DNA from: Sulfurimonas autotrophica DSM 16294
GTDB taxonomy: Bacteria > Campylobacterota > Campylobacteria > Campylobacterales > Sulfurimonadaceae
Length of the DNA: 64,000 nt
Direction: 5' to 3'
Assembly (NCBI RefSeq): GCF_000147355.1
Contig: NC_014506.1
Span: 868,001-932,000, forward strand
The first letter of the stretch is position 1. Every line of letters begins with the position of its first letter. The position numbers and the translations under genes were made by a program. Below, piece after piece: positions 1 through 64,000 of this stretch. The notes under the pieces are model-generated. The model saw only the letters and a program-made list of their open reading frames with translations, was not told where the DNA came from and searched no databases.

Positions 1-1
1 A

Positions 2-604
2 AGAGTTGCCGATATAGGGTGTAATAACGGCTACTATATGTTTCGTATGCAGGAAGATGAGCCGAAATCGTTGGTAGGTTTTGACCCGTCACCGCTGTAT
101 AAAACGCAGTTTGATTTTATAAATCATTTTGTCAAAAGTGATATTGTGTATGAGCTCTTAGGTGTTGAACATCTTGAGTTTTATGAAGAGAAGTTTGATA
201 CCATCTTTTGTTTAGGTGTTTTGTATCATAGAAGCGATCCTGTTGCAATGCTGAAGTCATTATATAAAGGGCTGGATAAAAAAGGCGAAGTTATTTTAGA
301 TACCTTTTATATAGACGGGGAGGAAGAAACGGCATTATGTCCGAAATTTTCGTATTCTAAAATACCCAATATTTATTTTGTACCGACGATAAAAGCATTG
401 AAAAATTGGTGTCTGCGAGCAGGATTTAATGACTTTGAAGTGTTACATACTTCTGTAACTGATGCCGGAGAACAACGTAAAACGGAGTGGATAGAGGGAC
501 AGTCATTAGAAGATTTTTTAGACCCTGAGGACAGCAGTAAAACAGTGGAAGGTTACCCGGCACCCCAAAGAGTGTATGTAAGATTGATAAAGGATAAAAA
601 ATAA
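2..604 (+). CDS. cmoB: tRNA U34 carboxymethyltransferase CmoB, C-terminal part (5' end outside window)
   Basis: CmoB transfers a carboxymethyl group from carboxy-SAM to 5-hydroxyuridine at the tRNA wobble position to make cmo5U. The frame is open from base 2, so the gene starts upstream and about 200 residues are visible. They open in the SAM-binding glycine motif ([11 protein letters not shown]), followed by FDPSPL, the GVLYHR segment, the ALKNW segment and the family-typical tail [15 protein letters not shown] and EGYPAP. These match the C-terminal two thirds of the E. coli enzyme as I remember it. The stop codon overlaps the next ATG by one base, so the two genes are translationally linked. 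The first in-frame ATG at base 38 is internal. Confidence 0.93.
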
Positions 605-1113
605 TGGAAAATGAACAAGCTGAAGATGACTTAGAACTTGATGAGTATCAAAATCCTGAAAATCAGGTGATGATTAAAACGCATGAAAGAATAAACCAAA
701 ATCTTTGCGGTGAAATTGTAAAGATGGAAGAGGGCTATGTTGAACTCAGCCTCACAACTATTCCTGATATGCTTGCCGATGATGTCGGACTGATTCATGG
801 CGGCTTTATTTTCGGTGCTGCCGATTATGCGGCTATGCTTGCGGTTAATGAGCGCAATGTGGTGTTGGTTGCAAGTGACTGCCAGTTTCTCTCCCCTGTC
901 AAGCTGCATGATGTTGTCGATGTAGTAGCCCGCCTCCGGCACAAAGAAGGACGAAAAAGAAATGTACATGTACAGGCCTTTGTCCTTGACATAAAAGTTT
1001 TTGAAGGAGAATTTAAAACTGTTATAACCGAAAAGCATATTCTTAAGTTAAAACTACTAGAAGATGAAGAGAAAATGAGCGGAACCCAAAATTCGCAAAG
1101 ACAGAAGTCTTAG
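604..1113 (+). CDS. PaaI-type hotdog-fold thioesterase
   Basis: This 169-residue protein carries a single hotdog domain. An N-terminal acidic extension of about 25 residues precedes it. The signature is the LIHGGFIFGAADYAAML helix, where the HGG segment and following acidic residue are typical of PaaI-like acyl-CoA or acyl-ACP thioesterases, and then LVASDCQFLSPVK and a long strand with RLRHKEGRKRNVHV. Such enzymes hydrolyse acyl thioesters as tetramers in the cytosol, but the substrate cannot be read from sequence. It overlaps cmoB by one base and ends tail-to-tail with the methyltransferase on the other strand, sharing four bases including both stop codons. Confidence 0.8.
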   Translation: MENEQAEDDLELDEYQNPENQVMIKTHERINQNLCGEIVKMEEGYVELSLTTIPDMLADDVGLIHGGFIFGAADYAAMLAVNERNVVLVASDCQFLSPVKLHDVVDVVARLRHKEGRKRNVHVQAFVLDIKVFEGEFKTVITEKHILKLKLLEDEEKMSGTQNSQRQKS

Positions 1114-1709
1114 CATTTTTTAGCAGTGAGTAAAAATACTCCAAAATCTTTACGAGGTTTGTTGATAGTGTTTATATTTTGTATTTTTATATCATCAAAT
1201 CCATGCTTTTGTACGATTTCACATAGAGTTTGTGCATCAAACCCAAAATGGTGAACGCCCGTGTTGTCTGAATGAAAGCTTCCGTCTTCACTCTCTAAAT
1301 CAGCGATGGCTATAAATCCGTTTGTTTTAATATTGTTATAAATAGTTTTGAAAAAAGCATCTAAATCTTCTACATGATGCAGTGTCATAGAGCTGATAAG
1401 CCCGTCAAATTGCTGTTGAAGAGGCTCTTTTATAATATCTTGATGATAAGCTTTTATTTGTAACTCGGGCGTATTTTTTTCTTCAAGTTTTTCCAGCATT
1501 TTTGCAGAGGTATCAATACCGTAAACCTGTTTGACTTTTGGTGCAACACTGAAGCCTAGCAATCCTGTACCGACACCAAAATCTAAAATTTCCATATCTT
1601 TACTCAGCTGTATTTCTTTTTCTATGGCATCTGCAATTATTTTTGCTCCATTGACGCGTATGTCACCGCTGTCCCAGTTTTGTGCTTTATCTTTGAAGTG
1701 GTCTTGCAT
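1110..1709 (-). CDS. class I SAM-dependent methyltransferase
   Basis: A 199-residue cytosolic methyltransferase of the UbiE/Methyltransf_11 type. Motif I is ILDFGVGTGLL at residues 41-51, the acidic end of strand 2 is YGID, and motif IV lies in DGLISSMTLHHVEDL. The protein ends after a strand rich in Asn, Lys and Phe, as in small-molecule methyltransferases. Nothing in it or beside it fixes the acceptor; proteins of this form are often called UbiE-like without evidence of quinone methylation. It lies 11 bases downstream of the metallo-hydrolase on the same strand, so the two probably form a short operon. Confidence 0.8.
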   Translation of the reverse strand: MQDHFKDKAQNWDSGDIRVNGAKIIADAIEKEIQLSKDMEILDFGVGTGLLGFSVAPKVKQVYGIDTSAKMLEKLEEKNTPELQIKAYHQDIIKEPLQQQFDGLISSMTLHHVEDLDAFFKTIYNNIKTNGFIAIADLESEDGSFHSDNTGVHHFGFDAQTLCEIVQKHGFDDIKIQNINTINKPRKDFGVFLLTAKKC

Positions 1710-1720
1710 CTGTTTTGCCT

Positions 1721-2317
1721 TTATAGTTGATTTATCCAGTAATCTGCATACTGCTGTTCTTGTTGTATTGTTGTGTTTTCACCATGACCCGGATAGACAG
1801 TTTTATTATAAGGAATTTGTTTAAATTTTTGTAAAGATTTTTTCATATCTTGCGGGCTGGAGTATGGAAAATCTGTTCTTCCGATACTGCGGTTAAAAAT
1901 AAAATCACCGCTGAACATTGCATTGCCTATCTCAATTGTAGAACATCCTCTACTGTGTCCCGGAAAATGGGTAAATTTAACCTTGACACCGTCAAAATCA
2001 ATCTCTTCATCGCCCTCAACTGCCACATCAGGTATAGAAGGCGGCAGATCAGGCATCCATTCACTACTTTGAAGCAGAAAAACATCATCTTTTGGCGTGT
2101 AGAGTTTAATGCCCAGTTTTTCTTGCAGTTCGGCATTGCTCCAGACGTGGTCAAAGTGCCCGTGTGTATTTAAAATTGCCACAGGGTTAGTGACATTGTC
2201 CAAAACCCACTTTGTTGCACCGACACCGGGGTCTATAATGAAATCTTTGCCATCAATGGTGGCAATGTAGCAATTGGTCTGGTACGGTCCCATAGGCTGC
2301 TTTTTTATCTGCATCAT
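1721..2317 (-). CDS. MBL-fold metallo-hydrolase, glyoxalase II-like
   Basis: A 198-residue metallo-beta-lactamase-fold hydrolase. The metal-binding set is complete: THGHFDH at 51-57, H121 in FPGHSRGC, D138 in FSGDFIF and H178 in YPGHGE. The GRTDFP loop is typical of the short glyoxalase II-like branch common in bacteria. Likely substrates are thioesters such as S-lactoyl or persulfide adducts of low-molecular-weight thiols; ordinary glyoxalase II has an extra C-terminal glutathione-binding domain that is absent here. The gene starts with two consecutive ATG codons. It precedes the methyltransferase in a two-gene unit and has a TATAAT box about 20 bases upstream. Confidence 0.85.
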   Translation of the reverse strand: MMQIKKQPMGPYQTNCYIATIDGKDFIIDPGVGATKWVLDNVTNPVAILNTHGHFDHVWSNAELQEKLGIKLYTPKDDVFLLQSSEWMPDLPPSIPDVAVEGDEEIDFDGVKVKFTHFPGHSRGCSTIEIGNAMFSGDFIFNRSIGRTDFPYSSPQDMKKSLQKFKQIPYNKTVYPGHGENTTIQQEQQYADYWINQL

Positions 2318-2335
2318 AATCTCTTTTTTAGCATA

Positions 2336-2341
2336 ATTATA
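2336..2341 (-). promoter_or_regulatory. -10 box for the metallo-hydrolase gene
   Basis: Read on the minus strand this is TATAAT, about 20 bases before the start at 2317. A second TATAAT lies at 2344-2349 on the same strand, so either could serve. No -35 element is evident, as usual in this phylum. Confidence 0.5.
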
Positions 2342-2354
2342 CCATTATATCGGT

Positions 2355-3179
2355 ATGAATTTTTATAAAGAATTAGAGTTAATTTTACAAATAAAATCGC
2401 CCAAAGAAAAAATCAGTAAATTTAATGATTTTTATACACAATATAAAGCCGGTAATGTAAAATTTGAAAAAAACTATAAAGCAAAAGAGTTTTTAGAGCC
2501 CTCATACAGTGTTACATGTAACATAGTACCGCCTCATGATGTGCCAAAAAGAAGCAACTTAACCACAAAAGAGGGACAGATAAATCTGCTGCATGCCATT
2601 GCCCATATAGAGTACAGTGCCATAGATTTAGCACTTGACGGGGCATATAGGTTTGCCGATTTACCAAAAAGCTATTATGATGACTGGCTCGAAGTTGCAG
2701 ATGATGAAATACGCCACTTTTTACTGCTTGAAAAACTTTTAAATGAACTTGGTGCCGAGTACGGGGATGCGGAAGTGCACAATGCCCTATTTGAAGCAAG
2801 CCAAAGAACACAGACCTTGATTGAGCGAATGGCAGTGGTACCGCGCTATCTTGAAGCAAACGGCTTGGATGCTACACCGATGATACTGCAAAAAATACAA
2901 AGAATGCCAAAAAATAAAATGCTTGAGAAAATCACAAATACCTTACATGTAATACTGCAAGAAGAAGTTTCACATGTAAAAAAAGGTGATGCTTGGTTCT
3001 CTTATGCATGTCAATGCGAGGGTGTGACAAATGATATATATTTTGATATAATAGATAAATATTATCCGCAAGGATTTTTGCGCCCTAAAAATTTAAACCT
3101 GCAGGCAAGAAAAGAGGCTGGGTTTTCTTGTAAAGAGTTGAATTTTATGGCTAAAAAAGAGCTTTGCAGGGAAAATTAG
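2355..3179 (+). CDS. DUF455 family ferritin-like protein
   Basis: A 274-residue protein of the DUF455/COG2833 family, which has a ferritin-like four-helix bundle and no settled function. Candidate metal ligands sit in the expected pattern: E86 in the HIEYSAIDLALDGAYRF helix, E118 and H121 in DEIRH, E167 in RYLEANGLDATP, and E203/E204 and H207 in QEEVSH. The layout suggests a carboxylate-bridged di-iron site similar to the tRNA hydroxylase MiaE, but that activity is inference. Two copies of the TTACATGTAA palindrome lie inside it (2512 and 2943). It is divergent from the metallo-hydrolase and is followed by nadE, which has its own promoter. Confidence 0.8.
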   Translation: MNFYKELELILQIKSPKEKISKFNDFYTQYKAGNVKFEKNYKAKEFLEPSYSVTCNIVPPHDVPKRSNLTTKEGQINLLHAIAHIEYSAIDLALDGAYRFADLPKSYYDDWLEVADDEIRHFLLLEKLLNELGAEYGDAEVHNALFEASQRTQTLIERMAVVPRYLEANGLDATPMILQKIQRMPKNKMLEKITNTLHVILQEEVSHVKKGDAWFSYACQCEGVTNDIYFDIIDKYYPQGFLRPKNLNLQARKEAGFSCKELNFMAKKELCREN

Positions 3180-3180
3180 A

Positions 3181-3186
3181 TATAAT
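3181..3186 (+). promoter_or_regulatory. -10 box upstream of nadE
   Basis: A perfect TATAAT immediately after the DUF455 stop codon and 38 bases before the nadE ATG. It implies that nadE, the aminotransferase and lpxK have their own promoter. A purine-rich ribosome site (AAAGGTTAAAGAG) lies in between. Confidence 0.55.
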
Positions 3187-3224
3187 CTGTTTTGTTAATA
3201 ATTTCTAAAGGTTAAAGAGACACA

Positions 3225-4031
3225 ATGAGCAAATATTCACAGATTACCGATTACCTGACGCTTTTTTTGGATAATGAAGTCAAAAAAACAGGGATTACAA
3301 AAGTTGTGCTCGGTTTAAGTGGCGGACTTGACTCTGCTGTGGTTGCTGTTTTAGCTCACAAAGCTTTTGGAGATGATTTGTTGTGTGTTAAGATGCCTTC
3401 ACAATATTCATCGCAAAGTTCCCTAGATGATGCAGATGAACTCTGCAGAGACTTTGGACTCAAAGCAATTACTTGTTCAGTTGAGTCGATGCTTCGAGCG
3501 TATGAAGAGATGAACCCTGATTTGGATAATTTGCGAAAAGGAAATTTTTCTGCCCGTATGCGAATGGCAACGCTGTTTGATATTTCAGCAAGAGAAAATG
3601 CTTTGGTCTTAGGAACAAGCAATAAAAGTGAGTTAATGCTTGGATATGGAACACTGTATGGAGATTTGGCATCAGCAATAAATCCCATAGGCGATTTATA
3701 TAAAAGCGAAGTTTTTGAATTAGCACGCTATTTGGAAGTAAGTAAAAGTATTATTGAAAAACCGCCTTCGGCTGATTTATGGAGCGGTCAAAGTGATGAA
3801 GCCGATTTAGGTTACACGTATTCTCAGCTTGATGAAGCTATGAAACTTTATGTGGATGAGAGACTTTCACGTGAAGAAGTTATAGCAAAAGGTGTCGATG
3901 AGAAGATGTTGGACATGATAATAAAAAGAATTTTTAGAAATCAATTTAAAAGAAAAATGCCAGTAATTGCAAAGTTGACATCAAGAACATTGAATCATGA
4001 CTTTAATTATCCTCGTGATATTACACTATAA
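3225..4031 (+). CDS. nadE: ammonia-dependent NAD+ synthetase
   Basis: NadE converts nicotinic acid adenine dinucleotide, ATP and ammonia to NAD+, the last step of NAD synthesis. The PP-loop SGGLDS is at residues 32-37, with the family segments GTSNKSELMLGYGTLYGD and NPIGDLYKSEVFELARYL in the second half and KPPSADLW binding the deamido-NAD end. At 268 residues it is the short form lacking a glutaminase domain, so it depends on free ammonia. In C. jejuni nadE stands beside lpxK; here an aminotransferase gene separates them. It is probably transcribed from the TATAAT at 3181. Confidence 0.95.
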   Translation: MSKYSQITDYLTLFLDNEVKKTGITKVVLGLSGGLDSAVVAVLAHKAFGDDLLCVKMPSQYSSQSSLDDADELCRDFGLKAITCSVESMLRAYEEMNPDLDNLRKGNFSARMRMATLFDISARENALVLGTSNKSELMLGYGTLYGDLASAINPIGDLYKSEVFELARYLEVSKSIIEKPPSADLWSGQSDEADLGYTYSQLDEAMKLYVDERLSREEVIAKGVDEKMLDMIIKRIFRNQFKRKMPVIAKLTSRTLNHDFNYPRDITL

Positions 4032-4047
4032 GATTAAGGAGTAAGAA

Positions 4048-5184
4048 ATGAAAAATGAAGAATTAAATATACCATTTAATAAATACGAAAGTTCAAGAGA
4101 TGCACATTCAAATGTGAGTGATGCACTTGATGGAGAAGATATACATCAGGTTGAAAAACTTGAAGAAGAATTTTGTGAGTATGTCGGCTCTGAATATGCA
4201 CTTGCTACTTCTCATGGCACATCAGCGCTTCATCTTGCCATGCTTGCTCTTGATTTAAAACGCGGAGATAAAGTTATTTGCAGTGTAAATTCGCACCCAA
4301 GCGTGCCTGAGGTTGTTCGTCATTTTGATGCAGAACCTGTGTTTATAGATATAGCAGAAGATTCATATAATATTAATCTTGATAAATTAGAAAATTATTT
4401 AGAAGACAACAAATCAAAAAAACTTAAAGCTGTCATTATTACTCATCTTGGCGGTGTTACTGTTGATTTGGACAGAGTTTATTCAATGGCTTCTATTTAT
4501 GGCGTGAAAATCGTTGAAGATGCAAGTGATGCGCTAGGTGCTACATACAAGGGACAAAAAATAGGTGCAACAGGTGCGGATATAGTTTGTTTTAATTTTT
4601 CTCCACACCTGAAGAAAAACATTTGTAATGGTGGAATGCTTGTAAGCAATGATGAAGATATAATGCAAAGAGCAAGACTGCTGGCAAATCATGCGATGGT
4701 ACGTGATGAAGATGCATTAGAATATATTTATGATGTTATAGATATAGGAAATGACTACTCACTGAGTCATTTAAATGCTGCATATATTCGTGCACAGGTA
4801 AAAGAGCAGGATGCCAATATAGCAAGACAAAAAGAGATTGCAAAAATGTATACTGGGGCACTTAATGGTATTGAACATGTTACTACGCCTGATATGAGCA
4901 ATAAAGAGAATCCTTTTTCTTTGTATATTGTAAAAATAGACAAAAACCGTGACTCTTTCGCCGTAGCACTTAAAGAAGAGGGCATCGGTACAGGTCTGCA
5001 TTATATTCCACTGCACCTTTTAACATACTATAAAAGTAAATATTCGCTTCGTGTGAATGATTTTCCTGTAGCATTGCGCTCATTTCAACAGGTGCTTTCA
5101 CTGCCTATTTATGCAAGTATGAGTGATGAAGACGTGAAAAGCGTTATAAGCAAAATCAAAAAAATAGCAAAAACAAGAGTTTAA
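4048..5184 (+). CDS. DegT/DnrJ/EryC1/StrS-family PLP aminotransferase
   Basis: A 378-residue fold-type I PLP enzyme of the sugar aminotransferase family. Visible motifs are the substrate and PLP loop SHGTSALHLAMLAL (55-68), HLGG at 133-136, VEDASDALGA with the pyridine-N-binding aspartate near 158, and the Schiff-base lysine in FSPHLKKN (K190 by alignment to the usual FHxxKN). The usual GEGG after the lysine is reduced to NGG. Family members aminate keto-sugar nucleotides for lipid A, O-antigen or glycan precursors. Lying 17 bases after nadE and 4 before lpxK, it may act on a lipid A or LPS sugar, but the product cannot be read from sequence. Confidence 0.85.
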   Translation: MKNEELNIPFNKYESSRDAHSNVSDALDGEDIHQVEKLEEEFCEYVGSEYALATSHGTSALHLAMLALDLKRGDKVICSVNSHPSVPEVVRHFDAEPVFIDIAEDSYNINLDKLENYLEDNKSKKLKAVIITHLGGVTVDLDRVYSMASIYGVKIVEDASDALGATYKGQKIGATGADIVCFNFSPHLKKNICNGGMLVSNDEDIMQRARLLANHAMVRDEDALEYIYDVIDIGNDYSLSHLNAAYIRAQVKEQDANIARQKEIAKMYTGALNGIEHVTTPDMSNKENPFSLYIVKIDKNRDSFAVALKEEGIGTGLHYIPLHLLTYYKSKYSLRVNDFPVALRSFQQVLSLPIYASMSDEDVKSVISKIKKIAKTRV

Positions 5185-5188
5185 TTCT

Positions 5189-6082
5189 TTGAAAAAAGCA
5201 CTTGTTTTTTGGGTTGAAAAATATTTTTACAACCCAAACCTTTTGCAAAAACTTCTTTCATACTTACTGCTCCCACTTAGTTGGCTTTATTGTTTTATTA
5301 TGTACCTGCGTTTTCGATTGAAAAGAGCTGAAGATTTCGACATAAATATTATCAGTGTCGGAAATTTGACTGTCGGCGGCAGTGGAAAAACACCGCTAGT
5401 GACGGCTTTGGCGCAAAAATATGCGAAACCGGCAGTGATTCTTCGCGGGTACGGCCGTAAATCAAGCGGAATGATTGTTGTCAAAGATGAAAACGGCATA
5501 CTTTGCGATGTAGACAAAAGCGGTGATGAAGCGATGATATATGCTAAAAAACTTTCACATGCAGTGGTTATAGTCAGTGAAAATAGAAAAACGGCGATAC
5601 ATAAGGCAAAGGAGCTGGGCTGTGAAGTTATTTTTTTAGATGATGCCTACTCCAAGCATAATATTAAAAAGAAAGATATTCTTATACATGTAGAGACACA
5701 AAACAACTTTTGTCTGCCCTCGGGTCCGTATCGTGAAAGATTATGGCAGAGTAAAGAAGCTCTTATTGTCCAAGAAGGCATAGACTTTACACGTGAGGTA
5801 CATGTACAAAACCCTACACAAAAAATGAGTCTTGTTACCGCTATAGCCAGACCCCAAAGACTCGATGAGTACCTGCCTCCCGTGATAGCAAAACACTATT
5901 TTGAAGACCATCACAATTTTACAAAAGAAGAACTTGAAGCAATTTTGCAAAAAGATAAGGCAACATCTTTGTTGGTAACATTTAAAGATTACGTAAAGAT
6001 GGAAACCTTCGGACTGCCGCTTTCACTTCTGGATTTGGAAGTAAAAGTGAAAGAGGATGTAGTTAAAAAGTTTGTTTTTTAA
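5189..6082 (+). CDS. lpxK: tetraacyldisaccharide 4'-kinase
   Basis: LpxK phosphorylates the 4' position of the lipid A disaccharide at the inner face of the cytoplasmic membrane. The N-terminal hydrophobic segment (about 20-42) anchors it; the Walker A sequence VGGSGKTP follows at 62-69 and RGYGRKSSG at 86-94. The usual DDGFQH motif appears as DDAYSKH at 151-157, a variant with a shifted histidine that I recall from other Campylobacterota LpxK proteins. At 297 residues it is slightly short but complete. The start is TTG, four bases after the aminotransferase stop. Its last 20 bases overlap the 3' end of the permease on the opposite strand. Confidence 0.92.
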   Translation: MKKALVFWVEKYFYNPNLLQKLLSYLLLPLSWLYCFIMYLRFRLKRAEDFDINIISVGNLTVGGSGKTPLVTALAQKYAKPAVILRGYGRKSSGMIVVKDENGILCDVDKSGDEAMIYAKKLSHAVVIVSENRKTAIHKAKELGCEVIFLDDAYSKHNIKKKDILIHVETQNNFCLPSGPYRERLWQSKEALIVQEGIDFTREVHVQNPTQKMSLVTAIARPQRLDEYLPPVIAKHYFEDHHNFTKEELEAILQKDKATSLLVTFKDYVKMETFGLPLSLLDLEVKVKEDVVKKFVF

Positions 6083-7346
6083 TTATTCTTTTTGTAAGAA
6101 TTCTTAAACCGATTTCTATGAGAAATGCCAATACAAATCCTATAGCAATGTAATACCCAACATTCGGAATATGTTTGGATGTATATTGCAGTGCCAAAAT
6201 TATGGCTATAAACATAGTTACAATCGCTAAAAGCAGTAGAACAGTTGAAGCACCGGTATGTTTTCTTTTAAGCAGATGGCCAATATGCACAAGCGCATGA
6301 ATAAACAGCATTGAAATAGACCCGATTGCCGCAATTTCTTGTAAATCAAAAAACAGTATGAGAAATATCAAAAAGACAGCACTAATAATGAGCCCTTCTG
6401 TCGAATTGTAAACATTTCTTTCATACACCTCGGGAAGATCCCCGTTTTTTGCCATATCATAGGTTACATTGGTAACTGCGTAAAGATTTGCATTAATTGA
6501 TGATGAAGTAGAAATAAGTGCTGCTATTGCCATGATAGTAAAGCCAATCTGCCCAAAAACAGGTTTTGCGGCTTCGGCAAGGGCATAATCCTGCGCTTTG
6601 ATTATCTCAGGCAGAGTCAAGTTTCCAAATACGGCAAATGTTACAGTTATATAAAGAGCCATAACTAAAAGAATGGCAACCGTCATAGATTTCATCATAA
6701 GTTTTGAAGGGTCTGGCATATCTTCTGCCGTATTGGTTATGACACGAAAGCCTTCATAAGCAAAAAATGTCAAAGCAATAGACGAAAATATATTTAAAAC
6801 AGGCGGTGCATCTTTAATAGATAAATAAGATGGATGGATATAAAACGAGACTACAACGGTAAATAATATAATGATTGAGAGTTTTATTATAACAATTGTA
6901 TTTTCACTTTTTGCTATGAGTGTACTTCCTGCGAGATTAATTGCTACAAAAGTAAGTAGAATTCCTATGGCAAAGATATTTGCATAATCCGTACTGGGAG
7001 AGGTCATCATCATAGAAGCATAGGTACCGAATGTTTTTGTAACCATAGCAATAGCTACAATGGCAGAGAGATAAAAAAGAACAGCTACAGATCCGGAAAA
7101 AACTCCTTCTCCATAACATTGCACAAGATATTCTACAATCCCTCCGCGACTTGGGTATGCCGAAGCCAGTTTGGCAAGAGAATATCCGCTGAGCAGTGCT
7201 ATTATGCCGCCGAGTATAAAAGATATCCACACTAAATTACCTGCAATCGCACCCGCTTCACCGAGCAGAACAAAAATACCGGCTCCAACCATAGAGCCGA
7301 TGCCTAAGAAGACAGCACTCCAGAGTCCAAATGCTTTATTCTTCAT
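6063..7346 (-). CDS. APC-family amino acid permease
   Basis: A 427-residue integral membrane protein with about twelve hydrophobic segments. It opens with the APC superfamily signature SMVGAGIFVLLGEAGAIAG in helix 1 and carries FFAYEGFRVITNTAEDMPDP in helix 6, both characteristic of the amino acid-polyamine-organocation family. It is likely a proton-coupled amino acid transporter of the inner membrane; the substrate is unknown. The start codon abuts the stop of the DUF308 gene, so the two are co-transcribed with the small membrane protein upstream. Its 3' end overlaps lpxK by 20 bases tail-to-tail. Confidence 0.88.
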   Translation of the reverse strand: MKNKAFGLWSAVFLGIGSMVGAGIFVLLGEAGAIAGNLVWISFILGGIIALLSGYSLAKLASAYPSRGGIVEYLVQCYGEGVFSGSVAVLFYLSAIVAIAMVTKTFGTYASMMMTSPSTDYANIFAIGILLTFVAINLAGSTLIAKSENTIVIIKLSIIILFTVVVSFYIHPSYLSIKDAPPVLNIFSSIALTFFAYEGFRVITNTAEDMPDPSKLMMKSMTVAILLVMALYITVTFAVFGNLTLPEIIKAQDYALAEAAKPVFGQIGFTIMAIAALISTSSSINANLYAVTNVTYDMAKNGDLPEVYERNVYNSTEGLIISAVFLIFLILFFDLQEIAAIGSISMLFIHALVHIGHLLKRKHTGASTVLLLLAIVTMFIAIILALQYTSKHIPNVGYYIAIGFVLAFLIEIGLRILTKRIIKKQTF

Positions 7347-7892
7347 CTATTTTGTCATCTTTTTAAAAATAGAGCCTGTTACAATAAGAGCAAACCCGTC
7401 AAAGAACAGACTGAAACCGACTAGCAGTCCTATAAGATATGTCGATGTAAACGGCCAGCCGACGATGAATAAAATACCGATAAGCATTGAAAATATTGCA
7501 TTAATCAGCCACCAGCCCCAACCTTTTGCCGGGCGCATGGTCATAGCAATAGAAAAACTTGCAAATGAATCCATAAAAAAGTAAATTGCCAAAAGCAGAC
7601 CTACCGTACCGATACCCGTCATAGGATAAAATATCATAAGCAGTCCGATGCCTATAAGTATAAAACTCTTTAGCCAGCCCAAATAATCTCTTTTGTCACT
7701 CAAATAGGTAAAATACCCGGCCATAAAACCGCCAAATATCATCAGCCATGCAACAAAAGTTACCGTTGCAAGTGTCATAAAGACAGGGTAAATAATACCA
7801 ATTACACCTAAAATAATAAAAATTACACCCGTAATTTTTGAATATTTACTAAATTTGTCAAACAGATTTTCATTTATAGGATAGTTCCACAT
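7347..7892 (-). CDS. DUF308 / HdeD-like membrane protein
   Basis: A 181-residue protein with six predicted transmembrane helices arranged as repeated hairpins, with glycine-rich turns such as GIIYPVFMTLATVTFVAWLM and GIGLLMIFYPMTGIGTVGLL. This is the pattern of the DUF308 family that includes E. coli HdeD, an acid-resistance membrane protein. Its function here is not known. It is preceded by a strong ribosome site (AGGAGA) and sits 16 bases after the 56-residue membrane protein and directly before the permease, so the three form an operon. Confidence 0.8.
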   Translation of the reverse strand: MWNYPINENLFDKFSKYSKITGVIFIILGVIGIIYPVFMTLATVTFVAWLMIFGGFMAGYFTYLSDKRDYLGWLKSFILIGIGLLMIFYPMTGIGTVGLLLAIYFFMDSFASFSIAMTMRPAKGWGWWLINAIFSMLIGILFIVGWPFTSTYLIGLLVGFSLFFDGFALIVTGSIFKKMTK

Positions 7893-7908
7893 ATCTTTCT
7901 CCTAGTAA

Positions 7909-8079
7909 TTATAAAACTGGTGGGAACATGACAGCTCCAAACAGTGCGCTGATAGCCCAAATGACTACAGAAAGTATGAAAATAGCAGGAATAGATGCCA
8001 ATGCCAATTTTACTAAAAATACAACTAAATCTAAAAAGGGTATATCTAAACCTTTTATTATGACCTCTTTGTCTTCCAT
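7909..8079 (-). CDS. small single-pass or hairpin membrane protein (56 aa)
   Basis: This short reading frame is complete on the minus strand, from ATG at 8079 to TAA at 7909. It begins MEDKEVIIKGLDIPFLDLVV and continues through about 38 mostly hydrophobic residues with FLVKLALASI, PAIFILSVVI and WAISALFGAV, ending PPVL. An AAAGGA ribosome site lies eight bases before the ATG. The charged start and long apolar body fit an inner-membrane protein with its N-terminus in the cytoplasm. I do not recognise the family. It heads the unit with the DUF308 protein and permease, so it may be a small partner of either. Confidence 0.72.
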   Translation of the reverse strand: MEDKEVIIKGLDIPFLDLVVFLVKLALASIPAIFILSVVIWAISALFGAVMFPPVL

Positions 8080-8153
8080 AAGAAATCCTTTATATTCTTT
8101 TTCAGACAGATTGTAACATTAATGCTGTAAACGTAATACCACAAAAGTAACAT

Positions 8154-8524
8154 TTATTGTTTTTTATATTGATAGATGATGAAAAAGAAGAAAAACAAAA
8201 AAATGACAACAGAAAGATGATGCTGTATAAATACCAAAACATCAATGGCATTTTGTCCAAAATAAAATCCGAGTGTGGTAAAAGTTACCGCCCAAAGTAC
8301 TACTCCGAGAGTATCTAAAATAAGAAATTTTATAAAGCTGTATCCTGAACTGCCAAGAACTAAAAGTGCCGGAATGTGCGTACCATATATAAAACGTTCA
8401 AATATAATAATCCAGCTGCCATATTTTTGAAACCATTTTCTATACTCTTTATTTTGGTTTCATAGTTTCTTAGTATATTTTCTGCATAAGAAAAGTGTTC
8501 GTATAAAAAGTTATAAATATCCAT
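8154..8524 (-). pseudogene. remnant of a DedA-family membrane protein gene, internally deleted and frameshifted
   Basis: Two fragments of one DedA-type protein lie in different frames on the minus strand. The first starts at ATG 8524 (MDIYNFLYEHFSYAENILRN) and runs off after about 24 residues. The second, 8450-8154, reads KEYRKWFQKYGSWIIIFERF, then the DedA signature region with IYGTHIPALLVLG and SSGYSFIKF, a tryptophan-bearing hydrophobic segment, and ends IIYQYKKQ with TAA. DedA proteins (flippase-type membrane proteins) are about 200 residues, so roughly 70 central residues are missing. The span is not a multiple of three and a TGA sits just before fragment two. I read it as a decayed gene. 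Confidence 0.75.
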
Positions 8525-8567
8525 ATGAAATTGTATCTTAATTAGTTTGTATTTTACTTTGCGGAAG

Positions 8568-8583
8568 CAAGGTTTTAACCTTG
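8568..8583. repeat. short inverted repeat between dedA remnant and argB
   Basis: CAAGGTT and AACCTTG are exact inverted repeats separated by TT. The element sits in the 144-base gap between the broken dedA start and the argB promoter region. No T-run follows on either strand, so a terminator is unlikely; it could be an operator or nothing. The rest of the gap shows no gene. Confidence 0.35.
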
Positions 8584-8662
8584 TTTTCTAGGCTTCAAAG
8601 CAATTTAGCCCAGACTACAGAAAAAAACTTAGCAAATAATCTTTAAATAATCTAATCTTGGA

Positions 8663-8668
8663 TAAAAT
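8663..8668 (+). promoter_or_regulatory. possible -10 box for argB
   Basis: TAAAAT in a GGATAAAATTGC context, 32 bases before the TTG start at 8701. One mismatch from TATAAT; no -35 seen. Confidence 0.4.
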
Positions 8669-8700
8669 TGCAGCATTATTATTGCACTAAGGAAATTATA

Positions 8701-9552
8701 TTGCAGGCAAAAATCGAAACAGTAAAAACACTTCTTGACGCGCTGCCGTTTATACGGGAGTTTAGAAAAGAGATAGTCGTTATAAAATATGGCGGTTCCG
8801 CACAAACCTCTCCACAGCTTAAAGAGAAGTTTGCCGAAGATATTTTACTTATGTATCTTGTGGGTATCAAACCTGTAATCGTACATGGCGGCGGGAAAAA
8901 GATTACCGATATGCTGGATGCGCTTAAAATTGATACACAGTTTATAGACGGGCAGCGTGTCACTACAAAAGAGACCATGCGAATCGTTGAGATGATACTT
9001 AGCGGTGAGATAAATAAAGAGATAGTTTCACTGCTGAATTCTCACGGAGCCAAAGCAATAGGTATCAGCGGGAAAGATGCTCATTTTATCAGTGCCCGTG
9101 CCAAAGATTTTTCTAAATGGGGATTGACGGGAAATATAACCAATGTAAAAGCAGAAGTTATCTCTAACTTAATCAAAGAGAATTTTGTGCCGGTTATCGC
9201 ACCGATTGCAGCCGGTGAGGAGATGGGACATCCGGGCTATAACATTAATGCAGATTTATGTGCATCATACGTTGCAAAAGCAATAGGGGCTAATAAAATA
9301 ATCTTTTTGACAGACACAGAAGGCGTGCTTAACAATGAAAAACAACTGCTCTCAACCCTTACAAAAGATGAGGTAAAACTACTTAAAGACAATGGAACGA
9401 TTCATGGCGGCATGGTGCCTAAGGTTGATGCCTGTTTAGAGGCGATTGACGGCGGGGTGCAAAAGGCGCATATCATTGACGGCAGACTTGAACACTCAAT
9501 GTTACTTGAACTTTTTACATCAGAGGGTGTAGGCACACAAATAGTTAAGTAA
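8701..9552 (+). CDS. argB: acetylglutamate kinase
   Basis: ArgB phosphorylates N-acetylglutamate, the second step of arginine synthesis, in the cytosol. The family marks are IVVIKYGGSAQ near the N-terminus, VIVHGGGKKI, the NADLCASYVAKAIGANKIIFLTDT segment and HGGMVPKVDACLEA near the end. I place the start at the TTG at 8701 because AAGGA lies seven bases before it and the resulting MQAKIETVKTLLDALPFIREF matches ArgB N-termini; an in-frame alternative at 8668 coincides with the likely promoter. The product is 283 residues, normal for the family. argH lies 9 kb downstream, so the arginine genes are scattered. Confidence 0.93.
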   Translation: MQAKIETVKTLLDALPFIREFRKEIVVIKYGGSAQTSPQLKEKFAEDILLMYLVGIKPVIVHGGGKKITDMLDALKIDTQFIDGQRVTTKETMRIVEMILSGEINKEIVSLLNSHGAKAIGISGKDAHFISARAKDFSKWGLTGNITNVKAEVISNLIKENFVPVIAPIAAGEEMGHPGYNINADLCASYVAKAIGANKIIFLTDTEGVLNNEKQLLSTLTKDEVKLLKDNGTIHGGMVPKVDACLEAIDGGVQKAHIIDGRLEHSMLLELFTSEGVGTQIVK

Positions 9553-9559
9553 GCTTTGT

Positions 9560-9565
9560 TATAAT
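9560..9565 (+). promoter_or_regulatory. -10 box for the DUF2018-ispB-hemA-proS-hemC unit
   Basis: A perfect TATAAT eight bases after the argB stop and 33 bases before the ATG at 9598. It is followed by AAAGGAAAG as the ribosome site. The genes downstream are tightly packed through 18193, so this may drive a long operon. Confidence 0.6.
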
Positions 9566-9597
9566 CGCGTAAATTTTAAAATAAAGGAAAGAAAAAT

Positions 9598-9885
9598 ATG
9601 AGTTACAGCGCACTGTTTGAAGATGAAGAAGATATCTTTGGAGGTTCTCCAAGATCAAAATTTATGGATGTGGTTTTTAATGCAAACAACGATATTGTGA
9701 GACAGGAGTTAGAAAACTTTATAGAAAAAGCCGCTACAATGGAGCTGATGCTTGAAGAGCAGTTGGGTGAAGATGTCGATGATGCAATTGCAAGATACAA
9801 AAATAGTCATCTTGATGATGTCAATACAAAAACAAAAAGTATTTTTGTTGAAATTATGGGCAGTATCCTTTCTCAAAGCGAATAA
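9598..9885 (+). CDS. DUF2018 family protein
   Basis: A 95-residue acidic, helix-rich protein starting MSYSALFEDEEDIFGGSPR. The spacing of the helices, with a long amphipathic middle (FNANNDIVRQELENFIEKAA) and a C-terminal SIFVEIMGSIL, matches the Campylobacterota-specific DUF2018 family, whose H. pylori member HP0242 is known structurally as an intertwined helical dimer. Its function is unknown. In C. jejuni the corresponding small gene also stands first in the run leading to the prenyl synthase and hemA, so the association is conserved. No signal peptide or membrane segment is visible. Confidence 0.75.
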   Translation: MSYSALFEDEEDIFGGSPRSKFMDVVFNANNDIVRQELENFIEKAATMELMLEEQLGEDVDDAIARYKNSHLDDVNTKTKSIFVEIMGSILSQSE

Positions 9886-10320
9886 TTGTTGCAAAGTATT
9901 TTACAGGTTTTTTTGACAGTATTATTACTTTTTAACGCTGCTCTTTTTGCAAATGATTTACAAGATGTGAAAGAAATTTCACTCAAAAAGGATGAGCAAA
10001 AGAAAATTCTTGTAAAATACGACAACAAAACAAGACTCTTTAAATTTAGATGGACTTTGTACATCAATGACGGACTTGTAATTTTACGCTCATATGATAA
10101 AACGGTGGCGCAAAATATACTGTACTTAAATCATAAAAATCAAAGTTTTCGGGTTGAATTAAAAACCCGCGGCGCAGATTTTTATAATGTACCTTATATA
10201 CTGGTTAAATTTAAAGAGTTTGATGCAAAAAAAAATATTGCAAGGTTTGAGCTTTATTTATCTGATGATAAAGACCAAATAAGTTTAGAAATATTGAAAA
10301 ATAAACAAAAGACGAGATAA
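9886..10320 (+). CDS. secreted hypothetical protein of the ispB-hemA cluster
   Basis: A 144-residue protein with a clear signal peptide: a hydrophobic stretch (ILQVFLTVLLLFNAALFA) ending near residue 22, then a mature part of about 120 residues rich in Lys and beta-strand-like alternation (ILVKYDNKTRLFKFRWTLYI). I do not recognise a domain. Translation could start at either of two consecutive TTG codons (9886 or 9889) directly after the DUF2018 stop. Position and size match the putative exported protein next to the prenyl synthase gene in C. jejuni, so it is a conserved periplasmic protein of unknown role. Confidence 0.65.
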   Translation: MLQSILQVFLTVLLLFNAALFANDLQDVKEISLKKDEQKKILVKYDNKTRLFKFRWTLYINDGLVILRSYDKTVAQNILYLNHKNQSFRVELKTRGADFYNVPYILVKFKEFDAKKNIARFELYLSDDKDQISLEILKNKQKTR

Positions 10321-11208
10321 ATGCAAAGAGTAGAAGCACAAATAAAAAGACTGATTGACGAGTGTGATTATGATGAGGTAACTCGTCTATTTGCAACACT
10401 GCAAGGCGGTAAAAGACTTCGGGCAAAACTTATTCTTAAAATTGCCCCAGAGCATAAAGATGCACCTTTGCTGGCTGCTATTGTTGAGCTTATTCATGCG
10501 GCTTCACTTTTGCATGATGATGTCATTGATGATGCAATGACGAGACGCGGTGAAGCCTCTGTCAACGCAACAGACGGCAGTAAAACAGCTGTAATGCTCG
10601 GTGATATTTTATACTCCAAAGCATTCACGGAACTGGTTGCCTTTGACAAAAAAGTAGCACAAACAATCGCATCATCAGTTACAGCACTTTCAAAAGGCGA
10701 GATGATGGATGTAGAAATGGCACAAAATTTTAATGCTGATGAAGAGCGTTATCTTGATATGCTTTATCTTAAAACGGCAACACTTATAGAAGCTGCTGCA
10801 AAAGCCAGTGCGCTTTTGGCGGGTAAAGATGCTGATAAGCATGCACTTTACGGCAGAAACCTTGGACTCTCTTTTCAAATTATTGATGATATTCTTGATA
10901 TTACGGCAGATGAAGCTACACTTGGTAAACCTGCAATGAATGATTATGTTGAGGGGAAATGTACGCTGCCGTATATTTATCTTTATGAAAAATTGGATGA
11001 TATAGAGAGAGAAAAGCTTGTTGCACTTCATGCCAAGAAGCCTGCACCGGAGGAACTGCTTTGGATGCAGGAAAAAATGCAAGAGCATAAAACAATAGAA
11101 AAATCTTTCAAACTTGCAAAGCAGCTCTCGGATGAAGCAAAACAGGCTATGAGTGAAGATGAAGATTTAGTCAATATTTTAGATACTATGATAAAAAGAA
11201 GTTATTAA
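10321..11208 (+). CDS. ispB: trans-polyprenyl diphosphate synthase (probably for the menaquinone side chain)
   Basis: This 295-residue enzyme belongs to the all-alpha prenyltransferase family that elongates FPP with IPP units. The first aspartate-rich motif is HDDVIDD with DDVID at 66-70, followed by the RRG at 75-77; the second is IIDDILD with DDILD at 189-193. GGKRLRAKL at 29-37 binds the diphosphate. Position beside heme genes and a menaquinone decarboxylase fits synthesis of the quinone prenyl tail. Chain length cannot be fixed from sequence alone; octaprenyl synthase is the usual annotation in this group. It starts directly after the previous stop and overlaps hemA by one base. Confidence 0.88.
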   Translation: MQRVEAQIKRLIDECDYDEVTRLFATLQGGKRLRAKLILKIAPEHKDAPLLAAIVELIHAASLLHDDVIDDAMTRRGEASVNATDGSKTAVMLGDILYSKAFTELVAFDKKVAQTIASSVTALSKGEMMDVEMAQNFNADEERYLDMLYLKTATLIEAAAKASALLAGKDADKHALYGRNLGLSFQIIDDILDITADEATLGKPAMNDYVEGKCTLPYIYLYEKLDDIEREKLVALHAKKPAPEELLWMQEKMQEHKTIEKSFKLAKQLSDEAKQAMSEDEDLVNILDTMIKRSY

Positions 11209-12488
11209 TGCATTATTTAACCGTTAGCCTTTCACATAAAAACAGTGATATTACAATCAGAGAAAAATTCACTTATACAGATGAAGAAAAAGAGGCATGT
11301 CTGCAAAGACTTTTGCGCTCGCCTAATGTAAGTGAAGCCATGATGCTCGCTACATGTAACAGAATGGAATTGTATGTCTGCTGCAGCGATATTGAAGAAG
11401 CGACAAAGCATATTATTAAGCTTTTGACATTTAAAGCCGGCTTGAGTGAAGAATTCTTATATGAAACGGCTGAAATAGTGGATGACAGTAGTGCTATTCA
11501 TCATCTTTTTGCGGTTGCGAGCTCTATAGACTCTATGGTAGTCGGTGAGACACAAATTGCAGGACAGCTAAAAGATGCTTTTAAATTTTCATATGACAGA
11601 GGTTACTCGGCAAAAAAAATGTCCAGAGCACTCTCTCATGCATTTAAATGTGCTGCAAAAGTAAGAAATCTTACAGATATCTCTTCAAAACCGGTTTCTG
11701 TGGCCTCTGTGGCGATTAAACAGATTAAAGAAAAGATACAAAATTTAGAAGAGAAAAAAGCACTTGTTATCGGTGTGGGTGAAATGAGTGAGATATGTGC
11801 AAAACATCTCATCTCTGACGGTGTAAAAACATACATTACAAACAGAACAAAACAAAAGGCTGAGACCTTGGCAAAAGAGTGTCGTGCCGAAGTGTATGAG
11901 TTTGGAAATTTAGATCAAGCGGTCAATGAGTTTGATATTATATTTACCGCTACGAGTGCAGCATATCCGATTATTACAAATGATTTAATAGAAGATGTGG
12001 AGTTTGAGAGATTTTGGTTTGATTTGGCTATTCCAAGAGATATTGATTTAGACGGCAGAGAAGATATTTATCTTTTTGTTGTGGATGATATAAAAACTAT
12101 AGTCGATGCAAACAAATCAGAACGTGAACAGTATGTACGACAGGCGCATGGAATAGTCGGACGAGGTGTCGTAGAATTTTTTGAATGGCTGGATGCACTT
12201 AATGTGGAACCGATTATAAAAGAGATCTATAAAAAAGCAGATATCTCCGTTAAAGAAGAGACGCAAAGGGCCATAAAAAAAGGCTTTATTCCAAAAGAGT
12301 ATGAACAAGAAGCGCAAAAAATGGCACATCAGGCAATAAAAAGATTTTTGCATGATATGACGAAAAAAATGCGTAAGGCTTCGCATGAAGCCAAAAGTGA
12401 CACAGTAACGGGAGCTATGCAGTATATTCTCAATGATGAACATGACAACATTCCCGACCAATACAAACACCATTTGAAAAAGGATTAA
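11208..12488 (+). CDS. hemA: glutamyl-tRNA reductase
   Basis: HemA reduces glutamyl-tRNA(Glu) with NADPH to glutamate-1-semialdehyde, the committed step of C5-pathway tetrapyrrole synthesis. The catalytic cysteine is C50 in ATCNRMELYV. The segment SSIDSMVVGETQIAGQLKDAF is the classical signature, and the NADPH domain shows ALVIGVGEMSEICAKHL. A C-terminal helical dimerisation region follows from about residue 300. At 426 residues it is full length. It overlaps the prenyl synthase by one base and is three bases from proS; hemC lies four genes on in the same unit. Confidence 0.95.
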   Translation: MHYLTVSLSHKNSDITIREKFTYTDEEKEACLQRLLRSPNVSEAMMLATCNRMELYVCCSDIEEATKHIIKLLTFKAGLSEEFLYETAEIVDDSSAIHHLFAVASSIDSMVVGETQIAGQLKDAFKFSYDRGYSAKKMSRALSHAFKCAAKVRNLTDISSKPVSVASVAIKQIKEKIQNLEEKKALVIGVGEMSEICAKHLISDGVKTYITNRTKQKAETLAKECRAEVYEFGNLDQAVNEFDIIFTATSAAYPIITNDLIEDVEFERFWFDLAIPRDIDLDGREDIYLFVVDDIKTIVDANKSEREQYVRQAHGIVGRGVVEFFEWLDALNVEPIIKEIYKKADISVKEETQRAIKKGFIPKEYEQEAQKMAHQAIKRFLHDMTKKMRKASHEAKSDTVTGAMQYILNDEHDNIPDQYKHHLKKD

Positions 12489-12491
12489 AAT

Positions 12492-14198
12492 TTGAGAAGA
12501 AGTAAAGCTTTCATACCGACAACAAAAGAAGCACCTTCCGATGCTACACTTCCAAGTCATATATTTTTATCACGCGCAGGATTTATAACACAGGTTGCCG
12601 CCGGTTTATATAATTATCTGCCTCTTGCAAAAAGAGTTATTAAAAAAATAGAAAACATCATCAATGAAGAGATGACAAAAATCGGCGCGCAGGAAGTCGA
12701 ACTCTCTTTTGTAACACCGGCTGAATTATGGCAGGAAAGCGGAAGAATAGAAAAGTTCGGCAAAGAGCTGCTTCGTTTTCACGACAGAAAAAACAACTTA
12801 TTTGTACTTGGTCCTACGCATGAAGAGATGATGGTTGATGTAGTCCGAAACCGTGTGACTTCATATAAAAACCTGCCATTGAATCTTTATCAGATTAAGA
12901 CAAAATTTCGTGATGAAGCCCGTCCTCGTTTTGGATTGATGCGTGGTCGTGAATTTATTATGAAAGACGGCTACTCTTTTCATGCGACGACAGAAGATTT
13001 AGACAGAGAATTTGACACGGTTGAAGAAGCGTATAAAAAAATATTGACGCGCTTGGGTCTTGATTTTAGAATTGTAGAGGCTGACAGCGGTGCTATCGGC
13101 GGCAGCGGTTCTAAAGAACTGATGGTATTGGCAGACAGTGGTGAAGATACAATTGCCGTCTGCTCAAAGTGCGAATACGGTGCAAATATAGAAGCGGCTT
13201 CAAGAAGCAAACGTTCACATATTCCTGAGGCTCCTGAAGTAACATTCAATAAATTTAAAACACCTGATGTAAAAACCATAGATGAACTTGCAGAATTCTT
13301 TAAAATAGACCCTTACTACACTATTAAATGTATTGCAAAAAGAGTTATTTATGAAGATGAAAGTGAAATCGTTCTTTTCTTTGTACGCGGGTGCGATAAT
13401 CTTCAAGAAGTAAAAGCTGTGAATGCGACAGAAGCGCTTGACATAGTAGATGTTACAGAAGAAGAGCTTAAAGAAATCGGACTTGTGCCAGGTTTTATAG
13501 GACCGCTTGATCAAGACAAGGCAAAGCATGTGATAGACAGTGATTTAAAAGATGCCAAAGATATGATTTGCGGGGCGAATGAGGCAGGTTATCATTATAT
13601 AGGCGTTGATTTATCAGTCCTGAGTGATGTAGCCTATTTTGAAGATATAGCAGAGGTAAATGAGGGTGATATTTGTCCTCATTGTGAGGAAGGTACGCTT
13701 TCATTTACAAAAGGCATTGAAGTCGGGCATATTTTTAAGCTTGGAACGACTTATTCTGAGGCATTAAAAGCTGAATTTTTAGATGAAAACGGCAAAGCAC
13801 AGCCTTTTATTATGGGAACATATGGCATGGGTGTTTCAAGAATGGTTGCGGCTGTGATTGAACAGCACCATGACGACAACGGCTGTATTTGGACAAAAGC
13901 AACTGCGCCGTATATGGTAAATATTATGATAAGCAACATCAAAGATGAAGCACAGGTTCAAGCAGGAGAAAAACTTTATAAACAACTCCAGGATGCAGAT
14001 GTGGAAGTGATGCTTGATGACAGAAAAGAGCGTTTCGGTTTTAAAATGAAAGATGCGGAGCTTATCGGGTTTCCATATACGATTGTCATTGGAAAAGAAC
14101 TTGTAAACGGTCATATGCAGATTTTCGAGCGAGTAACAAAAGAAAAAACAGATATAAAAAGTGAAGAAATTTTTAATAAAATTATGGAATTAGTTTAG
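12492..14198 (+). CDS. proS: prolyl-tRNA synthetase
   Basis: ProS charges tRNA(Pro). The 568-residue length and layout are those of the bacterial type with an inserted editing domain: class II motif 2 in [19 protein letters not shown] and KDGYSFH, the YbaK-like insertion at about 225-385 (with the GFIGPLD segment), motif 3 in [17 protein letters not shown], and the C-terminal anticodon-binding domain ([20 protein letters not shown]). Translation starts at a TTG three bases after hemA. The order hemA-proS-fxsA-hemC-ubiD is the same as I recall in C. jejuni. Confidence 0.95.
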
Positions 14199-14630
14199 AT
14201 GATTTATTTTTTGGTATATCTTTTTTTAGAAGTCCTTATATCGGTACAAATCTCCTCTGCCATAGGTGGACTTGCTACATTTTTTGAAATACTTTTTACT
14301 GCATTTATAGGGTTGTCAATATTGGTGAATTTCAGGAAAAATTTGATTGAAAATATGACGGCTGTTTCATATAACTGCATTGATTTGGAACAGTTTCAAA
14401 AATTGAACCTTTTTACTCTTATCGGGGCTATTTTACTTATTATTCCCGGATTTTTAACGGATATATTGGGTGTTTTAATGCAGTTTAGTGTTTTTACGAG
14501 TATGATTGTTAACCGTTATAATGTAAAATCAGGAAAATGTAACAGTTCTTTTGAAGAACAAAATAATATTAAAAAGGATTCAGATGTCATTGATGTTGAA
14601 ATTATTGAGCATGACACTACTCTTAAGTAG
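14199..14630 (+). CDS. FxsA family membrane protein
   Basis: A 143-residue inner-membrane protein with two or three hydrophobic segments. The FxsA family signature is the region LNLFTLIGAILLIIPGFLTDILGVLM near residues 70-95, with the PGFLTD turn. In E. coli FxsA overproduction relieves F-plasmid exclusion of phage T7; the cellular role is not known. The C-terminal 35 residues are polar and cytoplasmic. It begins immediately after the proS stop, and its last 47 bases overlap the start of the next gene in another frame. Confidence 0.8.
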   Translation: MIYFLVYLFLEVLISVQISSAIGGLATFFEILFTAFIGLSILVNFRKNLIENMTAVSYNCIDLEQFQKLNLFTLIGAILLIIPGFLTDILGVLMQFSVFTSMIVNRYNVKSGKCNSSFEEQNNIKKDSDVIDVEIIEHDTTLK

Positions 14631-15417
14631 TTTTGTTTATGCCAGCACAGCAAGTGAAAAAATCGAAGATTTTTTAGAAGATAAATTTAGTGAAAATCCT
14701 AAATTAAAATCAGCTGATGTACAGGTAGAAGAAGTTAGAGCTTTGAAGCAGCTGCCTAAATGGAATGCCTATATTATAGATGTTCAAGCTGTGTTGAAAA
14801 ACAAACCCAAACAGCTTATAAAGCAAAAAATGATTTGGTTCTCAAACGGTGAGATGATTACAAAAGATTTGACAGATATCAATACAGGCGAGAGTCTGGT
14901 TGAACGTGTCAAACCGAAAGTTAAGCCTGAACATTATGCCAAAAACCATCTCATTTACGGCAGTACAGATGCAAGACATAAAGTAGTGATATTTTCAGAC
15001 CCGCTATGTCCTTTTTGTAAAGGTTTTGTGCCTGGTGCCATTAAAAATATGAAAAAAGAGCCTCAAAAATTTGCAATTTATTATTATCATTTTCCACTGG
15101 CACGTATTCATCCTGCTTCTGTAACTTTGGTTAAAGCTGCGGTTGCTGCTGAACACAAAGGTACAAAGGATGTAATATTAAAACTTTATAATGTGAAAAT
15201 TAACCCAAGAGAAAAAAACGCACAAAAAATACTTGATGCGTTTAATAAAGCTGAAGGGACACACATTACACTTAAAGATATCAACACTCCTGCAGTAATA
15301 AAGCAGTTAAACCATGACAAATTGGTGGCTAATGACCTTATGGTCGGAGGAACTCCGACAGTTTACTTAGATGGATCAGTAGACAACACCAAGAAAAAAT
15401 ACTTGAAAGTGAAGTAA
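14584..15417 (+). CDS. periplasmic DsbC/DsbG-like thiol-disulfide isomerase
   Basis: A 277-residue secreted protein with a signal peptide ending about VYA (residue 20). The first half resembles the DsbC dimerisation region (…WFSNGEMITKDLTDINTG), followed by a thioredoxin fold with the active-site pair CPFC at 142-145 in SDPLCPFC and the cis-proline loop GGTPTVYLDG near 255. It should oxidise or isomerise disulfides in exported proteins. I chose the ATG at 14584 because AAAAAGGA lies just before it; an in-frame ATG at 14551 would add eleven polar residues. It starts 47 bases inside fxsA, and its stop overlaps the hemC start. Confidence 0.82.
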   Translation: MSLMLKLLSMTLLLSSFVYASTASEKIEDFLEDKFSENPKLKSADVQVEEVRALKQLPKWNAYIIDVQAVLKNKPKQLIKQKMIWFSNGEMITKDLTDINTGESLVERVKPKVKPEHYAKNHLIYGSTDARHKVVIFSDPLCPFCKGFVPGAIKNMKKEPQKFAIYYYHFPLARIHPASVTLVKAAVAAEHKGTKDVILKLYNVKINPREKNAQKILDAFNKAEGTHITLKDINTPAVIKQLNHDKLVANDLMVGGTPTVYLDGSVDNTKKKYLKVK

Positions 15418-16376
15418 TGAAAAAATTAACAATAGCAACACGTGTTTCAGACTTGGCACTCTGGCAGGCATATCATATCAAAGAAAGGGTTGAAGTAAAT
15501 TACCCTGAAATAGAAGTTGTACTTAATAAAATAGTGAGTAACGGTGATAAAGTTTTAGATAAACCTTTGGCTTTAATAGGCGGAAAAGGACATTTTACAA
15601 AAGAACTTGAAGATGAGATGCTTGCAGGGAATGCCGAACTTGCGGTACACAGTTTAAAGGATGTTCCGACATATATACCAGATGGTTTGGAACTTGTTGC
15701 TGTAACGCAAAGACAAGACCAAAGCGATGTTTTTTTATCGCACACCTATGCAACACTTGATGATTTGCCAAAAGGTGCAGTAGTGGGAACAACAAGTCTC
15801 AGACGCAGAATGCAGCTTTTGCAAAAACGTCCTGATTTAAAAGTAAAAGATTTACGAGGAAATGTAAATACACGATTAAGAAAGCTCAAAGAGGGTCAGT
15901 ACGATGCTATTATTTTGGCATGGATAGGACTGAACAGACTTGACCTGCTTAAAGACATTCCTTATACGCAAAAACTCTCACTTGATATGATGATACCGCC
16001 TATGGGACAGGCTGCTCTTGGGATAGAAATTATAAGCGACAATGAAAAGGTGAGAGAAATTGCAAAAAGTCTTAATGATGAAGATACCTTTACATGTACA
16101 CAGATTGAGAGAGATTTTATATCTAAAATCGGAGCGGGATGTTCTGCGCCGGTTGCTTGTAATGCTGTTATTGACGGTGATAATGTTGTTTTTAGAACGA
16201 TGATAGGTTTTCCTGACGGAACAAATATTATGCAGAAAAAAGTTGTAAAATCAAAAAATGAGAGTGAAAATTTAGGCAAAGAACTTGCTCAGAAAATGAT
16301 AAATAACGGGGCTTTAAAACTCTTAAAAAATGCAGAAAAAATTGCATTTAAAGATGAAATGCCACAAAGATTATAA
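15417..16376 (+). CDS. hemC: porphobilinogen deaminase (hydroxymethylbilane synthase)
   Basis: HemC polymerises four porphobilinogen molecules into hydroxymethylbilane for heme. The dipyrromethane-binding cysteine is C242 in GAGCSAPVA. The active-site segment HSLKDVPTYIPDGL is at 78-91 and TTSLRRRMQL at 125-134. At 319 residues it is complete. Its start overlaps the stop of the DsbC-like gene by one base (TAATGA), and the decarboxylase gene begins two bases after its stop, so it is translationally embedded in the run that started with hemA. Confidence 0.95.
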   Translation: MKKLTIATRVSDLALWQAYHIKERVEVNYPEIEVVLNKIVSNGDKVLDKPLALIGGKGHFTKELEDEMLAGNAELAVHSLKDVPTYIPDGLELVAVTQRQDQSDVFLSHTYATLDDLPKGAVVGTTSLRRRMQLLQKRPDLKVKDLRGNVNTRLRKLKEGQYDAIILAWIGLNRLDLLKDIPYTQKLSLDMMIPPMGQAALGIEIISDNEKVREIAKSLNDEDTFTCTQIERDFISKIGAGCSAPVACNAVIDGDNVVFRTMIGFPDGTNIMQKKVVKSKNESENLGKELAQKMINNGALKLLKNAEKIAFKDEMPQRL

Positions 16377-16378
16377 AA

Positions 16379-18193
16379 ATGCATAAAACTATAAAACTTT
16401 TAAAAAAAAATGATGAACTCACAGTAATTGACACTGAACTCGATATTTATCTTGAAATTCCACATTTGGCATATGCTGAAGTAAAAAAAGAAGATGGCGG
16501 CAAAGCATTGCTTTTTACCAATGTTGTTGATAAAAAAAGCGGTAAAAAGTTTGAAGAACCGGTGCTGATGAATGTATTCGGCTCTTATAAGCGCTGTGAA
16601 CTTCTCTTTGGACGAACAATTGAGTCAGTCGCTGATGAAATAACCAAACTGCTTCATATGAAGCCGCCTGCAGGTTTGAAAGAGAAAATATCTATGGCAA
16701 GTGAACTTTTTTCACTCAAAAATATTTTTCCAAAACGTCTTAAAGGCGAGGGTGAATGCCAGCAGATAAAATATCTTGAAGATGAAATTGACCTCTACAA
16801 GATGCCTGTTTTAACAACGTGGGAACAAGACGGCGGACCTTTTATCACTATGGGGCAGGTGTATACACAGAGTCTTGACGGTGCGATGGTAAATCTTGGT
16901 ATGTACAGACTGCAGGTCTATGATAAAAATCATTTGGGTATGCACTGGCAGATACATAAGGACTCTTCACACTTTTTTGACCAGTATCAAAAAGCAGGAA
17001 AGAAAATGCCTGTAAGTATTGCCATCGGCGGTAATCCGCTCTATACCTGGTGTGCAACGGCTCCGCTGCCTTATGGTGTCAATGAACTTTTAATGTACGG
17101 ACTCATTACAAAAAAACCTGCACAGCTTGTAAAATCTTTAACAACACCTTTATATATTCCAAAAGATGTTGATTATGTCATAGAAGGCTGGGTTGATCCT
17201 GATGACTTAAAAGTCGAAGGTCCTTTTGGTGACCATACCGGCTACTATACCTTAGAAGAACCATATCCTGTAATGGAAGTCTCTGCTATAACAATGCAAA
17301 GAAAACGAACATTTTTGGCAACGGTTGTCGGTAAACCGCCGTTGGAAGACAAATATATGGGCTGGGCGACCGGAAAAATATTTTTTCCGCTTTTAAAGAC
17401 AACTGCGCCGGATCTGCTAGATTATCATATGCCAGAAAATGCAGGCTTTCATAATTTAATTTTGGCAAAAATGCAGCCTTTGTATAAGGGACATGCCAAA
17501 CAGTTTATGCATGCATTTTGGGGTGCAGGACAAATGAGTTTTGTAAAACATGCTGTTTTTGTTGATGAAAAAGCTCCGAAACTGGAAAATTATGAAGCTT
17601 TTGCTACATATGTGTTAAATAGATTTACACCAAAATCTATGTTTATCACAGAGGGTATTTTAGATGCGCTTGATCACTCATCTCCCGAAACACTTGTAGG
17701 CGGGAAGCTCGGTATAGACGCAACAGCAGCAAACAGTGTTGAAGGTCCTCAGCTTTTAGGCGATGCACAACTCCTCAGCAGAGTAAAAGAATTAATTCCT
17801 GATGTTGTTGATTTGCATCAGTTTATGCGACGAACAAATAATCCTATAACTGTCATCAGTGTGAATAAAACTAGAAATGTAAAAGAATATTTTGATGATT
17901 TATTAGTGCTGAGTACACATATGAGAATCGTTGTTTTTGTCGATGCCCAGAAAAACGATATATATAACTCTTATATGTTGATTTGGCGTGTAACAAATAA
18001 TATGGATGCACTTCGTGATGTATATAAATCAGGCTTAATGGTAGGTTTAGACGGTACAAATAAAAACTCTTTGGATAACTTTACAAGGGAATGGCCTGAT
18101 GATGTCGAGTGCACGCAAAGCATTGTTAAGAGTCTGAAAGAAAAAGGACTTTGGGGATTAGACGAAAAATTTTATAATAAGTTTCAATTATAA
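16379..18193 (+). CDS. UbiD-family decarboxylase of the futalosine menaquinone pathway (SCO4490 type)
   Basis: A 604-residue UbiD-family protein. These enzymes use prenylated FMN to decarboxylate aromatic acids; this long subgroup is associated with futalosine-pathway menaquinone synthesis, where the naphthoate carboxyl group is removed. Supporting segments are DGGPFITMGQVYTQ, the central EGPFGDHTGYYTLEEPYPV with its conserved acidic and aromatic residues, and LVGGKLGIDATAA. The assignment to the SCO4490-type branch rests on its length and genomic partner genes and is inference. A run of nine A lies in codons 8-10, but the frame is intact. It ends the tightly packed series that began near 9598. 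Confidence 0.85.
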   Translation: MHKTIKLLKKNDELTVIDTELDIYLEIPHLAYAEVKKEDGGKALLFTNVVDKKSGKKFEEPVLMNVFGSYKRCELLFGRTIESVADEITKLLHMKPPAGLKEKISMASELFSLKNIFPKRLKGEGECQQIKYLEDEIDLYKMPVLTTWEQDGGPFITMGQVYTQSLDGAMVNLGMYRLQVYDKNHLGMHWQIHKDSSHFFDQYQKAGKKMPVSIAIGGNPLYTWCATAPLPYGVNELLMYGLITKKPAQLVKSLTTPLYIPKDVDYVIEGWVDPDDLKVEGPFGDHTGYYTLEEPYPVMEVSAITMQRKRTFLATVVGKPPLEDKYMGWATGKIFFPLLKTTAPDLLDYHMPENAGFHNLILAKMQPLYKGHAKQFMHAFWGAGQMSFVKHAVFVDEKAPKLENYEAFATYVLNRFTPKSMFITEGILDALDHSSPETLVGGKLGIDATAANSVEGPQLLGDAQLLSRVKELIPDVVDLHQFMRRTNNPITVISVNKTRNVKEYFDDLLVLSTHMRIVVFVDAQKNDIYNSYMLIWRVTNNMDALRDVYKSGLMVGLDGTNKNSLDNFTREWPDDVECTQSIVKSLKEKGLWGLDEKFYNKFQL

Positions 18194-18238
18194 CTTTTTA
18201 TATTCTTTTTGTGTCAAAATCAAGCAGTGTAAGGAATC

Positions 18239-18244
18239 TATAAT
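18239..18244 (+). promoter_or_regulatory. -10 box for the small cytochrome gene
   Basis: A TATAAT 49 bases before the ATG at 18294, with AGGA close to the start codon. It separates the cytochrome from the heme and menaquinone genes upstream. Confidence 0.5.
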
Positions 18245-18293
18245 AACTTCTAATGTAATATCAGTCTAACAAATTAAATTTCAGGATTAATAT

Positions 18294-18629
18294 ATGAATA
18301 AACTTTTATTGATTGTACTCTCTTTAGCCATATTTACACTCTCCTCATCAGATGCTGCTATTTATAAAGGGCAGCGAATCTTTATAAAAAAATGTTTAAA
18401 ATGCCATAAGTCGGGACAAAGTTTTATTGCAAAATATAAAATGAAAAAATGGAAAAAACTTATGAGAAAGAAGGGGAAGCCTTTAGCGGCAATCCATCTT
18501 AAAAGTCAAAAAGCAAAAAAATCATGGAAATATTTTAAAAGTAAAAAATATGCTAAAAAATCAAAACATCTCAAACAGTTTTTAGTTGAATATGCAAAAG
18601 ACAGTGGAAACGTTCCTGCCTGCAACTAA
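18294..18629 (+). CDS. small lysine-rich periplasmic monoheme c-type cytochrome
   Basis: A 111-residue protein with a signal peptide (LLLIVLSLAIFTLSSSDA) and one heme-binding motif CLKCH at residues 34-38. The mature part is very basic, with repeated KKWKK, SQKAKKSWKYFKSKKYAKKSKHLKQ segments. A conserved methionine as second axial ligand is not obvious; M in the KMKKW or KLMRKKG segments is a candidate. It likely sits in the periplasm as a small electron carrier; the partner is not indicated by neighbours. A strong hairpin terminator follows at once, so the gene appears monocistronic. Confidence 0.78.
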   Translation: MNKLLLIVLSLAIFTLSSSDAAIYKGQRIFIKKCLKCHKSGQSFIAKYKMKKWKKLMRKKGKPLAAIHLKSQKAKKSWKYFKSKKYAKKSKHLKQFLVEYAKDSGNVPACN

Positions 18630-18638
18630 GCACTCTGT

Positions 18639-18672
18639 AAAATAAAGCATATTTGCTTTATTTTATTTTTCT
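18639..18672 (+). terminator. hairpin terminator after the cytochrome gene
   Basis: An 11-bp perfect stem (AAAATAAAGCA / TGCTTTATTTT) with a four-base loop at 18650-18653 starts ten bases after the stop codon and runs into a T-rich tail (ATTTTTCTC). The A-run on the left arm could let it act on the other strand too, but no gene ends there. Confidence 0.8.
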
Positions 18673-18744
18673 CTCTTTGTAAAATGCTTCTTTTTAGATA
18701 AAATATCAAACTTTTTAATACTATTTATAAACTAAGGAAAAATT

Positions 18745-20127
18745 ATGGAAAAAATGTGGTCAGGCCGTTTTTCAGCATCTGCTTCAAATCTATTAGATCA
18801 ATTTAATGCCTCAATTATGTATGACAGAAAGTTATATCGTGAAGATATTGAAGGTTCATTGGCACATGCGCAAATGCTTGCAAAACAGGGCATATTAACG
18901 CAAGATGAGTTTAAGCAGATTCAAGATGGTCTTGCTCAGGTGAAAAAAGAGATAGAATCCGGTGAGTTTGAATGGAAAATTTCTGATGAAGATTTGCACA
19001 TGGGCATTGAAAAACGTTTAACGCAAATTATAGGCGACACCGGTAAAAAACTCCATACGGCAAGAAGCAGAAATGATCAGGTAGCTGTTGATTTTCGTCG
19101 TTATGTACTGCGAAAAAATCTTGAAATTGCAGAACTTCTTAAACTTTTAATGCAAGAGATTGTTATTGTCGCAGATAAGCATACAGATACGCTTTTGCCG
19201 GGTATGACACACTTGCAGCATGCACAACCAATTAACTTTGGTTTTCATCTTGGAGCATACCTCTCAATGTTTAAGCGTGACATTGAGAGATTTGAAAGCT
19301 CGTACAAAAGAAATAATATATCACCGCTTGGCTGTGCGGCTCTTGCAGGAACACCGCATAATATTGATAGAGAATATAGTGCAGGGTTTCTTGGATTTGA
19401 CAGTGTAAGTGTAAATTGTTTAGATACGGTAAGTGACAGAGATTTTGCACTTGAAATTTTATTTAATATTTCAACAATGATGATGCATATTTCCCGTTTA
19501 AGTGAAGAACTGGTACTTTGGTCATCATATGAATTTGGATTTGTAGAGCTGAGTGATGAGTATTCAACAGGAAGCTCGATTATGCCGCAAAAGAAAAACC
19601 CTGATGTTCCTGAATTGCTTCGTGGAAAAACTGGGCGTGTTTACGGTGCACTTATTGGTCTTTTAACCGTTATGAAAGGTCTGCCGCTTGCATATAACAA
19701 AGATACTCAAGAAGACAAAGAGGGTGTATTTGATTCAGTTGAGACTGCTGAAATTTCTTTGGAGATTTTAAAAGAAGCTATAAAAACGATGCAGGTTAAA
19801 CCACAAAATATGAATTTGGCTTGTAAAGTCGGACACCTCTCCGCAACGGACCTGGCTGATTATCTGGTTGAAAAATGCAATATTCCATTTCGTGAAGCAC
19901 ATTTCATTACAGGAAAAGCGGTTGCAAAAAGTGAAGAGTTAGGCATTGATTTAAGTGAAATTGAATTGAAATATTTGAAAGAAATTGATGAGAGAATTTC
20001 TGAAGATGTACTTGATTGTCTTGTATTGGAAAATTCAATGAATGCACGACAATCCCAAGGCGGTACGGCAACACAAAGAACAAAAGAGCAGTTAGATTAT
20101 TTTAAAAAATATTTAGAGGAGAAATAA
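18745..20127 (+). CDS. argH: argininosuccinate lyase
   Basis: ArgH splits argininosuccinate into arginine and fumarate, the last step of arginine synthesis. The fumarase/aspartase superfamily signature [12 protein letters not shown] is present, with the N-terminal [35 protein letters not shown] and [11 protein letters not shown] segments that shape the shared active site. It is 460 residues, the expected size. It lies downstream of a terminator, has AAGGAAAA just before the ATG, and is followed after three bases by an osmC-type gene, so the two may share a transcript. Confidence 0.95.
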
Positions 20128-20130
20128 GCA

Positions 20131-20595
20131 ATGAAAGTAAGTGTATCCCATCAAGAAGGCATGAAGTTTGAGGCTAAAACCGCAAAAAGTAGTTTTATTA
20201 TAGACTGTCCTGTTATCTCACCTGTTGAGTATTTTTTATCAGGCGTTATTGCCTGCAGTGCAACTGACTTGATTTTAATACCGAAAAATCAAGGAAAAAC
20301 TGTTACAAATTTGGTTGTAGACGGTGATGCCGAGCGTGCCGAAGATCATCCTAGAAAAATCACTAAATTACATTTAACATACAGTTTTAATTCTGATGCT
20401 GATGATGTAACAGCTGCTAGATGGGTTATGGCATCGCTTGAGACATATTGCTCAACTATCAATACCATAAGAGATACTACGGAAATCTCTTACTCTATCA
20501 CACATAACGGCAACTTAATTCGTGAAAATGAAAAAATGATTAGCGGTGGTGGAAGTAAAATAGATATGGGTGAAATAGAGTCCTGTCCTAGCTAG
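20131..20595 (+). CDS. OsmC family protein
   Basis: A 154-residue OsmC/Ohr-superfamily protein. The two family cysteines are in place, C42 in VIACSATDL on the central helix and C107 in LETYCSTINTIRD, as expected for thiol-dependent hydroperoxide reductases of this fold. It would act as a dimer in the cytosol against organic peroxides, though some OsmC relatives have other roles. The C-terminal tail (MISGGGSKIDMGEIESCPS) adds a third cysteine. It follows argH by three bases. Its stop codon lies in the arm of a hairpin shared with the oppositely oriented HIT gene. Confidence 0.85.
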   Translation: MKVSVSHQEGMKFEAKTAKSSFIIDCPVISPVEYFLSGVIACSATDLILIPKNQGKTVTNLVVDGDAERAEDHPRKITKLHLTYSFNSDADDVTAARWVMASLETYCSTINTIRDTTEISYSITHNGNLIRENEKMISGGGSKIDMGEIESCPS

Positions 20596-20612
20596 AGAAA
20601 AATCTCTAGCTA
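20589..20612. terminator. bidirectional hairpin spanning two convergent stop codons
   Basis: TAGCTAGAGA and TCTCTAGCTA form a perfect 10-bp stem with an AAAA loop. The plus-strand TAG (20593-20595) of the OsmC gene is in the left arm and the minus-strand TAG (20610-20612) of the HIT gene closes the right arm. No U-run follows on either side, so termination is probable but unproven. Confidence 0.6.
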
Positions 20613-20966
20613 TAAAAAGTCCTTTGGGTCTGCATCACTAAAATGTTCCCATTTGAGTTTTGCTCCTCCTAAAATATGACAATGTAAATGTTTTACCTCT
20701 TGTCCTCCGTCTTCTCCTACATTACAAATAACTCTGTATCCGCTTGCATCAATTTTAATTTCTTTTACTAATCCTTGAATAAACTCTGTCATTCCTGCCA
20801 TCGTTTCACCCGTGACTTCATTAAAGCTGTCTACATGTAACTTCGGAATAGCTAAAATATGTACAGGGGCCTTTGGATTGATGTCGTGAAAAGCTAAAAA
20901 ATTCTCATTTTCCAAAACGACATTTGCGGGTATTTCTTTATTTACAATTTTACAAAACAGACACAT
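20610..20966 (-). CDS. HIT family nucleotide-binding hydrolase (HinT-like)
   Basis: A 118-residue histidine-triad protein. The motif HLHCHILGG is near residues 93-101 and the N-terminus CLFCKIVNKEIPANVVLEN with the FHDINPKAPVHIL segment is the HinT pattern. HinT enzymes hydrolyse purine nucleoside phosphoramidates; the physiological substrate in bacteria is unsettled. It stands divergent from pheS, the same arrangement I recall around the C. jejuni homologue. Its 3' end is embedded in the hairpin shared with the OsmC gene. Confidence 0.9.
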   Translation of the reverse strand: MCLFCKIVNKEIPANVVLENENFLAFHDINPKAPVHILAIPKLHVDSFNEVTGETMAGMTEFIQGLVKEIKIDASGYRVICNVGEDGGQEVKHLHCHILGGAKLKWEHFSDADPKDFL

Positions 20967-21039
20967 ACTTTATTCCTTAATTTTTGACTATTGTAGCATA
21001 TAAATATTCAAATGAAGCTATTTATAACAAATTTTTGAG

Positions 21040-21045
21040 TATAAT
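21040..21045 (+). promoter_or_regulatory. -10 box for pheS-pheT-aroA-ispH
   Basis: A TATAAT in the context TTTTTGAGTATAATCGG, preceded by T-rich sequence and 31 bases before the TTG start at 21077. It is the only good promoter before the four overlapping genes. Confidence 0.6.
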
Positions 21046-21076
21046 CGGTGCTAAATTAATAATTATGGAGACTCTA

Positions 21077-22069
21077 TTGAAAGAGTGGTATGATAAAATA
21101 AACGATGCAAAAGATGTTGAAAGTTTAGAAGAAATTCGCATTGCAGTATTTGGTAAAAAAGGTGTTCTTGCTGCCGAATTTGCTAAGATGAAAGATGCTC
21201 CTAATGAGCAGAAAGCTCAAATAGCAAAAGATTTAAATAAGCATAAAAGTGCGCTTATGAATGAATTTAGTGCAAAAAAGATTGCACTTCAGACGCAAGA
21301 ATTACAGCGTGCTATGAAAGAAGAGGCTATAGATGTTTCTATGTTTAGTACAAAATCTTCAGCAGGTGCCCTGCATCCTGTTATGGAGACAATGGATAGA
21401 ATTGTAGAATATTTTTCATCTATGAATTTTGCTGTAAAGACCGGTCAGATTGTAGAAGATGATTTTCATAACTTTGAAGCACTTAATCTGCCTAAGTACC
21501 ATCCGGCACGTGATATGCAGGACACTTTTTATTTTAAAGATGAGATGCTTTTACGTACACACACGTCGCCTGTGCAAATCAGAACTATGCTCGAATCAAA
21601 ACCACCTATCCGTATGATAGCACCGGGAGCAGTCTTCCGCCGTGATTATGATTTAACGCATACTCCGATGTTTCATCAGATTGAGGGTTTGCTTGTTGAT
21701 GAAGAAGGCAAGGTCTCTTTTGCCAATCTCAAATTTATTTTAGAAGATTTTCTAAAGTATATGTTCAGTGATGTGGATGTACGTTTTCGCCCGTCATTTT
21801 TCCCGTTTACGGAACCTTCTGCAGAGGTAGATATCTCTTGTGTTTTTTGTAAAGGTGAAGGGTGCCGTGTATGTTCTCATACAGGCTGGCTTGAAGTACT
21901 TGGCTGCGGTATTGTCGATTCAAATGTTTTTGAAGCGGTCAATTACAAAAATGTCAGCGGGTATGCTTTTGGTTTAGGTGTTGAGCGTTTTGCGATGCTG
22001 ATTCATCAAATAGGTGACCTTCGCTCACTTTTCGAGGGAGATATTAAGTTACTGGAGCAGTTTCAATGA
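21077..22069 (+). CDS. pheS: phenylalanyl-tRNA synthetase alpha subunit
   Basis: PheS is the catalytic subunit of the heterotetrameric enzyme that charges tRNA(Phe). After an N-terminal coiled coil come the class II motifs: [44 protein letters not shown], the [12 protein letters not shown] segment and the motif 3 region [19 protein letters not shown] favour the TTG at 21077, which has GGAG six bases upstream and yields 330 residues; an ATG at 21065 overlaps that ribosome site, and longer in-frame starts cross the promoter. Its stop overlaps the pheT ATG by four bases. Confidence 0.93.
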
Positions 22070-24402
22070 TAGTTACTAAGAGTTGGTTAAATGAGTGGAT
22101 TGATCTTGAAGGGATTTCAACACAGGAATTAGCTAAGACTTTTAACTCTATTGGTCTTGAGGTTGACAGAATTCACGAGTATCAAGTGCCTGCAAAAATA
22201 GTTTTCGGAAAAGTTTTAGAGTGTGAAAAACATCCCGATGCAGATAAATTAAATATTTGTAAAGTAGATATCGGTTCATGTGTACGCCAAATTGTATGCG
22301 GTGCATCAAATGTAAGAGCAGGTCTTTATGTAGTTGTGGCAACTGTAGGTGCCATAATGCCATCAGGTCTTGCTATAAAACCGGTAAAACTGCGCGGTGT
22401 TGATTCAGAGGGTATGATATGTTCAGCGTCTGAAATTGGTCTGCCTGATTTGGGCAAAGGAATCATGGAACTCGATGAGAGCATTGGGAAATTTGTGCTC
22501 GGTCAAGAAGTAAACGAGAATCCTCTTTTTAATGATGATTTAATTGAAATAGAACTCACTGCAAACCGTGGAGACTGTTTGAGTATTCGTGGTGTTGCAC
22601 GAGATTTAAGTGCTGCATTTGACAGACCTATCAAAGAGTATGAAAAAACAGATAATGATGAAAAAAGAGGTATCGGACGTATTTTATATTTGTCGCATGA
22701 AAAAGATTTAGATGTAAATTTACGCTATAAAGCTATTGATTTAAAAGAGTTGACACTGCCATTTATTGTCAAACTGCGCCTTGGTCAGATTGAAGATACA
22801 AGAAAATGCGATGTAGAAGCAATAACACTGTATGTAACACACTCTACAGGTGTAATACTACGAGCGTATAAGCATGAATTTTTTACTAATGATGATGAAC
22901 CTATGGCAAAAGTTATTCTTGGTGAAGATAAGAATAATTATGCTTGTATTAAAACACAAGACGGAAAAATTGCTTCTATAGTCGGAATTATTCAAAAAGA
23001 TGAGTCTAAAGTGACGAAAAATGAGGGTGTTGTTCTTTTAGAAGCAAGTTATATTCCGCCGGATATTATCTCCAAAAAAATGTCCCAAAGTAAAATAGAA
23101 TCTGGTCCGATGTTTTATAAAACATCAAGAGGAAGTGAACCGGAACTGACCGGCGGACTTTCTTACTGTATTGACTTAATAGAAGCAAATTCTGTATCAT
23201 CAACATTTAGCGGAAGTATAGAGCTTTCTAATTCTTTTAAAGAAAAAATAGTTATTGTGACAAAACAGGAAATTGATGCAATTATCGGTGCCGATATAGA
23301 TAAAGTTGTTATTACAAAAATTCTTAAAAATCTTGGTTTTGATGTTTCAAAATCATCTGTTGATAAATTTGTTGTGTCTGTGCCGCAGTTTCGCCATGAT
23401 ATAGTCAATAAGCAGGATATTGTAGAAGAAATTGTACGTATGGTAGGCATTGACAATATTCCGTCAAAACCTTTTGCTCTCCAAGAAGCAAATAGGCTTG
23501 AAGATAATTATTTTGAGTATAAAAAGCGTTCCCTTTTTAGACATAGATGTGCGCAAAGCGGCTTTTTTGAATCTGTTCATTTTGTTTTTGATGAGAAAAA
23601 AGTTTTAGAGTCTTATGGTTTTGAAACGACAAAAAAAGAGCTGGAACTTTTAAATCCTATTGTACAGACTTTAGATACGCTCAGACCGACACTTTTGACA
23701 GGCTTATTAAAAGCAGCATCCGCAAATGTAAAAAACGGATATGCATCAGTAAAACTTTTTGAAATAGGTTCTGTTTTTACACCTTTAAGAGAAGAATCAT
23801 ATAAAATATCATTTATTTTTAGCGGTGATAAAGAGAACGAAAGTCTTGCAAACAGCGGAAAACCGCAAAAAGTAGATTTTGCTTTCTTTACACAAAAAAT
23901 AGCTGATATTATAGGTGATGTTGAACTAAGCGAGTATGAAACAAAGCATAAACTTTCACATACATATCAGTCAGCGCAGGTGTTCTTAAAGGGTGAAGCC
24001 GTAGGCGAACTTTTCAGAGTCCATCCTGAGGTTGAAAAAGCTTATGATTTAGATACAACTTTTATGTGTGAACTTGATTTTGCAAAAATACCTTATGGAC
24101 TGAAAACTGCGCAACAAAAATCTAAATATCAAGCATCTTTTAGAGATTTAAGCATAATAATGCCAAAAGATATGAGTTATGAGAAAGTTAAAGATGTTAT
24201 AAATGCACATGCTCTCAAAGAGGTCGTGCGTTTTTATCCGGTTGATAGATACAGCGATGAATCATTGGGTGAAAATATGAGTCTTTCTTTGCGTTTTGTG
24301 CTGCAGTCTGATGAAAAAACATTGGAAGAAGAAGACATTACATCTGCAATGAATTCTATATTAAATGCATTAAATAGTGAATTGGGAATTGGTCTGCGAT
24401 GA
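22066..24402 (+). CDS. pheT: phenylalanyl-tRNA synthetase beta subunit
   Basis: PheT pairs with PheS and carries tRNA-recognition and editing modules. At 778 residues the domain order is complete: an EMAP-type tRNA-binding domain at about 38-150 ([30 protein letters not shown]), the B3/B4 editing region, a B5 domain near 385-460 ([23 protein letters not shown]), the catalytic-like core and a C-terminal ferredoxin-fold anticodon-binding domain ([23 protein letters not shown] end). It is coupled by ATGA overlaps to pheS upstream and aroA downstream. Confidence 0.95.
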
Positions 24403-25679
24403 GTAAAGTAGTTGTCTTACCTGCACAGAATTTTTCTTTGAATATCTCAGAAATTGCACCTGATAAATCGATTTCACACCGCAGCGTTATGTTTGCAATG
24501 CTGAGTAATGGAGTAAATGAGATAGAAAATTTTTTACGGGCTGAAGATACGATCAACTCTTTGGAAATAGTAAAAAATCTTGGCGCAAAAGTTGAAGACG
24601 ACGGTAAAATAATTAAAATATCTTCAAGTGGTATACAAGAGCCGTTTGAAATACTCGACTGCGGAAATTCGGGAACGGGTATGCGCCTTTTTTGCGGACT
24701 GCTGAGTTCTGCTGAAGGTCATTTTGTTCTAACCGGAGATAAATACCTCCGCCGCCGCCCAATGAAGCGTGTAACAGCACCGCTTATAAGTATCGGTGCG
24801 AAGCTTGACGGAAGGAAAAATGGTGATTTAGCACCGCTTAGTATTCGCGGTGCTTCACTCAAAGCTTTTGATTATGAGAGTAAAATTGCCTCTGCACAGG
24901 TTAAAAGTGCGATGATTTTAGCAGCTTTGCGAGCAGACGGTGTTTGTACATATATAGAACCGGAACTCTCACGCGATCATACGGAGAGAATGCTCAAAGG
25001 TATGGGAGCAGATATAAAAGTAGAGGGGTTGAAAACGACTGTTACGCCGTTAAAAAATTTACTCTCTCCTTTAAAAATCAGAGTTCCCGCTGACCCTTCG
25101 TCTGCTTTTTTCTTTGCTGTTGCGGCAGCTATAATGCCTGATTCACATGTAACCTTAGAAGGTGTGACACTTAATCCTACACGTATTGAAGCTTTTAAAG
25201 CCTTAGAACGTATGGGTGCAGACATCTCTTATGAACTGCGTGATGACAAATATGAGCCGGTCGGCAATATACATGTAAAATATGCGCCTCTACATGGAAT
25301 TGTTATAGAAGAGAATATCTCATGGCTCATCGATGAACTGCCGGCACTCTCCATTGCAATGGCATGTGCCAACGGTGAGAGTCTTGTTAAAAATGCAGAG
25401 GAGTTACGGGTTAAAGAGTCTGACAGAATTTCTACTGTTGTAGAGGGACTTAGAGCCTGCAATATAGAAGTTGATGAATATGAAGACGGTTATAAAATTA
25501 TCGGCTCTAAGTTGCAAAAAGCTCAGGTTGACAGTGACGGTGATCATAGAATTGCTATGAGTTTTATTATCGCCGGACTAAAATGCGGAATGGAAGTGAC
25601 AGATTTGGAATGTATTAATACATCTTTTCCGAATTTCTTTGAACTTTTACAAAAGATTACACAGGTGGAATTTTCATGA
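24399..25679 (+). CDS. aroA: 3-phosphoshikimate 1-carboxyvinyltransferase (EPSP synthase)
   Basis: AroA joins phosphoenolpyruvate to shikimate-3-phosphate in the chorismate pathway. The N-terminal [16 protein letters not shown] holds the shikimate-binding lysine and serine; the classical segment [18 protein letters not shown] follows, then [14 protein letters not shown] and, in the C-terminal half, [10 protein letters not shown] and the [10 protein letters not shown] segment. At 426 residues it is complete. ATGA overlaps tie it to pheT before and ispH after, an order recognisable from C. jejuni. Confidence 0.95.
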
Positions 25680-26506
25680 AGATAGAATTAGCTGAAAATT
25701 ACGGATTTTGTTTTGGTGTAAAACGTGCGATTAAAATTGCAGAAGAGAATACAAATGCGGCTACTTACGGCCCTCTGATTCATAACTCTAAAGAGATAGC
25801 AAGACTTGATAATGATTTTAAAGTCAGCCTTATTGAGGATTTTAAAGCGTTTCAACCGGGGGACAAAGCTATTGTCAGAACACATGGAATTGTAAAAGAA
25901 GAACTTGAAGATTTAGAACAAAGCGGCGTTGAAGTTGTAGATGCAACCTGTCCGTTTGTAACAAAACCTCAAGAGATTGCACAAGAAATGAGTGAAGAAG
26001 GCTACGATGTCGTTATCTTCGGTGATGAAGCACACCCTGAAATTAAAGGTGTAAAATCTTATGCAACGTATGGTGCGAGAGTTGTCACATCTGTAGAAGA
26101 ACTTGAAAATGTAAAACTGCATGAACGCATAGCACTTATTGCACAAACGACGAGAAAAGTAGAAGAGTATATGCAAATAGCTAATTATTTGATTCCCCGC
26201 CATAAAGAGGTAAGGGTGTTTAATACTATCTGTAATGCAACCTTTGAAAACCAGGATGCTGTACGCAAACTCTCAAAAAAAGCAGACATTATAATAGTCA
26301 TAGGCGGTAAAAACTCGTCAAATACAAAGCAGTTATTTAGTATCGCAAAAGAAAACTGTCCAAATAGTCATCATATAGAAGATGAAAATGAGTTAGAGAG
26401 TGAGTGGTTTAGAGATAAAAAGCACTGTGGTGTTACTGCGGGTGCCTCTACTCCGGACTGGATAATACAAAATGTCATCAATTCAATTGAAAAAAGTATA
26501 AATTAA
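25676..26506 (+). CDS. ispH: 4-hydroxy-3-methylbut-2-enyl diphosphate reductase
   Basis: IspH performs the last step of the MEP isoprenoid pathway, producing IPP and DMAPP with a 4Fe-4S cluster. The three cluster cysteines are C12 ([10 protein letters not shown]), C92 (DATCPFV) and C186 ([14 protein letters not shown]). The conserved histidines in [13 protein letters not shown] and EAHPEIKG, which bind the diphosphate, are also present. At 276 residues it is the usual size. Its products feed the polyprenyl synthase encoded near 10.3 kb. It overlaps aroA by four bases and is followed by rpsA under a separate promoter. Confidence 0.95.
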
Positions 26507-26518
26507 TCATAATTTAGT

Positions 26519-26524
26519 TATAAT
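26519..26524 (+). promoter_or_regulatory. -10 box for rpsA
   Basis: A TATAAT 12 bases after the ispH stop, 32 bases before the rpsA ATG, with CAGAGGA as ribosome site. It gives rpsA its own strong start although it follows the pheS-ispH run. Confidence 0.65.
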
Positions 26525-26556
26525 CACGACAATTTTTATGTAACAGAGGATAGGCA

Positions 26557-28215
26557 ATGGCGTTCGATAACGAATCATTTGAAGAAGAAGAAAATTTTGC
26601 AGAGATGTTTGCTGCAAGTGAAAAGCAACAGGAAACTAGCCGCATCGTAGAAGGTGAGGTAGTAGAGATACAGGCTGATGAGAACAGAGCATTAGTTGGC
26701 GTAGGTGATAAGCTGGAGGGAATTATTTCTCTTGATGAAATCCGTGATGAAAACGGTGAACTGAAGTTTAATACCGGCGATAAAATCAAAGTAATGGTAA
26801 TGGGATACTATAATGAGCGTCCTAAAATATCATACAAAAAAGTTTTAGAGCAGGAAAAAACAATTGAATTTATAGATGCACACAAAGATGACTATGAAGA
26901 TTTAGTTGTTGAGGGTATAATCACTAAGAAAAACCGTGGTGGATATGTAGTTGAAGCAGATGCTGTTTCATTTTTTATGCCACGTTCATTAGCAGCGTTT
27001 AAAGATACTGATGATGTTGTAGGCCGTAAAATTAAAGCACAGGTTGTTAAAATTGACCCTGCTGAAAACTCAATCATTCTTTCACGTCGTAAACTTTTTA
27101 ATGAAGAGCGTAAGAAGAAAAAAGAGATTATTGACCAGCTGATGGCAGAAGATGTTATTGTTGAAGGCGTAATCAAAAAAATTACCAGCTACGGAATGTT
27201 TGTTGATGTCGGCGGTGTTGACGGTTTAGTACATTACAATGAAATTTCTTATAAAGGTCCGGTTAATCCGTCAAAACTTTATAAAGAGGGTGATGTAGTT
27301 ACTGTTAAAGCTATTTCTTATGACAAAGACAAGCGTCATCTTTCATTATCTATTAAAGCTGTTCAGCCTGACCCTTGGGCAGAAGTTGAAAGTGAACTAG
27401 ATGAAGGTGATACAATTACTGTTACTGTTTCAAACATTGAAGCATACGGTGTATTTGTTGACCTTGGAAATGATATAGAAGGTTTCTTACATATTTCAGA
27501 AATTACTTGGAATAAAAATGTTAAAAATCCAAATGATTATTTAGAAGTAGGTCAAGAAATTGATGTTGAAGTTATAGAAATTAATTCTAAAACACACAAA
27601 CTTCGTGTTTCATTAAAAAGACTTTTACCAAAGCCATTTGATGAATTTATGAAAAAATACAATGAAGGTGATGTTGTGACAGGTACTGTTACTTCACTTA
27701 CTGATTTTGGTGCGTTTGTTCGTATTGACGGTGTTGAAGGTCTTTTACATAATCAAGATATATCTTGGGACAAAAACACAAAAGCTAAAGATGTATTAAA
27801 ATCCGGTGATGAAGTTGAAGTAAAAATTGCTAAAATCAATGAAGATGAGCAAAAAATATCACTAAACCGTAAAACTCTTTTAGAATCGCCAATAGATAAA
27901 TTTGCTACAACGCATAAAGTGAACTCTGTAGTAAAAGGAACTATTCGTGATATTAAAGATTTCGGTGTATTTGTTTCACTAGAAGACGGTGTTGATGCAC
28001 TTATTCGTGATGAAGATTTAGCTCCACTGGTAAAAGAAGAGTTAGAACCTGGTCAAGAAATAGAAGCTGCAATTGCAAATATTGATACTCGTCGTGACCG
28101 TATCCGCTTATCTGTTAAAAAATTAGACTATATCAAAAATCAAGAAATGCTTGAAGAGATCAATGATACTGAATCACACTCTCTTGGTGACTTGATAAAA
28201 GATAAATTTAAATAA
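26557..28215 (+). CDS. rpsA: 30S ribosomal protein S1
   Basis: S1 binds mRNA on the 30S subunit and helps initiate translation. The 552 residues contain six S1 repeats, at roughly 29-98, 115-180, 200-268, 285-355, 372-440 and 457-525. The last four show the canonical core (for example SYGMFVDVGGVDGLVH, AYGVFVDLGNDIEGFLHIS, DFGAFVRIDGVEGLLH). The first two are divergent, as in the ribosome-binding repeats of other S1 proteins. An acidic N-terminal leader and a charged tail (SLGDLIKDKFK) complete it. It has its own promoter and lies between ispH and serA as in C. jejuni. Confidence 0.95.
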   Translation: MAFDNESFEEEENFAEMFAASEKQQETSRIVEGEVVEIQADENRALVGVGDKLEGIISLDEIRDENGELKFNTGDKIKVMVMGYYNERPKISYKKVLEQEKTIEFIDAHKDDYEDLVVEGIITKKNRGGYVVEADAVSFFMPRSLAAFKDTDDVVGRKIKAQVVKIDPAENSIILSRRKLFNEERKKKKEIIDQLMAEDVIVEGVIKKITSYGMFVDVGGVDGLVHYNEISYKGPVNPSKLYKEGDVVTVKAISYDKDKRHLSLSIKAVQPDPWAEVESELDEGDTITVTVSNIEAYGVFVDLGNDIEGFLHISEITWNKNVKNPNDYLEVGQEIDVEVIEINSKTHKLRVSLKRLLPKPFDEFMKKYNEGDVVTGTVTSLTDFGAFVRIDGVEGLLHNQDISWDKNTKAKDVLKSGDEVEVKIAKINEDEQKISLNRKTLLESPIDKFATTHKVNSVVKGTIRDIKDFGVFVSLEDGVDALIRDEDLAPLVKEELEPGQEIEAAIANIDTRRDRIRLSVKKLDYIKNQEMLEEINDTESHSLGDLIKDKFK

Positions 28216-28229
28216 GCTTTGTTATTTAA

Positions 28230-28709
28230 ATGCAAAAGATAATAAAATGGTTTGCTCCCCTCTTGGCAGCGGGAGTTGCAGTGTTTATTATCTTTTTTTT
28301 AGTATCTATCAATTCCCAAGAGGAAATCGTTGATACAAAACCTTTAGCTTTAAAAACCAAAGCGGTTCCGAGCAAACCGGAAAAGCTTTGGTTAAATCAT
28401 TTTTCGAAATCTGAGAGACTCGGCTATTTTTATCCTGTAAATGAAGTCTATGTCAAACTGGATTTAGATGAAAAAATAACTAAAACTATAACCTATAAGT
28501 TGTCTGCAAAACTTTTAGACCCATATCAGCTTTTTTGTCTAAAAGAAGAACTGCAAAGATACAGATTGAAGTATTATCTAAAAAAAGATCTTAAAGGCGT
28601 AGATTTACTTATTTATTCACAAAATGTAGATAAATTGAACAAGTTAGTGCAAGTATTAAAAAATTATAAAATCAAGGCCAGTATTGTGCCTTATAAAGAG
28701 GATTATTAG
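28230..28709 (+). CDS. membrane-anchored hypothetical protein between rpsA and serA
   Basis: A 159-residue protein with one N-terminal membrane anchor (residues 6-28, WFAPLLAAGVAVFIIFFLVS) and a periplasmic part of about 125 residues. The anchor is followed by a Lys/Pro-rich linker and a domain with alternating strands and helices ending in LVQVLKNYKIKASIVPYKEDY, reminiscent of a small alpha-beta repeat such as SPOR, but I cannot assign it. A gene for a putative periplasmic protein stands in the same place between rpsA and serA in C. jejuni. It begins 14 bases after rpsA and ends at the base before the serA ATG. Confidence 0.65.
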   Translation: MQKIIKWFAPLLAAGVAVFIIFFLVSINSQEEIVDTKPLALKTKAVPSKPEKLWLNHFSKSERLGYFYPVNEVYVKLDLDEKITKTITYKLSAKLLDPYQLFCLKEELQRYRLKYYLKKDLKGVDLLIYSQNVDKLNKLVQVLKNYKIKASIVPYKEDY

Positions 28710-30296
28710 ATGCAAAAATATACAGTAGTCGTATGTGACCATATCCATGAAGCCGGTTTAAAAATGCTTCAAGAAGATGAAAATATTAACTTTATCATGG
28801 CAGCAGACGTTGATAAAAAAGAGCTGGTTGAAACTATTATTCCACAAGCTGATGTAGCAATTACCAGAAGTTCAACAGATGTAGATGAGTTTTTTATAGA
28901 GCATGCTACAAATATGAAAGCTATTGTTCGCGCCGGTGTAGGTGTTGATAATGTGAATATTCCTGAATGTTCTAAAAAAGGTATTATCGTAATGAATGTA
29001 CCGACTGCCAATACAATCGCAGCGGTTGAACTTACAATGACACATATGCTTTCATGTATGAGAATGTTTCCATATTCTCATGATCATTTAAAAAATCAAA
29101 GAATTTGGAAACGTGAAAAATGGTACGGTTATGAATTAAAGGGTAAAAAACTCGGTATCATCGGTTTTGGTAATATCGGCTCTCGCGTAGCAAAACGCGC
29201 AAAAGCTTTTGAGATGGACATCGTTGCATATGACCCATATATCAACCCTTCAAAAGTAACCGATTTAGAAATGACATATACGAAAAATTTTGATGATATT
29301 TTGGCTTGTGATGTTATAACAATTCATACACCGAAAAATCAAGAAACGATTAATATCATTGATAAAGAAGAAGTTGCAAAAATGAAAGACGGTGTCGTTC
29401 TTGTAAACTGTGCAAGAGGCGGCTTGTATAATGAAGATGCTCTTTATGACGGTCTAAAATCAGGTAAAATCCGTTTTGCCGGTATAGATGTATTTGTAAA
29501 AGAACCGGCGATTAATAACAAGCTTCTTGACTTGGATAATATCGTAGTTTCTCCTCACTTAGGAGCAAATACGTATGAGTCTCAGTACAATATTGGTACG
29601 CAGGCAGCTGGAAATGCTATTGCTGCAGCAAAAGGCATAGCATATCCAAATGCAATGAATCTGCCGATAGATGAGAGTAAAATACCTCCTTTTGTTAAAC
29701 CGTTTTTAGAAATGGGTCAAAAAATAGGTTTCTTAGAATCTCAGATAAATAAATCAAAAATAGTATCTATAAAAGTAAAAGGACAGGGCGATATTGCAAA
29801 CTATATTGATTCTCTTGCAACTTTTGTAACTGTCGGTGCACTTAGCCACTCTACGGAATCAATTAACTATGTCAATGCTGACTTTGTTGCCAAAGAAAAA
29901 GGTATAGAAGTAGAGTCTGTAAACCTTGGTGACTCAGAAGTGTATAAAAACCTTATTACTGTAAAAATCACTACAAATGAAGGAACAACCTCTGTTTCTG
30001 CTACAATTTTTGAAGACGGACTGCAGCGTATTGTAGCGACTGACGGTTTTGATATAGAGTTCCCGGTAAAAGGCGATATTATTTTCTTTAAAAACTCGGA
30101 TGTTCCGGGTGTGATTGGAAGTGTTGGAACTATACTTGCAAATAACAATGTGAATATTTCAGATTTTTCTTTGGCAAGAAATGAACAGTCAGAAGCACTT
30201 GCAGTGATTTTAGTAGATAATGCGGTAAATGATACGACACTCAGTGAATTAGCATCTTTAGATGCCTGCATAAGCGTTAACTACGCCCGTTTATAA
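28710..30296 (+). CDS. serA: D-3-phosphoglycerate dehydrogenase
   Basis: SerA oxidises 3-phosphoglycerate with NAD+, the first step of serine synthesis. The NAD-binding loop is LGIIGFGNIGSRVA (about residues 148-161), catalytic residues lie in VNCARGGLYNEDAL, and the active-site histidine is in VVSPHLGANT. At 528 residues it is the long type 1 form, with an intervening substrate-binding-like domain (about 315-450) and a C-terminal ACT domain (DVPGVIGSVGTILANNNVNI) expected to sense serine. It starts directly after the membrane-anchored protein. The 92-base gap downstream holds several hairpins. Confidence 0.95.
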   Translation: MQKYTVVVCDHIHEAGLKMLQEDENINFIMAADVDKKELVETIIPQADVAITRSSTDVDEFFIEHATNMKAIVRAGVGVDNVNIPECSKKGIIVMNVPTANTIAAVELTMTHMLSCMRMFPYSHDHLKNQRIWKREKWYGYELKGKKLGIIGFGNIGSRVAKRAKAFEMDIVAYDPYINPSKVTDLEMTYTKNFDDILACDVITIHTPKNQETINIIDKEEVAKMKDGVVLVNCARGGLYNEDALYDGLKSGKIRFAGIDVFVKEPAINNKLLDLDNIVVSPHLGANTYESQYNIGTQAAGNAIAAAKGIAYPNAMNLPIDESKIPPFVKPFLEMGQKIGFLESQINKSKIVSIKVKGQGDIANYIDSLATFVTVGALSHSTESINYVNADFVAKEKGIEVESVNLGDSEVYKNLITVKITTNEGTTSVSATIFEDGLQRIVATDGFDIEFPVKGDIIFFKNSDVPGVIGSVGTILANNNVNISDFSLARNEQSEALAVILVDNAVNDTTLSELASLDACISVNYARL

Positions 30297-30306
30297 GTAG
30301 GGGGTT

Positions 30307-30379
30307 GTAGGGAGACTTTGCTCCCTGCCACTATAATGGAGTCATGTACTCGTACTTTTGAGTATTGCTCATAATAGTG
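30307..30379. other. clustered hairpins between convergent serA and fabL-like genes
   Basis: Three dyads are visible. GTAGGGAG/CTCCCTGC (30307-30328) has a six-base loop. CACTAT (30329-30334) pairs with ATAGTG (30374-30379) and encloses TACTC/GAGTA (30347-30351 and 30360-30364). No U-run follows, so this is not a textbook terminator, but it sits where two transcripts converge. Confidence 0.4.
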
Positions 30380-30388
30380 CGTAACATA

Positions 30389-31156
30389 CTATTGAAAAGT
30401 AGTTCCGCCGTCTATTACTATTGTTTGACCTGTCAGCCAAGATGACTCGTTAGTACATAAAAACTTACATGCTCCCGTTAAATCCTCAGGTACACCCATA
30501 CGAGAAAGCGGTGAACGTTTGACAACTTCCGCTTTTACTTCTTCATAATTTGGAAATGCTTTTAATGCATCGGTATCAATCGGTCCGCCGCTTACAGCAT
30601 TCACGCGAATTCCTTTTTCACCAAGTTCAGCAGCAGCATAACGCACCATAGCTTCAACAGCAGCTTTGTTTGTTCCGTGACCTGCATAATTTGGAGTATA
30701 TACAAGATTGCCTGTAGAACTCATTGAGATGATGCTTCCGCCGCCTGTTTTTTCCATTCTTTTTGCAGCTTCTTGAGCACCGACGACAAAGGCATCGACA
30801 GTGGCAGTGTAAATATTATTAAGTCCTTTTGGCTTGAGCCTCATAAATGGCCCAAATCCGCCGACAACGGCACGACCTGAAATGATTGCATTTGATATAA
30901 AATAATCAAGTCTGTCAAAATCTTCATCAAACTCTTTATAAACATCTTTATATGTGTTGGGCTCTAATATATCTAATTTGTATGCGCGACATTTTACACC
31001 GTAGTTTGCTTCAATATCAGCAATAATCTCATTTGCCGTATCAGCACTTGATGCATATGTAAAAGCTACATTACAGCCTTCTTTTGCAAAAGCATATACG
31101 ATTGCTTTCCCGATTCCGCGCGTTCCGCCGCTTACAAAGAGAGTTTTATCTTTCAT
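30389..31156 (-). CDS. FabL-like enoyl-ACP reductase (SDR family)
   Basis: A 255-residue short-chain dehydrogenase. The cofactor loop is GGTRGIGKA (10-18). The catalytic Tyr and Lys are Y157 and K164, a Y-x6-K spacing, which marks enoyl-ACP reductases rather than ordinary SDRs with Y-x3-K. The stretch QEAAKRMEK, NAVSGGPIDTDALKAFPN and GQTIVIDGG closely resembles Bacillus FabL as I remember it. It probably reduces the enoyl-ACP double bond in fatty acid elongation with NADPH. In C. jejuni an SDR gene also follows dapA. It lies three bases after dapA and should be co-transcribed. Confidence 0.78.
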   Translation of the reverse strand: MKDKTLFVSGGTRGIGKAIVYAFAKEGCNVAFTYASSADTANEIIADIEANYGVKCRAYKLDILEPNTYKDVYKEFDEDFDRLDYFISNAIISGRAVVGGFGPFMRLKPKGLNNIYTATVDAFVVGAQEAAKRMEKTGGGSIISMSSTGNLVYTPNYAGHGTNKAAVEAMVRYAAAELGEKGIRVNAVSGGPIDTDALKAFPNYEEVKAEVVKRSPLSRMGVPEDLTGACKFLCTNESSWLTGQTIVIDGGTTFQ

Positions 31157-31159
31157 ATT

Positions 31160-32053
31160 TTAGAGTCCTTTTATGTCGTAATTTTTCATTACGTCTTCGA
31201 TTTTTTTCATATTTTCTTTACTTGGAGCAACAAGAGGAAGTCTGTACTCGAGTGTTTCAGTAAGCCCTGCTATATACATTGCGGCTTTTACCGGAATAGG
31301 ATTGGCTTCACAAAACATCACTTTATTTAAAGGGTAGAGTTTGTCATTAATCGCTTTTGAACCGATAAAGTCACCGCTGAGTGCCTTGCGTACAAGTTCT
31401 GATTTTAAATCAGGCATAAGGTTTGACGTCACAGAAGTAATTCCTGCCCCGCCGTTTGCCAAAATAGGGTAATCAATAGCATCATCACCGGAAAATACCT
31501 TAAGCTCAGGTCTGCGTGAAAGCAGCTCAACTGTACGTTCTAAGCTTCCAGTTGCCTCTTTAACACCGTAAATGTTTTTAACATCATCAAAAAGACGGAT
31601 AGTGGTGTCCGCAGAGATGTCAACACCTGTACGTCCCGGAACATTGTAGAGCATAAAAGGAAGCTCACTTACAGCCTCGGCAATAGCCTTGTAGTGCTGG
31701 TAGAGACCTTCTTGCGAAGGTTTGTTATAGTATGGTGAAACTGAGAAAATAGCGTCAACACCGCAGCTTTGTGCATGTTTTGCAATCTCTATGGCTTCAT
31801 GCGTTGCATTGCTTCCGGCACCTGCAAGAACTTTTGTCTGTGTATTTTTACAAACTTCTACAGCTATTTCTATGCAGCGTTTGTGCTCATCATGTGTAAG
31901 TGTCGCGCTCTCGCCTGTTGTCCCAACTGGACAAACTGCATCCATACCATTGTTGATTTGACGTTTGATAAGTTCAGCATATTTTTGTTCATCAAGTTTT
32001 CCATTTTTAAATGGAGTAATAAGTGCGGTTGAAGAACCTGTTACTATATTCAT
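31160..32053 (-). CDS. dapA: 4-hydroxy-tetrahydrodipicolinate synthase
   Basis: DapA condenses pyruvate with aspartate semialdehyde, the first committed step to diaminopimelate and lysine. Schiff-base lysine K165 is in YGVKEATGS, Y136 in LYNVPGRTG, and CPVGTTGESATL (41-52) gives the second conserved segment. At 297 residues it is normal. In C. jejuni it follows pyrD and the M16 peptidase gene; here about 10.9 kb separates it from them. A TATAAT on the minus strand at 32084-32089 is its likely promoter. Confidence 0.95.
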   Translation of the reverse strand: MNIVTGSSTALITPFKNGKLDEQKYAELIKRQINNGMDAVCPVGTTGESATLTHDEHKRCIEIAVEVCKNTQTKVLAGAGSNATHEAIEIAKHAQSCGVDAIFSVSPYYNKPSQEGLYQHYKAIAEAVSELPFMLYNVPGRTGVDISADTTIRLFDDVKNIYGVKEATGSLERTVELLSRRPELKVFSGDDAIDYPILANGGAGITSVTSNLMPDLKSELVRKALSGDFIGSKAINDKLYPLNKVMFCEANPIPVKAAMYIAGLTETLEYRLPLVAPSKENMKKIEDVMKNYDIKGL

Positions 32054-32083
32054 TAGACTTTACCCTTTAAAATTGATAGGCGA

Positions 32084-32089
32084 ATTATA
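32084..32089 (-). promoter_or_regulatory. -10 box for dapA
   Basis: TATAAT on the minus strand, 30 bases before the dapA start at 32053. The palindrome at 32094-32111 covers the bases just upstream of it. Confidence 0.5.
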
Positions 32090-32093
32090 TCTA

Positions 32094-32111
32094 AAAAGTT
32101 TTAAAACTTTT
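32094..32111. promoter_or_regulatory. perfect 18-bp palindrome between the dapA and TonB-receptor promoters
   Basis: AAAAGTTTT followed by AAAACTTTT, its exact inverse, with no gap. It lies five bases upstream of the dapA -10 and ends 21 bases before the receptor -10, a typical operator or shared-regulator position. It is AT-rich, so chance is possible. It does not match a Fur box. Confidence 0.4.
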
Positions 32112-32132
32112 ATTTGTTTTTTATTCAAAAGA

Positions 32133-32138
32133 TATAAT
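32133..32138 (+). promoter_or_regulatory. -10 box for the TonB receptor operon
   Basis: TATAAT in AAAGATATAATGAG, 84 bases before the ATG at 32223. The long leader contains no obvious reading frame or strong hairpin. The ribosome site is GAGGGG. Confidence 0.5.
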
Positions 32139-32222
32139 GAGAAAATATTTGAATATGTTTGCTTTGATTAATCACACTTTAAGTCACATAAGAAGATAAT
32201 AATAAATGATAGAGGGGAATAG

Positions 32223-34085
32223 ATGAGAATAATTATTTTATTGCTAATTGTTTTAACTTTTGGTTGGGCAAATGGGCTTGATGCACTTTTGGAAGATTAT
32301 AAAACAGAATCAGAACTTTCTAAAAAAACAAAAGATGAAAATGCGGGTCATTTGATTGTTTATACCAGAGATGAGTTGGAGCGTATGCAGGTAGAGTCTT
32401 TAAAAGATGTTTTAAAATCCATTCGATTTTTCAGATACTTGGAAAATCGTGTTGGCGAACCTGATATGATAAATCTTGATCCTGTAGTATTTAGTTCCAA
32501 ATCTATCAGAATTTACTTAAATGACAATGAACTTGTTCTGCCAATTACAGGAAGCGGTTTTTCAATGTTTGGAAACATCGATATGGACTTCGTTGATCAT
32601 GTTGAGATATATGAAGGATTTCCCTCTTTTGATTTTGGAATTGAGCCGGCTACTGTGGTTATAAGACTTTACTCTAAAGAGGCAAAGCGAGATGCAGGAA
32701 CACGGGTAAAAGTTCTTGGTGCTTCACATGGCTCAAACAAAGAAAATGTATACAACGCAGGATTTGCTGAGGATGTAGCCTATTTTGTCTATGCAAACCA
32801 TTCACAGAATAAACAAGACACATATACAGTAAATTCTCAAAATGTTAAAAGAGATATGACGACAAATCATTTTTATGGCTCCTTAGAAAAAGAGAGCTAT
32901 AAGGTGGAGTTGAATGCATTTGCAACAAAACATGATGGCTTTTTAGGGCTTTTGCCTTATGCTGTTCCAAATGATACAAATATGGAAAAGAAATTTATTA
33001 ATGCTTCATTTGGTTCAAAATTTCAAAATGACAGTTTGACTTTTAACCTCTCTTACATAAACAGTTATGGAAGTTATGATGCAGCATACAGTGCCCCAGT
33101 TGTATTTGGAGGTTATTCTTTGATAGAGCAGAAGTATGATTCTGAAGTGCTGACAGCAATTGTAAAGAAAAAGTTTCAAATTAGTAATCATACTCTTTCT
33201 GTCGGTGTACAGTATAGATATAAAAAATTTGATTTGGATGATGTAAAATATGACTCTGTTCAAAGTCCGGTTCAACAGAAATATGATAATGAAAATATCT
33301 ACTCACTCTTTTTAGAAGATGCTGTTTCACTCTCAGAGAATAATTTAGTATGTCTCTCTGTTATGCAACAGCATTATGATAGAAATAAAGCCATGAAGGA
33401 TGAAGATATTTCTCAACTGCGACTCTCTTATATCTATTCGAACAAAAAGTGGATTTCAAAGACCTTTTTAGCAAGCCAGAAGTTTGTTCCTGAACCATTT
33501 ATGACGGCAGAAGCACATGTTGGTAACCCAAAGTTAGAACCTGAAAAATATCTCTCGTTGACACAAGAAACAAGTTATACAAATGAACAGACCTTGTCAA
33601 AACTGATTTTAGGATATGCTAAAACAAAAAACTTCCTTGTGTCAGATGCTTCAGGCGTAATGCAAAATGCTAAAGATGATTTCATAACATATTACAGTGC
33701 TTTGGAGTTTAATTATTTTTTTAGAAAAAAAGACAAACTGCAACTGCAATTTGATTATGCAAAACTTAAGTTTCCCGGTGACAGTAGTGGAGTTGTTGAA
33801 CACTATAACTACCTTATAAGAATGGTAAACAGCATCTCTAAGTTTGATATTTTCAATGAGCTTGTTATTAACCATGGATTTGAAAATTTAGATACAGGTT
33901 ATGATTACTCTGCCGGTGTAAAATACAGTGTCACCCCTGATCTGCACATCAATGTTAAGGGTGAAAATATTTTTAATGCAGGGTTGACAAGAAAATACTA
34001 TTACAATATTACACCAACTCCAAAACAGCTTGAAGTTCCTGTAATTGAACAAAAATTTATGGTGAGTATGGAGTATCTGTTTTGA
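32223..34085 (+). CDS. TonB-dependent outer-membrane receptor
   Basis: A 620-residue outer-membrane protein with a signal peptide ending about residue 17 (FGWANG). The plug domain covers roughly 35-160, with IVYTRDELERMQVESLKDVLKSI, a strand listing DPVVFSSKSIRIYLNDNELV, and FVDHVEIYEGFPSFDFGIEP where the VEIYEG pattern is typical of TonB receptor plugs. The remainder alternates hydrophobic and polar residues as in a 22-strand barrel and ends in phenylalanine. No clear TonB box is seen. The ligand is unknown. It is the first gene of a unit with a small periplasmic protein and a c-di-GMP enzyme. Confidence 0.82.
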   Translation: MRIIILLLIVLTFGWANGLDALLEDYKTESELSKKTKDENAGHLIVYTRDELERMQVESLKDVLKSIRFFRYLENRVGEPDMINLDPVVFSSKSIRIYLNDNELVLPITGSGFSMFGNIDMDFVDHVEIYEGFPSFDFGIEPATVVIRLYSKEAKRDAGTRVKVLGASHGSNKENVYNAGFAEDVAYFVYANHSQNKQDTYTVNSQNVKRDMTTNHFYGSLEKESYKVELNAFATKHDGFLGLLPYAVPNDTNMEKKFINASFGSKFQNDSLTFNLSYINSYGSYDAAYSAPVVFGGYSLIEQKYDSEVLTAIVKKKFQISNHTLSVGVQYRYKKFDLDDVKYDSVQSPVQQKYDNENIYSLFLEDAVSLSENNLVCLSVMQQHYDRNKAMKDEDISQLRLSYIYSNKKWISKTFLASQKFVPEPFMTAEAHVGNPKLEPEKYLSLTQETSYTNEQTLSKLILGYAKTKNFLVSDASGVMQNAKDDFITYYSALEFNYFFRKKDKLQLQFDYAKLKFPGDSSGVVEHYNYLIRMVNSISKFDIFNELVINHGFENLDTGYDYSAGVKYSVTPDLHINVKGENIFNAGLTRKYYYNITPTPKQLEVPVIEQKFMVSMEYLF

Positions 34086-34495
34086 AACTACTCTTAGTTA
34101 TTATTCTCTTTATTGGCACTATTTTATCGGCAGATGATCTACAAGTAGAATCAGCTATATATAATAAGATTATTAGTGCTGTTACAAAAAAGGAAAAACC
34201 TAAAGTTTACATTTACAAACATTGTAAATCATTAGAAAAATATCCTGGCAATATAAAACTGGTCTCTAATTGTAAAGATGCAGACATTGTTATAGTTACA
34301 ACGTTAAAAGATATTCCAAAAGTCTGTTATGGCAAAAATATGTTTGGAACAAAATATTCACATTTGAAAAACCCTAATGTTCTTGGAGCATTTTTTTGGC
34401 AAAAAGGACGACCAAACATCCTTTTTTATAAGTATAGATTAGATCAAAACCATATAAAACTTGATAAAAGTTTTAATAAATATATTGAGCAATAA
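34082..34495 (+). CDS. small periplasmic protein linking receptor and GGDEF/EAL genes
   Basis: A 137-residue protein with a signal peptide (LLLVIILFIGTILSADD) and a mature part of about 120 residues. Visible features are KVYIYKHCKSLEKYP, KLVSNCKDADIVIVTTLKDIPKVCYGKN and FFWQKGRPNILFYKYRL, with three cysteines in the mature part. The alternation of strands and the DADIVIVTT segment recall the YfiR-type periplasmic regulators, but that is a structural guess. It starts at TTG inside the last codons of the receptor gene and shares one base with the next ATG, so the three genes are translationally coupled. Confidence 0.7.
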   Translation: MKLLLVIILFIGTILSADDLQVESAIYNKIISAVTKKEKPKVYIYKHCKSLEKYPGNIKLVSNCKDADIVIVTTLKDIPKVCYGKNMFGTKYSHLKNPNVLGAFFWQKGRPNILFYKYRLDQNHIKLDKSFNKYIEQ

Positions 34496-36387
34496 TGAAA
34501 AATGCAAAACTAAACAGAAGTTTTATCATGCTTGCCATTGTTATTCCTTTGGTAACACTTGCTTCCATAGTCATATATATTGAGTTTATTAAAACAAAAG
34601 AACATGTTTTTAGTGTTATAAAAGAGCATCTTGTCAATCAAAAGATATATACATTTCAAAAATATGTAACTCATATAGAAAAAGATTATGGTGATAATCT
34701 CCGCAAAACAATCATGCTGCATCCCGATACTGCAAAAAAACTTGAAGCACAACTTTCACTTTTGCAAGGAGAAGATGTTAAATATTTGTATCTTTTGTAC
34801 AGAGATAAAGAGCATAAATACAGATATCTATTAGATACGACAAAAGAAGCCCAAGATAGAGCATTTTTCAATCAAAAATTTGATACAGAATCAGATATAT
34901 GGGAAAAGGCATATAGTACAAAAAAATACCAAATAACTCAGCAAAACTCACTGGATAAACTCTGGGTTACAATTGCATACCCTGTAGTCGTGAACGATAA
35001 TGTAGTAGCAGTTCTTGGTGCTGACTTTACGTATGATGTTTATACACGTATTGTGCAAATATTAAAACCTATGGAAGATGTATTTTTATATATTAGTTTT
35101 TTTATGTTTATTATGCTTATACTGGCTTATGTGCTTGTTTATCTCTATTATAAAACCAGAAAAAAAGCTTTTATTGATCCTTTGACCCAAGTTTACAATC
35201 GTCAATATCTCTCTGAATTTTTAGAGACGACTTCTTTGCAAAACTATTATCTGATGATGATAGATTTAGATAACTTTAAACGTGTTAATGATAATTATGG
35301 ACATAATATCGGAGATGATGTTTTAGTAGCTGTAGCACAAGAGATAAAGTCGACTGTTCGTCAGGAAGATATTGTCATCCGTTTTGGAGGTGAAGAGTTT
35401 ATTTTACTTGTAGATAAAAAAGAGAATAAAGAGTCTATAGGAGTAGCAGAACGCATTAGGCAAGCTGTTATGAATCTTGATATACAGAGTCATGATAATC
35501 AGATTAGTATGACTCTTTCTATCGGAGTTAATCCTTTTCCTTATAGTGCCAAAAATATGGATGAAGCTATAAAAATAGCAGATGAACAGCTCTATGTAGC
35601 CAAATCTTCAGGTCGTAACAGAGTAGAGATTTTCGATGACGGAAAAAAATATGAGAGTGAAGCTTCCAACCGTATCAGTGATATTCGTCTGGCAATTGAT
35701 GAAGATGGAATCAAGTGTGCTTTTCAGCCAATTTATTTCGCAAAAACAGGAAAAATTGTCAAGTATGAGATGCTTATTCGTATGATAAACCATGAGGGAA
35801 AAGTGATTCCTCCTGACAGCTTTTTACCCTCTATTCGCCATACACAAATCTACATTAGACTGACATCTATTGTTTTACAAAAAGCTATTGAAACTCTTCA
35901 AAGCATGCAAGATGTACATTTGTCAATAAATTTAGACATTCAAGATATTTTAAATGAAGATATTATTGAACTGCTAAAATTTACATTTAAATCTAAGCAG
36001 GATTTGGCACAGAGAGTTACCATTGAGATATTGGAGCATGAAGAGATCACAAATTTTGAAGCAATTCAAAAGAGTATCTCAGGGTTAAAAGAGTTAGGTT
36101 TTTCAATTGCCTTAGATGATTTTGGCAGTGGTTATGCAAACTTCAGCTATATGATGAATTTAGATTTAGACATACTTAAAATTGACGGAACTATCATTAA
36201 AAATATAGATAAAGATAAAGCGGCTTATAATATTGTAAAAGCGATAGTTGCATTTGGACGCAGTATGAAGATGGAAACAGTAGCAGAACAGATTGAGACA
36301 AAAGAAGAGATGGATACGCTTGTGGAACTTGGTGTTGATTGTCTTCAGGGCTACTATTTAGGTCGCCCTGGCTTTAAGATATTATAG
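34495..36387 (+). CDS. membrane sensor with GGDEF and EAL domains
   Basis: A 630-residue inner-membrane c-di-GMP enzyme. Two transmembrane helices (about 10-30 and 196-219) enclose a periplasmic sensor of about 165 residues that looks like a Cache-type fold (LDKLWVTIAYPVVVNDNVVAVLGADFT). The GGDEF domain has an intact GGEEF at 298-302 and an inhibitory RxxD site (R289-D292). The EAL domain carries EML at 425-427 in place of EAL, with DDFGSGY at 541-547, the LKIDG lysine (K562) and E598, so either activity is possible. It ends an operon with the TonB receptor and the small periplasmic protein. Confidence 0.9.
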   Translation: MKNAKLNRSFIMLAIVIPLVTLASIVIYIEFIKTKEHVFSVIKEHLVNQKIYTFQKYVTHIEKDYGDNLRKTIMLHPDTAKKLEAQLSLLQGEDVKYLYLLYRDKEHKYRYLLDTTKEAQDRAFFNQKFDTESDIWEKAYSTKKYQITQQNSLDKLWVTIAYPVVVNDNVVAVLGADFTYDVYTRIVQILKPMEDVFLYISFFMFIMLILAYVLVYLYYKTRKKAFIDPLTQVYNRQYLSEFLETTSLQNYYLMMIDLDNFKRVNDNYGHNIGDDVLVAVAQEIKSTVRQEDIVIRFGGEEFILLVDKKENKESIGVAERIRQAVMNLDIQSHDNQISMTLSIGVNPFPYSAKNMDEAIKIADEQLYVAKSSGRNRVEIFDDGKKYESEASNRISDIRLAIDEDGIKCAFQPIYFAKTGKIVKYEMLIRMINHEGKVIPPDSFLPSIRHTQIYIRLTSIVLQKAIETLQSMQDVHLSINLDIQDILNEDIIELLKFTFKSKQDLAQRVTIEILEHEEITNFEAIQKSISGLKELGFSIALDDFGSGYANFSYMMNLDLDILKIDGTIIKNIDKDKAAYNIVKAIVAFGRSMKMETVAEQIETKEEMDTLVELGVDCLQGYYLGRPGFKIL

Positions 36388-36398
36388 GTTTTATTTTA

Positions 36399-38129
36399 TC
36401 AATTTTTAATGTAACGTTTTCTCTTGGCTTCTTTCATTTTAGAATTATCTGCAATGATGAACCCTTCAACAACACCATGAAGTCCCTCATTGATACTAAA
36501 ATCAAAAAATCGCACAGCACCCTCATCATACAGTTCTGCATACTGTTTAAAAAGAGTCGGCACAGATGTTCCCAAATCTTTGAGATATTTTTTTAAAACC
36601 ACAAAACCCTCTTTATAAGATCTGTATTTAAAAAGCATATCAAACTCCTGTTTTTGCTCATATGACATAAAATAAGGCGTTTTAGCACTCATCATATCTG
36701 TGTCGCAGGAAAAATGCAGAGAGTAAAAATATACGAGTGCAGCGACTGCCTGTTTTGGTGTATCGGCATTAATGGTAACTGTACCGTATGTATAGACAAT
36801 ATGAGGATTTTTAGCCAGATAGGCGCCGACTCCCTGCCAGAGATTGTCGAGTGCACGTGAGCCCCAATATTTTGGCTGAACAAAACTGCGCCCAAGCTCT
36901 ACGGAGTTATGACAGTAGTCTTGAAAATGTTCATTGAAATCACACAGGTTATAGGTATATAAACCTTCCATCCCGCGGTTTTTAATTATTTGGGCAACTT
37001 CTCCGATGCGGTATGCTCCGACAATCTCCAAATCATCTTCATCCCAGAGTATAAGATGTTTGTAATAATTATCATACAAATCATTGTCTTTTGCACCGCC
37101 TGTTCCACCGCCTATGGCGCGAAAAGAGATTTCTCTTACACGTCCAAGTTCCTGCATTAAAAAAGGTGCTTCATCTGCTTGCGCCAATATGATTTTTTTG
37201 CCGTCAAGTGTTTGTCCCAAAACTTCTGCTTTGTTTACTTCCCCGCGCAGAAGCATTTTATTATGCGCTGCCGTGATAGTTGTTTCTGTTTGTAAAACAC
37301 ACTCTTTTTTTGTTCCGAGTGTATAAAGATGCTGATAAAAAAGTTTTAAATATTCATTAATACTAATATTTTCATCACAAAAAGACGCAACGGGTATAAC
37401 TCGTCCAATGTTAAAGGTAAGTGGTTTTTGCTCGCCTGCTGTTACAAATTCATGGGGAAGCATTAACAGACCGCTTAGTTTTTTTGGTAATATAAGAGAA
37501 ACAAAATAAAAAAGAATACTATTCCTTCCTTCGATTTTTACCGGTAAAACAGGTGTATTGTTCTTTTTGGCTATTTTTAAAAAACTTGCTTTCCAAGGCA
37601 TGTCTTTAATCCCTTTGAATGACCATCTATTGACAACACCTGCGGGAAAAATGACAACCGCTTCTTCATTTGTCAACGCTTCATTAATGGCTTTTATACT
37701 TGTTTTTGTTATAGCACCTGTAATGTTATCAACAGGAATAATAATATCACTTGCCTGTGTAACTCCCATAAGCATACCGTTGACCATCAATCTGACTTTT
37801 TTGTTTTCTCTTGCACTGGCTATGAGCTGTACAAGTGCAAAGGCGTCCGATGCCCCTGTTATATGATTAGCTACGACAAGAACTTTACCAGTTGAGGGTA
37901 TGTTTTTAATCTCTTTTGGTTTGATTGTATAATCTATATCTAAAAGTTCAAGCATACTGTCTACAAACTCAAGACCTTTGAGGTAATGATTTTTTTCATA
38001 AATTTCATTATATTTGTTTTCATGAAATACTTTTTTGAGTCTTTTAATAAAAAAGTTATTTACACTTTTTGGCAGATATTTTACTGCTTTTGGAAAATTT
38101 TGTTTATATGATTTTTCTATATCTAACAT
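36399..38129 (-). CDS. bifunctional acyltransferase-GNAT protein resembling ornithine lipid synthase OlsF
   Basis: A 576-residue fusion. Residues about 50-270 are a PlsC-type acyltransferase with NHITGASD (88-95) and FPAGVVNRW (161-169); the H-x5-D spacing is the one found in the OlsF/hemolysin-like group, not the classical H-x4-D. Residues about 295-500 are a GNAT-type N-acyltransferase with EISFRAIGGGTGG, ELGRSFVQPKYWGS and a C-terminal acyl-chain region. Such fusions make lyso-ornithine lipid and then ornithine lipid. That specificity is inference. It is the last gene of a minus-strand unit with an MMPL exporter, an outer-membrane barrel and a LolA-like protein. Confidence 0.75.
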   Translation of the reverse strand: MLDIEKSYKQNFPKAVKYLPKSVNNFFIKRLKKVFHENKYNEIYEKNHYLKGLEFVDSMLELLDIDYTIKPKEIKNIPSTGKVLVVANHITGASDAFALVQLIASARENKKVRLMVNGMLMGVTQASDIIIPVDNITGAITKTSIKAINEALTNEEAVVIFPAGVVNRWSFKGIKDMPWKASFLKIAKKNNTPVLPVKIEGRNSILFYFVSLILPKKLSGLLMLPHEFVTAGEQKPLTFNIGRVIPVASFCDENISINEYLKLFYQHLYTLGTKKECVLQTETTITAAHNKMLLRGEVNKAEVLGQTLDGKKIILAQADEAPFLMQELGRVREISFRAIGGGTGGAKDNDLYDNYYKHLILWDEDDLEIVGAYRIGEVAQIIKNRGMEGLYTYNLCDFNEHFQDYCHNSVELGRSFVQPKYWGSRALDNLWQGVGAYLAKNPHIVYTYGTVTINADTPKQAVAALVYFYSLHFSCDTDMMSAKTPYFMSYEQKQEFDMLFKYRSYKEGFVVLKKYLKDLGTSVPTLFKQYAELYDEGAVRFFDFSINEGLHGVVEGFIIADNSKMKEAKRKRYIKN

Positions 38130-38149
38130 ATTATTTTATACCTTTTTTT

Positions 38150-40441
38150 TTATTCTAAGAAACTTTTATCTTGTGCATCAAGTTTGCCAAGCAGGGCGGG
38201 CAGTAGAAGCAGGTCTACGAGCAGAGCAATAATTAAAGCAATGGCTGTGATAAGTCCGAAATTTGCATTGAGCATAAATTGTGAGAGACGAAAGACAATA
38301 AATGCCGTGCTTAAAACAAGCGTTGTAAGCACCATCGCCAAGCCTGCATACTGCATAACATACGCGAGTGAGTTTTCAAAATTAAAGCCTTTTTTTCGTG
38401 CTTCTTTATACTTTACTAAAAAGTGAATCGTATCATCTATGGCAATGCCGAGGATAATAGCACCTGAGATGGCAACACCCAGATCTATATTAATTCCCAA
38501 CCAGCCCATAACGCCTATCACCAAAATTATCGGGAGTATATTTGGAATTAAAAAGAGCGGTATCATTCGTAGTTTTTTAAAAATGAAAAACATCAACAGC
38601 GAGGTTACGACAATTGCGAGTAAAATTGATTCAATCAGCGTGTCTGTTACATCTGCCTGCATATGGGCAAACATTTGGGTTTGACCGTTTACCTGTGCCG
38701 AGTAGGGTGTCTTTTTCCACCACTCTTCTATCCACTCTATCATCTGTAAATCTTTTGACGTATCAACAACATTCATAGAAGCGGTAAGTCGCAGGAGTCG
38801 TTCATCAACATCCATTTTATCATTGATTTCCATGCCTTGAGGGAGTGAAAGGGAATAAAGCAGTAAATACTGAGCTATGAGATTGTTGTTGTCTGGTATG
38901 CTCTTGTTCGCGTCTATAACTTCATTGAATTTTTTAACCACATCAACAAGTGAAGATGTATGTCTGGCATCAGGAAACTTTGCTTTGAATTCTTTTGAGA
39001 ATTTATCGACAGTTTTCATAAAAAGGGCATTTTTTATGCCGTCTGTTTTTTTTGAATCTATGACGATTTCATAGCTCATAGGACCGGTGAGATTTTTTTG
39101 TATGACATTGACAGTTTGACGAAAGGGAACATCTTCTCTAAAGTATCTGACAGCATTTGAATCTACTTTGAGATTTGTCAGTCCAAAAGCTATAAAGCAA
39201 AAAAGAACAAGTGTTGCCAAGATGATTTTATTGTCATTTTTAATGATGAACTTTGCATATTTTTTCGCAAAGTCTCCAAGGCCCTGCTGTGATGTCGGCT
39301 TTTTGCTTACTTTTACTTTTATATTTAAAATTGCGAGTGCTGCAGGAATAAAAAGTATAGTAAGAATAAAAGCAAGTATAGCTGCATTTGCCGTTGCAAG
39401 TCCTAAGGTTTTTATAGGCACAATGTCGGAAATCCCCAAAGAAGCAAAACCGACTGCCGTTGTAAGAGAGGTCAAAAAAGTCGGTACAAGATTTTTTTCT
39501 ATAGTATCGTGAATTGCCGCATAATTATCAAGTCCCGCTTTTCTGCCCAAGAGATAAATCCAAAAGAGGTGCATCGCATCGGCAATACCGATAGCAATGA
39601 TAAATACAGGCATATTAGCGGTAAAGTTGTTGAGTTTATAGCCAAAGATAGTTTGGAGCGCTAAAACAATGCTGAAGGTAAAAATAACGACAAGAATTGT
39701 TAACAATACACCTGAAATTTTACGAAAAATAACCCACAGCATCACCATAGCTATAAGAATGACAAGTGGTGTAAAGGTTTTTACATCATACTGACCGAGT
39801 GAGCTGAATGTTGTATTTACTACAGGACCGCCGGCGAGATAAAACTTGTAGCCGCTCTTTTGTTCCTCTTTAATATATTTATTAATATCGTGCATAATAT
39901 GCTTGGATGCACCGAATGTATTTCCTGCCTTTGGTGTGAGACGTCCGACAATCATTGTCGTTTTTGCATCTTTAGATATGATGCGGTTGACAATCAAATC
40001 TTCACGTAAAGCAATCTTTTTTTTCTTCTGTAAATCCTTTACATGTAAGGCGTCAATATCTTCTATAAAATTATCTATGAGTATATCATCCGCGTCCTGC
40101 GGATTTTTATGAACATACTGGTAGTTTGTAAGTGAATCGACTCTGGCTATATATTTTGTCTGCCAGAGTTTTTCGGTGAGCCGCTCTATTACATGTAAGG
40201 CCTTTTTGTTAAAAATGCCATTGTTATCACGAAAGACTATAATGATGGAGTCATCATTGCCAAAGGTATTTTTAAATGCGTCATATTGCTGGAGTGTTTT
40301 TGAATCTTTACCAAACCAGATTCTGTATGAACCGTCAAACTGTGCATATTTAAGCTGATAAGAGAGTACAATAGTAATAAGAGGAATTACTATAACTATA
40401 TACCAGCGAAATTTAATGAGTAAGTCTACAAATTTTTTCAT
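38150..40441 (-). CDS. MMPL/RND-family exporter
   Basis: A 763-residue inner-membrane protein with about twelve helices in two halves. Each half has a periplasmic loop of about 200 residues after the first helix, and the helix 4 to 6 regions show GIADAMHLFW and AIDDTIHFLVKYKEARKKGF, the paired Asp-rich signatures of HpnN/MmpL-type RND exporters. This group moves lipids or lipid-linked molecules out of the inner membrane rather than drugs; the cargo is unknown. It lies between the barrel gene and the OlsF-like gene, 17 and 21 bases away, in one orientation. Two TTACATGTAA palindromes lie inside it. Confidence 0.85.
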   Translation of the reverse strand: MKKFVDLLIKFRWYIVIVIPLITIVLSYQLKYAQFDGSYRIWFGKDSKTLQQYDAFKNTFGNDDSIIIVFRDNNGIFNKKALHVIERLTEKLWQTKYIARVDSLTNYQYVHKNPQDADDILIDNFIEDIDALHVKDLQKKKKIALREDLIVNRIISKDAKTTMIVGRLTPKAGNTFGASKHIMHDINKYIKEEQKSGYKFYLAGGPVVNTTFSSLGQYDVKTFTPLVILIAMVMLWVIFRKISGVLLTILVVIFTFSIVLALQTIFGYKLNNFTANMPVFIIAIGIADAMHLFWIYLLGRKAGLDNYAAIHDTIEKNLVPTFLTSLTTAVGFASLGISDIVPIKTLGLATANAAILAFILTILFIPAALAILNIKVKVSKKPTSQQGLGDFAKKYAKFIIKNDNKIILATLVLFCFIAFGLTNLKVDSNAVRYFREDVPFRQTVNVIQKNLTGPMSYEIVIDSKKTDGIKNALFMKTVDKFSKEFKAKFPDARHTSSLVDVVKKFNEVIDANKSIPDNNNLIAQYLLLYSLSLPQGMEINDKMDVDERLLRLTASMNVVDTSKDLQMIEWIEEWWKKTPYSAQVNGQTQMFAHMQADVTDTLIESILLAIVVTSLLMFFIFKKLRMIPLFLIPNILPIILVIGVMGWLGINIDLGVAISGAIILGIAIDDTIHFLVKYKEARKKGFNFENSLAYVMQYAGLAMVLTTLVLSTAFIVFRLSQFMLNANFGLITAIALIIALLVDLLLLPALLGKLDAQDKSFLE

Positions 40442-40457
40442 TTTATTCCTGTCATAT

Positions 40458-42080
40458 TTAGAAGTAGTAGCCGAGTTTTAAACTTATACGTTCATGCGCA
40501 CCCATCAGTTTAAAAGCAGTATTGTAATTTTTTGAGGGAGATATATATCTGTAATCAAAATTGAGTTTAAAAGTGTCCATGAGGCGTGTTTGATATTCCA
40601 TATAATAGACCTGTTCATTGTAATCAAGATCAAAGATACCTCCTCCGACTATACTTGCATCATTGCCTTGGTTAAAACTGTAACGCAGTCCTAAAAAGAG
40701 GTCGTTTTGGAAAAGCTCAAAAAGGTCTAAATCATCTTTTTTACCATTTTGCAAGGTAATGTAGCGGTAATACTCTACAAGCAGTCCTAAATCAGCTTCT
40801 TTGTATACTTGTGTCAAGGTGTGTTCTGCACCGAGTCCAATATGTATATAATCAGAAATTAATGCATCATCAATGATGTCGGTATAGGCGGCTTCAAGTT
40901 TGTAGAGTGTAGCGCCGATTACAAGCGTGTCATAGGTCATAAACTTATTGACAAGATAGGCATTTTCTTGTGTTGTTACTATGTTGTTTATTTGAAGGGT
41001 TTTTGTATAGTATCGCTGTGAATCGTAACCGTTTTCAAATATAAAGGCATAATCAAGGGCATATTCTGTGTCTGTAGAATCTGAGTATTTCAGGTAGATG
41101 CTCGGTCTATATCGGCTTGCCTTTGTTTTGAGCGTGTCATCATAGAGCAAAGGGAGATTGACATTTGGTGAGACACGTACGGTGGCAGAAAAATAGTAAT
41201 AAACATAAGGGTAAGCCGGCATATTTCTGTCCTGCTCATAGAGTTTTATAATGGCTGAGAGTTCTCCACTCTCTGTATAGTGCGTATATGCAAAATTGAT
41301 GACGCCGAGTTTGTCTGTATAAAAAGGGTCTGATCTGAGTTCATCAGGATTAAAAACATTGACTAAATTTCGCACTTCAAGCGCACCCCAAAAGAGAATG
41401 TTTTTTCCAAAAAGAATGGTGTCATCATCAAAATCATAACTGCCGTAAAGCTCATCAAGACGGACAGAACTTCTTTTTGTATGTTTTGCAGTACCTTGCA
41501 AATCATAATAATCCTGCTGCAGACGCACCTTTGCAAAGGCGGTGAAGTTCTCCTGAATATATTTTGTTTCAAGATTGGCAGATAGAAGAGCATTTTGTTT
41601 TTCTTTACCTGCCGGCGCTTTCATATATGACTGGAGCGTCATATCAATATTGCCCTGATAAGTGACATTATCTAAAAAACCGGACTCCTCTTTTTCTTTT
41701 ACTTCTTTGTTTACATGTAAAGTCTTTTTTTGAACTGTTTCTATTTTAGGTGTGATTTTTACAGGTTTTTTAGCAATTTTGACTGTTTTTTTCTTAAATC
41801 TGTATTTGTAGGTATTGACAATGAGAGGGTTTGGATAATGTTTAGATAATTTTTTAAGTGCTTTTCGTGCATCACTGTATTTCTCATAACATCCGCATCG
41901 TATACTGTTAATATTACTAAAAGATATAAGCCTGCATGACTCAGGATAATTCTGTTTTGCAAAATCGTATGTTGAGTTTTTCTTAAATTTAAAACTTGTA
42001 AGCTGTACAGAATAGCAGGTGTCATTTGATTTGGCATAGGTGATACTTATGCTCAAAAGCAGTAGAAGAAGCACTCTCAT
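40458..42080 (-). CDS. outer-membrane beta-barrel protein with N-terminal SPOR domain
   Basis: A 540-residue secreted protein. After a signal peptide (LLLLLLSISITYA) comes a SPOR-like unit at about 20-100: CYSVQLTSF, then CRLISF, IRCGCYEKYSDARKALKKL and a closing strand YPNPLIVNTYKYR, followed by a Lys-rich linker of about 40 residues. From about 130 the protein alternates polar and hydrophobic residues with many aromatic ends (TYQGNIDMTLQSYM) and finishes LKLGYYF, as in an outer-membrane barrel. SPOR domains bind denuded peptidoglycan at septa. A SPOR-barrel fusion is unusual. It could be the outer-membrane exit for the exporter downstream. Confidence 0.68.
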   Translation of the reverse strand: MRVLLLLLLSISITYAKSNDTCYSVQLTSFKFKKNSTYDFAKQNYPESCRLISFSNINSIRCGCYEKYSDARKALKKLSKHYPNPLIVNTYKYRFKKKTVKIAKKPVKITPKIETVQKKTLHVNKEVKEKEESGFLDNVTYQGNIDMTLQSYMKAPAGKEKQNALLSANLETKYIQENFTAFAKVRLQQDYYDLQGTAKHTKRSSVRLDELYGSYDFDDDTILFGKNILFWGALEVRNLVNVFNPDELRSDPFYTDKLGVINFAYTHYTESGELSAIIKLYEQDRNMPAYPYVYYYFSATVRVSPNVNLPLLYDDTLKTKASRYRPSIYLKYSDSTDTEYALDYAFIFENGYDSQRYYTKTLQINNIVTTQENAYLVNKFMTYDTLVIGATLYKLEAAYTDIIDDALISDYIHIGLGAEHTLTQVYKEADLGLLVEYYRYITLQNGKKDDLDLFELFQNDLFLGLRYSFNQGNDASIVGGGIFDLDYNEQVYYMEYQTRLMDTFKLNFDYRYISPSKNYNTAFKLMGAHERISLKLGYYF

Positions 42081-42081
42081 A

Positions 42082-42831
42082 CTATTTTTTCAATACGCGT
42101 TTATGAAAGTTTCTGTCTTTGAGTCCGGTCTTTATTTTCTCATTTTCCCAGATTAAAATTGTTTTTTTGTCGTTTTGATGATTTGTCATACTCATCATAC
42201 CGACGCGCCATATGCCTTTGATTTTTTTGTAATCATCAAAAACTGCTGTTTTTAGAAGCTCTTTTTTTCTATCGTAATATTCAACCTTTTTGATTAAAAA
42301 TGTTTTTGCATCAACCCATGAAATCTGTTTTGTATAGCCGGAGTTCTTACTCACAGGAATTCTCTCTCCTATATAATACTTCACTTTATTGATTGTTTCT
42401 TCTTTGGCATTACCGGAAAAAATATACTTTTTGACACTAAAAGAGCTCAAATCTTCATAAGAAAATTCCGAACCCATAAAAGAACCTGATTTGTTTTTTG
42501 AAGCTATGCGTTTAACACGTTTTATAGCCGGAAGATAAAGCCATTGGTCATCATCTTTATTAATATGCTCATAATTGAGAAATTTTGTCCCCTTAACGTC
42601 TGCAGGAGAGAGAAAAGTCATCAGTGATTTGTTGCCGGACTCTTTTTCAAGCATTATCATTTTCATTTGACGTTCACGCTTTTGATTGTTGGCATTGATA
42701 AGCGTCATTTTCATATTTGATGAAGAGTCTTTAAAGCCGTCCATAACGGCTTCACATTTGTTAGCAACTTCTTGGTTTGAAATAGCAAAAAGATTAAGGG
42801 AAATAAGCAAAGAGAGAAAAGTTTTTAACAC
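42082..42831 (-). CDS. LolA-like outer-membrane lipoprotein-sorting family protein
   Basis: A 249-residue periplasmic protein with a signal peptide ending near residue 18 (SLNLFAIS). The motif set DDDQWLYLPAIKRVKRIASKNKSGSFMGSEFSYEDLS is the hallmark of the LolA-like group (PF17131) that accompanies MMPL exporters. The fold is a half-open beta barrel with a greasy cavity, so it probably ferries a lipid or lipoprotein across the periplasm. Translation starts at GTG with AAGG upstream. It is the first gene of the minus-strand unit with the SPOR-barrel protein, the exporter and the OlsF-like protein. Confidence 0.8.
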   Translation of the reverse strand: MLKTFLSLLISLNLFAISNQEVANKCEAVMDGFKDSSSNMKMTLINANNQKRERQMKMIMLEKESGNKSLMTFLSPADVKGTKFLNYEHINKDDDQWLYLPAIKRVKRIASKNKSGSFMGSEFSYEDLSSFSVKKYIFSGNAKEETINKVKYYIGERIPVSKNSGYTKQISWVDAKTFLIKKVEYYDRKKELLKTAVFDDYKKIKGIWRVGMMSMTNHQNDKKTILIWENEKIKTGLKDRNFHKRVLKK

Positions 42832-42913
42832 GAGAAGGAACCTTATAAAGTATTATTTTTATTTATAATAGCATAGAAGTTTATTTTTTGTGATAATCTT
42901 GTGATGTTTTTTT

Positions 42914-42949
42914 ATAAAGTTACAAAATAATTACATTTTGTAACTTTAT
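42914..42949. promoter_or_regulatory. long inverted repeat, candidate operator upstream of the LolA-like/exporter unit
   Basis: ATAAAGTTACAAAAT and its inverse ATTTTGTAACTTTAT form a perfect 15-bp dyad with a six-base spacer. It lies between the M16 stop and the GTG at 42831, upstream of an AT-rich -10-like region. No T-run follows on the minus strand, so a terminator is unlikely. The shape fits a TetR-type repressor site; no such regulator gene is in the window. Confidence 0.5.
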
Positions 42950-42963
42950 GATATAAGTATTTA

Positions 42964-44256
42964 TTATTTTTTTAAAATAAGTGTTGTCGATTTGTTAAAA
43001 TCAAAATATTTTTTAGCAACTTCTTGTACTTTTTTTGCAGTTATTTTGTTGACATCATCTTCATAAGTTAAAAGCGGTGTAACATCACCTCTGACAAGAT
43101 AGCTTCCAAAAAGGTTTGCAACAGAGGTAGAACTCTCAAGCGAGTAAATAAAATCAGATTTTGTATTGATTTTGACTTTTTCAAGTTCTGCTTTTGTTAC
43201 TTTTGTCTCTTTCATCAGGTTTATCTGTTTCATCAGCTCTTTTTCTACTGTTTCGGCTTTGACACCTGGGTTACATGTAGCCATGAATATAAAAAGTCCC
43301 GGGTCTGTATTTTCCATATTGTATGCATAAACAGTGTTGACAAGACGTTTTTTATCTACAAGCTCCTTATAAAGACGAGAGCTTTTACCTGAGTAAAGAA
43401 TCTCGGAAATTACGCTGAGTGTAACTTGGTCTGGGTCTTTAAAGTCAGGTATATGAAAGGTAATTGCCAGCATTTCAACTTCGCTCTCTTTATGGACTAT
43501 AACGCGTTTTGCACCGTCTTGTTCGGGTTCTATAAATTTTACTTTTGGAATTTTTCCGTGATTTTTTATTTTGCCGAATGCTGCTTTTGCAGATTTGAAT
43601 ACATCTTTTGGATTGACATCGCCGGTAACCATTAAAATGGCATTTTGCGGCTGATAATAGGTCGCATGAAAATCTCTTATATCTTTAATACTCCATGTTC
43701 GTATGTCGTTCATAAAGCCGATAGGCGTCCAGTGATATGAATGGTAAATATAGGCATTGTTAAAAAGTCTGAAGTAGAGATATCCGAGCGGGTTATTGTC
43801 CGTTCTCCAACGTCTCTCTTCTGTTACAACATCACGTTCAGGTTGGAATTCTTCATCTTTGAGATTAAGGTTTTGCATAAGCTCTGCATACAATTCTACT
43901 GATTTGTTTAAATTGTCCGTACTTGATTTTATATAATAGTGTGTATAGTCGAAGCTTGTAGAAGCATTGTTTACACCGCCGATACTTTTTACTTCTTTGT
44001 CAAATTCACCTGCTTGCAGATTTTTACTTGATTTGAAATTCATATGCTCAAGCATATGGGCAATACCTGTTTTCCCCATTACTTCATTACGGCTTCCGAC
44101 TTTGTAAAAAATGTCCGTACTGATGACATTTGAGTGGTTTTTTAAGGGTATAACTACAATTTGTAGACCGTTTTTGAGTGTTTTTGTTTCATATTTTGGT
44201 AATGATGATGCCATAAGTGTTCCTAAAGTTAATATTATTACAAGAAGTGTTTTCAT
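42964..44256 (-). CDS. M16 family zinc metallopeptidase, periplasmic
   Basis: A 430-residue peptidase of the pitrilysin (M16) family. The inverted zinc motif HMLEH is at residues 67-71 in GIAHMLEHMNFKS, and the third ligand is likely within LQAELMQ-like helix NLNLKDEEFQPERDVVTEE (near 145). A second half (from about 230) has the non-catalytic repeat seen in this family. A signal peptide (LLVIILTLGTLMASSLP) places it in the periplasm. Substrates are unknown. It overlaps the pyrD stop by one base, the same pairing I recall in C. jejuni. Confidence 0.88.
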   Translation of the reverse strand: MKTLLVIILTLGTLMASSLPKYETKTLKNGLQIVVIPLKNHSNVISTDIFYKVGSRNEVMGKTGIAHMLEHMNFKSSKNLQAGEFDKEVKSIGGVNNASTSFDYTHYYIKSSTDNLNKSVELYAELMQNLNLKDEEFQPERDVVTEERRWRTDNNPLGYLYFRLFNNAYIYHSYHWTPIGFMNDIRTWSIKDIRDFHATYYQPQNAILMVTGDVNPKDVFKSAKAAFGKIKNHGKIPKVKFIEPEQDGAKRVIVHKESEVEMLAITFHIPDFKDPDQVTLSVISEILYSGKSSRLYKELVDKKRLVNTVYAYNMENTDPGLFIFMATCNPGVKAETVEKELMKQINLMKETKVTKAELEKVKINTKSDFIYSLESSTSVANLFGSYLVRGDVTPLLTYEDDVNKITAKKVQEVAKKYFDFNKSTTLILKK

Positions 44257-45314
44257 TATTTTCTATCGGCTCCGATGGCTTGTGAAATATTTTCAAAGCC
44301 ATCTGCTTTGAGCAGTTGTATAAGTTCATTGTTGATGTTCATAATCATATCCGGTCCGTGAAAAATGAGTCCACTTAAAATCTGCACTAAAGAAGCACCG
44401 GCTCTGATTCGTTTATAAGCCTCTTTTGCCGAGTCTATACCGCCGACAGAGATAAGTATTGTTTTTCCATAAAGTTCTGCTGCAACAGCATCAAATATTT
44501 TAAAACTTTTTTCTTTGAGTACGGCACCGCTGAGTCCGCCAATATCTTTTGGATGTTTTACCAACGAATAATCAATCGTTGTATTTGTTGCTATAATGCC
44601 GTCCGCACCGTGTTGTACTGCCATTTTTGTCAAATTTACGGCAGCTTCTATTTCCATATCCGGTGCAATTTTTAGCAGTATCGGCATAGAAGTAAGCTGT
44701 TTTGCCTGTGAAAAAAGATTTTTAATAAATTCTTCATTTTGCAGATCTCTAAGCCCCGGTGTATTTGGCGATGAAATATTTATTACAAAATAATCGCCTA
44801 AACCGTCAAATGCTTTAATGAGATGTGTATAATCATTGATAGCTTCATATTCAGGTGTTACTTTATTTTTCCCGATATTAACACCAATTGGTGTAGTAAA
44901 TGGATAGCGTTGTTTGAGTCTTTTGACAACTTTATAGGCGCCGTCATTGTTAAACCCCATAGCATTTTGAATACTTTCCTCTTTTATATGGCGAAACATT
45001 CTCGGTTTTGGGTTTCCGGGCTGAGGCTTGGGTGTGACTGTACCGATTTCTGTGAAGCCGAAGCCTAAGATTTGCATACCGCGTATCATTGTCGCATTTT
45101 TATCAAATCCGGCACCAAGGCCTATCGGGTTTAAAAAAGTATGGCCGAAAATTTCTTGTTTTAGGCTTGCATCATTAACAAAGTGCGATTCTAAAAAAGG
45201 ATTAAAAGGTATTTGACAAATATTTGGCATTCTTAAAACACATTCTGCAATGTGATGAGCTGTTTCAGGTTCAAACTTAAAAAGTAAAGGTTTTATAGAT
45301 TCGTAATTTAGCAT
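44256..45314 (-). CDS. pyrD: dihydroorotate dehydrogenase (quinone)
   Basis: PyrD oxidises dihydroorotate to orotate and reduces membrane quinone. The N-terminal helical extension (LLFKFEPETAHHIAECVLRM) identifies the membrane-associated class 2 form; the FMN core shows IGLGAGFDKNATM, GFGFTEIGTVTPKPQPGNPKPR and INISSPNTPGLRDLQ with the catalytic serine region. At 352 residues it is complete. It starts the series pyrD, M16, [accessory genes], dapA, SDR and may have an operator-like palindrome over its transcription start. Confidence 0.95.
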   Translation of the reverse strand: MLNYESIKPLLFKFEPETAHHIAECVLRMPNICQIPFNPFLESHFVNDASLKQEIFGHTFLNPIGLGAGFDKNATMIRGMQILGFGFTEIGTVTPKPQPGNPKPRMFRHIKEESIQNAMGFNNDGAYKVVKRLKQRYPFTTPIGVNIGKNKVTPEYEAINDYTHLIKAFDGLGDYFVINISSPNTPGLRDLQNEEFIKNLFSQAKQLTSMPILLKIAPDMEIEAAVNLTKMAVQHGADGIIATNTTIDYSLVKHPKDIGGLSGAVLKEKSFKIFDAVAAELYGKTILISVGGIDSAKEAYKRIRAGASLVQILSGLIFHGPDMIMNINNELIQLLKADGFENISQAIGADRK

Positions 45315-45338
45315 AGTTATCCACTTATTTAAAATGAT

Positions 45339-45351
45339 TAGACTTAGTCTA
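45339..45351. promoter_or_regulatory. palindrome at the predicted transcription start of pyrD
   Basis: TAGACT and AGTCTA are exact inverses around a single T. The pyrD -10 (minus-strand TATAAT at 45356-45361) lies just upstream, so a bound protein here would block transcription. It is short, so chance cannot be excluded. Confidence 0.35.
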
Positions 45352-45355
45352 GTAG

Positions 45356-45361
45356 ATTATA
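45356..45361 (-). promoter_or_regulatory. -10 box for pyrD
   Basis: TATAAT read on the minus strand, in a TTGAGTATAATC context, about 42 bases before the start at 45314. It lies immediately after the stop of the preceding GGDEF/EAL gene on the same strand. Confidence 0.55.
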
Positions 45362-45362
45362 C

Positions 45363-47348
45363 TCAATTTAAGATAAATAACTCCTCAAACTCTTTTGGCA
45401 CAACTGGTTTGGAACAAAGATATCCTTGATATAACTCACAGTTTATTTCTTTAAGGAGTTTGAGCTGCTCCTCTGTTTCAACACCTTCAGCAACTACATT
45501 AAGTGCTAAATCTTCTGCAATGCCTATAATCATATTTACAAATGTTAAATCATCTTTCGTATAAAGATTATCTATAAATGATTTGTCGATTTTGAGTGTA
45601 TCAAAAGGAATATCTTTGAGGTACGACAAAGAGGAATACCCCGTACCGAAATCATCCAAAGAGAGTGAAATACCCAACTCTTTTATGCCTTTGATAATAT
45701 CCAGCCTTTTGTTGAAATTGTCAATAAGTACAGATTCGGTTAATTCTATATCAAATTTGCTTCTGTCAATCTCTTGCGTATAAGTTTGTAATTTTTGCAA
45801 AAGGTATGGGTCTTTAAATTGCACACCTGAAAGATTGATGGAGACTTTTATGTTTCTTAGCGGCGTGTGTTCCCATTTTTTTATCTGAGATGCTGCTTCT
45901 TGTATGATCCATTCTCCAAGAGGAATAATACTCAGGTTTTCTTCCGCGATACTAATAAATTGATACGGAGGAATCAACCCCTCTATTGGGTCAATGAGTC
46001 GTATAAGCGCTTCGCATCCGACTATTTTATTTGTTTTTATATCTACTTTAGGCTGGTAAAAAAGTTTAAAATGATTTTGACTCAAAGCATCTTTAATGAT
46101 TCTTTGCATGCTGATTTTTTCTTGAACTGCTTTATTGATGGCATCCGTAAAAAACTGAAAGTTATTTTTTCCAAGTTCTTTTGATTTGTACATTGCAATA
46201 TCTGCATTTTTGAGCAGTGTTTGTACATTATCTCCATCTTTAGGATAAATCGCAATACCCATACTCGCAGTTATTTGATAATCTTCATTATCAATTTTAA
46301 AAGGTGTTGAGAGTTTTTCTTTGAGTCTCTGGGCAATTTCTACAATTTTATTTTCATCTTTATAATCAGGTAAAACTACAACAAATTCATCACCGCCCAA
46401 GCGGGATACAATGTCATTGTTTCTTGTCGCATTTAAGAGAATATCGGAAATATACTTTAAAATTTTGTCGCCGAATTCATGCCCTTTTGAATCATTTATA
46501 TTTTTAAAATTATCTAAATCCAGAAAAATCATGGCAAATTCATTTTTATCTCTTTTTCCTTTTGAAATCAGCCAGTTGAGTTTTTCTACAAGACTAAGCC
46601 TGTTATAAAGTCCGCTTAAAGGATCTTTTGTAGATAAATTATAAAGTTCTTCCTGTTCCTGCTTTAATCTTTTAAATGTCATGCTAAGTGAAAAGCGAAT
46701 GCTTTCAATCTCTTTTATAAAAAAGTTTCGCGGAGGATTTTCACTGTAGTAGGCATACTGATGCAATTTTTCAAGAGGGATTATAATGTATGCTCTAAAT
46801 AGTATCCATAAAAATATTGAAAAAATTAAAGCAGTTATGAGAAATGTAATGAGTGTTTTTTCAATCTGTTTTGTGATGAGTCCGTTTATATAAGTTTCAT
46901 CTATATATACATTTGCATAATAGTATTTTGTTCGCAGTTTATGAAAAGTTTTTATAGAAAAGGAGTAGCATTGTTGTTTAAAGATATTTGCAGCCGTGAT
47001 GGCAGATATTGGAAGACATTTTTGTGCTTGATGTGTATGCCCATTATATCTGAGTTTAGGGTGGTAAATAAGATTTTTATTGTTATTTAGTATATGTATA
47101 TCTTTGATTGTAGGGTTAATAATAATGATATTATCGATATGTGAGGCAATTTCATTTATGTCTTTTAGTTTTAAATTTTTTTCCATATAGTGTTTGAGAT
47201 TTAGTATATCAGTTTGTATACTGGTTTGAAGGAGTTTACTGATACTTGCTTTAGAATTTTCAAAAAAATTATAAAAAATATAAGCTTCAAGTAAAAAAGC
47301 AACAAACATAGTAGAAATAATAAAACTTTTTATAGAAATGGAGTTCAT
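45363..47348 (-). CDS. membrane-bound GGDEF-EAL protein coupled to a substrate-binding lipoprotein
   Basis: A 661-residue inner-membrane protein. Helices at about 8-28 and 165-188 enclose a 135-residue periplasmic sensor; a HAMP-like segment follows. The GGDEF domain (about 245-405) has GGDEF intact with an RxxD inhibitory site in RNNDIVSRLGGDEF. The EAL domain (about 425-660) keeps CEALIRL, the INLSGVQF loop, DDFGTGYSSLSYL and AEGVETEEQ, so it looks competent as a phosphodiesterase. It overlaps the binding-lipoprotein gene by four bases, so the two should be made together and may form one sensor. Confidence 0.92.
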   Translation of the reverse strand: MNSISIKSFIISTMFVAFLLEAYIFYNFFENSKASISKLLQTSIQTDILNLKHYMEKNLKLKDINEIASHIDNIIIINPTIKDIHILNNNKNLIYHPKLRYNGHTHQAQKCLPISAITAANIFKQQCYSFSIKTFHKLRTKYYYANVYIDETYINGLITKQIEKTLITFLITALIFSIFLWILFRAYIIIPLEKLHQYAYYSENPPRNFFIKEIESIRFSLSMTFKRLKQEQEELYNLSTKDPLSGLYNRLSLVEKLNWLISKGKRDKNEFAMIFLDLDNFKNINDSKGHEFGDKILKYISDILLNATRNNDIVSRLGGDEFVVVLPDYKDENKIVEIAQRLKEKLSTPFKIDNEDYQITASMGIAIYPKDGDNVQTLLKNADIAMYKSKELGKNNFQFFTDAINKAVQEKISMQRIIKDALSQNHFKLFYQPKVDIKTNKIVGCEALIRLIDPIEGLIPPYQFISIAEENLSIIPLGEWIIQEAASQIKKWEHTPLRNIKVSINLSGVQFKDPYLLQKLQTYTQEIDRSKFDIELTESVLIDNFNKRLDIIKGIKELGISLSLDDFGTGYSSLSYLKDIPFDTLKIDKSFIDNLYTKDDLTFVNMIIGIAEDLALNVVAEGVETEEQLKLLKEINCELYQGYLCSKPVVPKEFEELFILN

Positions 47349-48247
47349 TGAATAATATCATCCTTGTTATAACCGTATTTTTGTATATACTCTAACAACT
47401 CTTTTGATGGTTTGTTAATCCATTTTATCAAACTAAGAGAGTCAATATAGTCTTTGTAACTTAAGCCTGACAAGTATTTTGAAATAACTTTATAAGATGC
47501 TTCAGGGTCATTCTCAATTGTTTTTATTGCATTGTCTATAATTTTTTTGAGTTGAATAAGTCTTTTCTTGTCACTTTTTATAATCTCATTTGTTGCACAC
47601 AGAGCATCTATGACGATAATACTGTTGATATTTTTTGTCGATGCAACTTCTTTAAAGCTCTTTTTTTCTAAAGCAATGTTATAAGGGCTGTAGGTAACAA
47701 TGAGTATATCTTGAGTTTTATCATTTTTAACATCTTGAATTTGTCGCTGGTCTTTGTTTATAAAATTTATTTTATCTTCACTGATAGCATTTTTTTTGAG
47801 AAAATCAAGTAAAATTTCCTGATTGATAGAATCGACTTCAAGATATGCATCTATTTTTTTACTTTTTTTCAGTTCATCGAGAGATTTGTTTGATAAAATC
47901 ATATCTCCGCCGTTTGAACGATCCATTAAAATAACTGCTTTAATGTCATGGGTGGTATTTTTTAAAACATTATATTCATGCTGAGTAGTAGTTACCATGT
48001 TAGCCTTGCCAATATTGTACAAATCGGCTGCTTCTGCAAGTGAGACGCTAGTAATTATTTTAATGTTTAACTTATTAAGCTCTCCTTTTTCAAACGCATA
48101 AAACAAAGGAGCATACCCGATCCACTGGTTTGTAGATATGATTATTTGCTTTTGCGGCTTTGAAGAGCAGGCACTGAAGATGAAAAATATAGATATGAGT
48201 ATGAACAGTAATCTTATCAAAATATCTCCAATATTTAAATTTAACAT
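47345..48247 (-). CDS. substrate-binding lipoprotein (NMT1/SsuA-like)
   Basis: A 300-residue lipoprotein with a lipobox FFIFSAC ending at C27 and a two-lobed binding fold of the NMT1/ABC-transporter type: IIISTNQWIGYAPLFYAFEKGELNKLNIKI, then VTTTQHEYNVLKNTTHDIKAVILMDRSNGGD, a pattern seen in thiamine-precursor, sulfonate and nitrate binding proteins. No ABC permease or ATPase is nearby. The gene directly overlaps a GGDEF/EAL gene, so it probably supplies the ligand-sensing part of a signalling pair rather than uptake. The ligand is unknown. Confidence 0.82.
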   Translation of the reverse strand: MLNLNIGDILIRLLFILISIFFIFSACSSKPQKQIIISTNQWIGYAPLFYAFEKGELNKLNIKIITSVSLAEAADLYNIGKANMVTTTQHEYNVLKNTTHDIKAVILMDRSNGGDMILSNKSLDELKKSKKIDAYLEVDSINQEILLDFLKKNAISEDKINFINKDQRQIQDVKNDKTQDILIVTYSPYNIALEKKSFKEVASTKNINSIIVIDALCATNEIIKSDKKRLIQLKKIIDNAIKTIENDPEASYKVISKYLSGLSYKDYIDSLSLIKWINKPSKELLEYIQKYGYNKDDIIQ

Positions 48248-48380
48248 ATAATAACCTATATTGAATATTTTAATATCTTTGTCCTTTAATTGTACTTAAC
48301 TTTTTTATTAGCTCTCTGAGACTGTAAGGAGTTTGGCAAGGAGTCTATTAATGAATTCATGCTAAAATTATAAAAAGTTC

Positions 48381-48386
48381 TATAAT
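48381..48386 (+). promoter_or_regulatory. TATAAT upstream of the DJ-1 gene
   Basis: A TATAAT only 13 bases before the ATG, followed at once by AAGGAG. It is too close to be the promoter unless the mRNA is almost leaderless; a weaker TATAAA at about 48370 would fit better. Nothing else is visible in the 151-base gap. Confidence 0.3.
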
Positions 48387-48398
48387 AAGGAGTGTATT

Positions 48399-48959
48399 AT
48401 GAGTAAAGTTTTGGTACCGTTGGCAAACGGATTTGAAGAGATAGAAGCAGTGAGCATTATAGATGTTTTAAGACGTGCAGAAATTAAAGTGCTTGTTGCA
48501 TCACTGGGTGAAAATATGCTTATAAAGGGTGTAAACGGTATTACAGTTCAAACTGATTATGACATAAGAAATATTAACTCTGATATGATAGACATGATGG
48601 TGCTTCCAGGTGGATGGGGCGGAACGCATGCTCTTGCAGACGATGAGAATGTACAAAGACTCCTGCGTGAAATGGATGCAAAAGGCAAAAATATCGGTGC
48701 AATTTGTGCTGCACCGTTTGCTCTAAACAAAGCAGGTGTGTTAAAAGAAAAATACACATGCTACCCATCTGTAGAAGAGCAGATACGCCAAGAGGGTTAT
48801 ATGGGCGATACAGCGATGGTAGTAGAAGATGAAAATGTGATGACTTCACGCGGACCGGGTACTGCAATATGTTTTGGTTTGGCAATCGCGAGAAAATTAA
48901 AAGGTGAAGATACATATAAGGCACTAAAAGAGGGTCTTTTAGCTACATATTGTAAATAA
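48399..48959 (+). CDS. DJ-1/PfpI family protein
   Basis: A 186-residue member of the DJ-1/ThiJ family. The nucleophile-elbow cysteine is C103 in NIGAICAAPFAL and the partner acidic residue is E14 in GFEEIEAV; VLPGGWGGTHAL precedes them. DJ-1 homologues have been reported as glyoxalase III, protein deglycase or peroxide sensors, and the activity here cannot be chosen from sequence. It would act as a homodimer in the cytosol. The AAGGAG ribosome site is strong. It faces the methyltransferase gene, with only seven bases between the stops. Confidence 0.88.
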   Translation: MSKVLVPLANGFEEIEAVSIIDVLRRAEIKVLVASLGENMLIKGVNGITVQTDYDIRNINSDMIDMMVLPGGWGGTHALADDENVQRLLREMDAKGKNIGAICAAPFALNKAGVLKEKYTCYPSVEEQIRQEGYMGDTAMVVEDENVMTSRGPGTAICFGLAIARKLKGEDTYKALKEGLLATYCK

Positions 48960-48966
48960 ATCCATT

Positions 48967-49881
48967 TTATTTTACATCTCTTTGAAAAATGAGGTTTTTA
49001 AGGCTTCTTTTTTCATCCGCACTGGCAAATTCAGGAAGGTTTTGTAGGCGCTTTACAAATGTGAAACTCGGTGCCCACTCACGCATCATATCGATTATAA
49101 AACTGCTTTCAAGTTCCGGAGAGTTCAAAGAGGAGAGAACTATGCAGTTTTCACCGGCAATCTGGGGTAGTTTTTTTATGAGTTTTTCATAATCCTTTGT
49201 AGCTTCAAAACTTCCTCGCTGAAAGCTTGGCGGGTCGATGATAATCAAATCATAAGGACCTTTTCTTTTTAATGAAGAGAAAGATTTTAAAATATTATAA
49301 GGTAGAAAACTCACACCTTTTGGGTCCAAATTGTTTAAAGAGTGGTTTGCCATGCCTGTTTTTAAAGCACCTTTGCTCATATCTACATTGACAACGCTTT
49401 TTGCACCGCCGACTTTTGCCCCAAGACTAAATGCACAGGTATAAGAAAAAAGGTTAAGTACATGTTTGTCTTTGGCATTTTCTTTAACAAAGGTACGCCC
49501 GTTTTTCATATCGGGGAAATAACCGCTGTTTTTGTTTGAGAGAAGATTGAGTTTGATTTTTATGCCGTTTTCTATTACATGTAACGCCTCAGGTACTTCA
49601 CCGATGAGTACTTCACTCGGCGCATCTTTGAGGTATCTTCTTTGGACTACAAGTGTTGTATATTTAGTGTTACATGTAAACTCTTTGAGCATTTCTATAA
49701 GCTCGATTTCATTCTCCTTCTCAAAATAAAGAGCAGCACTGAGTATTTCATCAATAGAGTCCACAGTGAGATGATTCCATCCTTCATAAAGACCGCCGCG
49801 TCCGTGAAACAATCGTTTAAACTCTTGGTTACATGTAAGTGAATTTTTTTCTATATGCTGCTGCAGTTGTGTAAGTGTCAT
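48967..49881 (-). CDS. RlmI-like 23S rRNA methyltransferase
   Basis: A 304-residue class I SAM methyltransferase. The SAM pocket shows VLNLFSYTCAFSLGAKVGGAKSVVNVDMSKGAL, and the catalytic NPPY-like site is IIIDPPSFQRGSFEATKDY, a form found in the RlmI/RlmK-type rRNA enzymes. The N-terminal part has a strand-rich region with LVVQRRYLKDAPSEVLIGE where longer RlmI proteins carry a PUA domain; it is shorter here. It likely modifies a cytosine or guanine of 23S rRNA. Three TTACATGTAA palindromes lie inside (49575, 49670, 49829). It lies 12 bases after a beta-propeller gene on the same strand. Confidence 0.8.
   Translation of the reverse strand: MTLTQLQQHIEKNSLTCNQEFKRLFHGRGGLYEGWNHLTVDSIDEILSAALYFEKENEIELIEMLKEFTCNTKYTTLVVQRRYLKDAPSEVLIGEVPEALHVIENGIKIKLNLLSNKNSGYFPDMKNGRTFVKENAKDKHVLNLFSYTCAFSLGAKVGGAKSVVNVDMSKGALKTGMANHSLNNLDPKGVSFLPYNILKSFSSLKRKGPYDLIIIDPPSFQRGSFEATKDYEKLIKKLPQIAGENCIVLSSLNSPELESSFIIDMMREWAPSFTFVKRLQNLPEFASADEKRSLKNLIFQRDVK
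49575..49838. repeat. three copies of the palindrome TTACATGTAA within 264 bases
   Basis: Copies are at 49575-49584, 49670-49679 and 49829-49838, in two reading frames of the methyltransferase gene. Other exact copies in the window are at 2512, 2943, 40039, 40189, 41711 and 59354. Confidence 0.85.
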
Positions 49882-49893
49882 TTTAAAATGCCT

Positions 49894-50847
49894 TTATGGA
49901 AGTTTATCAAGTTTCCAATGATAAATATAAGGACCGGCTTCACTGCTGAAGAGTTCTTTTTCATTTATAAACCTGATTTGATTAACGGTACTAGTGTGAT
50001 CGGTTAGTATGTTTGTTTTTCTTTTTGTATATGTTTCGAAGAGCTGTAAATCACCTGCTTCATTACTGGAGTAGATTCCCGTTTTTCCACTGGGTGTTAT
50101 TCCGACGCAGTAGACAAGAAAAGTGCTCTTTATATGGTAATCACTTTTGCCTTTTTGATAAACACCGACGCGTCTGTCCTGTCCTGCAGTAATGGTTACA
50201 CCTTTGGCATGGGCCAGATGAAATATATTGTCAACATTTTGTGAATCAAATATTTGCAGTGTTTTTGAACTGTTTGTATCTAAAATTCTGACCTCGCCGC
50301 TTTCATCTGCCATAATGACTCTTTTTTTGTCTTCACTTAAAACAATGTCTCCTAATGCACTTTGCGTAATATGCTTTTTATATTTTATATACTTTTCAGA
50401 AATATCATAAACAAGGATTTCCGAGGCAAAGGTAGCAAGAAGAATTTTATTGTCATTTAAAAATCTTGCCTCTTTTATACTGAGTTTTGCACGCTCATCT
50501 ATAATTTTTTTGAGTTGATGTTTTTCATAAACCCAAACATTTCTATAGGCATTTTTTCCAATACTCACAGCAAGAATTTTGCCGTTTTTATAGTCAATGC
50601 TTATAATGTTTGCACAACGGAGTTCACCAGTATCACTCGTTACGAGTTCTAGTGGTATCTGCTCTTGTATTTTTTTTGTTTTTAAGTTGAATATATCTAT
50701 GACACCTACATCATTTGCCACATATAATTTGTTATATGCTACAACAAAATCATTTACAAAACCGACAGATTTATATTTGAAAATCGGTTTGATTTCTCTT
50801 GCTTGTAAAAGTGAAAATAGAGAGAATAAAAGTATGATTTTGAGCAT
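49894..50847 (-). CDS. periplasmic WD40-type beta-propeller, NapL-like
   Basis: A 317-residue secreted protein with a signal peptide ending about LLQA (residue 16). The mature part shows seven-fold repeats of four strands with VVAYNKLYVANDVGVIDIFNLKTKKI, DKKRVIMADESGEVRILDTNSS and GITPSGKTGIYSSNEAGDLQLFETYTKRK, the pattern of a WD40-like propeller. It resembles NapL, the propeller found in nap nitrate reductase clusters of Campylobacterota, but no nap gene is in the window, so the role is uncertain. It lies between the RlmI-like gene and cysS, minus strand. Confidence 0.7.
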   Translation of the reverse strand: MLKIILLFSLFSLLQAREIKPIFKYKSVGFVNDFVVAYNKLYVANDVGVIDIFNLKTKKIQEQIPLELVTSDTGELRCANIISIDYKNGKILAVSIGKNAYRNVWVYEKHQLKKIIDERAKLSIKEARFLNDNKILLATFASEILVYDISEKYIKYKKHITQSALGDIVLSEDKKRVIMADESGEVRILDTNSSKTLQIFDSQNVDNIFHLAHAKGVTITAGQDRRVGVYQKGKSDYHIKSTFLVYCVGITPSGKTGIYSSNEAGDLQLFETYTKRKTNILTDHTSTVNQIRFINEKELFSSEAGPYIYHWKLDKLP

Positions 50848-50854
50848 AGTTTAT

Positions 50855-52255
50855 CTAAAATTTTTCCCAAAAAGTTCCCTGAGGGGTATCCATAAGATTG
50901 ACACCATATGATAAAATCTTATCTCGAAGTGTGTCGGCTAACTCAAAGTTTTTCTCTGCTTTTGCCCCATTTCGTGCTTTTATCAAGAAATTTATTTTTC
51001 CTTTTGTATCTTCATCTATACCGAATTGAAAATACTCAAAAGGATTTTTTACACCAAAGCCCAAAAGTTCTTCTATATAAGCCAAATTTGCCATTGTCTC
51101 ACGCTTGAGCTGTTTATGTTTGCCTGATATATCGAGTGTTTCATTCGCACCGCTTATCATCTCATCTATAAGAGCAAGGGCTGAAGATACATTCATATCG
51201 TCATTTAACGCTTCTAAAAGCTCTTTTTTAAAGGTTGTTTCGTCACTACACGGTGCAAGACCAAAAAGACGTTTTTTGAGTCTGTAGAGCTTGTCAAGGC
51301 GTTTTTTTGAAGCTGCCAAATCCTGCGTGTTAAAATTGAAATTACTTCTGTAATGCGTGCTTAAAAGATAAAAACGAAGCACTTCGCCATCATACTCTTT
51401 GAGTGCATCTTTGAGAAAAAAGCTGTTGCCCAAGGATTTACTCATCTTTTCGCCCTCGATGTTGACAAAACCGTTATGCATCCAGTAGTTTGAAAGTGCA
51501 TGGTTGGTTCCACAGCGTGTCTGTGCCGCTTCATTTTCATGGTGTGGAAAGAGCAGGTCAGCCCCGCCGCCGTGAATATCTATAGCAAAAGGCGTATCAC
51601 GATATGCTAAATGTTTTTCAATCATGGCAGAACACTCCAAATGCCATCCCGGACGGCCTGCTCCGAAAGGACTGGAAAATGTAATGCTGTTGTCTTTGAC
51701 ACTTTTCCAGAGTGCAAAATCGGCATGATTTTTTTTATATGTTGAACTTACCACACGTTCTTGTTTGTCTTCTTCGTTTTGCATACGGTGTGAAAGACTC
51801 AAATACTCACTGTCACTCGCCGTATCAAAGTAAACATCACCTTCAGGTGTTTGATAGGCATGCCCTTTGTCTATAAGTTTTTGTATTAAATCAACCATAG
51901 CTTCAAGACTGTGGGTTGCTTTTGGCTCAATGGTAGGTCTTTTAACGCCGATAGCTTCCATCTCTGTATGAAAAGTCTCTGTGTAAAAGTCTGTGATTTC
52001 TTTTATCTCTTTTTTTTGCTCTATGGCTTTTTTAATGATTTTATCATCTATATCGGTAATGTTTCTGGCATAAGTGACATCATAACCGTTTGCCCTCAAA
52101 ACACGCGTGAGCAAATCAAATACAAGAGCTGATTTCGCGTGCCCGAGGTGAGCATCATCATATACAGTGGGACCACAGACATAGAGTGAGACTTTTCCTT
52201 CTTTAAGCGGAGTGAATTTACGTTTTGTTTTTTGTACAGAATCAAATATATGCAC
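50855..52255 (-). CDS. cysS: cysteinyl-tRNA synthetase
   Basis: CysS charges tRNA(Cys). It is a class I synthetase: the HIGH motif is HLGH in DDAHLGHAKSAL and KMSKS is in GEKMSKSLGN. Zinc ligands are expected at C28 or C29 in YVCGPTVYD, ECSAM, and HHENE. The 466 residues include the C-terminal helical domain. The gene overlaps murJ by 14 bases; cysS-murJ order is as I recall in C. jejuni. Confidence 0.95.
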   Translation of the reverse strand: MHIFDSVQKTKRKFTPLKEGKVSLYVCGPTVYDDAHLGHAKSALVFDLLTRVLRANGYDVTYARNITDIDDKIIKKAIEQKKEIKEITDFYTETFHTEMEAIGVKRPTIEPKATHSLEAMVDLIQKLIDKGHAYQTPEGDVYFDTASDSEYLSLSHRMQNEEDKQERVVSSTYKKNHADFALWKSVKDNSITFSSPFGAGRPGWHLECSAMIEKHLAYRDTPFAIDIHGGGADLLFPHHENEAAQTRCGTNHALSNYWMHNGFVNIEGEKMSKSLGNSFFLKDALKEYDGEVLRFYLLSTHYRSNFNFNTQDLAASKKRLDKLYRLKKRLFGLAPCSDETTFKKELLEALNDDMNVSSALALIDEMISGANETLDISGKHKQLKRETMANLAYIEELLGFGVKNPFEYFQFGIDEDTKGKINFLIKARNGAKAEKNFELADTLRDKILSYGVNLMDTPQGTFWEKF

Positions 52256-53648
52256 GGAGGTATTCCTTTAAAAGTAGTAGTAATGCGATAAGAACAAAAG
52301 AACTTACAGCCAGATAGATGAGATTTTTTGAACGAAGTATAGCAAAAAAGTTTTGCATCCCAAAAACCCTCAGTGTAAAAAAGAGACTTATAAAACCGCC
52401 TATGGTGCTTGCAAGTGCCAAACCTGCCACACCAAAAGGGGCAATGAAAGCTAAGGCAAAAGTAATGTAGACAACAAGAGAAATAGTGGCTATTTTTGCA
52501 GCTTTTGCCTGCATCTCTTTTGCATAAAGCCATAGAACAAAAAGCTTTTGTATGCCAAAAGGTAAAAGTCCGAGCATATACATTTGCAGTACGGCGCTTG
52601 TGTTGTTTGTATCATGTGCGTCAAAAGCACCTCTTTGGAACAGAAGCCAGATAATTTCGTGTGAGAGTATAATACCGCCGATAGTGCTGAGGGTAAGTAA
52701 AAAGGCCAAAAACCAAAAAGCTTTTTGCAGGTTTGCCACAGCTTTTGTTTCATCATTATTTTTTAAATAGCGTGCGATTCTTGGAAACAATGCTATAGAA
52801 GTAGCAATGGCAAAAAGCGCTAAAGGAAGCTGAAAAATACGGTTTGCATAGTAAAGGTAAGAGATTGAGCCTGTTGCTAAAAATGAAGCCAGAAATGTAT
52901 CTAAAAAAGCAGAAACCTGTGCTGTAGAGTTACCCCAGACAGCCGGAAAGAAGTTTGTACGAAATTTTTTTGTTTCATTTTTTATGGATGCTGATTTGGC
53001 TTTAAAGTATTTCAGCCCGCCCAGAAGCAGCTTTGTAAGCCCCAGTTTATATATAGCGATACAGTGCACACTAAGCTGCAGCAGTCCGCCGATAACCACA
53101 CCAAAACTTAAATAATAAACGATTTGGCTCTGGCTTTTGTCTTGTGAGAGGTACAACGCACCAATGAGCGAAAGATTTAGCAGGGCAGTCGAAAATGCCG
53201 AGGTTGCAAAATGGTGTCTATACTGCAGCATGGCACTTAAAAAGGTGACAAAAAATATAAGCGGAAGATACCAAAAGTTAATGGCAACATAGGGCGCGGC
53301 CAATGCTATAGTGTCTGCATTAAAACCTGTGGCAATTGCTTTTGTGAAAAGTCCGGGCACAAGGTTTACAAGTAAGGTTATCAGGAGTATTATAGAAGAG
53401 AAAATAAGTAATATATTTATACTAAATACAGCCTTATGTCTGCTTCGCGTAAAGGCAGGTATAAAAACTTGGGTAAAAGCACCTTCTGCAAATATTCTAC
53501 GAAACAGATTAGGCAGTTTAAAGGCAATAAAAAATATGTCACTGTATATGTTTGCGCCAAGAGCTGATGCGGTTAAAAGGTCTCTGAAAAATCCTAACAC
53601 ACGGGAGGTTAGAATTCCAAAACTATTAGTAAATATTGCTTTAAACAT
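52242..53648 (-). CDS. murJ: lipid II flippase MurJ
   Basis: MurJ flips lipid II across the inner membrane for peptidoglycan synthesis. The protein has about 14 helices, with the N-terminal SRVLGFFRDLLTASALGANIYSDIFFIAFKLPNLFRRIFAEGAFTQ carrying the conserved arginines and the F-R-R-I-F-A-E-G-A-F motif of the MVF family. I choose the ATG at 53648, with AAGAAG upstream, giving 468 residues; the longer frame begins at 53693 with 15 polar residues. Its 3' end overlaps cysS by 14 bases. It is divergent from the DUF342 gene. Confidence 0.92.
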   Translation of the reverse strand: MFKAIFTNSFGILTSRVLGFFRDLLTASALGANIYSDIFFIAFKLPNLFRRIFAEGAFTQVFIPAFTRSRHKAVFSINILLIFSSIILLITLLVNLVPGLFTKAIATGFNADTIALAAPYVAINFWYLPLIFFVTFLSAMLQYRHHFATSAFSTALLNLSLIGALYLSQDKSQSQIVYYLSFGVVIGGLLQLSVHCIAIYKLGLTKLLLGGLKYFKAKSASIKNETKKFRTNFFPAVWGNSTAQVSAFLDTFLASFLATGSISYLYYANRIFQLPLALFAIATSIALFPRIARYLKNNDETKAVANLQKAFWFLAFLLTLSTIGGIILSHEIIWLLFQRGAFDAHDTNNTSAVLQMYMLGLLPFGIQKLFVLWLYAKEMQAKAAKIATISLVVYITFALAFIAPFGVAGLALASTIGGFISLFFTLRVFGMQNFFAILRSKNLIYLAVSSFVLIALLLLLKEYLRAYI

Positions 53649-53749
53649 AGGCTTCTTTGTCGATATAATATTAGTTTTACACAATTTTAACAAATTTTTG
53701 GTTAAAATCTTTTATAACTAAAATTAAAAAAAAGTATGGTAACTTAATT

Positions 53750-55657
53750 ATGGCATTATTTGGCTCTGATAAAAAGACTAAAACAGCAAGAAAAGTCCGT
53801 CCGACAGTTATAAGAACTCAAAACGTTGCTAAAGAGATATTTAATATAGCAAAGTCTTATGAAATAAAGCCGGAACTGCTTGATTTTAATATACTTGATA
53901 TTCAAACCTACACAAGAATAAAAAGTGATAAACAAGAAACAGAATGGAAAGAAGTATCACAAGATGAATTGCGTGAGCTTGATGATGAGAAAACCTACCT
54001 GAATCCTGATTTCCAAATTAAACAGACATATGAAGTGGAAGTTTTTTCAAAAAGAGTTCAAGAAGAAGATTTTTGTAAAAACTTTATAACAGCTGTCGGT
54101 GCCAATGCAACAAAATGTAAAGTTTACCTGAGTATTTCGGCCGGGTCGAGTATTGATTATAACCCCAGATTTGAAGATAATTTTATAGATTTGATTAATA
54201 AGAAAAAAATAAGAGCCGGAATTCTTGTGTATGTTTTTGATGAAATGCTGCCAGATGTGGTTTCAAAAATTTCTGCGCGTATAAGGGTTGCACAGCATTT
54301 AGAGTTTGAAAAAAGTGAAACACATTTAATTGCAGAAGGGTTTGAACCAACACCCACAACAGATGATGCATTGATACTACATTTTGAAAAAAATAAAGAG
54401 CTAAAAGATAATGAAAAGATAGATTATGCCTCGAGAGGGTTTATACAAAGTGTCAAAAAAGATGAATTACTTATAGAATACATCAAGCCAAAGCTCGGAA
54501 AACCGGGAAGAAACTGTCGTGGGGAGTATATGAATCCTTCTGAACCTGTTGTTAAACATGAACCGACATTTAAAGTTGACAGTACGATTAAAGTGGTAGA
54601 AGATGAAGAGTCAATAAAATACTATGCAAATGAAAACGGTTATATTGCTTTTGAGAATGAGACGTATGTCATTAAAAATGAAGTAGATGTCGGTGAAATT
54701 AGTTTTAAAACGACAGGGTCCATTCAAAGCGGTGTGGATTCCGATGTCGACATTTCCGTAAAAGAGACAGATGCAATCAAAGATGCTGTAGGTACAGGTA
54801 TGATTGTTGAAGTAAGCAAAATCAATATTGAGGGGAATGTCGGCTCCAATGCAAAAGTTATTGCTAAAGAAGCTGTAATACATGGACAGACGCATAAAAC
54901 AGCGATTGTGCAAGCAGATGATTTGGAAATAAATGTCCATAAAGGCAAAGCCTATGGAAAAAATATTCGAGTTACCAGACTTGAGCATGGAAAGATACAA
55001 GGTGAGAAGGTAAAGGTAGCACAAGCTTTAGGTGGTATAATTCTGGGCAAGGAAATAGACATAGACATTTGTGCCTCACATGTAAAAGCAACTGCAACGA
55101 AACGAATAGAAATTCAAAAACTCCAGGGCAGTGAGAACGTCTTTACTATTGATCCTTTATTAAAAAAAGATGCGAAAGAAGATTTAGATTCAAATCAAGA
55201 GAGTATAGAAAATTTAGAGTTAGAATTAAAAGAGCTCAAACAAGAGCTGAAAAAACAGACTCATTTGATTAAAGAAGCTACTCCTGCTTTTATAGAAATT
55301 AAAAAAAGATTGATGCATTACAAGAAAAATGGTGTAAAAATGCCTGATTCTTTTGTAAAAAAGTATAAGCAGTTTCAGTCAATGCAGGAAAATGTGAAGA
55401 ATTTAAAAGCAGAGTATGAAGTGACGCAAGACCAGCTAAATCTTTTAACAACAAGAACTTCGTCTTTTCAAGACAACATTTTGGATGCAAGAATTATAAA
55501 CAGAGATAAATGGATTGGGTATAACGAAATTAAATTTAAGCTGGTTGACCCTCCGATTGAAGTGGTTTACAAACCTATGGAAGGTTCCCATGAACAGGTC
55601 TTTGGTCTGGTGCAATTAGATGAAGGCGAGTATGTCATTCGCCCAATGAGTGAATAA
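53750..55657 (+). CDS. DUF342/FapA family protein
   Basis: A 635-residue cytosolic protein with the DUF342 (FapA) layout: a mixed N-terminal domain with ISAGSSIDYNPRFEDNF, a core of right-handed beta-helix-type repeats at about 290-470 (VGSNAKVIAKEAVIHGQ, GKIQGEKVKVAQALGGIILGKEIDI) and a C-terminal coiled coil at about 480-570 before a final strand domain. In Vibrio a FapA protein helps flagellum assembly, but many members have no known role. Its gene stands just before ruvA-ddl-hydrolase-murF, the place of an unknown gene in the corresponding C. jejuni cluster. Confidence 0.82.
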   Translation: MALFGSDKKTKTARKVRPTVIRTQNVAKEIFNIAKSYEIKPELLDFNILDIQTYTRIKSDKQETEWKEVSQDELRELDDEKTYLNPDFQIKQTYEVEVFSKRVQEEDFCKNFITAVGANATKCKVYLSISAGSSIDYNPRFEDNFIDLINKKKIRAGILVYVFDEMLPDVVSKISARIRVAQHLEFEKSETHLIAEGFEPTPTTDDALILHFEKNKELKDNEKIDYASRGFIQSVKKDELLIEYIKPKLGKPGRNCRGEYMNPSEPVVKHEPTFKVDSTIKVVEDEESIKYYANENGYIAFENETYVIKNEVDVGEISFKTTGSIQSGVDSDVDISVKETDAIKDAVGTGMIVEVSKINIEGNVGSNAKVIAKEAVIHGQTHKTAIVQADDLEINVHKGKAYGKNIRVTRLEHGKIQGEKVKVAQALGGIILGKEIDIDICASHVKATATKRIEIQKLQGSENVFTIDPLLKKDAKEDLDSNQESIENLELELKELKQELKKQTHLIKEATPAFIEIKKRLMHYKKNGVKMPDSFVKKYKQFQSMQENVKNLKAEYEVTQDQLNLLTTRTSSFQDNILDARIINRDKWIGYNEIKFKLVDPPIEVVYKPMEGSHEQVFGLVQLDEGEYVIRPMSE

Positions 55658-55671
55658 GGAATATATGAAGT

Positions 55672-56241
55672 ATGATAGTTGGTTTACACGGAAAAGTTGA
55701 ATACAAAGAGCCTGCATATGTACATGTAAACGTACAAGGTATAGTATATGAAGTTTTTATCTCTTTGCATACTTTTTCTGCACTGCCAAAAGAAGATGTT
55801 TCGTTATTTACGACGCAAATTATTCGTGAAGATGCACAGCTTCTTTTTGGTTTTATGGATATGTCAGAGAAAAAAATGTTTTCTCGTTTGATTAAAATTA
55901 ACGGCGTAGGACCAAAAGTAGCGATGGCCATATGTTCCACATACACACCTTCACAATTTGCAACGGTTATAAATAACAAAGATGTCAACGGTGTTAAAAA
56001 GGTACCGGGAATCGGTCCTAAAAGTGCAGGACGTATTTTAGTAGAACTTAACGGTTTTGATGCTGAAATACTCGGTGACAGTGCGACGCCTCAAGCCTCA
56101 CAGGCATTCAATGAAGCCAGTGAAGCACTTGAAGCCCTAGGCTTTAAAAAAGATAAAATCTCAAAAGCATTGAGTGCATGTGAAGGTGATGATACAGCAT
56201 CACTTGTAAAAGGTGCACTAAAACAACTTCAAACAATTTAA
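55672..56241 (+). CDS. ruvA: Holliday junction DNA helicase subunit RuvA
   Basis: RuvA binds four-way junctions as a tetramer and directs RuvB for branch migration. The N-terminal OB-like domain begins MIVGLHGKVEYKEPAYVHVNVQGIVYEVFIS. Tandem helix-hairpin-helix motifs follow in LIKINGVGPKVAMAIC and VKKVPGIGPKSAGRILVEL. A flexible linker and a C-terminal UBA-like domain (ALEALGFKKDKISKAL) end the 189 residues. It is preceded by a GAAGT ribosome region and followed after 13 bases by ddl. Confidence 0.95.
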   Translation: MIVGLHGKVEYKEPAYVHVNVQGIVYEVFISLHTFSALPKEDVSLFTTQIIREDAQLLFGFMDMSEKKMFSRLIKINGVGPKVAMAICSTYTPSQFATVINNKDVNGVKKVPGIGPKSAGRILVELNGFDAEILGDSATPQASQAFNEASEALEALGFKKDKISKALSACEGDDTASLVKGALKQLQTI

Positions 56242-56254
56242 AAGGAAATATCTA

Positions 56255-57292
56255 TTGAAATTAACAATTTTATTCGGCGGTGCAAGTTTCGAGCATGAAA
56301 TCAGTATAGTCAGTGCAATAACTTTAAAAGAAAAATTATCAAATTTTGATCTGACATTTATATTTTGTGATAGTGATCATACTTTTTATTTGGTAGAAGC
56401 TTCTAAAATGAAAGCAGTTACATTTTCTAAGGGTGAGCATAAAAAGATGCCCGTTTTAACACTTGCTCAGGGTGCATTTGTGCAAAAAAGTATGTTTTCA
56501 AAGAGTGAATACAACAGTGTTGTTTTAAATCTTATTCACGGAGCTGACGGAGAAGACGGAACAATAGCTGCACTGCTTGATTTTTACTCTATAAAGTACA
56601 TCGGTCCGCGTGTTGATGCCTGTACATTTTCCTATGACAAGCGCTATACAAAATATCTTTGTGAAGCTATCGGCGTAAAAAGTGTGAAGTATGAAGTGAT
56701 GCATAAAAATGAACATTGTAATATTCAAACACCTTATCCTATTATAATAAAGCCTTCTTCTCTTGGCAGCTCTATCGGCGTAAGTATAGTAAAAGATGAA
56801 AGCGAGCTTGATTATGCACTGGATGTTGCTTTTGAATTTGATGATACGGTTATAGTAGAGCCTTTTTTAGAGGGTGTAAAAGAGTACAATTTGGCGGGTT
56901 ATTATGCAAACGGAGCTATGCATTACTCAATCGTTGAAGAACCGCATAAAGAAGAATTTTTAGACTTTGAAAAAAAATATATGGATTTTTCAAGAAGTGA
57001 GCAGGTACTTACAGCAGATGTAAGCGAAGAACTGACTCTGCGTCTGAAAACCAATTTTGAAAAAGTTTATCGCGGTTTGTTTGAAGGTGCTTTGATACGC
57101 TGTGATTTCTTTGTTTTCAATGATGAAGTTTTACTCAATGAAATTAATCCTATACCGGGTTCCATGGCAAATTACCTTTTTGAAGACTTTGCTGTATCTC
57201 TTGAAGAACTTTCATCATCTCTGCCGCATTCAAAACGCCCGAAAGTGACTTACGAGTACATTCATTCAATTTCTCAGGCGAAAGGGAAATAG
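56255..57292 (+). CDS. ddl: D-alanine--D-alanine ligase
   Basis: Ddl makes the D-Ala-D-Ala dipeptide for peptidoglycan. Features are FGGASFEHEISIVSA, HGADGEDGTIAALLDFYSIKYIGP in the first half, the ATP-grasp IIIKPSSLGSSIGVSIV, and the metal site LIRCDFFVFNDEVLLNEINPIPG near the end. At 345 residues it is complete. Translation starts with TTG. It is directly followed by an alpha/beta hydrolase gene and then murF, which uses its product. Confidence 0.95.
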   Translation: MKLTILFGGASFEHEISIVSAITLKEKLSNFDLTFIFCDSDHTFYLVEASKMKAVTFSKGEHKKMPVLTLAQGAFVQKSMFSKSEYNSVVLNLIHGADGEDGTIAALLDFYSIKYIGPRVDACTFSYDKRYTKYLCEAIGVKSVKYEVMHKNEHCNIQTPYPIIIKPSSLGSSIGVSIVKDESELDYALDVAFEFDDTVIVEPFLEGVKEYNLAGYYANGAMHYSIVEEPHKEEFLDFEKKYMDFSRSEQVLTADVSEELTLRLKTNFEKVYRGLFEGALIRCDFFVFNDEVLLNEINPIPGSMANYLFEDFAVSLEELSSSLPHSKRPKVTYEYIHSISQAKGK

Positions 57293-58027
57293 ATGGCGGT
57301 TAAGTCTATTCAGCACAATCAACACACTTTTGATATAAGTTATGAAATTGTTAACCCGGAGGCAAAAGTCGACTTGATTATTTTGCACGGCTGGGGAAGC
57401 AATAAAAACTTGATGAAGCAGACATTTTCACCTTATATGAGTGCTTTTCGTCATATTTATATAGATTTACCGGGTTTTGGCAACTCTACATGCAGTGCGG
57501 CATTAACGACAGCTGATGTGGCAAGAATAGTAGAGTTGCTGATGATTCATATGAATGCTTCTAAAGATATTATACTTGGACACTCTTTTGGCGGAAAAGT
57601 TGCATTGCTGCTTGAACCGAAAGTTTTGGTGTTAGTCGCAAGTGCAGGTATATATACACCTAAGTCCTTAAAGGTGCAGGCAAAAATAGCTGTTTTTAAA
57701 GCATTAAAAGGTCTTGGTTTGTCCAAATTCCGTTCACTCTTTGTAGCGAATGATGCAAAAGAGCTCAGTGAGTATATGTACCAAACTTTTAAAAATGTGG
57801 TAAATGAAGATTTTAGTGACGAATTTGCAAAATTTGATGAAAAAGCACTCCTTTTTTGGGGCAAAGATGACACAGCCACACCGCTGGATTCTGCAAAGAA
57901 AATAAATACACTTATAAATGATGCAACACTTGAAACCTATGATGGCGATCACTACTTTTTTATGAAAAATGCACAAGATATTTCTGCAAAAATACAAACT
58001 GCTTTTTTAGAAACACTGGGACAATAA
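57293..58027 (+). CDS. alpha/beta hydrolase
   Basis: A 244-residue cytosolic hydrolase. The nucleophile is S98 in LGHSFGGKVAL, the oxyanion region is LHGWGSNKN (31-39), the acid is in FWGKDDTATP and the histidine in DGDHYFFMKN. The substrate is unknown. The conserved position between ddl and murF, also recalled in C. jejuni, suggests a link to cell-wall precursors, which is inference. It begins at the base after the ddl stop codon. Confidence 0.85.
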   Translation: MAVKSIQHNQHTFDISYEIVNPEAKVDLIILHGWGSNKNLMKQTFSPYMSAFRHIYIDLPGFGNSTCSAALTTADVARIVELLMIHMNASKDIILGHSFGGKVALLLEPKVLVLVASAGIYTPKSLKVQAKIAVFKALKGLGLSKFRSLFVANDAKELSEYMYQTFKNVVNEDFSDEFAKFDEKALLFWGKDDTATPLDSAKKINTLINDATLETYDGDHYFFMKNAQDISAKIQTAFLETLGQ

Positions 58028-59473
58028 ATGCAAGAGTATGAAACACTGACAGCCTTTGTAACCAATGTGCTTTTCGTAACGCTTTTAGGCTGGTACTTAA
58101 TTACAAACCTGCAATGGTATGATTATAAGTTAGAACGTGTACTATTTAAACATCATAAACCGCATTGGCACATTTTATATTTTATTATTCCTTTTATAGC
58201 CTACTATACGACGGGTAAGTTTTTTGTTATATTTTTCATATTTGCCTTTGTTCCGGGTATTATTATCTGGTATAAAAAGCTTGATAAAAAGCTGGTCTTA
58301 ACCTGGCGTGTCAAACGTTTTTTAATTCTTTTAGTCTCTTTGACACTTTTTCAAGATGTTTTATGTACGCTCAAACAAGGCTGTGCCGTTTATGGTGTGT
58401 TTATGCCTTTGGCTCTTGCTTACATCGGCAGTTATATTATAGAAAAGTTTCTTTTTAAAGTTTATATGAAAGAGGCAAAGAAAAAACTGCGCTCTATGAA
58501 AGATTTAGAAATCATTTGTATCACCGGCAGTTACGGTAAGACAAGTATTAAAAACTTTACAGCACAGATACTCTCTCATAAATTTAAAGTTTATGCGACC
58601 CCAAGAAGTGTCAATACTTTAGGCGGAATTATTGCAGATATAAATAATAATCTGTCCCAAGATACAGAGATATATGTATGTGAAGCAGGGGCACGCCAGA
58701 GTGGTGACATCTATGAAATCACTACATTTTTAGAGCCGCAGACAGTTGTTGTCGGGCGTGTCGGTGAGGCTCATATAGAGTATTTTAAATCTTTGAAGAA
58801 TATTATAGCCACCAAGCTTGAGATTATGCAGTCACCTAAACTGAAACAGGCTTTTATTCATACTTCTGTAACAGATGAGCCGCATGAAAAAGTGACCTTT
58901 TTCGGTGATGAAATTAAAAACATTGATGCAGGGCTTGAAGGTACCGATTTTGATATTGAACTAGAGGGTAAAACACTTCATCTTCATACAGATATTTTGG
59001 GTGCATTTCAGACGATGAATATCGCCGTAGCGGTAAGAATAGCAAAAAGCTTTGGGCTGAGTGATGATGAAATAATAGACGCTGTGAAAAATTTAGAACC
59101 GGTTGAGCATAGACTCCAGCTTATAAAAGCCGGCGGAAAAATCATTTTGGATGACGGATATAACGGTAATATTGACGGAATGCTTGAGGGCATACGATTG
59201 TGCTCACTTCATAAAGGCAGAAAAGTTATAGTAACGCCGGGGCTTGTTGAGAGCAGTGATGAGTTAAACTTGAAGTTGATTGAAGCTATAAACAAAGTAT
59301 TTGACATTGTTATAGTTACAGGTTCTTTAAATGCGGAACTGTTTGACAAGAACTTACATGTAAAGAATAAAATAATGCTCAAAGACAAATCAGCGATGGT
59401 GGATGTATTGGCAAATCAGACAAAATCAGGTGACATCATACTTTTTGCAAATGATGCACCGAATTTTATATAG
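58028..59473 (+). CDS. murF: UDP-N-acetylmuramoyl-tripeptide--D-alanyl-D-alanine ligase
   Basis: MurF adds the D-Ala-D-Ala dipeptide to UDP-MurNAc-tripeptide. The catalytic P-loop is ITGSYGKTS at 165-173, followed by NTLGGIIADINNNL and the ILDDGYNGNIDGMLEGI segment of the central domain. Unlike E. coli MurF, the first 145 residues contain about four hydrophobic segments (for example HILYFIIPFIAYY and FFVIFFIFAFVPGIIIW), so the enzyme should be membrane-bound; this form is common in Campylobacterota. It is 481 residues. It begins directly after the hydrolase gene. Confidence 0.88.
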   Translation: MQEYETLTAFVTNVLFVTLLGWYLITNLQWYDYKLERVLFKHHKPHWHILYFIIPFIAYYTTGKFFVIFFIFAFVPGIIIWYKKLDKKLVLTWRVKRFLILLVSLTLFQDVLCTLKQGCAVYGVFMPLALAYIGSYIIEKFLFKVYMKEAKKKLRSMKDLEIICITGSYGKTSIKNFTAQILSHKFKVYATPRSVNTLGGIIADINNNLSQDTEIYVCEAGARQSGDIYEITTFLEPQTVVVGRVGEAHIEYFKSLKNIIATKLEIMQSPKLKQAFIHTSVTDEPHEKVTFFGDEIKNIDAGLEGTDFDIELEGKTLHLHTDILGAFQTMNIAVAVRIAKSFGLSDDEIIDAVKNLEPVEHRLQLIKAGGKIILDDGYNGNIDGMLEGIRLCSLHKGRKVIVTPGLVESSDELNLKLIEAINKVFDIVIVTGSLNAELFDKNLHVKNKIMLKDKSAMVDVLANQTKSGDIILFANDAPNFI

Positions 59474-59481
59474 GATTTTTA

Positions 59482-59970
59482 GTGTTACATGTAGTCGATA
59501 AGTTTATGAAATATGTTGCTTATTTGACCGCTGTAATCCTTGCGTTGCTTGTTGTTTTAGTTGTTTTTGATGCAACAAGCCGTTACCTTTTTTCGCATGG
59601 TTCAACTGCACTTCAAGAGCTGGAATGGCACTTTTTTGATGTTGTGATTTTACTCAGCATCGCTTTTACTCTGCGTTATAATGCCCATGTTCGTGTTGAT
59701 ATTTTTTATGACAGATTTTCACCCAAAACACAGGCTTTTATAAACATTGTCTCAGCTCTGTTTTTTGTGCTCCCTCTCTCTTTTTTGATTATTTATATTG
59801 GTATAGATTTTGTGGAGATGAGTTTTGTGCAGCATGAAGCATCTTCAGACCCGGGTGGTTTGAAATACCGCTGGATAGTGAAAGCTTTGATGCCGCTAGG
59901 TTTTATATTTTTATTATTGCAGGCTCTCAAAGAACTGATAAGTGACATTAAAAAATGGAAGTCGCTATGA
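59482..59970 (+). CDS. TRAP transporter small permease subunit (DctQ type)
   Basis: A 162-residue protein with four transmembrane segments, including ILALLVVLVVFDATSRYLF near the start and the typical LEWHFFDVVILLSIAFTLRYNAHVRVDIFYDRFSP in the middle, the signature region of DctQ. DctQ bridges the large permease and the periplasmic binding protein in Na+- or H+-driven uptake of organic acids. Start is GTG at 59482. It lies nine bases after murF and couples to the next gene through an ATGA overlap. Confidence 0.85.
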   Translation: MLHVVDKFMKYVAYLTAVILALLVVLVVFDATSRYLFSHGSTALQELEWHFFDVVILLSIAFTLRYNAHVRVDIFYDRFSPKTQAFINIVSALFFVLPLSFLIIYIGIDFVEMSFVQHEASSDPGGLKYRWIVKALMPLGFIFLLLQALKELISDIKKWKSL

Positions 59971-61250
59971 TTGCGCTTATAATGTTTGCGGCCGCTTTGA
60001 TTTTACTGCTTTTTGGCATTCCTGTAGCTTTCGCTTTTGGCGGTGTGGCAATGATGTTTGCTTTTTTTATCCCTTCTCTCGGCTTTGATGTTTTTAATAT
60101 ACTGCCGTTTAGAATTTACGGTATTATGAGCAATACAACACTAATGGCTGTACCTCTGTTTATCATGATGGGTTTAATTCTTGAAAAATCAGGCATGGCA
60201 GAAAAACTGCTGATTTCTATGAGTTCGCTTTTTAAAAGTGTTCGCGGCGGTTTGGGCGTAAGTGTCGTGCTTGTAGGTGCAATATTAGCGGCTTCTACGG
60301 GAATAGTCTCGGCTTCTGTGGTTATGATGAGTGTAATCGCTCTGCCTTTGATGCTGAGTGCGGGCTACAATAAAGGACTGGCATCTGGAACCATAGCTGC
60401 CAGCGGAACACTCGGACAAATTATACCGCCTTCGATTATTTTGATTGTCTTGGGTGATGTTATGAGTGTAAGTGTAGGTGATTTGTTTATGGGTGCGGTA
60501 TTGCCGGGGCTTACGCTTGTTTCGCTCTACATTACATATATTCTTATTCGTGCCTACATTAACAAAGAAGATGCTCCGGCCCTTGTCAGTAAAGAAAAAA
60601 TAAGTATGTTTGATGTAGTGTCTGCTATAGTTCCACCGCTTCTGTTAATGCTGGCGGTTCTGGGCAGTATCTTTGCAGGTATTGCATCTCCGACTGAATC
60701 AGCTGCTTTTGGTGTACTTGGCGGTGTGCTGTTATCGGCATATAACAAAACACTCAATTTTGAGATGATAAAATATGCGCTTTTTGAGACTATGAAACTC
60801 AGCGGTATGATTTTTATGATTTTAATCGGTGCGACTGCTTTTAGCCTTGTTTTTAACGAACTCGGCGGAACTGATTTGATTTTGGAGTTTTTCTCGCAGG
60901 ATATCGGTGATGTCTGGGTGTTTATAGGCGTTGCAATGCTGAGTATTTTTATACTCGGTTTTTTTATAGATTTTATAGAAATAAGTTTTATAATCGTGCC
61001 GATTTTAGTGCCTGTAATGGCTGCTTTTGGAATCGACCCGATTTGGTTTGGTGTACTTATAGCTATGAATTTGCAGGCTTCATTTTTAACGCCGCCCTTC
61101 GGTCTTTCACTCTTTTTTTTAAAAGGTGCAGCAGGGCAGAGTGTAACAACTCTGGATATATACAAAGGTATTATTCCTTTTATCCTTTTACAGTTGTTAG
61201 GGTTGGGGCTTGTCGTTGTTTTTCCTGATTTGGTTTTTGCATTTTTGTAA
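59967..61250 (+). CDS. TRAP transporter large permease subunit (DctM type)
   Basis: A 427-residue inner-membrane protein with about 12-13 helices. Conserved stretches include FGIPVAFAFGGVAMMFAF, LMAVPLFIMMGLILEKSG and the SGTLGQIIPPSIILIVLGD loop, all typical of DctM. I set the start at ATG 59967, which has GGAAG five bases before it and overlaps the dctQ stop as ATGA; another ATG four codons upstream is possible. It works with DctQ and a binding protein DctP, but no dctP is in the window. The substrate is unknown. Confidence 0.9.
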   Translation: MIALIMFAAALILLLFGIPVAFAFGGVAMMFAFFIPSLGFDVFNILPFRIYGIMSNTTLMAVPLFIMMGLILEKSGMAEKLLISMSSLFKSVRGGLGVSVVLVGAILAASTGIVSASVVMMSVIALPLMLSAGYNKGLASGTIAASGTLGQIIPPSIILIVLGDVMSVSVGDLFMGAVLPGLTLVSLYITYILIRAYINKEDAPALVSKEKISMFDVVSAIVPPLLLMLAVLGSIFAGIASPTESAAFGVLGGVLLSAYNKTLNFEMIKYALFETMKLSGMIFMILIGATAFSLVFNELGGTDLILEFFSQDIGDVWVFIGVAMLSIFILGFFIDFIEISFIIVPILVPVMAAFGIDPIWFGVLIAMNLQASFLTPPFGLSLFFLKGAAGQSVTTLDIYKGIIPFILLQLLGLGLVVVFPDLVFAFL

Positions 61251-61262
61251 ACGGCTGATTCT

Positions 61263-61889
61263 TTAAGACATTTTCATTACGATGTCTTCCAAAGAGTTTG
61301 CTGTCATTCGCATTCTTTTGCTTATTTCTTTAAGCTGTGTGAGTATCTCTTTTTGTATAAACATTGTTTGAATGCTCTCAGATTTGGCTAGCTTTGCCAT
61401 TTTTTTGACATACAAATCCATCAGCTCATCATAGGTATCTCTGATTCTTTTTGTATTTTTTGCTGTTTTTTTTGAGTTCTTCTTAAGCGTTTTAAAGCCG
61501 GCTGTTAAAAGTTCTGCCTGTAGTTGAATATGCTTGATAATAACACCATATTCTTCATCCAGCTTGTGTATGTTGTAGGCCTGCGTTTCTATGACAAAAT
61601 GTCTGACACTGATGGCGATCCAGTCAAGCTCTGTAATAACGCGATAAATGGACTCTCTGTCAAAAGGCGTTATAAAAGTGTTGAGAAGTTCTTTCATATT
61701 GGTATCACGTACCTCTTTTGCTTTATGCTGGTCTTCAAGAATCGCTTTACAACTTTTAGTGTTGGACTCTAAAAAACATTTATACAGGTCATCTGTAATA
61801 TCTTTTATAATCATTGAATGTTCATTTAAAGCTGATAAAAAATCGACCTCTTTTGGTAAAATATATTTTTTTATAAATGATGTAATCAT
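61263..61889 (-). CDS. DUF47 / PhoU-like accessory of PiT phosphate transporter
   Basis: A 208-residue helical, PhoU-like protein of the DUF47 family: MITSFIKKYILPKEVDFLSALNEHS, then LNTFITPFDRESIYRVITELDWIAISVRHFV with the family's conserved PFDREDI-type motif. It should bind metal and modulate the PiT transporter. I use the ATG at 61889, which overlaps the transporter stop as ATGA; a longer frame starting at 62000 would add 37 residues lying inside the transporter gene. Confidence 0.9.
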   Translation of the reverse strand: MITSFIKKYILPKEVDFLSALNEHSMIIKDITDDLYKCFLESNTKSCKAILEDQHKAKEVRDTNMKELLNTFITPFDRESIYRVITELDWIAISVRHFVIETQAYNIHKLDEEYGVIIKHIQLQAELLTAGFKTLKKNSKKTAKNTKRIRDTYDELMDLYVKKMAKLAKSESIQTMFIQKEILTQLKEISKRMRMTANSLEDIVMKMS

Positions 61890-62929
61890 GATAAAATCTC
61901 CAGTAATTTTATAAGTAAGAAAGAATAGAGTGCTCCAAAAAGCATGGATGTCGGTACATTGACAAGCCAGCCGAGTATGATCTCTGTGGCACGCCTCCAT
62001 CCTACATGTGATGGTTTTTCAGCAGCTCCGTTTCCAAGCAGCGTCGCCGTTACGACCTGTGTTGTAGAGGTAGGCGCACCAATCATTGTTGCCAAAGTAT
62101 TTACAAGCGCAGCTCCGAGTTGGTTGGCAACCGAGTGGATGAGTTTTACATGATAAAGCTCAAACCCAAGTGTTTTTATAATGCTCCAACCGCCAAACAT
62201 CGTTCCAAGTGTTATGGCTGTCGTACACATTAAAATAACCCATAAAGGAATAGAAAAACTTTGTGTTTCATGCGATGCCAAAAGCATCATCCCTATTATT
62301 GCCATGCCTTTTTGTGCATCATTCGCACCATGGGAAAATCCGAGCCAGGCAACACTGAAATATTGTGAAACAACAAAAAAAGGACGAATTTTCATTGTAA
62401 ATCTTTTAAAAACAAAAAAGAAAATTTTCATTGTTAAAAAGCCGATAATAAAACCTAAAAAAGGTGAAGCAAAAAGCCCTGTAACAACTTTCAGAACGCC
62501 TGTAAGTTCACCGTTTTGCAGTGCTGTTATACCCCAGTTGATTTGGGCCTCGCCTACTATATAAAGTCCGGCTCCTACAAGTCCGCCTGCAAGTGAATTG
62601 GAAGAAGATGAGGGCAGTCCAAAGCGCCATGTAATTAAGTTGTATGTTACAGCGGCCAAAAGAGCTGCAATAACCAATGCTTGTGCATCTCTAAGCGGTG
62701 CGTTGGAAATATTAACAAAGGTACCAACTGTGTCGGCAACAGCAAGCCCTGCCAACAGAGGTCCCAAAAAAGTAAAAATACTGACAATGGCTATGGCTAC
62801 ACTCGCTTTCATTGCACGTGAAGCGATGGCGGTAGCAACCATATCGGCAGAATCATGAAAACCGTTTGTAAAGTCAAAAATAAAAACACTGATAACAGTT
62901 AAAATAATGAGTATAGTCGTTAAATCCAT
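61886..62929 (-). CDS. PiT-family inorganic phosphate transporter
   Basis: A 347-residue inner-membrane transporter with about 10 helices in two inverted halves. The paired signatures DFTNGFHDSADMVATAIASRAM near the N-terminus and SHGANDAQKGMAIIGMM in the second half mark the PiT family, which moves metal phosphate by proton symport. Its gene is directly upstream of the DUF47 gene and overlaps it by four bases. It is divergent from the HIT gene. Confidence 0.92.
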   Translation of the reverse strand: MDLTTILIILTVISVFIFDFTNGFHDSADMVATAIASRAMKASVAIAIVSIFTFLGPLLAGLAVADTVGTFVNISNAPLRDAQALVIAALLAAVTYNLITWRFGLPSSSSNSLAGGLVGAGLYIVGEAQINWGITALQNGELTGVLKVVTGLFASPFLGFIIGFLTMKIFFFVFKRFTMKIRPFFVVSQYFSVAWLGFSHGANDAQKGMAIIGMMLLASHETQSFSIPLWVILMCTTAITLGTMFGGWSIIKTLGFELYHVKLIHSVANQLGAALVNTLATMIGAPTSTTQVVTATLLGNGAAEKPSHVGWRRATEIILGWLVNVPTSMLFGALYSFLLIKLLEILS

Positions 62930-62962
62930 AATTTATTTTACTCCTTTTTATTTAAATATAGT

Positions 62963-62968
62963 TATAAT
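62963..62968 (+). promoter_or_regulatory. -10 box for the HIT-family gene
   Basis: TATAAT 19 bases before the ATG at 62988, with GAGAAAAG as ribosome site. It lies in the short divergent gap next to the PiT start. Confidence 0.55.
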
Positions 62969-62987
62969 AAACTAAAAAAGAGAAAAG

Positions 62988-63488
62988 ATGAGAGATATTT
63001 TATATGCCCCGTGGCGGGATGAGTATGTTAGCAAAGAGAAAATTGAAGGTTGTGTTTTTTGTCATATAAGCAGACATGCCGAGGAAGATGAAACTTTACA
63101 TGTACTATACAGAGATGAATACTGCTTTATCGTTATGAATCGCTATCCTTATACTCCGGGTCATTTTATGATTATTCCTCATTTACATACTGATAAACTT
63201 GAAGATTTACCTGCACAAATATGGCTGCACATGTCAAAACTTGCCCAGCAGAGTGTAAGACTTTTAAAAGAAGGTTTTGGTGCTCATGGGGTGAATATCG
63301 GGATGAACCTTGGTAAATCTGCAGGTGCAGGAATAGCCGAACATATACATATGCATCTTGTTCCCCGTTGGGAGAGAGACACTAACTTTATTACTGCTAT
63401 TGGTAATACAAGAGTATACTCAACAGATTTTGAAAAGATTTATAAAAAAATTAAAAGTTTAATCCCAAACTATATAGATATTAAATAA
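62988..63488 (+). CDS. HIT-family dinucleotide hydrolase
   Basis: A 166-residue histidine-triad protein. The motif HIHMHLVPRW is near residue 124, the second conserved stretch is GVNIGMNLGKSAGAGIAEH, and the start CVFCHISRHAEEDE holds the CxxC seen in AP4A-type and FHIT-type members. It differs from the HinT-like gene at 20610 in length and motif, so it probably hydrolyses dinucleoside polyphosphates in the cytosol. Two small unknown genes follow. Confidence 0.85.
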   Translation: MRDILYAPWRDEYVSKEKIEGCVFCHISRHAEEDETLHVLYRDEYCFIVMNRYPYTPGHFMIIPHLHTDKLEDLPAQIWLHMSKLAQQSVRLLKEGFGAHGVNIGMNLGKSAGAGIAEHIHMHLVPRWERDTNFITAIGNTRVYSTDFEKIYKKIKSLIPNYIDIK

Positions 63489-63524
63489 ATTTGATGTATA
63501 CTAAAAAAAACAAAGGATGTAACA

Positions 63525-63737
63525 ATGACAGATGCTGTAATTAAAGAGCTGGCAGTAAGAAAAGCTGAAATTGAAAAAGAGTTAGAGTTACTTTTTAAAG
63601 CAAATATGAAAATAACAGACTGGGATGTTCCTGAAGCTGATGATACAGAGGCGGCAGATATCATACTCAATATTATGGAAAAAAAGATACATCAACTTAA
63701 GAGTGACGTAAAAGCCGGAAAATACGAAAACTATTAA
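63525..63737 (+). CDS. small hypothetical coiled-coil protein
   Basis: A 70-residue, charged protein with a helical start (IKELAVRKAEIEKELELLFKANMKITDWDVPEADDTEAAD) and a second helix (IILNIMEKKIHQLKSDVKAG). No known family is evident. It is preceded by AAAGGATG as ribosome site and followed after 16 bases by another small gene of similar style, so they probably form an operon with the HIT gene. Confidence 0.6.
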   Translation: MTDAVIKELAVRKAEIEKELELLFKANMKITDWDVPEADDTEAADIILNIMEKKIHQLKSDVKAGKYENY

Positions 63738-63753
63738 AAAAAAGGAAAATAAA

Positions 63754-63966
63754 ATGAGCGCACATAAACATAAAGAACATTTAGAAAAAATTAAAGATGC
63801 AGTTGTTGAGAGTGATAAACTGGATGAAAAGCAGAAAAGTGACAGTGTAAAAAGAATCGAAGAGTGGATAGAAGAAGATAAAGCTTTTGGAACTTTAAAA
63901 GAAGAGTTGCTAAATATTAGTGAGTTTTTTGAAACACTGTTTGCAGAATTAGGGTTGAGTAAATAA
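63754..63966 (+). CDS. small hypothetical helical protein
   Basis: A 70-residue charged, helix-rich protein starting MSAHKHKEHLEKIKDAVVES and containing KRIEEWIEEDKAFGTLKEELL and EFFETLFAELGLSK. The ribosome site AAAAGGAAAA precedes it. I do not recognise a family and see no signal peptide or membrane segment. Confidence 0.6.
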   Translation: MSAHKHKEHLEKIKDAVVESDKLDEKQKSDSVKRIEEWIEEDKAFGTLKEELLNISEFFETLFAELGLSK

Positions 63967-63972
63967 GTATAA

Positions 63973-64000
63973 ATGAATCAACTTTCTAGAATTATTGTTG
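63973..64000 (+). CDS. start of a gene cut by the window end
   Basis: An ATG at 63973 opens MNQLSRIIV and stays open to the last base. It is seven bases after the preceding stop. The nine residues are too few to identify, and no strong ribosome site is visible, so this is tentative. Confidence 0.35.

Follow-up and report, generated by a model that had tools for sequence, protein, structure and literature searches.

A TonB receptor, a protein of predicted YfiR fold and a GGDEF-EAL enzyme in one operon of Sulfurimonas autotrophica: a possible surface-to-cytoplasm relay

Introduction

Does an operon that joins an outer-membrane receptor, a small periplasmic protein and an inner-membrane enzyme of c-di-GMP metabolism encode a signalling relay across all three layers of the cell envelope? 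The question is raised by a locus of Sulfurimonas autotrophica DSM 16294 that lies in a stretch of 64,000 nucleotides (NC_014506.1, positions 868,001 to 932,000; hereafter the window, in whose numbering all coordinates are given). A preliminary description had compared its layout with that of YfiB, YfiR and YfiN, a TonB receptor standing in for YfiB. Here we follow that comparison through gene order, recurrence, predicted structure and conservation.

Operon structure and recurrence

An ORF scan of the window finds three plus-strand genes in 32223-36387: a TonB-dependent receptor of 620 residues (32223..34085, ATG start), a middle protein of 137 residues that we call MID (34082..34495, TTG start) and a membrane GGDEF-EAL protein of 630 residues (34495..36387, ATG start). 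The genes overlap as had been claimed, the receptor and MID by 4 bases read directly from the sequence (TTGA, 34082..34085, plus strand) and MID and the enzyme by 1 base (TAATG). Both flanking ORFs (31160-32053 and 36399-38129) run in the opposite direction, so the trio stands alone. Promoter and terminator scans around it gave scores at the level of shuffled sequence, which speaks neither for nor against such signals.

A search for the same triplet in related genomes, which the preliminary description had made decisive for its proposal, found it recurring widely. MID is present in 46 of 99 related genomes, with 86 distinct homologous ORFs. An ORF of at least 300 residues lies upstream at 81 of these 86 loci and overlaps or abuts MID in 80, with a spacing of -4 the commonest (34/81); an ORF of at least 180 residues lies downstream at 77 and overlaps or abuts in 58. 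ORFs were taken here from the first possible start, which makes some of the longest overlaps (-190, -196) spurious. These counts indicate that the arrangement is not due to chance. The sensor domain of the third gene shares the same 46 genomes with MID (sensor alone in one, MID alone in none), and G058 has a strong sensor match without MID. Across the 99 genomes, 57 of 66 matches to a sensor profile adjoin MID and 55 of 63 matches to a profile of the receptor N terminus have MID downstream, both profiles having been trained on MID neighbours. In the third gene this one Cache/PAS-type sensor is mostly retained, joined to an output that may be GGDEF-EAL, GGDEF or a histidine kinase. Departures from the pattern include L035, where an aldolase precedes MID and the enzyme in the receptor's place; L097, where no receptor was seen upstream of MID and the enzyme; L032, where the ORF downstream of MID is a second receptor; and four loci with receptor and MID and without the enzyme.

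Trios of this kind are found with other YfiR-like proteins as well. The S. autotrophica genome, in which the plug is matched six times and GGDEF 52 times, has a second trio built around a different YfiR-like protein, and independent trios with DUF4154-type proteins occur in this phylum and on alphaproteobacterial plasmids. Three such plasmids carry TonB receptor-YfiR-histidine kinase trios whose kinases contain CHASE8. At the canonical DUF4154 loci of Campylobacterota, the receptor is mostly downstream. Two further TonB-GGDEF neighbourhoods of the S. autotrophica genome were rejected as trios: other genes intervene between the TonB and GGDEF genes of L142, and at L143 the receptor is accompanied by a two-component system and a cyclase.

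The middle protein

MID had been called unrecognizable by sequence, and indeed no Pfam family reaches its cut-off; Pfam, NCBIfam and PDB sequence searches returned chance-level matches only (for example, RnaseA at E 0.054). The DUF4154 family (PF13689) was absent from MID in Pfam, from the 25 of 44 families listed for its 85 relatives and from the matches in its own genome. Full-length HHalign comparison with YfiR (56, 60, 66%) lost its signal without signal peptides and against shuffled controls, mature MID reaching a profile-profile score of 15.7 and the controls up to 18.1. Sequence homology between MID and YfiR is therefore not claimed, and it is their fold and the order of the genes that speak for kinship.

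The structure prediction proposed earlier for this protein returned a YfiR fold. The AlphaFold model (pLDDT 94.3) superimposes on YfiR 4yn7_B with Z 10.2 and an rmsd of 3.3 Å over 121 residues, and the eight YfiR entries compared gave Z 8.3-10.2 and rmsd 3.3-3.6 over 116-121 residues. On this confident model MID is predicted to have the YfiR fold, which is no proof of shared descent. Foldseek ranks a substrate-binding protein from Rhodothermus and a binding-protein lobe at the top, with YfiR close behind, so the fold is also compatible with ligand binding. On superposition the Rhodothermus protein gives Z 8.2-9.3 at an rmsd of 3.0-3.4, and the lobes 3lkv and 3lft align with Z 10-11 at an rmsd of about 8; both are given as the nearest folds of YfiR itself in its structural description (PMC4655355).

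The best-conserved segment of MID is a hairpin at residues 102-115 (34385..34426, plus strand), G.FFWQKGRPNILF, with the consensus GxFFWxKGRPNIxF. W106 is found in 85 of 85 relatives, and G102, K108, G109, R110 and P111 in 94-98%. End-anchored extrapolation brings the hairpin to residues 151-164 of YfiR, where the YfiN contacts of YfiR have been placed (Malone 2012), and by that mapping it probably falls on the YfiN/YfiB-binding surface. The cysteines C64 and C82 are both present in 58 relatives and both missing in 23, with C64 alone in 4, a covariation as expected for a disulfide; YfiR and HmsC are described as having two cysteine pairs each. MID has a hydrophobic, signal-like N terminus, and a lipobox-like motif occurs in 1 of the 85 relatives.

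The receptor and the enzyme

Pfam matches above cut-offs uphold the identities first given to the two outer genes. The receptor has both a plug (residues 39-140, 24.0 against a cut-off of 23.9 bits) and a TonB beta-barrel (residues 198-485, 28.8 against 27 bits), each barely above its cut-off; among its relatives the plug is matched in 59 of 76 and the barrel model in 13 of 76. Its periplasmic face is conserved and its barrel variable: residues 17-60 have a mean majority-residue frequency of 0.59, compared with 0.36-0.38 in the barrel. Profile search and conservation make the N-terminal stretch with the start of the plug (32271..32453, plus strand) a candidate periplasmic contact face. Pfam searches up to E 10 gave just the plug, the barrel and one sub-threshold DUF, and no STN domain.

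Residues 32-224 of the enzyme (34588..35166, plus strand) are predicted to form a Cache/PAS-type sensor in the periplasm together with the helices that flank it, and their AlphaFold model (pLDDT 91.2) matches WalK 4ywz_B with Z 15.8 and 2.6 Å over 141 residues. A GGDEF domain (35167..35622, plus strand; E 3e-44) and an EAL domain (35680..36369, plus strand; E 3.5e-63) follow, and Pfam finds no HAMP domain in this protein. The protein keeps the GGEEF signature, an RxxD I-site (RQED) and each of the eight EAL catalytic positions that were checked, so that, judged by motif, the active sites of both cyclase and phosphodiesterase appear retained. Among relatives, GGEEF is present in 65 of 66 GGDEF matches, the remaining one being cut by a contig end, and RxxD in 62 of the 65. 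Of 42 full-length relatives, 38 have an intact EAL site; in many cases EAL is missing or damaged.

A proposed relay and its alternatives

We favor the reading, at a probability of about 0.6, that these genes specify a relay across three layers, built like YfiBNR except that a TonB receptor replaces YfiB. MID would be a small soluble periplasmic protein that docks through its GxFFWxKGRPNIxF hairpin onto the Cache/PAS domain of the enzyme and so controls the enzyme's activity; if it behaves as YfiR does, it would restrain the cyclase. Ligand binding by the receptor, or a pull from TonB, would lead the conserved N-terminal/plug face of the receptor to capture or release MID, and c-di-GMP would change. 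The relay is supported by the touching of upstream gene and MID in 80 of 81 loci, the co-occurrence of MID and sensor, the YfiR fold and the Cache/PAS sensor, and further by the mapping of the hairpin, the paired cysteines, the conserved receptor face, the swapping of outputs and the independent DUF4154-type trios. Counted against it are the lack of MID-YfiR sequence homology above controls, the binding proteins at the top of Foldseek, the exceptions at G058, L035 and L097, the four enzyme-less loci and the training of the profiles on MID neighbours. The layout first described thus stands, with a YfiR fold and a Cache/PAS sensor added to it; from anatomy and comparison we infer the signalling itself, and by analogy the protein contacts, the sign and direction of regulation, the ligand and the role of TonB.

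The same fold matches would suit MID as a minimal binding protein, one type I lobe that hands a ligand imported by the receptor to the Cache sensor. Cache domains often bind small ligands, and MID matches the 3lkv and 3lft lobes and the Rhodothermus protein. We consider this shuttle unlikely, since a single lobe would offer no closed ligand cleft, the conserved residues of MID sit on the hairpin, and YfiR likewise resembles those lobes and yet is reported to work through protein contacts (PMC4655355). That the three products are simply needed under the same conditions and make no mutual contact is less probable again. Compact genomes often have overlapping genes, and contact is something we infer, but the near-perfect co-occurrence of MID and sensor across 99 genomes and the exchange of outputs on a retained sensor argue otherwise; the agreement between the distances of one protein and another among the three (Mantel r 0.80-0.87 across 64 loci) points the same way, although shared descent alone would also yield it. 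The contacts might also be those of the relay with the opposite sign, MID activating the enzyme, or with the phosphodiesterase rather than the cyclase chiefly regulated. The sign is fixed by none of these results, and the mostly intact EAL sites of full-length relatives would allow some members mainly to degrade c-di-GMP. This version seems about equally doubtful: the near-universal GGEEF beside an EAL often lost or damaged points to cyclase output, and YfiR and HmsC are described as repressors (PMC3375315, PMC5550408).

If the relay reading is correct, it would be a second TonB signalling route, one linking cell-surface encounters directly to c-di-GMP, and it would explain why two receptors in this genome precede c-di-GMP enzymes by way of YfiR-like proteins. 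It would also predict what feeds into the YfiR-like proteins, the divergent operons of which are, in the account of PMC3375315, almost always without YfiB, and it names the hairpin and the receptor segment as targets for mutation. Somewhat short of an even chance, in our estimate, is the broader proposal of a widespread and apparently undescribed route in which a receptor, a YfiR-fold adaptor and a Cache/PAS-type sensor serve outputs that can be exchanged (cyclase, cyclase-phosphodiesterase, histidine kinase); it would draw on three or more YfiR-like subfamilies in Campylobacterota and extend to alphaproteobacteria. On this proposal the YfiR-YfiN core may first have worked with a TonB receptor, whose place YfiB took later.

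Comparison with known systems

The closest parallel is YfiBNR of Pseudomonas aeruginosa (HmsCDE in Yersinia), which likewise combines an outer-membrane protein, a soluble periplasmic protein of YfiR fold and an inner-membrane enzyme with a periplasmic PAS/Cache-type domain and GGDEF, and whose outputs are described as modular (PMC3375315). In that system the periplasmic protein contacts the cyclase directly to repress it, and the outer-membrane protein sequesters the repressor. The window trio differs in having a TonB receptor where YfiB, an OmpA/Pal-like lipoprotein absent from the three-gene unit, would be, in a MID of 137 residues unlike YfiR in sequence, and in a GGDEF-EAL enzyme without the HAMP domain of YfiN. 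Among the matches listed in a literature search, judged by title and the start of the abstract and with subscription journals mostly outside its reach, no paper coupled a TonB receptor to YfiR, and "TonB" has zero occurrences in the main text of Malone 2012. The DUF4154/YfiR-HmsC trios share the single operon of receptor, YfiR-like protein and GGDEF protein or kinase, and use another YfiR subfamily than MID. The best fold matches of the sensor are the extracellular domains of WalK and KinD, and these matches include a model of WalK with YycH, a kinase with an accessory protein. WalK and KinD are kinases of Gram-positive bacteria, which have no outer membrane, and the accessory protein is not YfiR-like. 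The TonB receptors so far known to signal rely on an STN domain together with anti-sigma factors. The window receptor would resemble those of the FecA type in sending a signal inward, but it shows no STN domain in Pfam, its operon has no sigma or anti-sigma gene, and its route would instead pass through a protein of YfiR fold.

The trio and its recurrence

The preliminary description had claimed an overlapping row of three genes, and the window bears this out: a TonB receptor (32223-34085), a 137-aa secreted-type middle protein referred to here as MID (34082-34495), and a GGDEF-EAL protein (34495-36387), with overlaps of 4 bases between receptor and MID and 1 base between MID and enzyme. The genes flanking the trio on both sides have the opposite orientation, and the window covers positions 868001-932000 of the genome's single contig (G000:C1, 2,153,198 bp).

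The same trio recurs in other genomes. A single-sequence search found MID in 46 of 99 related genomes, and a second collection yielded 31 loci, where every title was from Campylobacterota. In a profile search of 298 genomes sampled from the phylum, 53 had it. The working set comprised 86 distinct MID ORFs (92 profile matches minus 3 duplicates and 3 fragments of <100 aa from broken copies). An ORF of 300 aa or more lies upstream of 81, overlapping or abutting in 80, and one of 180 aa or more lies downstream of 77, overlapping or abutting in 58. For the upstream proteins, 11 of 85 were left out (truncated, nonreceptor, or a copy of the window's own) and the window and one tandem copy were added; Plug matched 59 of the resulting 76 and a barrel model 13. 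The downstream set (81 of 83 plus the window, n = 82) contained GGDEF in 66, EAL in 46, and HATPase_c in 9. At four loci with receptor and MID, an ORF of 153-160 aa occupies the enzyme's usual place (L054 2914-3375, L057 3647-4108, L058 5279-5740, and L098 6426-6908); the two scanned, from L054 and L098, matched HAD hydrolase. Among variant copies, two receptors stand in tandem in L031 (2136-5881), and the receptor-MID unit is duplicated in tandem in L032 (1-3432). One decaying copy has an internal stop in MID and a receptor in pieces (L072, genome G011, 6001-6423 and upstream). Another has a split receptor N terminus (G013:C75:431-609), and no MID was found in that genome.

The enzyme's periplasmic part is predicted to be a single Cache/PAS-type domain (model pLDDT 91.2), hereafter the sensor, and resembles WalK (Z 15.8, 2.6 Å, 141 residues) and KinD (Z 13.8). 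Profiles of the sensor and of the receptor N terminus (~62 residues) were both trained on MID neighbors, so matches on training rows are built in and the informative part is the scarcity of other strong matches. The sensor profile gave 66 matches in the 99 genomes, 57 adjoining MID on the same strand, and 6 of the other 9 scored <24 bits. Three strong matches do not adjoin MID: in G062 the receptor motif sits between sensor and MID, in G057:C102 the match lies at a contig end, and in G058 no MID was found. Counting sensor matches >30 bits, 46 genomes have sensor and MID, 1 the sensor only, none MID only, and 52 neither. The receptor profile gave 63 matches, 55 with MID 1.8-4.0 kb downstream; three of the remaining eight scored <24 bits, two come from a single broken gene (G013), and the other three are strong (G057:C161, G053:C109, and G004:C20). 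Conversely, the receptor motif is missing upstream at 5 of 60 MID matches. Two of these are near contig ends (G019:C36 and G004:C36) and one is a weak match (G042:C62), while L035, with an aldolase upstream instead of a receptor, and L097 look like real exceptions.

Fold and conserved surfaces of MID

Structure prediction of MID, proposed in the preliminary description, gave a model from 85 sequences with pLDDT 94.3 and a YfiR fold. Foldseek ranked a substrate-binding protein of Rhodothermus marinus first (E 4.9e-4), followed by 3lkv (E 9.4e-4) and then by YfiR chains (from E 1.8e-3, probability 1.00, TM about 0.5-0.6). In VIA, where rows differing by 1 or less were counted as tied, eight YfiR entries aligned to MID over 116-121 residues at Z 8.3-10.2 and rmsd 3.3-3.6, the Rhodothermus protein scored Z 8.2-9.3, and lobes of the binding proteins 3lkv and 3lft reached Z 10-11 with rmsd near 8; the remaining rows were at Z 6.8 or lower. 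Two of these neighbors, 3LFT and 3LKV, are also the nearest folds published for YfiR (PMC4655355). Because profile comparison of the mature proteins did not confirm kinship (17.7 and 15.7 versus shuffled maxima of 18.0 and 18.1), we call MID a predicted YfiR fold and not a member of the YfiR family.

The best-conserved segment of MID is residues 102-115, with W106 in 85 of 85 sequences. Of the same 85, 58 have cysteines 64 and 82, 23 have neither, and 4 have C64 alone. VIA aligned MID 15-136 to YfiR 38-185 but gives no residue pairs, and the placement of MID 102-115 on YfiR 151-164 is an extrapolation by an ungapped slide back from the alignment end (offset 49). Mutations affecting YfiN affinity are reported by Malone et al. 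(2012, PMC3375315) at F151, E163, I169, and Q187, around F162; once the shift in numbering from one construct to the other is allowed for, the printed YfiR sequence fits F151, F162, E163, and I169. The YfiB interface, as described in PMC4655355, takes in YfiR residues earlier shown to interact with YfiN. On the receptor, residues 17-60 (mean majority-residue frequency 0.59) and 119-160 (0.58) are best kept compared with the barrel (0.36-0.38), a pattern in which the side facing the periplasm stays constant and the outward side varies.

A proposed relay and its relation to known systems

A surface-to-cytoplasm relay resembling YfiBNR of Pseudomonas aeruginosa, with a TonB receptor replacing YfiB, had been suggested for the trio, and anatomy and comparative genomics support this reading. 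Most likely, MID would dock on the enzyme's Cache domain, thereby regulating the enzyme, and the receptor's periplasmic face would compete for MID. By analogy only, MID may repress the enzyme as YfiR does. A ligand shuttle is the chief alternative. The genes on either side of the window trio give no hint of a ligand. We found no account of a TonB-YfiR relay in the open full texts searched.

Related rows extend beyond MID. The window's own genome has a second trio (L141 4305-8872, within G000:C1:368001-380000) of TonB receptor, 182-aa protein, and GGDEF-EAL enzyme. The profile of the 182-aa protein's group reaches DUF4154 (PF13689, the YfiR/HmsC family) at 96% full length and 94.7% without signal peptides. 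A receptor lies upstream in 20 of 20 loci fetched from this group, and its enzymes carry GGDEF and EAL in 16 of 19 scanned and a kinase ATPase domain in 3. Around canonical DUF4154 genes of related genomes, 20 neighbor proteins from 13 of 14 loci were scanned, and 11 of them carry a Plug. When plasmids were searched with a segment of a single DUF4154 protein, three records matched, all alphaproteobacterial (two Sphingobium, one Indioceanicola) and all with TonB receptor, DUF4154, and CHASE8 histidine kinase consecutively by Pfam. Elsewhere in the window's genome, an overlapping same-strand row of GGDEF protein, response regulator, TonB receptor, and histidine kinase (L143 3468-8881, within G000:C1:1695001-1708000) has no YfiR-like protein.

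The outputs of the MID trios vary. On a MID-plus-sensor tree of 73 rows, one unlabeled, outputs are GGDEF-EAL in 46, GGDEF in 19, and kinase in 7, with at least 8 output changes, 5 of them forced by well-supported branches for the GGDEF-EAL label. Left out of this tree were two MID loci with a PAS histidine kinase as third gene (L066 4175-5989 and L076 6417-8231). The periplasmic part of these kinases is of another kind, only 12-13% identical to the sensor of the window enzyme, and they may represent a second type of partner for MID. The GGEEF motif occurs in 65 rows, and the one further GGDEF match (L056) is cut by a contig end. Of the 65, 62 also have the I-site RxxD, and 38 of 42 full-length rows have an intact set of EAL residues; the cyclase motif is therefore retained, while the EAL part is present in some rows and missing from others. 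This pattern of a kept core and variable output agrees with the modular outputs described for YfiR-YfiN cores in section 12 of Malone et al. (PMC3375315).
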